NCBI GenBank assembly: GCA_001004085.1
Contig: LCQJ01000001.1
Location: 1-22,948, forward strand
Direction of reading: 5' to 3'
Length of the DNA stretch: 22,948 bases
DNA from: Parcubacteria group bacterium GW2011_GWA2_50_10b
GTDB lineage: Bacteria > Patescibacteriota > Minisyncoccia > Phycocordibacterales > Zambryskibacteraceae
Shown: positions 1 through 22,948 of the stretch, piece after piece
Position numbering within the stretch: position 1 is the first letter of the stretch
Layout of the letters: each line of letters opens with the position of its first letter
Position numbers and translations under genes: made by a program
The notes under the pieces: generated by a model
What the model was told of the DNA's origin: nothing
The model's database searches: none
The model's input: only the letters and a program-made list of their open reading frames with translations

Positions 1-456
1 GAGAACGGCGGTTCGGATACCGCGGTCTCTTCCGCCGGCGCGCTTGGAGTCTTCCAGCTCATGCCCGGCACAGCGCGTTCGCTCGGGCTTACTGTGAATA
101 AAAAAGTCGATGAAAGAAAAATCCCGGAGAAAAATATTGCCGCTGGCATGAAGTATCTGAAAGGCAACTTTGAACGCTTCGGCGATTGGGGACTGGCTAC
201 CTGGGCGTATCATGCGGGTGAAGGTAACGTCTCCAAGGCCATAAAGATTTATGCCAAGGCGAAGGACAACATCACTCTCGCCGGCGTAAAGGATCCTAAG
301 GCCATGCGCGACTACGTGGAGAAGCACGACATTACAGTGCACAAACTGCTCTCAGATCCTTCAGTCAAGAAATTTACCCAGAAACTCAAAGATGATTCTC
401 AAGGCTACCCTTATAAGGTTGTAGCCACTGCCGCCCTCTTCCGAGAGGCTAAATAA
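1..456 (+). CDS. Lytic transglycosylase (SLT domain), C-terminal part; 5' end outside window
   Basis: The reading frame is open from the first base, so this is the 3' part of a longer gene. The first codon is Glu, followed by NGGSDTAVSSAGALGVFQLM and PGTA. This is the classical SLT-fold pattern E-S/N-x-x-x-A-x-S-x-x-G-A-x-G-x-x-Q-x-M-P-x-T-A, so the first visible residue is probably the catalytic glutamate. Further on, AYHAGEGNV matches the family's AYNAGPGRV substrate-cleft motif. Such enzymes cleave the MurNAc-GlcNAc bond of peptidoglycan outside the membrane, but no signal peptide can be seen because the 5' end is missing. The stop lies 19 bases before scpA. An internal ATG at 61 would cut off the catalytic residue and is not a likely start. 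Confidence 0.85.
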   Translation, partial: ENGGSDTAVSSAGALGVFQLMPGTARSLGLTVNKKVDERKIPEKNIAAGMKYLKGNFERFGDWGLATWAYHAGEGNVSKAIKIYAKAKDNITLAGVKDPKAMRDYVEKHDITVHKLLSDPSVKKFTQKLKDDSQGYPYKVVATAALFREAK

Positions 457-461
457 AAGGC

Positions 462-467
462 TATAAT
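462..467 (+). promoter_or_regulatory. -10 element (TATAAT) just before scpA
   Basis: A perfect TATAAT ends 8 bases before the scpA ATG at 476. There is no Shine-Dalgarno sequence between them. A transcript started at the usual distance would begin at or next to the start codon, giving a leaderless mRNA. A -35 is not obvious. Confidence 0.55.
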
Positions 468-475
468 GGCCTTTA

Positions 476-1237
476 ATGGAGAGTACTTATACTGTTAAAA
501 CAAGGGTCTTTGAAGGTCCTTTGGACCTCCTGCTCGAATTGGTGACCAAGCGGAAACTCTTCGTCAATGACGTCTCTTTGGCGGAGGTAACAGACGACTT
601 CATCCGCTATATCGAAGACCCCGAACTACAGCAAGCTGAGTACGGGGCAGGGCACTTAGGAGTGATGGCAGAGTTTATTCTTATTGCTTCGACATTGATG
701 CTCATCAAGAGCCGCTCGCTTTTGCCGATGCTACAGCTCACCGAAGACGAGGAAGTGGCCATTCACGACCTTGAGGACCGGCTCGCACTATATGCGAGGA
801 TCAAGGAACTCTCGGCCCAGCTCAAGCCGCTTTTTGGTCGTCAAATCATCTTCGAGAAACTGCCTGCCAAAAACCCGGCCATCGTCTTTTCCCCCGACGC
901 CAAAACCGACCTCAACAATCTCCGCTCCGCCCTCGAGCAGGTGATAGAGTCTTTGCCCAAGAAAGAGACCCTTTCCAAAGTGACGGTGAGAAAAGTGGTC
1001 AGTCTCGAAGAGATGATCGAGAAACTGGCGGAAAGGATAAGTTCGGCCAGCAAGTTCAAGTTCCGCGAATTCCACGGCGCCAAAGGCAAACTGACCTACG
1101 AAAAGAAAGTCTCTATCATTGTCGGCTTTCTCGCCATGCTTGAGCTGGTCAAGCGTGGCGCCATCAAGGTGACGCAAGTAGGGAAAAACGATATCGAAAT
1201 AGAAAGCGAGGCCGTTAAACTACCCAATTATGCCTAA
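476..1237 (+). CDS. scpA: Segregation and condensation protein A
   Basis: ScpA is the kleisin subunit of the bacterial SMC-ScpAB condensin, which compacts and separates chromosomes. The N-terminus carries the family signature VFEGPLDLLLELVTKRK (about residues 11-27), followed by helical SMC-head-binding sequence with LMLIKSRSLLP near residue 77. The C-terminus ends in a winged-helix-like segment (about 200-250) with FLAMLELVKRGAIKVTQ, as in other ScpA proteins. At 253 aa it is a normal length for the family. It overlaps scpB by 8 bases, so the two are translationally coupled, as is usual for this pair. Its smc partner is not in the window. Confidence 0.93.
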   Translation: MESTYTVKTRVFEGPLDLLLELVTKRKLFVNDVSLAEVTDDFIRYIEDPELQQAEYGAGHLGVMAEFILIASTLMLIKSRSLLPMLQLTEDEEVAIHDLEDRLALYARIKELSAQLKPLFGRQIIFEKLPAKNPAIVFSPDAKTDLNNLRSALEQVIESLPKKETLSKVTVRKVVSLEEMIEKLAERISSASKFKFREFHGAKGKLTYEKKVSIIVGFLAMLELVKRGAIKVTQVGKNDIEIESEAVKLPNYA

Positions 1238-1772
1238 TCTCGAAGCCAGAATCGAAGCGACGCTTCTCTTCAAGAACGAACCGGTCTCGGTCTCGGAACT
1301 TTCCAAATGGCTGGGCGAAAAGCCGGCCACGGTTAAAGAAGCGCTTGAGAATCTGCGGGCCTTTTACCAAAACAGGGGAGTAGCGATAGTCTTTGACGGA
1401 GAGTCGGCCGCTTTCGGCACTCACCCCGAAACCTCCGTTCTCATCGAGACTCTCCAGAAGGAAGAGTTCTCGCGGGAACTGGGCCGGGCCGGGCTCGAGA
1501 CGCTCTCCATCGTTCTTTACCGCGGTCCGGTCTCGAGGCGCGAAATCGACCATATCCGCGGCGTCAATTCCGGCTTCATTCTGCGCTCCCTTTTGATACG
1601 TGGACTGGTGGAAAGGAGCGAGTCTCTCGCCGGTGAGAGAAGCTACAGCTACAAGCCCACTTTGAAACTCTTGGAGCACTTGGGAGTGACCCGGCGCGAA
1701 GATTTGCCGGAATTCGCCTCCGCTTTCGCCAAAATCGAGACCTTCATCAAGACTTCGCCCAAAGAAGAATAG
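1230..1772 (+). CDS. scpB: Segregation and condensation protein B
   Basis: ScpB binds the ScpA linker in the SMC condensin complex. The 180-aa protein begins with the typical ARIEATLLFKNEPVSVSELS winged-helix segment (about residues 5-24). A second winged helix contains LSIVLYRGPVSRREIDHIRG and a following RGLVER turn (about 90-130), both characteristic of ScpB. Its ATG lies inside the last codons of scpA, in a different frame. The gene ends 25 bases before the next start, and that gap contains a short TTCGACAAGCTCA motif described separately. Confidence 0.92.
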   Translation: MPNLEARIEATLLFKNEPVSVSELSKWLGEKPATVKEALENLRAFYQNRGVAIVFDGESAAFGTHPETSVLIETLQKEEFSRELGRAGLETLSIVLYRGPVSRREIDHIRGVNSGFILRSLLIRGLVERSESLAGERSYSYKPTLKLLEHLGVTRREDLPEFASAFAKIETFIKTSPKEE

Positions 1773-1773
1773 A

Positions 1774-1786
1774 TTCGACAAGCTCA
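1774..1786. repeat. Partial copy of a TTCGAC-AGCTCA palindromic motif
   Basis: TTCGACAAGCTCA in the short scpB/carboxypeptidase spacer resembles half of the dispersed palindrome whose complete copy is at 15643-15665; a related copy lies inside cysS at 19365-19384. The link is by sequence resemblance only. Confidence 0.4.
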
Positions 1787-1797
1787 CTATAAATAAA

Positions 1798-2745
1798 ATG
1801 CCCGAACAATCTTTCATCAACCGCAACATCGAATTCCGATTTTTCGCCACGCTCCTGGTCTCGGTCTCGCTGCTTATCGTCACTTCATACGTGCTTGGCT
1901 CGAAGGTGGAGCGCGGCGACGCTTCGATGCCGACCGAGGCGGCTCTCAAGCCTTTCCCCGAGGTGGCACTGACCGCCAAAGCCGCTTACGTCTACGATGC
2001 CCGGACCAAGACCGTGCTTCTCGCCTTGAATGAAAACACCCGGATGCCTCTGGCTTCGCTTACCAAGCTGATGACGGCTTTGGTGGCGACGGAATTGAGC
2101 CCTGCCTATTGCACCGTTACGGTAGGCAAGGACGCGCTCTCGGCCGAGGGTGACAGCGGACTACGGCCCGGAGAGAGATGGTCGCTCAAGGACCTGCTCG
2201 ACTTCTCACTCGTCTCTTCTTCAAACGACGGTATCCGAGCGGTGGCACTGGCTCTTGGCGCGCTCGGCCGCTCCGATGCTAACTCTCGTGAAATTATCCA
2301 GGACTTCGTCGTTAAGATGAACCAAAAGGCCACCGAGCTCGACCTCAAAAACACTTATTTCTGGAACGAAACCGGGCTCGACGAGACAGAGCTCAAGGGC
2401 GGCGCTTATGGCACGGCTAGGGACATGGCAACGCTTCTGGAGCATATCATCGCTTACCACCCGGAGATGCTCGAGGCGACCAAAGAATCTTCCATAAACA
2501 CTTCTTCTCTCGATGGTCTTAACCATGAGGCGAAGAATACCAATGTCATCGCCGATAAAATTCCCGGCTTTATCGGTTCTAAAACAGGCTTTACCGATAC
2601 GGCCGGCGGGAACCTTATCTTCGCCTTCGACCCGGAACTGGGCCGGCCGATTGTCATCTCTGTCATGGGTTCGACCGAAGAAGGTCGGTTCGCGGACGCC
2701 GAGACACTTATCAACGCGGTCTTAACGTACTTAAACCAGAATTAA
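1798..2745 (+). CDS. D-alanyl-D-alanine carboxypeptidase (penicillin-binding protein, S11 family)
   Basis: This is a serine D,D-peptidase that trims the terminal D-Ala of peptidoglycan stem peptides outside the membrane. All three catalytic motifs are visible: SxxK as SLTK (residues 87-90), SxN as SSN (about 141-143) and KTG (about 262-264, within SKTGFTDTAGG). Residues 14-35 form one hydrophobic segment acting as a signal anchor. At 315 aa it has the catalytic domain but lacks the extra C-terminal domain of E. coli DacA. It sits directly upstream of asnB (4-base gap) and the mraY-ftsW-murG genes, which fits a cell-wall role. A TATAAA lies 4 bases before the ATG. It could also be annotated dacA or dacF-like; substrate preference cannot be told from sequence. 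Confidence 0.9.
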   Translation: MPEQSFINRNIEFRFFATLLVSVSLLIVTSYVLGSKVERGDASMPTEAALKPFPEVALTAKAAYVYDARTKTVLLALNENTRMPLASLTKLMTALVATELSPAYCTVTVGKDALSAEGDSGLRPGERWSLKDLLDFSLVSSSNDGIRAVALALGALGRSDANSREIIQDFVVKMNQKATELDLKNTYFWNETGLDETELKGGAYGTARDMATLLEHIIAYHPEMLEATKESSINTSSLDGLNHEAKNTNVIADKIPGFIGSKTGFTDTAGGNLIFAFDPELGRPIVISVMGSTEEGRFADAETLINAVLTYLNQN

Positions 2746-2749
2746 ATTT

Positions 2750-3724
2750 ATGTGCGGTATTACTGGCATCATCGATTCAAGGATGGAGAACAGGGCGGAG
2801 GCCATCAAGCGAATGACCGACGCCATCACGCATCGCGGCCCAGATGACGACGGTTATTTCACCGACGATTACGCCGCTTTGGGCATGCGGAGGCTTTCTA
2901 TCATCGACCTGGCCAAAGGCCAGCAGCCTATTGCCTCGAGCGACGGCCGTTACCTCATCTTTTTCAACGGGGAAATATACAATTACAAAGAGATTAAAAG
3001 AGAGTTAAGCGATTATTCGTTTAAGACTGATAGCGATACGGAAGTGATCTTGGCTGGATTTATGAAATGGAAAGAGGGAGTGCTAGGGCGGTTACGAGGC
3101 ATGTTTACCTTTTGCATCTACGACACACAAGAGAAGAAAATATTTTTAGCCCGGGATTTCTTCGGCATCAAACCGCTTTATTATTTGAAAGAAGGCAGTA
3201 TTTCCGCCTTTTCGTCCGAAATAAAAAGTTTTTTTCAGATTCCCGGCTTCAAGCCGGAAGTGAATGACGCCGCGGTCTACAACTATCTTTCTTTCCAATA
3301 CAATCCGCTTGAGGAGACGTTCTTTAAGAATGTTTATAAGCTGTCGCCGGCGCACTTCCTCTCCGTCGACCTCGAGAGCGGCCGCTCGGAGTTGAAACGC
3401 TATTGGCAATTCAGGTTCAAGCCGGAGGAATCACTCGATGAAGGCAAGACCAAAGAGAAGATTCTCGAGACCATGAAAGATTCGGTGGCGCATCACATGA
3501 TTGCGGATGTGCCGGTCGGCTCGTTTCTCTCCGGTGGCATCGATTCGAGTATTATCGCCACCCTGATGCAGAAAGTGAGAGGGGAGAGGAAGATCAAGAC
3601 TTTTACCGTCGGGTTTGAATCGCTTTCCGAGGGGATGGAGGCCAAAGAGACTTCCGAACCTCTTGGCACGGATCACAGTGGTGCTTTCCGGCGAAGGGGC
3701 CGACGAACTTTTCGGCGGCTATAA
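2750..3724 (+). CDS. asnB: Asparagine synthase (glutamine-hydrolysing), N-terminal fragment; gene broken by deletion/frameshift
   Basis: The protein starts MCGITGIIDSR, with Cys2 as the class II glutaminase nucleophile. RRLSIIDLAKGQQPI, FNGEIYNYKEIKREL and SDTEVILAGF follow, so the whole glutamine-amidotransferase domain is present. The synthetase domain begins with the PP-loop SFLSGGIDSSIIA (about residues 258-270). The frame stays family-like up to LGTDH (3662-3676), then turns into an arginine-rich tail that stops at 3724. The rest of the enzyme continues in another frame from about 3663. About 50-80 residues that normally lie between LGTDHHE and VVLSGEGADE are absent. Coding runs straight on from the upstream carboxypeptidase with a 4-base gap. 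Either the gene is a pseudogene or the assembly has lost a segment here; the product could amidate aspartate or an envelope sugar/peptide if intact. Confidence 0.85.
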   Translation: MCGITGIIDSRMENRAEAIKRMTDAITHRGPDDDGYFTDDYAALGMRRLSIIDLAKGQQPIASSDGRYLIFFNGEIYNYKEIKRELSDYSFKTDSDTEVILAGFMKWKEGVLGRLRGMFTFCIYDTQEKKIFLARDFFGIKPLYYLKEGSISAFSSEIKSFFQIPGFKPEVNDAAVYNYLSFQYNPLEETFFKNVYKLSPAHFLSVDLESGRSELKRYWQFRFKPEESLDEGKTKEKILETMKDSVAHHMIADVPVGSFLSGGIDSSIIATLMQKVRGERKIKTFTVGFESLSEGMEAKETSEPLGTDHSGAFRRRGRRTFRRL

Positions 3725-4427
3725 TATTTACCTCGAACCTTTCGCCAGGCGCTGGATTAGCTGGCTGCCACGCTTTATCCTGAAGTTTCTAGCCTCTCTG
3801 CCACTTCGTGGCAGTAACTACGCCGAACGCGCGCTATCCTCGCTCGAGGATTGGTATATCGGCAATGCCTCGGTCTTTAAAAGCGCTGAAGTGAAATCTC
3901 TCTGGCGTGGCGAACCTATGTCAAGGGTGCCCCTTGACACCTTGTATCGGGAAGCGAATGGCTTGAGCGATTCGACCAAGATGCAGTATGTCGACATCAA
4001 CACTTGGCTCGTGGGCGACATTCTGGCCAAAGCGGACAAGATGACCATGGCTCATTCCCTGGAACTCCGGGTGCCGTTCTTGGATAGTTCCGTAGCAACA
4101 CTCGCTTCAAAGCTTCCCGATAAGTTTAAATGGAGAAACGGTGAGACAAAATATTTGTTGCGCGAAGCCTTCAAAACGGTTTTGCCCGAATCGACAAGGC
4201 AGCGGAAGAAATTGGGGTTCCCGGTCCCGATAGCATCATGGCTTAATGAAAAACATTTCGAAAAGATCATTGGAAATGTTTATATCCAATCTCATTTTAA
4301 TCTGGACCAAATTAAAAAACTTTTCGAAAAACCGGAAGATAACGCCAGGAAGATTTACCTCCTCCTGGTGCTGGCCGTCTGGTACAATGTATTTATTGAA
4401 AATTCTAAATTGAAAATTAAAAATTAA
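3615..4427 (+). CDS. asnB: Asparagine synthase, C-terminal fragment (same broken gene, other frame)
   Basis: From about 3663 this frame reads LLARITVVLSGEGADELFGG, the second conserved block of the asparagine synthetase domain. It continues with VGDILAKADKMTMAHSLELR and VPFLD, the family's substrate-site block, and ends normally. Codons 3615-3662 are out-of-frame sequence of the N-terminal part; the TTG at 3615 is only the first possible start. Together with the N-terminal part (309 residues to LGTDH plus 254 here) and the missing stretch, the protein would be about 620 aa, as usual for this family. Two palindromes lie inside this part (3798-3814 and 3918-3939). The last codons are formed by AT-rich repeat sequence (IENSKLKIKN). 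Confidence 0.82.
   Translation: MNRFPRGWRPKRLPNLLARITVVLSGEGADELFGGYNIYLEPFARRWISWLPRFILKFLASLPLRGSNYAERALSSLEDWYIGNASVFKSAEVKSLWRGEPMSRVPLDTLYREANGLSDSTKMQYVDINTWLVGDILAKADKMTMAHSLELRVPFLDSSVATLASKLPDKFKWRNGETKYLLREAFKTVLPESTRQRKKLGFPVPIASWLNEKHFEKIIGNVYIQSHFNLDQIKKLFEKPEDNARKIYLLLVLAVWYNVFIENSKLKIKN
3798..3814. repeat. Palindrome inside asnB coding sequence (7-bp arms, 3-nt loop)
   Basis: CTGCCAC - TTC - GTGGCAG is a perfect inverted repeat with a 3-base loop, read in frame as part of LPLRGSN. It has the same design (long arms, 3-base loop) as the palindrome 104 bases downstream. Confidence 0.6.
3918..3939. repeat. In-frame 22-bp palindromic element, copy 1 (in asnB)
   Basis: TGTCAAGGG - TGC - CCCTTGACA, preceded by A, is a perfect 9-bp inverted repeat with a 3-base loop. 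The identical 22 bases occur at 10080-10101 in gltX. Both copies are read in the same frame as MSRVPLD. Confidence 0.85.
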
Positions 4428-4432
4428 TTCAC

Positions 4433-5500
4433 ATGGATGTCCTGAAAATCATCGCCCCGACCGTCATGACCTTCTCCATCGGCATCTTAATCACGCCGTT
4501 CTTCACCAAATATTTCTACAAATACAAGATGTGGAAAAAGTCCCCGCGCGTCGAAGCCGACACTTCGGAAGCTTTCAATCATATCCACAATACCGAACGT
4601 GAACTCAACACGCCGCGGGTGGGTGGAGTCATTATCTGGGCCTCGGTGTTTTTGACGGTCATGATTACCTTCATTCTTTCGCAACTTTTCCCCGCGGGGC
4701 TTTTCGGAGGGGAGCGAAGCATCTTCGACCAGATTAATTTCTTTTCGCGCAGCCAGACGGTGGTGCCGCTGGGGGCCTTTTTCTTCGCGGCGGCGGTCGG
4801 ATTGGTCGACGACCTTTTTCAGATTTTCGGTCATGGCAGTTATGCCAAGGACGACCTGGTCTACCGCCGGGTCAAAATCTTTTTCGTCACGCTTATCGGC
4901 CTCTCCATCGCCATCTGGTTCTATTACAAACTGGATTTCGTCTCCGTCAAAATCCCGTTTGACGGGCCGCTCTATCTGGGTATCTGGTTTATCCCGTTTT
5001 TTGTCACGGTGATGCTCGCCACCTTCTCGACCTCGGTTATCGACGGGCTCGACGGCCTGGCCGGGGGAGTGCTGGCCTCCGCCTTCACCGCTTTCGCCGT
5101 TATCGCCTTCTTGGGCGCTCAATATGACATCTCGGCGCTTTCCGGCGCCATCGCCGGTGGCATTCTCGCTTTCTTATGGTTTAACGTGCCGCCGGCGCGT
5201 TTCTACATGGGCGAGACCGGAATGCTGGCGCTTACGGTAACGCTTGCCGTCATCGCTTTTTTGACCGACTCGGTGCTCTTATTGCCGGTCATCGCTTTTC
5301 CTTTGGTCATCACTTCCGCTTCGGTCATTATTCAGACCAATGTCTACAAGCATTTCAATAAGCGCCGGATTTTCCTGGTAGCGCCCCTCCACCATCATTT
5401 CCAGGCTTTGGGCTGGCCGCGCGAGAAAGTGGTCATGCGCTACTGGATAGTTTCGGTGGTTTCGGCCATTACCGGCGTCATTCTCTACCTTGTCAGCTAA
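4433..5500 (+). CDS. mraY: Phospho-N-acetylmuramoyl-pentapeptide-transferase (MraY)
   Basis: MraY is the integral membrane enzyme that moves phospho-MurNAc-pentapeptide from UDP to undecaprenyl phosphate, forming lipid I. The 355-aa protein has about ten hydrophobic segments. Family motifs in order are NTPRVGG (near 60), VDDLFQIFG with the paired aspartates (about 124-125), VIDGLDGLAGG (about 202), NVPPARFYMGETGM (about 251-264) and APLHHHFQALGWP (about 318-330). The HHH motif separates MraY from WecA-type relatives. The usual MGDTGS is MGETGM here. The N-terminus, with HIHNTERELNTPR, is longer than in E. coli. The 3' end overlaps the next gene by 11 bases. ftsW and murG follow two genes later, as in a division/cell-wall cluster. 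Confidence 0.92.
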   Translation: MDVLKIIAPTVMTFSIGILITPFFTKYFYKYKMWKKSPRVEADTSEAFNHIHNTERELNTPRVGGVIIWASVFLTVMITFILSQLFPAGLFGGERSIFDQINFFSRSQTVVPLGAFFFAAAVGLVDDLFQIFGHGSYAKDDLVYRRVKIFFVTLIGLSIAIWFYYKLDFVSVKIPFDGPLYLGIWFIPFFVTVMLATFSTSVIDGLDGLAGGVLASAFTAFAVIAFLGAQYDISALSGAIAGGILAFLWFNVPPARFYMGETGMLALTVTLAVIAFLTDSVLLLPVIAFPLVITSASVIIQTNVYKHFNKRRIFLVAPLHHHFQALGWPREKVVMRYWIVSVVSAITGVILYLVS

Positions 5501-6605
5501 ATTCCAAGAACTTAAAGAATGGTACGAAAGCCACGAGAGTCCCATCTCGGCCCTCTCGCTGCTCTTCGGTTTCGTCTTCGACTCGCTGACGCTTCAGCGT
5601 ATAGACGCTTTGGGCGACAATCTGTGGCTGGCGACCAATCTCGTTCTCGTCGGTCTCATCATCGCGCTCTTGAACCGTCAGGAAGTGCTCGCGAGCGCCA
5701 CTTCCGGCTCGCCCAGGCAAGAAGCGGTGGAGAGCGGCCGGCACTTTTGGCTCTTCAACTTTCTGCAGTTCGGCATCGGCAATATTCTGGGCGGGTTCTT
5801 CATCCTTTATTTCCGGAGCGGCACCATCGCGACTTCATGGCCTTTCATGCTCTTGCTTCTGGCGGCTCTGGTCTCGAACGAACTTTATCTCAAGCGTTAT
5901 CCGCGGCTGGTTTTCCAGGCTGCCTTCTTCTATCTGGCTCTCTTCTCCTTCCTGATTTATCTGGTGCCTATCTTTCTGCACAGCATCGGACGGGGGATTT
6001 TCCTCTTGAGCGGGGTGGCGAGCCTCATTTTGTTCTGGCTCTTTGCCAAGACTCTCAGGAAATTCATCGGCAAAAAATTCAGGAAAAGCGAAAGGCCTCT
6101 CTGGGCCGCGGTCGGCGTGATCTTTGTCTCGGTCAATCTTCTGTATTTCGCCAACCTCATTCCGCCCATTCCGCTTTCGCTCAAAGATGCCGGTATCTAC
6201 CAGTACTTGAGCCATGATTCTCGGGGCGGTTATGTGCTCGGAGAAGAAGAAAGAAAACTGACGGATTACCTCAGTTTCTACCGGACGGTCCGTCTCGCTC
6301 CCGGCGACCCGCTCTATGTTTACAGCGCGATTTTTTCGCCGGCCGAACTCGACACCCGCATCATCCACGAGTGGCAGTACCGGGATGAGGAAACGGGTGA
6401 GTGGATGGTCGCCACCAGAATTCCGCTTTTACTTTCCGGCGGCCGTGCTGAGGGCTTCCGCACTTATTCCGTCAAAGAGAATGTCGCCGCTGGGCTCTGG
6501 CGGGTTAACATTGAGACGCCACGCGGCCAGATTCTGGGCCGCCTCAATTTCCGTGTCGTCCACGCGGATTCCCGTCCCGCTCTGCGCTACGAGGTTAAGA
6601 ATTAA
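5490..6605 (+). CDS. DUF2914 domain membrane protein
   Basis: This is a 371-aa protein with seven or so hydrophobic segments between about residues 15 and 225, followed by a soluble C-terminal domain. That domain contains LDTRIIHEWQYRDEETGEWM, then IPLLLSGGRAEGFRTYSVKE and GLWRVNIETPRGQILGRLNF. This matches what I know of DUF2914, a domain of unknown biochemical role; the call is by recognition only. The start is a TTG inside the last codons of mraY, with no closer ATG at the N-terminus. Tight coupling to mraY and position just before ftsW suggest an envelope function, but that is inference from context. Confidence 0.8.
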   Translation: MSAKFQELKEWYESHESPISALSLLFGFVFDSLTLQRIDALGDNLWLATNLVLVGLIIALLNRQEVLASATSGSPRQEAVESGRHFWLFNFLQFGIGNILGGFFILYFRSGTIATSWPFMLLLLAALVSNELYLKRYPRLVFQAAFFYLALFSFLIYLVPIFLHSIGRGIFLLSGVASLILFWLFAKTLRKFIGKKFRKSERPLWAAVGVIFVSVNLLYFANLIPPIPLSLKDAGIYQYLSHDSRGGYVLGEEERKLTDYLSFYRTVRLAPGDPLYVYSAIFSPAELDTRIIHEWQYRDEETGEWMVATRIPLLLSGGRAEGFRTYSVKENVAAGLWRVNIETPRGQILGRLNFRVVHADSRPALRYEVKN

Positions 6606-6609
6606 ACGG

Positions 6610-6618
6610 TGTTATAAT
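6610..6618 (+). promoter_or_regulatory. Extended -10 element (TGTTATAAT) before ftsW
   Basis: TG-T-TATAAT ends 9 bases before the ATG at 6628, and no ribosome binding site lies between. It indicates a separate, probably leaderless transcript for ftsW-murG. Confidence 0.6.
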
Positions 6619-6627
6619 TTGCTCTGA

Positions 6628-7737
6628 ATGATGGCTTCCAGAAGAATCAAGGCGGATAAGCCGTTTCTAGTCATTACGGTGGTGCTCATCGTGGCTGGCT
6701 TTTTCATTTTCAGCTCCGCTTCACTAGGACTTTTAGCCAAAGAGAGTTCCAATTATTCGAGTGTGGCCTTTTCCCAGACGGTGCTCGGCCTTTTCGCGGG
6801 CAGTATCGCCATGCTTTTCGCCATGCGAATGGACTCGAAACTCTGGAAGAAATCCGCTTTTTACCTTCTGGTCATCGCTCTGATTTTAAACATTCTGGTC
6901 CTTGTGCCGAGCATCGGTTTCGAGCACGGCGGCGCCCGGCGCTGGATTATGCTCGGCAATGTTTCTTTCCAGCCGTCGGAAATCCTAAAACTCGGTTTCG
7001 TCCTCTATTTCGCGGCTTGGGCGGCCGGAGCCAAAGAAAGAATCAAAACCATTTCATTCGGTTTCTTGCCGCTCATGATTCTGCTCGCCCTTTGTGGAGG
7101 AGTGCTTTTGAAACAGCCCGACACCGACGCTTTCCTGGTCATTATTATGACGGGGCTGGCCATGTTTCTGGCGGCCGGCGCCAGATGGCGGCATATTCTG
7201 CTTATCATTCTGACGCTTGCCTTGGGCGCCGCCTTCCTCGCTTATTCCAGGCCTTACCTCAGGCAGCGTATAAACACCTTCCTTAATCCTCAGACCGACG
7301 CCTTGGGCGCCAGTTACCAGATTCAACAGTCGCTTATCGCCATCGGTTCTGGCGGGCTTTTCGGCAGCGGCTTCGGCCAGAGTATCCAGAAATTCACCTA
7401 TCTTCCCGAGCCGGTGGGGGATTCGATTTTCGCCGTGGCGGCCGAGGAATTCGGTTTCGTCGGCAGTGTTACCCTCATCGCCATTTTCGTTCTTTTCACC
7501 AGTTTGGGGCTCAAAATTGCGGTGCGCACTCCGGACGCCTTCGGTAGACTGGCGGTCGTTGGAATTGTTATAATGATAGTCTCCCAGGCATTTGTAAACA
7601 TCGCTTCGATGCTAGGAGTCATTCCGCTTTCCGGCATTACCCTGCCATTCGTTTCTCACGGTGGCACCTCTCTCTTTATCAGCATTTTCGAGGCCGGTAT
7701 CATCCTCTCCATCTCCAAGAGTCAGAAACATTCTTAA
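6628..7737 (+). CDS. ftsW: FtsW/RodA-family peptidoglycan glycosyltransferase
   Basis: SEDS proteins polymerise lipid II into glycan strands. This 369-aa membrane protein shows the ten-span pattern, GGARRWIMLGNVSFQPSEIL (about residues 108-127), the long extracellular loop with GASYQIQQSLIAIGSGGLFG (about 228-247) and the catalytic-region motif PVGDSIFAVAAEEFGFVG (about 261-278). It ends with LPFVSHGGTSLFISIFEAG. It could be RodA instead; position between mraY and murG favours FtsW. Two ATGs in a row (6628, 6631) follow an extended -10 box. The gene ends 24 bases before murG in an AT-rich repeat spacer. Confidence 0.9.
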   Translation: MMASRRIKADKPFLVITVVLIVAGFFIFSSASLGLLAKESSNYSSVAFSQTVLGLFAGSIAMLFAMRMDSKLWKKSAFYLLVIALILNILVLVPSIGFEHGGARRWIMLGNVSFQPSEILKLGFVLYFAAWAAGAKERIKTISFGFLPLMILLALCGGVLLKQPDTDAFLVIIMTGLAMFLAAGARWRHILLIILTLALGAAFLAYSRPYLRQRINTFLNPQTDALGASYQIQQSLIAIGSGGLFGSGFGQSIQKFTYLPEPVGDSIFAVAAEEFGFVGSVTLIAIFVLFTSLGLKIAVRTPDAFGRLAVVGIVIMIVSQAFVNIASMLGVIPLSGITLPFVSHGGTSLFISIFEAGIILSISKSQKHS

Positions 7738-7761
7738 ATCTTGAATCCTAAATCTTAAATC

Positions 7762-8895
7762 ATGAGAATTCTATTTACTGGAGGCGGTACCGGAGGCCAC
7801 TTCTACCCCATTATCTCCGTCGCCCAGGAACTCCAAGCGCTCGCCAAGGAAAAGAGGTTGCTCGACCTGGAGCTTTTTTATCTGTCTCCCACCCCTTACA
7901 ATCCGGGCGTACTCTACGAAACCGGCATCACTTACAAGAAAAACAGCGCTGGCAAGCTGCGCCGCTACTTCTCGCTTCTCAATTTCTTAGATCTCTGGAA
8001 GACGCTGTGGGGTGTTATTATCTCGACCTTAGAGCTTTATTCGCTCTACCCCGATGTGGTCTTCGGCAAGGGCGGTTACGCCAGTTTCCCCGCGCTTCTC
8101 GCCGCCCGACTCCTGCACATCCCGGTTGTCATCCATGAATCCGATACGGTGCCGGGGCGGGTCAATCTCTGGGCGGGCAAATTTGCCCAGAGAGTGGCGG
8201 TCTCATACAAAGAGGCGGCCAAGTATTTCCCGGCAGGCTCGGTGGCTTACACCGGCCAGCCGGTGCGCAAGGAAATCGCCAACCCTATCACCGAAGGGGC
8301 GCGCGAGTTTCTGAAACTCGAGGAAGACGTGCCGGTTATCCTCATTCTCGGCGGCTCGCAGGGAGCCCAGAAAATCAATGACGCGGTGCTCGGCGGACTC
8401 AAAGAGTTGGTTGAGAAATACGCGGTTATCCATCAGGCAGGGGAGCGCAATATCGCCGAAGTGAGCGCCACCGGCGAAGCCGTTCTTTTCGGCTCGTCGC
8501 ACAAAGACCGCTACAAACCATACGACTACCTTAATCCTCTCGCTTTGCGCATGGCGGCCGGGGTCGCCTCGGTGGTCATTTCGCGCGCCGGTTCGACCAT
8601 TTTTGAAATCGCCGCCTGGCGGGTGCCGGCCATCATCATTCCCATCAATGAACGGGTCAGTCGCGACCAGCGTTCCAACGCTTTCGCCTACGCCCGCTCT
8701 GGTGCTTGCGAAGTGATCGAAGAAGGCAATCTCACTCCGAATATTCTGGTCTCGGAACTCGAGCGGCTGGTCAACAACGAGGAAACCCGACAAAAGATGA
8801 AAGAGGCCGCCAGATCTTTTTACAAGCCTGATGCGGCGCGTCTGGTGGCGGAAGAAATCTTAAAGATTGCATTGGAACACGAGGTTGAAAAATAA
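7762..8895 (+). CDS. murG: UDP-N-acetylglucosamine--lipid I N-acetylglucosaminyltransferase (MurG)
   Basis: MurG adds GlcNAc to lipid I on the inner face of the membrane, making lipid II. The start MRILFTGGGTGGHFYPIISV carries the G-loop GGGTGGH. GKGGYASFPALLAARLLHIP and VVIHESDTVPG are the second N-domain signatures. The C-domain has VILILGGSQGAQKIND and the UDP-GlcNAc motif region SVVISRAGSTIFEIAAWRVP. At 377 aa it is a little longer than E. coli MurG (355). It follows ftsW with a 24-base AT-rich spacer and is the last gene before a palindrome-rich intergenic region. Confidence 0.94.
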   Translation: MRILFTGGGTGGHFYPIISVAQELQALAKEKRLLDLELFYLSPTPYNPGVLYETGITYKKNSAGKLRRYFSLLNFLDLWKTLWGVIISTLELYSLYPDVVFGKGGYASFPALLAARLLHIPVVIHESDTVPGRVNLWAGKFAQRVAVSYKEAAKYFPAGSVAYTGQPVRKEIANPITEGAREFLKLEEDVPVILILGGSQGAQKINDAVLGGLKELVEKYAVIHQAGERNIAEVSATGEAVLFGSSHKDRYKPYDYLNPLALRMAAGVASVVISRAGSTIFEIAAWRVPAIIIPINERVSRDQRSNAFAYARSGACEVIEEGNLTPNILVSELERLVNNEETRQKMKEAARSFYKPDAARLVAEEILKIALEHEVEK

Positions 8896-8900
8896 CACAA

Positions 8901-8938
8901 ATACGTTATCTTTTCACTGCAGTGAACTAATAACGTAT
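8901..8938 (-). terminator. 38-bp near-perfect palindrome, likely terminator
   Basis: Outer arms ATACGTTAT / ATAACGTAT (9 bp) and a central perfect palindrome TTCACTGCAGTGAA (14 bp) share the same centre, with three mismatched positions on each side between them. On the minus strand it is followed by a U-rich run, so it would terminate the minus-strand transcript. The arm TACGTTAT differs in one base from the TACATTAT arms at 19885 and 20531. Confidence 0.55.
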
Positions 8939-8972
8939 ACGATTTAATCTACCTATAGGACAATAAAATCGT
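8939..8972. repeat. CCTATAGG palindrome, site A
   Basis: Layout is ACGATTT - N6 - CCTATAGG - N6 - AAATCGT, perfectly centred on the 8-bp core. The spacing is the same as in the sites at 19885-19920 and 20531-20566, but the arms differ. It abuts the palindrome at 8901-8938 with no base between. Confidence 0.75.
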
Positions 8973-8996
8973 GTGCCAAACTGACCTCCTTTATCT

Positions 8997-9025
8997 ATCT
9001 TATCATATTTAATTGTAATTGTCAA
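8997..9025 (-). promoter_or_regulatory. Strong sigma70-type promoter, minus strand
   Basis: On the minus strand TTGACA (9025-9020) is followed by exactly 17 bases and TAAGAT (9002-8997), with TGA directly before the -10 (extended -10). It points away from gltX into the palindrome region; no protein gene of usual size follows. Confidence 0.6.
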
Positions 9026-9050
9026 TACATGAAAATAAGGCTAAAGGGCA

Positions 9051-9059
9051 TGTTAAAAT
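9051..9059 (+). promoter_or_regulatory. Extended -10 element (TGTTAAAAT) before gltX
   Basis: TG-T-TAAAAT ends 6 bases before the gltX ATG at 9066, with no Shine-Dalgarno, so the transcript is probably leaderless. Confidence 0.55.
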
Positions 9060-9065
9060 AGCTTT

Positions 9066-10286
9066 ATGATTACTCGCTTTCCACCTTCACCGACCGGGCC
9101 GCTTCATATCGGCAATGTCCGGACCGCTCTGTTCAATTATCTGTTTGCGAAAAAGCATGGCGGTCAATTCATCGTGCGCATCGAAGATACCGACAAAACC
9201 AGGTCGAAGAAAGAATATGAAGACGATATGCTCGAGAGCCTGGTGTGGCTAGGCATCAAACGTGAAGGCGAGCTCTGGCATCAGTCGGAAAGAACGGAAA
9301 TCTATAAAAAATATCTCCATAAGCTCATTGATGACGGCAAGGCTTATATTTCTCACGAGACGGAAGGGGAGAATAGGGAAGTGGTCCGTTTTAAAAACCC
9401 CAACAAAAAAGTGGCTTTTGACGATCTGATTCGCGGCGCCGTAGAATTCGATACTACCGAGCTCGAAGACTTCATTATCGCTAGAAATATTGATGACCCT
9501 GTTTATCATTTGGCGGTGGTAGTTGATGATGCGGAGGCTGGGGTGACACATATCATCCGCGGAGAAGATCATATCTCGAACACTCCTCGCCACATCTTGA
9601 TTCAGGAAGCTCTGGGATTCCCGCGGCCGATTTATGCTCATCTACCTCTTATTCTCGCCTCAGATAAGTCTAAGCTCTCCAAGCGCAAACATGGCGAAGC
9701 CGTTTCTCTCAATTATTATCGAGCCAAAGGCTATTTGCCGGAAGCGATGGTGAACTACTTGGCGCTTCTCGGGTGGAATCCCGGTACTGAACAGGAAATT
9801 TTTACTATGGAAGAATTGATAGGGCAGTTTGACTTGGCCAAAATTCAGAAAGGCGGGGCCATCTTTGATGAGAAAAAACTGCAATGGGTGAACAAAGAGC
9901 ACATCAAGCGACTGCCGCCGGAGGAGCAACGGAAGTTATTAGTTAAAAGTTTGGAAGGAGAGCCGTACCTGGTAGGGGAGCCGGAGCTCGATCTTGAAAA
10001 ACTTCCGTGGAAAAAAGTTTCCAAAGAAGAAACCGTTGTTTATTTGGAAAAAGTTTTAGAAATAATTTCAAGCGGTAATATGTCAAGGGTGCCCCTTGAC
10101 ATCATGCGGTATGCCGAGAGGGAAGGGAAGGGGAATGTTTTGTGGCCCGTGCGCTACGCCTTGACTGGCGCGACCGCCTCACCCGACCCATTTATTATCC
10201 TGGAGATTTTAGGCAAAGAGAAGTCCCTCGGACGGCTGGAAAAAGCTATAATGGCGTTAAAGAATGCAGAGATTAAAGATTCATGA
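9066..10286 (+). CDS. gltX: Glutamate--tRNA ligase
   Basis: This class I synthetase charges tRNA(Glu). The HIGH-type motif is in FPPSPTGPLHIGNVRTALFN (about residues 5-24), VVDDAEAGVTHIIRGEDHIS (about 154-173) is the conserved acceptor-binding block, and KMSKS appears as KLSKR (about 205). At 406 aa it is shorter than E. coli GltX (471 aa), with reduced loops and anticodon domain. Near residue 339 the sequence MSRVPLD is encoded by a 22-bp palindrome identical to one in asnB. It falls just before the conserved GKGNVLWPVRYALTG segment, probably in a tolerant loop. The last 23 bases overlap the next gene. Whether it is discriminating or also charges tRNA(Gln) cannot be told. Confidence 0.94.
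   Translation: MITRFPPSPTGPLHIGNVRTALFNYLFAKKHGGQFIVRIEDTDKTRSKKEYEDDMLESLVWLGIKREGELWHQSERTEIYKKYLHKLIDDGKAYISHETEGENREVVRFKNPNKKVAFDDLIRGAVEFDTTELEDFIIARNIDDPVYHLAVVVDDAEAGVTHIIRGEDHISNTPRHILIQEALGFPRPIYAHLPLILASDKSKLSKRKHGEAVSLNYYRAKGYLPEAMVNYLALLGWNPGTEQEIFTMEELIGQFDLAKIQKGGAIFDEKKLQWVNKEHIKRLPPEEQRKLLVKSLEGEPYLVGEPELDLEKLPWKKVSKEETVVYLEKVLEIISSGNMSRVPLDIMRYAEREGKGNVLWPVRYALTGATASPDPFIILEILGKEKSLGRLEKAIMALKNAEIKDS
10080..10101. repeat. In-frame 22-bp palindromic element, copy 2 (in gltX)
   Basis: This is identical to 3918-3939: TGTCAAGGG - TGC - CCCTTGACA with a preceding A, again read as MSRVPLD. The two host genes are unrelated. Confidence 0.85.
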
Positions 10287-11610
10287 TTTAGGATTTAGGA
10301 ATGGATTATTCTTAATCATTCTTATTCTTACTACCTACTTCTTACTACCCGTCTCTACTTTTGCGACGGACCCGAGCGCGCTCTCGGCCCAGATTGAGCA
10401 GGTCAGGCGAGAACGTGAGGTTTTGCTTGCTGAGCAAAAACGCCTTCAAACCGAACTGGAGAAGGTTAATGCCGAGAGCCAGTCACTGGGCACGGCGGTA
10501 AAATCTCTCGATACGACGAGAAAAAAGCTCGCCGCCGACATCAAAGTCACCCAGTCCAAAATCAATTCAACCAATTTAAATATCCGTTCGCTCGAGCACA
10601 CCGTGCTTGACAAAGAGCGTCAGATAGAAACCCACCAAGGCGCCATCTCTCTCGCGCTCAAGGCGCTTTCCGACTATGATTCGCGTTCGCTCCTATTCGA
10701 CGTGCTTTCAGCAAGCAAGCTCTCGGATTTCTGGCAGGACCGGAGCCAGCTTACCGAACTCAACACCCGGCTCAACGAAGAAGTGGATAACCTCCGCGAA
10801 ACGAAGACGGTCTTGAGCGAGGAGAAAAAGAAGAAAGAGCAGGACAAGAAAAAGATTTTGAGCCTCCAGGCGGAACTCTCGGGTCAGAAAAGCGTGGTTG
10901 AGGAAAGCAAGAAGGCCCAGGAAAGACTCTTGGCCGAGACCAAGAGCAAGGAAGCCGCTTACCAACAAATGCTTGCGGAAAATCTGGCCCAGCAGAAACA
11001 ATTCGAGCTTGACCTTTTCAAGCTCGAATCCGAGCTTCATATTACTCTCGACCCCAGTCTTATCCCGTCTCCCCGCGCTGGAGTGCTTGCGTGGCCCTTG
11101 GATTTCGTCTACGTGACCCAGCGCTTCGGCCGGACCCGAGGCGCGGCACGTCTTTACGCATCTGGTAGCCATAATGGCGTCGATTTCCGGGCTTCCCAGG
11201 GCACTCCGGTTAAGTCGATGCTTGCCGGCACAGTAGCGGGGACAGGGAACACTGATGAAATGAACGTTCAGCTTAGGAGAGCGGGCCAGCCTACTTGCGG
11301 CTCTTATGGGCGTTGGATACTTATAGAGCACGGCAACGGCTTGACGAGCGTTTATGCCCACCTCTCCGCCGCAATCGTACAAAAAGGCCAGAGTGTTAAA
11401 ACCGGAGAGGTTATCGGCTACTCGGGCGGAACGCCGGGAGTAAACGGCTCCGGCTACTCTACCGGGCCGCATCTCCATGCCGGACTCTTCGCGAGCCAAG
11501 GTGTCCAGATAGCGCAATTCACAACAAGTAAAAACTGCAAGCACGTCATCGTGCCTATAGCCGACCCTAGCGCCTACCTCGACCCTCTTGCTTATCTGCC
11601 GGCAATATAG
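10264..11610 (+). CDS. Murein hydrolase activator, coiled coil plus M23 peptidase domain (EnvC-like)
   Basis: This is an exported protein of 448 aa. A signal peptide (hydrophobic about residues 14-32, ending STFA) is followed by a long charged coiled coil (about 38-250). The C-terminal M23/LytM metallopeptidase domain (about 270-435) has zinc ligands in HNGVDFRASQGTP and GPHLHAGLF, and YGRWILIEHGNGLTSVYAHL between them. EnvC-type proteins either cut peptidoglycan cross-links or activate amidases; the intact HxxxD and HxH motifs would allow catalysis. The ATG lies in the 3' end of gltX and is the only in-frame start before the signal peptide. A TATAAT (10247-10252) ends 11 bases upstream of it, so it may have its own transcript. 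Confidence 0.88.
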   Translation: MQRLKIHDLGFRNGLFLIILILTTYFLLPVSTFATDPSALSAQIEQVRREREVLLAEQKRLQTELEKVNAESQSLGTAVKSLDTTRKKLAADIKVTQSKINSTNLNIRSLEHTVLDKERQIETHQGAISLALKALSDYDSRSLLFDVLSASKLSDFWQDRSQLTELNTRLNEEVDNLRETKTVLSEEKKKKEQDKKKILSLQAELSGQKSVVEESKKAQERLLAETKSKEAAYQQMLAENLAQQKQFELDLFKLESELHITLDPSLIPSPRAGVLAWPLDFVYVTQRFGRTRGAARLYASGSHNGVDFRASQGTPVKSMLAGTVAGTGNTDEMNVQLRRAGQPTCGSYGRWILIEHGNGLTSVYAHLSAAIVQKGQSVKTGEVIGYSGGTPGVNGSGYSTGPHLHAGLFASQGVQIAQFTTSKNCKHVIVPIADPSAYLDPLAYLPAI

Positions 11611-11628
11611 TTTAATAAGTTTAATAAG

Positions 11629-11955
11629 ATGAATAAGTTTAATAAGGAAAGGGGATTTACCCCCACACCAATAATTTCCAATAGATCAGAAATTATTGGT
11701 GTGGGCTTGCAGCGCAAGCGGGGGTTTATCGGTACAATTTTTCTCATCATTATCGGCCTGGCGCTTCTAAAATATTTCCTCAATTGGTCCATTTTTGACG
11801 CCGCCGCTTCGGAAGAGGGGAGGGGGACTATCAGCTACGTGAGGGATATTTTAAACACACTCTGGTCCTATCTCGCCACCCCGGTCAATTTCATCTGGAA
11901 TGAAGTGGTCTGGCCGCTCCTGACCCTCTTATTAAACAGCCTTAAAAATAATTAG
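11629..11955 (+). CDS. Small membrane protein of unknown function with palindrome-encoded segment
   Basis: I do not recognise a family in this 108-aa protein. The N-terminus MNKFNKERGF is followed by TPTPIISNRSEIIGVGLQRK, encoded by a large inverted repeat (11656-11728). A hydrophobic helix GFIGTIFLIIIGLALLKYFL (about residues 32-51) follows, then a soluble stretch and a second amphipathic/hydrophobic part (about 74-104). The 'RGF...KRGF' arrangement resembles a short basic leader before a membrane helix that was interrupted by the repeat. It follows the M23 gene by 18 bases of TTTAATAAG repeats and precedes another tiny membrane protein, so an envelope role is plausible but unproven. Confidence 0.6.
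   Translation: MNKFNKERGFTPTPIISNRSEIIGVGLQRKRGFIGTIFLIIIGLALLKYFLNWSIFDAAASEEGRGTISYVRDILNTLWSYLATPVNFIWNEVVWPLLTLLLNSLKNN
11656..11728. repeat. Nested palindromic element inside a coding sequence
   Basis: Perfect 17-bp arms CCCACACCAATAATTTC (11662-11678) and GAAATTATTGGTGTGGG (11689-11705) enclose a 10-base loop. A second hairpin GCTTG-CAGCG-CAAGC (11705-11719) follows, and outer ACCCCC / GGGGGT bases flank the whole. It looks like a REP-type mobile repeat, kept in frame in the host gene. Confidence 0.75.
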
Positions 11956-11958
11956 CTC

Positions 11959-12072
11959 ATGAAGGTCATTAAAATCTTGATTTTCTTTATTCTGGCGCCT
12001 ATTTATATGCCGGCTTATCTCCTGATGAACTTCAGTTTCAAATGGTGGTCGGGCCTCTTGGGCGATGATTGA
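11959..12072 (+). CDS. 37-aa membrane peptide
   Basis: A short frame starting at ATG 11959, 3 bases after the previous stop, encodes 37 aa. It opens MKVIKILIFFILAPIYMPAY, one strongly hydrophobic helix, and ends in a polar WWSGLLGDD tail. There is no clear ribosome binding site. Tight spacing to the preceding membrane-protein gene and a membrane-helix composition suggest it is real and co-transcribed. No function can be given. Confidence 0.45.
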   Translation: MKVIKILIFFILAPIYMPAYLLMNFSFKWWSGLLGDD

Positions 12073-12074
12073 TA

Positions 12075-12101
12075 TTGATTTGGGGGCGCTTTTTATATAC
12101 T
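12075..12101 (+). promoter_or_regulatory. Probable promoter of the pyrE-pyrF pair
   Basis: TTGATT (12075-12080), a 15-base spacer and TATACT (12096-12101). The -10 lies 34 bases before the pyrE ATG, leaving room for a normal leader, unlike most genes in the window. Confidence 0.4.
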
Positions 12102-12119
12102 ATCCAGAACAGAATGTAC

Positions 12120-12130
12120 AAGGAAGGGGG
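12120..12130 (+). promoter_or_regulatory. Purine-rich ribosome binding site of pyrE
   Basis: AAGGAAGGGGG ends 5 bases before the ATG at 12136. Most other starts in the window have no such site. Confidence 0.5.
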
Positions 12131-12135
12131 ATTAA

Positions 12136-12846
12136 ATGACTTTTCGTCCTCGAACTCTTACTCAATTCAGCTGGCTTCGTGAGTTCTCTGTGCATGGGGC
12201 GATATTTACTCACGACCGCAATCCAAGGCGACCCCACCCGCTTCTGACCAGCGAGCTGCACTCCAACGGCTACTTCAACAGCGGGCTCGTGACAGAGGAC
12301 TCGTTGCTTCTCGACAAGGTTGCTGAGGACATGGTCCGGCGACTCGAAAGGGCTGGAAGCATCCGATTCATCAATCAGGTTGACCGGGTGGTTGGTCCGG
12401 CCATGAGTGCTATCAAGATTGCCCATGACGTGTCACGAAAGATTGCCGAACGTCGGGGTCGTCCATGCTTGAGCGCCTATACCGAGCCGGAATTTACTGG
12501 TGGCAAGAAATGCATGGCTTTCAAAAAGTCCTGCATCCGCCCGGGTGAGCACGTCCTGCTCGTTGACGACACGTTTACTACCGGCAAGAGCCTTTTTCTA
12601 ACCGAAGAGGCGGTTGCCCAAGCGGGTGGCATTGTTCTCAAGTACGTATGTGTGATGGCTAACCGCTCGGCGTTTACGCACACCAACGACAAGCTGATTA
12701 TTCCGCTTGTCAAACCGGAACCGCTCATCTGGACTCCAGAGAAATGTCCGCTTTGCAGAGCCGGCTCAATAGCCATTCATCCGAAAGGGGAGAACTGGGC
12801 CCGGCTCAATGCCCGCTATCCAATTTCAGAAACCGAAAAGGAGTAA
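12136..12846 (+). CDS. pyrE: Orotate phosphoribosyltransferase-like protein
   Basis: This is a type I phosphoribosyltransferase of 236 aa. The PRPP-binding loop is HVLLVDDTFTTGKS (about residues 138-151), matching the family pattern of hydrophobics-DD-x-x-T-T-G. VDRVVGPAMSAIKIAHDVSR (about 82-101) corresponds to the core where OPRTs hold the pyrimidine. The C-terminus has CPLCRAGSIAIHPKGENW, a cysteine pair and loop not in E. coli PyrE, so it may be a divergent subgroup. Pairing with a pyrF homologue (4-base gap) supports an orotate/UMP role, but the partner lacks a catalytic residue, so the true substrate is open. It has its own promoter and strong ribosome binding site, which hints at recent transfer. 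Confidence 0.72.
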   Translation: MTFRPRTLTQFSWLREFSVHGAIFTHDRNPRRPHPLLTSELHSNGYFNSGLVTEDSLLLDKVAEDMVRRLERAGSIRFINQVDRVVGPAMSAIKIAHDVSRKIAERRGRPCLSAYTEPEFTGGKKCMAFKKSCIRPGEHVLLVDDTFTTGKSLFLTEEAVAQAGGIVLKYVCVMANRSAFTHTNDKLIIPLVKPEPLIWTPEKCPLCRAGSIAIHPKGENWARLNARYPISETEKE

Positions 12847-12850
12847 ATAA

Positions 12851-13624
12851 ATGTCAACGATAGTGAAAAGGGAATTGAAGCCTGCAGAACGACTCATCGT
12901 GGCCGCCGACTTCAAACCCGACCACCGGAAAGGGGAGAATCGAAACTCGGCCCGGTTCCAGGTGCGGATGTTGGCTGACAAGCTGGCTTTGACCGGTGTC
13001 TACCTCAAGCTGGAGTCCAACCTTCGGGGCGACTACAACCTGATCAACGATATCCATAGCCGCGGCCTTAACGTCATGGCCGATCTCAAGCTTTTCGGCA
13101 CCCCCGAGACGCTTTCGGCCGACGGACGGTTCTTGCGGGAGTTAAGACCGCAAATCGTGACCGTCTGCTGCGCTGCCGAGGTGAAAGCTATGGCGGCGCT
13201 CAAGGCCGAACTGCCCGATACGGAAGTGCTCGGCGTAACGGTCCTCACTACGCTAGATGAGGAGAACGCCTGGCATACCTACCACGGTTCGGTGCTGGAA
13301 GCCGGTCTGCGATTCGCCCAGATGGCTCTCGATGCCAAACTTGATGGACTCGTCTCGGCACCGGCCGAAGCCTCCAGGCTCCGGGAAGTCTTCGGAAACG
13401 CACTGACCATCAACACGCCTAACGTGAGGCCAGCCTGGGCGTCCGTTGAAGACGATGACCAGAATCCCACCCGTGTCATGACCCCATCAGAGGCCATTAA
13501 GGCCGGTGTCGACCGCATCGTGGTGGGTCGTCCCATCCTCCGGCACCAAAATCCTTATGATGCGGTGATGCACATCATCGAGGAAATCGCCATCGCGGCG
13601 GAACAGTCGCTCTCCGCGGCATAG
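12851..13624 (+). CDS. pyrF: Orotidine 5'-phosphate decarboxylase family protein, catalytic Asp missing
   Basis: This 257-aa TIM-barrel protein has the OMPDC pattern: YLKLES near residue 56 (first catalytic Lys), ADLKLFGTPET (about 77-87), VLGVTVLTT, TPNVRPAW, DDQNPTRVMTPSEA and the phosphate-binding end VDRIVVGRPILRHQNPYDA. The family signature DxKxxD reads D-L-K-L-F-G, so the second aspartate of the catalytic tetrad is Gly. Decarboxylation as in known OMPDCs would be expected to suffer. It could be a diverged relative with another reaction. It is preceded by a proper AAGGAG (12838-12843, 7 bases before ATG) and followed by a strong terminator; it forms a two-gene unit with pyrE. Confidence 0.75.
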   Translation: MSTIVKRELKPAERLIVAADFKPDHRKGENRNSARFQVRMLADKLALTGVYLKLESNLRGDYNLINDIHSRGLNVMADLKLFGTPETLSADGRFLRELRPQIVTVCCAAEVKAMAALKAELPDTEVLGVTVLTTLDEENAWHTYHGSVLEAGLRFAQMALDAKLDGLVSAPAEASRLREVFGNALTINTPNVRPAWASVEDDDQNPTRVMTPSEAIKAGVDRIVVGRPILRHQNPYDAVMHIIEEIAIAAEQSLSAA

Positions 13625-13649
13625 ACGACCCTTCAACCACAACAAAACC

Positions 13650-13690
13650 AGCCGGCGACACGTGTGTCGCCGGCTGAACTGTTTTATTTT
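13650..13690 (+). terminator. Rho-independent terminator after pyrF
   Basis: AGCCGGCGACAC (13650-13661) pairs with GTGTCGCCGGCT (13664-13675), followed by a T-rich GAACTGTTTTATTTT. Confidence 0.8.
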
Positions 13691-13880
13691 CCAGAAAAGG
13701 GAAGTCGACTCCCCTATTGGCCCGATGGGGGAGGGGTGATTTAGAAAAATATCTAATTACTAATTATTCTAATTACCTAAATAATTTTCTAAGTTCCAAG
13801 CACTAATGTTTGGGGAGGGGGAGTTATTAGGATTTAATTAGAAATTAGGTCAATTAGAAATTAGAAATTCACTGGCCTTC
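13691..13880. repeat. AT-rich degenerate repeats and G-rich palindromes in the pyrF-xer spacer
   Basis: About 300 bases separate pyrF from the recombinase. After the terminator there is a GC-rich hairpin (TCCCCTAT ... ATGGGGGA, about 13711-13733). Two near-copies of TCTAATTACTAATT-type sequence (13752-13795) and GAAATTAG units (13836-13869) follow. Two G-rich runs (GGGGGAGGGG near 13728 and GGGGAGGGGG near 13814) also occur. No coding frame of note was seen. Confidence 0.5.
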
Positions 13881-13889
13881 TTATCCACA
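13881..13889 (+). promoter_or_regulatory. Consensus DnaA box (TTATCCACA)
   Basis: A perfect match to TTATNCACA beside the AT-rich spacer, upstream of the recombinase. I saw only this one, so it is not by itself an origin. Confidence 0.4.
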
Positions 13890-13930
13890 ACTACTTCGTT
13901 TTACATATATTGTGCGAAGATGTTAATATA

Positions 13931-14902
13931 ATGAATATGCGTGATTCCCTACCAATCATCGAGCACCTTCTTCCCTTTCTTGATTACTGTGAAATAGAGA
14001 AAGGACTATCAAATAATACTCAAAAGAACTACAAGCAGTATCTCCTGCTCTTTACACGCTGGCTCGAAAAAACCGGCAACTCCAAACTCAAACCTCATGA
14101 GTTGACAGCGAAGCATGTCTGGGATTACCGCTTATATTTGGCTCGTACTTATAAGTCTCCTACTGGTGAATATTTAGGTAAGAAGTCGCAGAATTACTAT
14201 TTAATTGCCCTACGAGCCCTTCTGAATTACTTGGCCGAGCAGGATATCGAGTCTTTACCTTCTTCCAAGGTTAATTTAGCTAAACAGAAATCTGAAGAAG
14301 CCATTTCTTTTCTAGAAGTTCCAGATGTGGAAAAGATGCTTCAAATTCCAGACCTTAAAACTCCTGGTGGCCTACGTGACCGGGCTATCATGGAGCTTTT
14401 CTTTTCTTCCGGAATGCGTATTTCTGAACTTTTATCTCTTAATGTGGATCAGCTCTCATTTTTGAACGATAAAAGCACAAGCAGGACCTATGAACTTTCT
14501 ATCGTGGGTAAGGGGAAGCATATTCGCACCATCTTTATTTCGCCTCGAGCGGCTGAATGGTTACGTCAATATCTTAAGGCCCGACGTGATGTTTACAAAC
14601 CGCTCTTCATAAACTTCCGTTCTAAAGACGAAGATAATAATCGTCTCTCTCCCCGTTCGGTCCAGTCGATGATCTCTAGATGCGCGATGCTGGCTGGTAT
14701 CTCTAAAAAAGTCACTCCTCATACTCTGCGCCACTCTTATGCCACCGACCTCCTCTCTCATGGAGCGGACTTACGAAGCGTACAGGAGCTTCTAGGGCAT
14801 AAGAATGTGGCGACTACTCAAATCTATACCCATGTTACCAATAAGCGCTTACGTGATATCCATGAGAAATTCCATGGTGGCAGTGACCTCAAAAACAAAT
14901 GA
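13931..14902 (+). CDS. xerC: Tyrosine recombinase XerC/XerD
   Basis: This site-specific recombinase resolves chromosome dimers. The N-terminal SAM-like DNA-binding domain (about residues 5-95) includes LPFLDYCEIEKGLSNNTQKN. The catalytic residues are visible: Arg in SGMRISELLSL (about 161), HTLRHSYATDLLSHG (about 264-278), LLGHKNVATTQIYTH with His about 291 and the nucleophile Tyr about 299. The length of 323 aa is typical. The start is uncertain: ATG at 13931 or 13937 are best, and TTG at 13910 would add seven residues. TATAAT (13927-13932) lies right at the start. It is separated from pyrF by an AT-rich spacer with a DnaA box and followed by a terminator. A single Xer acting alone is common in small genomes. 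Confidence 0.9.
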   Translation: MNMRDSLPIIEHLLPFLDYCEIEKGLSNNTQKNYKQYLLLFTRWLEKTGNSKLKPHELTAKHVWDYRLYLARTYKSPTGEYLGKKSQNYYLIALRALLNYLAEQDIESLPSSKVNLAKQKSEEAISFLEVPDVEKMLQIPDLKTPGGLRDRAIMELFFSSGMRISELLSLNVDQLSFLNDKSTSRTYELSIVGKGKHIRTIFISPRAAEWLRQYLKARRDVYKPLFINFRSKDEDNNRLSPRSVQSMISRCAMLAGISKKVTPHTLRHSYATDLLSHGADLRSVQELLGHKNVATTQIYTHVTNKRLRDIHEKFHGGSDLKNK

Positions 14903-14919
14903 CTACTGTTGTATTAAAA

Positions 14920-14950
14920 CAACAAACCCCGCCGGAGGCGGGGTTTGTTG
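14920..14950. terminator. Bidirectional terminator between xer and the lysozyme-like gene
   Basis: A 14-bp perfect stem CAACAAACCCCGCC / GGCGGGGTTTGTTG with loop GGA lies between two convergent genes (stops at 14902 and 14956). Confidence 0.8.
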
Positions 14951-14955
14951 AGGAA

Positions 14956-15393
14956 TTATTTCCTAGCGATGTCGGACGAAGCGAATTTGGACCAGCAGGC
15001 CGAGGATGACATCCAGGGCTTGGCGCCGTACTTCTCATAGAGGTGTCGGGCGAAGGCCACATTGTCGTCGATGTCGTGCAGGTCGAGACCCATCTTTTCC
15101 GCCGTTTCCTCGTGATATAAGAGGTTAATCTGCATCACGCCGCGGTCGTAGGTATTCTTCTGCCCCCTCAAGACATTGCCTTTGGAATTGTAATGGCGGT
15201 TCTGGGACTCGCACTTGGCAATTTTAGCCATGAGCGGGATGTCCGCAAAATAGTCATTGAGGAATTTTTCGACGTTCTTGGGGTCCGAAATCGGCTGATA
15301 GTCTTCGGCGCGCACCTCTTTGGGTGTGAGCACCGTCATAACTGTCTCTTCCGCTTTGGTGTCCGGCATGGCAAGCGAGGTCATCGCCGGCAT
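14956..15393 (-). CDS. Secreted lysozyme-like / transglycosylase-like protein
   Basis: The core IAKCESQNRHYNSKGNVLRG (about residues 58-77) with Glu as likely catalytic residue, YDRGVMQINLLYHEETAEKM and DNVAFARHLYEKYGAKPWMS are the lysozyme-fold pattern of small transglycosylase-like proteins. It would act on peptidoglycan outside the membrane. The ATG at 15393 leaves out the signal peptide: the frame is open upstream and encodes LKPILPLTTLSLLVSFTSSA then AAV, a typical export signal. No ATG, GTG or TTG precedes that segment in frame; ATT (15453) or TTA (15474) are the candidate starts, otherwise a base error. A promoter (15540-15568) and a structured leader lie upstream. Confidence 0.75.
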   Translation of the reverse strand: MPAMTSLAMPDTKAEETVMTVLTPKEVRAEDYQPISDPKNVEKFLNDYFADIPLMAKIAKCESQNRHYNSKGNVLRGQKNTYDRGVMQINLLYHEETAEKMGLDLHDIDDNVAFARHLYEKYGAKPWMSSSACWSKFASSDIARK

Positions 15394-15474
15394 GACGGCA
15401 GCCGCAGAAGAAGTGAAGCTGACGAGAAGACTAAGGGTGGTAAGCGGTAAAATGGGTTTAAGATTAACTTTTAA

Positions 15475-15533
15475 TGTTGGGTGTCCGGTGCCGTAAGAGC
15501 TCCCCCAAATGAAAAGCCAGCTCTTGCTGACTT
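15475..15533 (-). promoter_or_regulatory. Structured leader with possible pseudoknot upstream of the lysozyme-like gene
   Basis: On the minus strand AAGAGCT (15525-15519) pairs with AGCTCTT (15501-15495) around a 17-base loop. TTGGG in the loop (15508-15504) can pair with CCCAA (15481-15477), giving an H-type pseudoknot just before the probable start of translation. It is a candidate cis-regulatory RNA; I do not recognise a known riboswitch class. Confidence 0.4.
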
Positions 15534-15539
15534 ATTAAT

Positions 15540-15568
15540 ATACTATCATATCTGACTCTTGATGTCAA
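15540..15568 (-). promoter_or_regulatory. Sigma70-type promoter of the lysozyme-like gene
   Basis: On the minus strand TTGACA (15568-15563), 17 bases, TAGTAT (15545-15540), with TGA before the -10. This predicts a start near 15533 and a leader of about 60-140 bases, depending on the start codon. Confidence 0.6.
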
Positions 15569-15596
15569 GCATTTAATGTGGTCTGCTAACAATAGA

Positions 15597-15614
15597 ATGG
15601 CTCTATAGAGCCAT
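15597..15614. terminator. 18-bp perfect palindrome, possible terminator of the upstream minus-strand gene
   Basis: ATGGCTCTATAGAGCCAT lies 73 bases beyond the stop of the gene at 15688-16092. On the minus strand it is followed by TCTATTGTT, weakly U-rich. Confidence 0.4.
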
Positions 15615-15642
15615 ATTTTGTGCCTTTCGATTGAACTCAAGG

Positions 15643-15665
15643 CACCCTGAGTTCGTCGAAGGGTG
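15643..15665. repeat. Dispersed TTCGAC-type palindrome, complete copy
   Basis: On the minus strand it reads CACCCTTCGACG then AACTCAGGGTG, an imperfect palindrome with CACCCT / AGGGTG ends. I recognise this as resembling a motif seen in many bacterial genomes; related copies are at 1774-1786 and 19365-19384. Confidence 0.55.
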
Positions 15666-15687
15666 AAACCCTTGTGATTTTATGGTC

Positions 15688-16092
15688 TTATTTCGGTTTA
15701 CAGTTGGCCGCCAAGGCGTATCCGGCGGCCTGCGCCGCGGCCGCGGAGGGGAAAACGAGCCTGTTTTCCGCCTTAATCTGCTTGGCACCCGGGCAATCGG
15801 GGTAATGGTACTTGCTACCGTTCTTGGAAGCGATCACGGGAGCTGAATTTTCAATTTTCGAATTATCAATTTTCACTAAATTTTCATTGGAAATTGGAAA
15901 TTGAGAATTGGAAATTTCCGGATTGTACTCAATCCGGATCGGTTCCCTATCCCCCACTATTGAGAGGCGGCCCAGGCCGAAGGAAAGCAGGGCCGTCAAA
16001 GTAATGACCAGGGCCAGGAAAAGCTTGCGGAAGAGCGGAAAGCGCTCTATATGGCCATCCTTGCCAAAGGAGAATTCTTCTGTTAAACTCAT
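15688..16092 (-). CDS. Single-span membrane protein with Ada-like metal-binding tail
   Basis: This 134-aa protein has a short cytoplasmic N-terminus, one membrane helix (LFLALVITLTALLSFGLG, about residues 25-42) and a linker. A C-terminal domain starts SKYHYPDCPGAKQIKAENRL (about 94-113) and ends with VFPSAAAAQAAGYALAANCK. The pattern with CPGA, NRL-F-S-A-GY and NCK resembles the small zinc-binding domain at the N-terminus of Ada, seen attached to membrane anchors in Parcubacteria. It is not a DNA-repair Ada protein, as the methyltransferase part is absent. The linker (SNSQFPISNENLVKIDNSKI) is encoded by GAAATTGG-type AT-rich repeats. Its start overlaps the rpmA promoter region, with TATAAT (16106-16101) 8 bases before the ATG. 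Confidence 0.7.
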   Translation of the reverse strand: MSLTEEFSFGKDGHIERFPLFRKLFLALVITLTALLSFGLGRLSIVGDREPIRIEYNPEISNSQFPISNENLVKIDNSKIENSAPVIASKNGSKYHYPDCPGAKQIKAENRLVFPSAAAAQAAGYALAANCKPK

Positions 16093-16100
16093 ACGGCTTA

Positions 16101-16108
16101 ATTATACA
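16101..16108. promoter_or_regulatory. Shared divergent -10 region between the Ada-like-tail gene and rpmA
   Basis: ATTATACA contains TATAAT on the minus strand (16106-16101, 8 bases before the ATG at 16092) and TATACA on the plus strand (16103-16108, 5 bases before the rpmA ATG). The two -10 boxes overlap, so only one polymerase can bind at a time. Confidence 0.5.
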
Positions 16109-16113
16109 CAGCC

Positions 16114-16392
16114 ATGGCACATAAAAAGTCAGCGGGTACAACTAAAAACGGCCGGGACTCCAATCCGAAATACCTCGGCATCAAAGTCACTCCGGGCGAC
16201 CGGGCCAAGGTCGGCTCCGTTCTCGTGCGTCAGCGCGGCACCGACGTGCTTCCCGGCGCTGGGGTATCCATGGGCAAGGACCACACTATCTTTGCTATGA
16301 AAGAGGGTGTCGTCTCGATGAGCCATAAAAGGAAAATTCACTTTGATAACAGCGTGGTTCGAAAAAAGGTTATTTCTGTTCTCCCTGCTTAA
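16114..16392 (+). CDS. rpmA: 50S ribosomal protein L27
   Basis: L27 sits at the peptidyl-transferase centre, with its N-terminal tail reaching the P-site tRNA. The start [20 protein letters not shown] is close to the consensus and needs no N-terminal cleavage, unlike the extended form of Firmicutes. [20 protein letters not shown] and [18 protein letters not shown] complete the family pattern at 92 aa. Its usual partner rplU (L21) is not next to it. It has a probably leaderless start. Its last 23 bases overlap the 3' end of rplI on the other strand. Confidence 0.95.
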
Positions 16393-16648
16393 TCTCCTGC
16401 CTAAACTTCTCTAGTGCCAGGTGTTTCTCCAGGCGCTTGGTTTCCTTTTCATTAATTATTCTTTCCTCCGCTGCCCTCTTGGCGTCACTTTGCTCTTTGA
16501 GTTGCTTGGCTTTGGCTATGCCGGCTTTATCAGCCACCACTGCCAGAGTTTTCGGTAAAAGGAAGTTCAGGGCGTAACCGTCGGAAACATTCTTTTCTTC
16601 AAACCGCTTCCCTACCCCTTTGACGTCTTTGAGCAAGATTACTTTCAT
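16370..16648 (-). CDS. rplI: 50S ribosomal protein L9, N-terminal domain only
   Basis: L9 binds 23S rRNA near L1. The N-terminal domain is well conserved: [20 protein letters not shown] and [18 protein letters not shown] charged helix follows (about residues 43-92), corresponding to the long connecting helix. The protein ends at 92 aa, whereas full-length L9 is near 150 aa, so the C-terminal rRNA-binding domain is absent. Reduced or missing L9 has been reported in parts of the CPR. The gene is convergent with rpmA and overlaps it by 23 bases. A TAGAAT lies 10 bases upstream of the ATG. Confidence 0.85.
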
Positions 16649-16727
16649 CCCATTAGAAATTCTATTTTCATAATTTTACCATTACTTAGTGTTCGCTGAA
16701 TTTCTAACGGGATTCATGGGGCTTGTT

Positions 16728-17948
16728 TTATTGATTTAAAACTTCGAGCGCTTTGTCCATCTGCGGGTCTTTGCCGGCTTCGCGGTCGACGACAGTATAT
16801 TTAACCACGAAATCAGGCTCTATCCCTTTCTCCGAAATTGAAAGCCCGTTGGGCGTGAGCCATCGGGCGACGGTTACCTTAAGAGAAGTGTCCGAGGTAA
16901 TATCAACCAGCTCCTGCACCGAACCTTTACCGAAAGTGGTTTCCCCTATCAATTTTGCCCGGCCGTGTTCGACCAAGGCGCCGGCCAGAATTTCCGAAGC
17001 CGAAGCAGAGCCTTTATCTACCAGGATGGCAAACTTGAGATCATCACGGAAGATATCGTAGCCGCGGCTTCGGTAAACCTTCTCGGTCTTTCCCGGACCG
17101 AAGTCTTCTCTCACAATGACCTTGCTTGAAGGTAGAAACCAGCTGGCCATGTCGATGGCGGCCTCGAGATAGCCGCCGGGGTTGCCCCGCAGGTCCAAAA
17201 GCAGTTTGTCGTCGCCGGAGAGGATGAACTCGCGCAGCGCGTTTCTAAAAAGATTAGGCGACTGTTCGGAGAAGCTGTAGAGTTCGATAACGAAGACGCC
17301 GCCGGGGAGCGATTTGGTGTTGATGACGGGAATATCGATCACTTCGCGGATGACCGAGACATCGAAAGGGGTTTTGTTGCCGTTTCTAAATATGGTGAGT
17401 GTCACCTTAGTGCCTTTTTCGCCGCGGATAAGTTGGACTGCATCTTCGGTAGTTAGGCCGCTCGTTTCTTTGCCATCTATCTTTATAACCCGGTCACCGG
17501 CAAGTATTCCGGCTCTAAAGGCCGGAGAGTTTTTGAGCGGGGCGATGACGGTAATGGCGCCGTCCTGGGCGAGCACCTCCATCCCCACTCCTTCGAAGTT
17601 ACCGCGGATGTCGGAGGCGAACATTTCAGACTCGACCGGCGGGAAAAAGACGGTATAAGGGTCGTTGAGCGAGGCGGCGAGGCCTGCGATGGCACCCCAA
17701 ACTTTCTCCTGGTTGTCGACAGCCTCTTTGGTGGTCGAGGCAGGCACGTACTTTTCGTTGATGATGTTCCAGGCTTTCCAGAAAGGGGCGAAGTCGACTT
17801 GGGCCTCACTGCCGCCATCGGGATTTTCCACTCCGGTGGCTACGGAGGAAAGCGCCTTTTCTCCCGCCCGAAAGCCGGCGCCGTAGAAAGCCAAAGCGAT
17901 CAAAACTCCCACAGTGAGGAGAGCGCCGTGTTTTCTCAAGAATGCCAT
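16728..17948 (-). CDS. Carboxyl-terminal processing protease (S41 family, PDZ domain)
   Basis: This is a periplasmic/extracytoplasmic serine protease of the CtpA/Prc type, 406 aa. An N-terminal membrane anchor (about residues 9-26) is followed by a pre-domain and a PDZ domain (about 112-185, with FEGVGMEVL and AGILAGDRVIKIDGKE). The S41 catalytic domain has GNPGGYLEAAIDMASWFLP, the catalytic Ser in DKGSASASEILAGAL (about 313) and Lys in TFGKGSVQ (about 338). Such proteases trim exported proteins or regulate cell-wall hydrolases, which fits the many hydrolases here. It is divergent from the gene at 17987; both have extended -10 boxes within 7 bases of the start codon. Confidence 0.92.
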   Translation of the reverse strand: MAFLRKHGALLTVGVLIALAFYGAGFRAGEKALSSVATGVENPDGGSEAQVDFAPFWKAWNIINEKYVPASTTKEAVDNQEKVWGAIAGLAASLNDPYTVFFPPVESEMFASDIRGNFEGVGMEVLAQDGAITVIAPLKNSPAFRAGILAGDRVIKIDGKETSGLTTEDAVQLIRGEKGTKVTLTIFRNGNKTPFDVSVIREVIDIPVINTKSLPGGVFVIELYSFSEQSPNLFRNALREFILSGDDKLLLDLRGNPGGYLEAAIDMASWFLPSSKVIVREDFGPGKTEKVYRSRGYDIFRDDLKFAILVDKGSASASEILAGALVEHGRAKLIGETTFGKGSVQELVDITSDTSLKVTVARWLTPNGLSISEKGIEPDFVVKYTVVDREAGKDPQMDKALEVLNQ

Positions 17949-17955
17949 TCGTGAG

Positions 17956-17964
17956 ATTATAACA
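17956..17964 (-). promoter_or_regulatory. Extended -10 (TGTTATAAT) of the S41 protease gene
   Basis: On the minus strand it ends 7 bases before the ATG at 17948, with no ribosome binding site. It is part of a divergent pair with 17972-17980. Confidence 0.6.
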
Positions 17965-17971
17965 CCTTTTC

Positions 17972-17980
17972 TGTTATAAT
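17972..17980 (+). promoter_or_regulatory. Extended -10 (TGTTATAAT) of the 17987 gene
   Basis: It ends 6 bases before the ATG at 17987. The sequence is the same as the opposing element at 17964-17956. Confidence 0.6.
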
Positions 17981-17986
17981 AAAGTC

Positions 17987-18541
17987 ATGAAAAATGATTA
18001 CAAAGACTCGGTTGACGAGACTCAGGAAATTTTCCTCAGACTCGAGCAATACGATGACATTTTTTCGGACTTCGACATCAGACCGTATTCCCGGAGGGCT
18101 CTGTCGGCCGACTTTCTTAATGAAATCAAACGCGCCTCTTACGACAAGAGTAACGACGGCATAGAACTTGCCTTGTATGTGCCTGCCGCCGGGCGGCAAG
18201 TGTCAAAGGAGCCGGTCATAGCGGAGCGTTTATCGACTCATTTCAAAAAACACTTCCTGCTCATGCGCCAGGAGAAACGGAAAGTCATCGCGACTGGACT
18301 GGGCATGGTTGCCTTGGGTATTATATGCATGGTCTTGGCGACCCTTATCATCTTTGAAGACCCGGCCAATGACTTCTGGCTTTCCTTCCTGGTGGTCTTT
18401 CTGGAACCGGCCGCCTGGTTTCTTTTGTGGGAAGGCATGGACCAGATCGTGTTCACTACCAAGGATATGGGCCCCGAACTCAACTTCTACCGCAAAATGT
18501 CCCATTCCCGCGGGCGCATCATCTTCAAGTCTGGTTCATGA
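17987..18541 (+). CDS. Membrane protein of unknown function, two spans
   Basis: I do not recognise a named family in this 184-aa protein. The first 95 residues are charged and soluble, with IRPYSRRALSADFLNEIKRA in the middle. Two hydrophobic helices follow (VIATGLGMVALGIICMVLAT, about 101-120, and WLSFLVVFLEPAAWFLLW, about 130-147), then a soluble tail. Both ends are therefore predicted on the same side of the membrane. The stop overlaps the cysS start (ATGA), so the two are translated together. Transcription starts from an extended -10 directly before the ATG. Confidence 0.6.
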   Translation: MKNDYKDSVDETQEIFLRLEQYDDIFSDFDIRPYSRRALSADFLNEIKRASYDKSNDGIELALYVPAAGRQVSKEPVIAERLSTHFKKHFLLMRQEKRKVIATGLGMVALGIICMVLATLIIFEDPANDFWLSFLVVFLEPAAWFLLWEGMDQIVFTTKDMGPELNFYRKMSHSRGRIIFKSGS

Positions 18542-19761
18542 TCAAGCTCCACAATACTCTCTCCGGCAAACTCGAAGAATTTAAACCGATTAAAGCCGGA
18601 GAGGCTCGGATGTATCACTGTGGCCCGACGGTCTACGACTACGCCCACATCGGCAATCTGCGCTCATATGTTTTCGCCGACCTCTTGCGCCGCACTTTTG
18701 AGTTTTCGGGTTACGAGGTGACCCAAGTCGTAAACATTACCGACATCGGCCACCTCACTTCGGATGCCGACACCGGCGACGACAAGATGGTCAAAGGCCT
18801 CAAACGCGAAAATCTGCCACTCACGCTTGAAGGCCTCAAAGAGTTGGCAGACAAATACGAAAAAGCTTTTAAAGATGATCTTGTGGCACTTAACATCGAG
18901 AGGCCACAGCATTTCCCCCGCGCCACCGCCTATCTCACCCAGGAAATCGCGCTGATAAAGACTCTGGAGGAGAAAGGATACGCCTACAAACTGGCAGATG
19001 GCCTTTATTTCGACACCGGCAGATTGAAAAGTTACGGCAGGCTCGGCGGGCTCACTCCAATGAGCGAAAGCCAGGCCAGGGTCGGCGGAGCGGAAAAGAA
19101 AAGTCCGCGCGATTTCGTGCTCTGGAAGCTTTCGGCGGACAATCATCTCGGCTTCCACTCGCCCTGGGGCACGGGCTTTCCCGGCTGGCACATCGAATGC
19201 TCGGCCATGTCGCGCGCACTTTTGCATCAGCCTTTCGATGTCCACACCGGCGGCGTCGACCACATCCCGGTCCACCACAACAACGAAATCGCGCAGTCCG
19301 AGGCGGCTTATGACACCCCTCTGGCCAACTTCTGGCTTCATAACGAGTTTGTGACTGTCGCTGCCCCCTCGACTGAGCTCGGGGTAAACAAAATGGCCAA
19401 GTCCGAAGGCAATTTTATTACCCTGAAAGCTTTGCAGGAAAAAGGCTTCTCCCCGCTCGCCTACCGCTACTTTCTCTTAATGGCCCATTACCGCACCCCG
19501 GTCACTTTTTCCTGGGAAGCTTTGGAAGCGGCCAGCAACGCATTTGAAAAACTGAAGCGTTTCGTGGGGCCATTGAGCGCCATAAACGAGGTTGATGAAG
19601 CTTACAAAGCCAAATTTAAAGAAAAAATCGAAAATGATTTAAATACCGCCCAGGCCTTAGCGGTGCTCTGGACTTTGGTCAAAGACAAGGAAGTGACCCC
19701 GGAAAACAAGCTGGCCACTCTCCTCGATTTTGACAAAGTGCTGGGTTTAGGTTTGAAATAA
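18538..19761 (+). CDS. cysS: Cysteine--tRNA ligase
   Basis: This class I synthetase charges tRNA(Cys). Signatures are the zinc/HIGH block MYHCGPTVYDYAHIGNLRSY (about residues 22-41), GTGFPGWHIECSAMSRALL, HTGGVDHIPVHHNNEIAQSE and KMAKSEGN in place of KMSKS. I start it at 18538 because the ATG overlaps the upstream stop (ATGA) and gives the family N-terminus IKLHNTLSGK; an upstream ATG at 18427 would be only an open frame. About 407 aa is short (E. coli 461), with a reduced C-terminus. Before KMAKS there are extra residues AAPSTELG encoded by a TTCGAC-type palindrome (19365-19384). A poly-A run directly after the stop belongs to the minus-strand RNA candidate. Confidence 0.93.
   Translation: MIKLHNTLSGKLEEFKPIKAGEARMYHCGPTVYDYAHIGNLRSYVFADLLRRTFEFSGYEVTQVVNITDIGHLTSDADTGDDKMVKGLKRENLPLTLEGLKELADKYEKAFKDDLVALNIERPQHFPRATAYLTQEIALIKTLEEKGYAYKLADGLYFDTGRLKSYGRLGGLTPMSESQARVGGAEKKSPRDFVLWKLSADNHLGFHSPWGTGFPGWHIECSAMSRALLHQPFDVHTGGVDHIPVHHNNEIAQSEAAYDTPLANFWLHNEFVTVAAPSTELGVNKMAKSEGNFITLKALQEKGFSPLAYRYFLLMAHYRTPVTFSWEALEAASNAFEKLKRFVGPLSAINEVDEAYKAKFKEKIENDLNTAQALAVLWTLVKDKEVTPENKLATLLDFDKVLGLGLK
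19365..19384. repeat. TTCGAC-type palindromic motif inside cysS
   Basis: CCCCTCGACTGAGCTCGGGG has the same plan as the motif at 15643 (CCCTTCGAC...CTCAGGG). It encodes extra residues in the loop before KMAKS. Confidence 0.45.
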
Positions 19762-19847
19762 AAAAGCCGGGCAAGAAGATTTTTCTTGAGATCCTCCCGG
19801 GAGTCTAGCTCCTCAGATATTCGGGGCGGCATGCCCTCGAATGGACC
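19760..19847 (-). ncRNA. Candidate structured small RNA, minus strand, between cysS and the PaaX-like gene
   Basis: This is a GC-rich 88-base stretch in AT-rich surroundings. On the minus strand an extended -10 TGGTATTAT (19862-19854) predicts a start near 19847 (GGTCC). Hairpin 1 pairs ATTCG+GGGC with GCCC+CGAAT (one bulged A). Hairpin 2 is GGAG/CTCC. The 3' stem CCGGG/CCCGG with inner CAAGAA/TTCTTG is followed by TTTTTT, a good intrinsic terminator. No reading frame of note lies within. I do not recognise a known RNA family. It lies downstream of the PaaX/Cas2-like gene on the same strand, after palindrome site B. Confidence 0.5.
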
Positions 19848-19884
19848 AAAAATATAATACCACATATTACCTAACATTCCTACA

Positions 19885-19920
19885 TACATTATAAAAATCC
19901 TATAGGACGGAAATAATGTA
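19885..19920. repeat. CCTATAGG palindrome, site B
   Basis: TACATTAT - N6 - CCTATAGG - N6 - ATAATGTA, 36 bp, exactly symmetrical. Site C at 20531 has the same arms, core and spacing; the 37-base repeats differ at about five positions. The left arm contains ATTATA (TATAAT on the minus strand), so a -10 box is built into the palindrome. Confidence 0.85.
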
Positions 19921-19929
19921 GCTTTGAAT

Positions 19930-20496
19930 TTAAATTAAATCGAAATCCATGCGCAAAAAACGATCATTTTCTAACTGGTCAACTATCATGTAAAGCAGGT
20001 ATTTCCCTATGCCTAGGTCGGTTTTCATTAATCCTATAACATCTTCGCAATCATAGGGAAATACCCACACACTGTCTTGCAAGTGTTGGAATCCTGCCGC
20101 TTTTAAAATCTCCCGGGCCCTTGTCCGTAATCCCCTATTTTTCTCCGGTATATCGAATATAATCACTCTCCATTTTCTATCCCATTTTCTCGGCCTCCTA
20201 ATCTTATAACTAGACATTTGCCATTCATTTAAAGTCTTTTCTCCAGAAGCAGTAAGGGAATAATGGCCATTCTTGAACTCAACAAGCCCCTTCTGTCTTA
20301 AACGACTGGCTGCCGACCTTATTATTTCGCTCCGTCGTTGAGTGAAGGGGTAATCTATACCTGTGAGAGATTCGATGACTTGCCCTACTATTAATTCAGC
20401 ACCCAACCTTCCGCCAGAGGCCAGGGTCAGTAGAATCGCTTCTTGTATTTTCGTTTTCTTTACCGTTTGTTTATTAGTTTCTTCCAACTTACCCAT
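19930..20496 (-). CDS. PaaX-like transcriptional regulator with Cas2-like C-terminal domain
   Basis: In this 188-aa protein the N-terminal half (about residues 14-80) is a winged helix: ILLTLASGGRLGAELIVGQV, QRRSEIIRSAASRLRQKGLV and the wing EFKNGHYSLTASGEK. The C-terminal half (about 105-185) has the ferredoxin-like Cas2/PaaX core: WRVIIFDIPEKNRGLRTRAR, then EILKAAGFQHLQDSVWVFPY. Stand-alone proteins of this kind are often labelled Cas2, but there is no repeat array and no cas1 here, and the N-terminal HTH argues for a regulator. Two near-identical 36-bp palindromes lie on either side of the gene, the upstream one next to its promoter, so autoregulation is likely. A TATAAT ends 13 bases before its ATG. 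Confidence 0.78.
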   Translation of the reverse strand: MGKLEETNKQTVKKTKIQEAILLTLASGGRLGAELIVGQVIESLTGIDYPFTQRRSEIIRSAASRLRQKGLVEFKNGHYSLTASGEKTLNEWQMSSYKIRRPRKWDRKWRVIIFDIPEKNRGLRTRAREILKAAGFQHLQDSVWVFPYDCEDVIGLMKTDLGIGKYLLYMIVDQLENDRFLRMDFDLI

Positions 20497-20509
20497 TTTA
20501 TTTGTAGGT

Positions 20510-20515
20510 ATTATA
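20510..20515 (-). promoter_or_regulatory. -10 element of the PaaX-like gene
   Basis: TATAAT on the minus strand, 13 bases before the ATG at 20496. Site C (20531-20566) begins 15 bases further upstream, where a repressor or activator would act. Confidence 0.45.
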
Positions 20516-20530
20516 GTTAAATATCACTAA

Positions 20531-20566
20531 TACATTATAACAATCCTATAGGAAAAATATAATGTA
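20531..20566. repeat. CCTATAGG palindrome, site C (operator-like)
   Basis: TACATTAT - N6 - CCTATAGG - N6 - ATAATGTA, same as site B. It lies between the divergent PaaX-like gene and dnaB. Each arm contains a TATAAT in outward direction, so it could act on transcription both ways. Confidence 0.85.
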
Positions 20567-20622
20567 GGGTGGTTAATCTAGTTCTCCACACCTTACACAC
20601 TAATTTCTCCCCCTTTGCTAGC

Positions 20623-20652
20623 TTGTCCGCGAGTGGCGGGAATTGCTACGAT
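20623..20652 (+). promoter_or_regulatory. Promoter of dnaB
   Basis: TTGTCC (20623-20628), 18 bases, TACGAT (20647-20652) with TGC before it (extended -10). The -10 ends 6 bases before the ATG at 20659, again leaderless-like. This also supports 20659 as the true start. Confidence 0.5.
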
Positions 20653-20658
20653 GTGCTC

Positions 20659-22083
20659 ATGCATATCACAGGCGCTTCCTCTCTCACTAATACCGGTTTG
20701 CGTATCCCGCCGCATTCGCTTGAAGCCGAGATGGCTCTGCTCGGTTCTATCATGCTTCGCCCGGATGCAATCTATGAAGTGATTGAGATTGTGGGAACAC
20801 AATCTTTTTATTTCGAAAAGCATCGCGTCGTTTTCGAAACGATGCTCGAACTTTTCGAGAAGCACACCCCGATAGACATCCTCTCACTTTCGAGCCGGCT
20901 CAAGGAGAAAGAGCAGCTGGAGCGCTTGGGCGGCACCAGTTACCTCTCCGAACTCTCGGCCACCGTTCCTTCTTCTGCCAACGTCAAACATTACGCGGAA
21001 ATCGTCATGAAGAAGTTCATGATGAGGCAGCTCATCGAGGCTTCCGAGCATCTCTCGCACCTCGGCTTCAACGAAGCCGGCGACCTGGAGGAAATCCTCG
21101 ACCAGGCGGAGAAGAAAGTCTTCGACATCACCGAGCGCTTCTCGGGCTCGACCCGTTTCAAGGACCTCACACCACTTTTGCGCGAGGCCTTCGAACGCTT
21201 CGAGAAACTCTCAAGCGCCGACCACGAGCTCCGTGGTGTGCGTACCGGCTTCAAATCCCTCGACGATATCCTGGGCGGTTTTCAACCCTCCGACCTCATC
21301 ATTATCGCCGCGCGTCCCTCGGTCGGCAAAACCGCGCTCGCCCTCGACATCGCCCGTCGCACGGCGAGCGAACACCAAACCCCGGTCGGCATCTTCTCTC
21401 TTGAAATGAGTGCCGACCAGTTGGTGGACAGAATCGTGGCCGCCCAGTCACGTACTGACGCTTCTGTTATCAGAAAAGGCATCAAAACCCAGACCGGTTC
21501 CTGGCGTGAAGACGTTTTCAAAAATATCCGCGATGCTCTCGACGACCTCTCGCGTACCCCGATATTTATTGATGACCAGTCGGCCAATACCATCATGAAG
21601 ATGCGCTCGGCCGCGAGGAAACTGAAGATTGAAAAAGGTCTAAAACTCCTGGTGGTCGATTACCTTCAGCTCATGGCCTCTACGGTTTCTCGCGCGAATG
21701 ATTCGATGGTTCAGCAGGTCACCGAGATTTCCCGTTCGCTCAAGCATCTGGCTCGCGAACTTAATATCCCGGTTATCGCCCTTTCGCAGATGTCGCGAGC
21801 CATCGAGACGCGCGGCGGCAAACCCAAGCTCTCGGACCTGCGCGATTCCGGCTCCTTGGAGCAGGATGCGGACCTGGTTATGTTCATTCACTCTAACGAA
21901 GAAGATATTAGGGACGAAAACGGCAAGATGAAGGAGGTTCAGAGGAAGGAACTGATTATCGCCAAACACAGGAATGGTCCCCTCGGCTCAGCTATCCTCG
22001 ACTACCACACCCGCTTCAACACTTTCGTCGAAATCGATTACTCCAACTATGGCAAGGCCGAGGAGGACTTCAAGAACTTTTAA
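20659..22083 (+). CDS. dnaB: Replicative DNA helicase DnaB
   Basis: DnaB unwinds DNA at the replication fork as a hexamer. The N-terminal domain starts at RIPPHSLEAEMALLGSIMLR (about residues 15-34). The RecA-like domain has Walker A ARPSVGKTALALDIA (about 217-231), GIFSLEMSADQLVDR, Walker B LLVVDYLQLM (about 329-338), VIALSQMSRAIETR and LRDSGSLEQDADLVMF. I chose ATG 20659 (474 aa, normal length) over the longer open frame from 20569: the promoter ends just before it and the extra upstream residues do not look like DnaB. The PaaX-like gene is divergent from it, with site C between. Confidence 0.95.
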   Translation: MHITGASSLTNTGLRIPPHSLEAEMALLGSIMLRPDAIYEVIEIVGTQSFYFEKHRVVFETMLELFEKHTPIDILSLSSRLKEKEQLERLGGTSYLSELSATVPSSANVKHYAEIVMKKFMMRQLIEASEHLSHLGFNEAGDLEEILDQAEKKVFDITERFSGSTRFKDLTPLLREAFERFEKLSSADHELRGVRTGFKSLDDILGGFQPSDLIIIAARPSVGKTALALDIARRTASEHQTPVGIFSLEMSADQLVDRIVAAQSRTDASVIRKGIKTQTGSWREDVFKNIRDALDDLSRTPIFIDDQSANTIMKMRSAARKLKIEKGLKLLVVDYLQLMASTVSRANDSMVQQVTEISRSLKHLARELNIPVIALSQMSRAIETRGGKPKLSDLRDSGSLEQDADLVMFIHSNEEDIRDENGKMKEVQRKELIIAKHRNGPLGSAILDYHTRFNTFVEIDYSNYGKAEEDFKNF

Positions 22084-22195
22084 TGTCAAATTTCTAATGA
22101 CTAATGTCTAATCAATGACTAAATCAGAATGTCTAAATTTAATTCATTTAATCATTTTAGTTTGATTTGTCATTCGGCATTTGCCATTTAGATTT
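22084..22195. repeat. AT-rich degenerate repeat spacer between dnaB and recR
   Basis: Short units such as AATGACTAATG, TGTCTAATCAATGACTAA and TTTAATTCATTTAATCATTTTAG repeat loosely. No gene seen. Similar filler occurs at 4399-4432, 7738-7761, 10262-10300, 11611-11650 and 13741-13870. Confidence 0.5.
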
Positions 22196-22819
22196 ATGAA
22201 CTCTATCGATAAACTGACAGAGATATTTTCCAAATTCCCCGGCATCGGACCGAGGCAGGCCAAGCGTTTCGTCTATTTTATTCTTTCCAGGAGCGGAGAC
22301 TATGCGGGCGAATTGACCCGGGCCGTCCTGGAGCTTAAGAAAGAAATCGTCCAGTGCGCCCGATGTCTGAGATTTTTCGCTAAGAACGGCCATGATGCCA
22401 AGCTCTGCTCCGTATGCTCGGATGATACACGAGACAGTTCGATGCTCATGATAGTGCCGCGGGATATCGATTTCGAAGCTGTCGAGAAGAGCGGCAGCTT
22501 CAAGGGTTACTATTTTATCCTCGGCGGAGTCATTCCCATTCTCGAGAAAGAACCAGAAAAAAGAATAAGGAATAAGGAATTAGGAATAAGGATTAAGGAA
22601 GGAATTAAGAACGGGCTCAAAGAAATAGTTATTGCCATGAATGCCAATCAAGATGGAGAAAATACGGCAGAATATTTAAAAGAAAAACTTAAAAACTTTG
22701 AACTTCAAACTTCCGTCCTGGGTCGCGGCCTCTCAACCGGCACCGAGCTCGAATACGCCGACCCGGAAACCCTCAAGAACGCGTTTTTACATCGGACTAA
22801 TAATATTGACACATCATAA
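22196..22819 (+). CDS. recR: Recombination protein RecR
   Basis: RecR works with RecF/RecO in loading RecA at gaps. The 207-aa protein has the N-terminal helix-hairpin-helix (LTEIFSKFPGIGPRQAKRFV, about residues 6-25), a four-Cys zinc motif CARC...CSVC (about 58-80) and a Toprim domain (about 84-185) with GYYFILGGVIPI and IVIAMNANQDGENTAEYL. It ends GLSTGTELEYADPETL. I start it at ATG 22196 rather than an upstream TTG at 22181. In the Toprim domain, the usual VVE is VP (MLMIVPRDIDFEAVEKSG). Residues about 122-140 are encoded by an AATAAGG-type repeat (22560-22612). Confidence 0.92.
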   Translation: MNSIDKLTEIFSKFPGIGPRQAKRFVYFILSRSGDYAGELTRAVLELKKEIVQCARCLRFFAKNGHDAKLCSVCSDDTRDSSMLMIVPRDIDFEAVEKSGSFKGYYFILGGVIPILEKEPEKRIRNKELGIRIKEGIKNGLKEIVIAMNANQDGENTAEYLKEKLKNFELQTSVLGRGLSTGTELEYADPETLKNAFLHRTNNIDTS

Positions 22820-22834
22820 ATAGTGTGATACCCT
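22806..22834 (+). promoter_or_regulatory. Promoter after recR
   Basis: TTGACA (22806-22811), exactly 17 bases, TACCCT (22829-22834), with TGA before the -10. It starts within the recR 3' end and points to the unit at the window's edge. Confidence 0.5.
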
Positions 22835-22838
22835 CTAC

Positions 22839-22892
22839 ATGGGAAAAGGCTCCTCCCGCTACCCCTCAAGTAGGACACTAGTTAGTGAATAA
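22839..22892 (+). CDS. Possible 17-aa leader peptide
   Basis: An ATG 4 bases after the -10 box opens MGKGSSRYPSSRTLVSE, then TAA. Its last codons overlap a GTG (22885) that opens a frame running off the window. It could be a leader peptide with coupling, or chance inside a structured leader (CUAC/GUAG and CACTA/TAGTG hairpins at about 22858-22888). Confidence 0.25.
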   Translation: MGKGSSRYPSSRTLVSE

Positions 22893-22948
22893 TAATACTC
22901 CATCGGACTTCGGAAACCAATGCATTCTCTCGGCCGGTCGTTCAAGAA
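22885..22948 (+). CDS. Possible start of a downstream gene, cut by the window end
   Basis: From GTG 22885 the frame reads (V/M)NNNTPSDFGNQCILSAGRSR and is open to the last base. An alternative start is ATG 22920 in another frame. Too short to identify. Confidence 0.25.
   Translation, partial: MNNNTPSDFGNQCILSAGRSR

Follow-up and report, generated by a model that had tools for sequence, protein, structure and literature searches.

The stretch of DNA analysed here, referred to as the window (22,948 nucleotides), carries a gene flanked on either side by 36-bp palindromes of the same type, site B and site C (Table 1). Both sites are exact matches to TACATTAT-N6-CCTATAGG-N6-ATAATGTA and agree with each other at 31 of 36 positions; the window holds no other match even when three mismatches are allowed, and the pattern (mean chance expectation 0.00) was reached in none of 100 shuffles, which bears out the near-identity and common layout that the original prediction had ascribed to the pair. 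Its further statement that every arm carries a TATAAT holds for three of the four arms (both in C, one in B) and fails for the fourth. The core CCTATAGG occurs three times in the window against 0.13 expected, with the third copy (8952-8959) inside a solo palindrome that exactly abuts a second solo of a different type; the latter, at 8902-8937, resembles one end of an element on another contig of the same genome (L009, contig C20). All five copies of CCTATAGG found in the window genome (384 kb, 78% complete) sit in such palindromes. Near-identical 28-bp repeats at 3917-3944 and 10079-10106, also found at locus L005, contain the inverted repeat TGTCAAGGGTGCCCCTTGACA and are another short palindromic repeat of this genome.

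Table 1. Features of the window that bear on the palindrome-flanked gene
Feature	Position	Strand	Basis
Protein gene, 188 aa	19930..20496	-	PF20803 profile match
Site B: 36-bp palindrome, stop-codon side of the gene	19885..19920	.	pattern match
Site C: 36-bp palindrome, same type as B, promoter side of the gene	20531..20566	.	pattern match
TATAAT, possible -10 box, between palindrome C and the ATG	20510..20515	-	by eye
Solo palindrome, CCTATAGG core and TACGATTT/AAATCGTG arms (differing from the B/C arms)	8938..8973	.	
Solo palindrome, TACGTTAT arms and ACTGCAGT core	8902..8937	.	

The PaaX_M Cas2-like domain (PF20803) is recognized in the window protein at E 8e-19, with 68 bits against a gathering score of 24, and in 41 of 41 full-length members from the genus (E up to 0.01). 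Pfam matches to Cas2 and to winged-helix-turn-helix (wHTH) families fall under their cut-offs; models and fold matches together place an N-terminal wHTH at about residues 1-98 and the Cas2-like domain at 103-174, where Asp115 of an FDIP motif is invariant across the aligned relatives. Of the Cas2 profiles, TIGR01573 scores over its cut-off (26.0 against 24.5) and PF09827 under it (21.1 against 23.8), and the PaaX equivalog profile TIGR02277 is missed by far, at 46.7 bits against 264.55. By fold, the wHTH resembles PadR-type repressors, and, among proteins of solved structure, PaaX is nearest to the Cas2-like domain; a sequence search of the PDB gave nothing better than E 0.08, and the second alignment of structure matches covers Foldseek's top 1000, so that families absent there may still match. 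Public names, where given among the best 120 of 456 relatives, are “CRISPR-associated endonuclease Cas2,” “DNA-binding transcriptional regulator PaaX” and “hypothetical protein.” The first of these misleads, since Cas1 (PF01867) was found in none of the 17 genus genomes (completeness is 90% or more in 10; control genomes were positive in 9 of 14), and the expectation of a Cas2-fold protein of DNA-binding type operating without CRISPR is upheld by the same absence.

The pairing of such a gene with two palindromes is confirmed as a real and general observation. Five PF20803 genes are present in the window genome, four of them bracketed, each by a different palindrome type (cores CCTATAGG, GCCATGGC, AGCTATAGC and a CACTGCAG-like sequence). 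The fifth (L010, G000:C13:1-2027), located at the edge of a contig and interrupted by a transposase-like ORF, has a degenerate palindrome with core CGCTATAGCG on the one side present, downstream. By eye, that palindrome adjoins the apparent C-terminal end of an ABC transporter gene. The search pattern originally proposed, built on CCTATAGG, therefore applies at B and C but is too narrow, CCTATAGG being one of many gene-specific core types.

Across the genus, genes joining a wHTH to a Cas2-fold domain occur in 14 of 17 genomes (1-9 each, 53 in total); with a uniform search window, 83 of their 106 flanks score at least 10, compared with 3 of 136 control windows. Among the full-length genes (186-192 aa), palindromes of one type lie on both sides at a score of at least 8 in 41 of 41 and at a score of at least 9 in 39 of 41, against 8 of 184 and 1 of 184 control windows, respectively, and the elements so delimited measure 632-726 bp (median 663). 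Twelve of the 53 genes stand outside these 41-gene tests: the broken copy L010; L011, L012 and L013 (182 aa); L030, L034 and L023; and five genes of 164 or 165 aa (L051b, L052, L053, L054 and L056). Of these, L012 and all five short genes have palindromes on both sides, L011 has one on one side only and L030 a weak one on one side, and flank scoring found no convincing pair for L013, L034 and L023. The 164/165-aa subclass (L051 to L056, in several genus genomes) shows a palindrome style of its own, with TGTTAACA-like arms and CGATCG or CGACCG cores, and occupies two positions where other species carry the 188-aa class.

The pairing recurs in other Patescibacteria. Relatives are found in records named Zambryskibacteria (probably the group to which the window genome itself belongs), Taylor-, Kaiser-, Nomura-, Adler- and Niyogibacteria, and 83 of 286 sampled phylum genomes contain one (E up to 1e-10). 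Two peptide patterns gave 336 confirmed relatives, and loci were taken from the best 80 of the 336; 50 of those 80 were examined (5 being genus genes already counted), and the other 30 were all genus genes already counted. In the 50 examined loci, the score is 9.5 or more at 84 of 100 flanks, compared with 6 of 195 controls; at 19 more distant phylum loci, outside the window genome, 21 of 38 flanks score at least 10 and 17 fall below, against 0 of 92 controls.

The two palindromes of one gene also resemble each other more than those of different genes. Upstream and downstream cores are identical in 31 of 41 cases, and arm mismatches (of 8) amount to 0.76 within a gene compared with 2.36 between genes, a difference reached in 0 of 2000 permutations. 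Within the genus, partial correlations, with same-locus pairs left out, connect the arms to wHTH identity (rho -0.43; 0 of 1000) and the core to the Cas2-like domain (rho -0.31; 0 of 1000), with cross terms (arms with Cas2-like domain, core with wHTH) of opposite sign. Of 45 new loci, 35 (mostly from other lineages) had qualifying palindromes at both ends and were used, whereas 10 did not; the 35 gave -0.53 for arms with wHTH (0 of 1000), -0.22 for core with Cas2-like domain (1 of 1000) and cross terms of about 0; the core effect is weaker than the arm effect, and related sequences are not fully independent. Each gene has a palindrome type of its own, and across unrelated loci, in two separate data sets, arm sequence varies with the wHTH and core sequence with the Cas2-like domain. 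That protein and palindromes form a cognate protein-site system is next to certain, and the simplest reading would be a dimer whose wHTHs hold the arms while the Cas2-like pair sits on the core.

Position within the element points to regulation of the gene by its own product. The predicted operator overlaps the start of the gene in 28 of 41 cases, where the upstream palindrome ends on the A of the ATG, an arrangement that makes autoregulation look built in; in 22 of 41 it overlaps a putative promoter, a sense TATAAT at palindrome positions 6-11 that is seen in 7 downstream palindromes and, in antisense, in 2 upstream ones. The window gene is an exception to the ATG overlap: its ATG lies 34 nt from the inner edge of site C, with a TATAAT between them (seen by eye) whose partnering -35 box could fall within palindrome C. 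Autoregulation of the element gene through its upstream palindrome is very probable, and site C, originally proposed as an autoregulatory operator, is likely to be one, judging from its position and promoter and by analogy with the 41 genes.

Palindromes and genes are associated at the level of whole genomes as well. A generic palindrome pattern, which admits some non-palindromes and whose counts include the elements' own ends, gave 191 matches in 18 family genomes with a PF20803 match (control pattern, 23) and 15 in 13 family genomes without one (control pattern, 24); over the 31 genomes, Spearman correlation with gene number is 0.88 for palindromes and -0.03 for the control. Equal abundance in genomes lacking the gene had been named beforehand as the outcome that would speak against the proposal, and palindromes were found instead to co-occur with the gene family. 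Many stand apart from any such gene: 9 of 16 pattern matches in the window genome are solos in this sense, two of which are identical over all 36 bp, spacers included, at unrelated loci (contigs C15 and C31). In genome G007, a solo agrees with that genome's own element end at 11 of 12 spacer bases, and same-type pairs share 7.85 of 12 spacer bases within genomes (n=46) against 6.47 between genomes (n=246; p 9e-5, with pairs not independent). Solos also abut one another at exactly 36 bp (13 counts, against at most 1 at any other offset), with seven distinct pairs of abutting solos of different types, six of them in genome G003. Several solos lie shortly 3' of stop codons. By flanking genes, 22 solo sites divide into 11 tandem, 7 convergent, 2 divergent and 2 unclassified, and background gaps into 83 tandem, 21 convergent and 17 divergent; there is no significant difference (p 0.28), so placement does not decide between the readings considered below, and gene orientation around solos was dropped as an argument against regulation.

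Occupied and empty sites can be compared at three loci across the genus, at the level of species and with neighbours that are not always conserved. Between cysS and dnaB, in the 16 genomes with a dnaB match (the second fragment of G011, L127, being left out), the window genome (G000) has the element, G007 a same-type solo directly before the same conserved dnaB leader, G015 a solo of another type, and G003 three palindromes around a 166-aa ORF; none was seen in the other 12. After L5 in the ribosomal-protein operon (17 genomes), the element is present in G003, a solo in G000 and no palindrome in 15, two of them cut at contig ends; by eye, 7 of these 15 run straight from L5 to S14 and 6 carry other sequence, so that an insertion in this gap is not special. 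Of the 15 genomes that have the gene next to the rpmB position, 6 carry an element there and 1 (G007) a solo; neither was seen in the other 8, where neighbours are not always conserved. Seven solos compared with the element at their position in other genomes show 13 mismatches against 23.1 for random elements (6 of 1000), with two exceptions, at cysS-dnaB in G015 and spc in G000, whose cores are unlike that of the element. The G003 gap between cysS and dnaB (L101, G003:C5:56637-60398, 1501-2262) consists of two abutting palindromes, the 166-aa ORF, for which there is no clear Pfam match, and a third palindrome, and the 29 bp before the first and third palindromes are nearly the same; this is possibly a palindrome-bracketed segment with other cargo.

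Evidence for movement is accompanied by evidence for stability. In the protein tree, most loci form clades, and L051 and L057 are nested with support in a clade otherwise found at a third locus; G003 has L057 and, at the third locus, a further member, and together these findings argue for relocation or duplication and not just rearrangement. None of the 53 genus genes has a near-identical copy at a second locus: the two full-length genes most alike (88% identical) occupy the same locus in two species, and no target-site duplication was evident by eye in 41 flank pairs. Such duplications are not made by every transposon. Much inheritance appears vertical, since orientation is the same among orthologous elements and locus labels mostly follow the clades of the tree. 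The constant orientation, apart from loci overlapping on one contig, also led to rejection of an invertible switch. A phage origin was set aside: viral contigs gave one weak match (36% identity over query residues 65-177), and none when searched with a protein of the 164/165-aa subclass.

These observations are best read as a compact element, about 0.65 kb in length and composed of one gene and two cognate palindromes, that moves slowly, regulates itself and works in a manner like that of REPtrons, without being one. Because many ultra-small Patescibacteria carry the cassette, together with gene-less palindromes of matching kind spread over their genomes, it looks selfish or mobile and not part of CRISPR, and we put the probability that it is mobile or selfish rather than purely regulatory at roughly 0.57, movement and cleavage being what we infer. 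Of the two readings first offered for the locus, the small mobile cassette is the better supported, given flanking on both sides in 41 of 41 genes and the solos and empty sites in relatives. It is described as slowly moving or decaying because of the lack of near-identical copies and target duplications, the fixed orientation, the mostly vertical inheritance and the background-like solo placement. Mechanistically, a protein dimer may bind its own palindrome, with the wHTH on the arms and the Cas2 fold on the core; binding at the upstream palindrome, which often bears promoter and start codon, would shut the gene off. Rare relocation of the segment, its loss with a solo palindrome left behind, and the copying of single palindromes might all be made possible by the two ends or by the protein at work on them. 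Cutting and joining might fall to the protein or to host recombination, and it is somewhat doubtful that the protein itself is the enzyme. Doubtful to a slightly greater degree is a fuller version, in which Patescibacteria-wide selfish DNA would employ the single wHTH-Cas2-fold protein as a palindrome nuclease or recombinase, the wHTH dimer gripping the arms and the Cas2-fold dimer acting on the core, so that the element moves, excises or homes between palindromes.

The same evidence against mobility keeps alive, as the main rival and a possible though rather unlikely explanation, a family of purely self-repressing transcription factors, with the upstream palindrome as operator, the downstream one as an auxiliary looping operator and the solos as operators of a regulon. 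The ATG overlap and the strand and position bias of TATAAT in upstream palindromes are as such a regulator would have them, as are the PadR-like wHTH, the PaaX-related second domain, the mostly vertical inheritance and the background-like placement of solos. However, regulation does not need the same-type palindrome that lies 3' of the stop codon at 41 of 41 genes, and the reading sits poorly with the alternation of solo and element at one position between species, with fully identical 36-bp solos at unrelated loci, and with the 22 pattern matches that accompany a single gene in G007 (82% complete).

A lesser candidate has the palindromes serve as recombination or transposition sites for another enzyme, a Xer-type recombinase or Y1 transposase, with the Cas2-fold protein confined to regulation. 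The succession of arm, core and arm, with a core mostly common to both ends, does look like a recombinase site; a tyrosine recombinase is encoded in the window (13910-14902), and Y1_Tnp genes, RAYT-like in size, are found in 15 of 17 genus genomes (1-8 each) and could act in trans. This is nevertheless improbable, as palindrome number tracks Cas2-fold genes (rho 0.78) and not Y1 genes (rho 0.28), arm and core types follow the two domains of the Cas2-fold protein, and in three genomes checked no Y1 gene lies within 3 kb of the listed palindromes. A driving role for Y1 transposase is not supported.

Still less probable is action of the palindromes as RNA hairpins, whether as terminators or as guide-like stem units of the kind that make up TIGR stem arrays. 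They do fold as RNA (z -2.6 and -3.3; -3.7 for the tandem pair), and the solos shortly 3' of stop codons would suit this reading, but any palindrome folds as RNA, the window contains no Rfam match at gathering score, and covariation with the wHTH domain together with exact 36-bp abutment argues for duplex DNA rather than RNA. The suggestion that site B controls a small RNA downstream likewise found no backing: at gathering threshold, Rfam returned nothing over the whole window, at E<=1 (19700-20660) it returned two sub-threshold matches that are not credible (E 0.49 and 0.61), and the fold is no better than shuffles (z -0.68). Chance or assembly artefact, which draft MAGs and the copy at a contig edge might bring to mind, is already refuted, with a residual likelihood close to nil, by 234 strict-finder matches in the fetched, partly overlapping loci against 2 in the same sequence reversed (770 kb) and by replication in independent assemblies and lineages.

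These elements provide a function-level handle on proteins labelled as CRISPR-associated Cas2 in genomes without Cas1, and reveal an apparently undescribed repeat family in a bacterial group that ranks among the largest uncultured ones. Natural covariation of arm with wHTH and of core with Cas2-like domain yields a sharp prediction that swaps of domains and sites could address cheaply, and with it a means of asking if DNA sequence is read or cut by a Cas2-fold domain. Should the palindrome nuclease or recombinase reading be true, Cas2-type machinery would be acting on mobile DNA without Cas1, which could illuminate the origin of Cas2 in CRISPR adaptation.

In open PMC texts (preprints and subscription papers being outside the scope), palindromes of this kind accompanying PaaX/Cas2-like genes of Patescibacteria were not found described, and the repeat family is apparently undescribed. 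Palindromes also surround a gene in TIGR-Tas stem arrays (PMC12045711), which are described with another protein and an array structure. From VapD Cas2-fold ribonucleases, the element protein differs by its wHTH fusion, its cognate DNA palindromes and the placement of a single gene between them; from Cas2 of CRISPR-Cas, by the extra wHTH and the lack of Cas1 in the genus. It does belong to the PaaX-like superfamily (wHTH plus Cas2-like domain, with PaaX_M above gathering score), and it departs from PaaX itself, the phenylacetate repressor (TIGR02277, structure 8a39), in length (188 aa against a 279-position profile), in scoring under the equivalog cut-off and in the paired palindromes. In behaviour, the closest known system is the REPtron, a TnpA-REP/RAYT gene with REP palindromes. 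In REPtrons too (PMC8266576, PMC3733652), cognate palindromes border the gene and are scattered through other intergenic regions; their abundance goes with the presence of the gene, they co-evolve with the protein, and the gene itself shows little sign of mobility. Flanking and dispersed cognate palindromes are thus common to both, whereas the protein here is unrelated, a wHTH plus Cas2 fold with the HUH (His-hydrophobic-His) Y1 transposase motif in 0 of 76 proteins, and there is no constant GTAG tag (GTAG lies across 18 of the 82 outer edges, and in 4 of 41 elements it does so at both ends). The elements described here differ further in that one genome can carry several paralogues, each paired with a palindrome type of its own, and in having 0-25 pattern matches per genome instead of hundreds.
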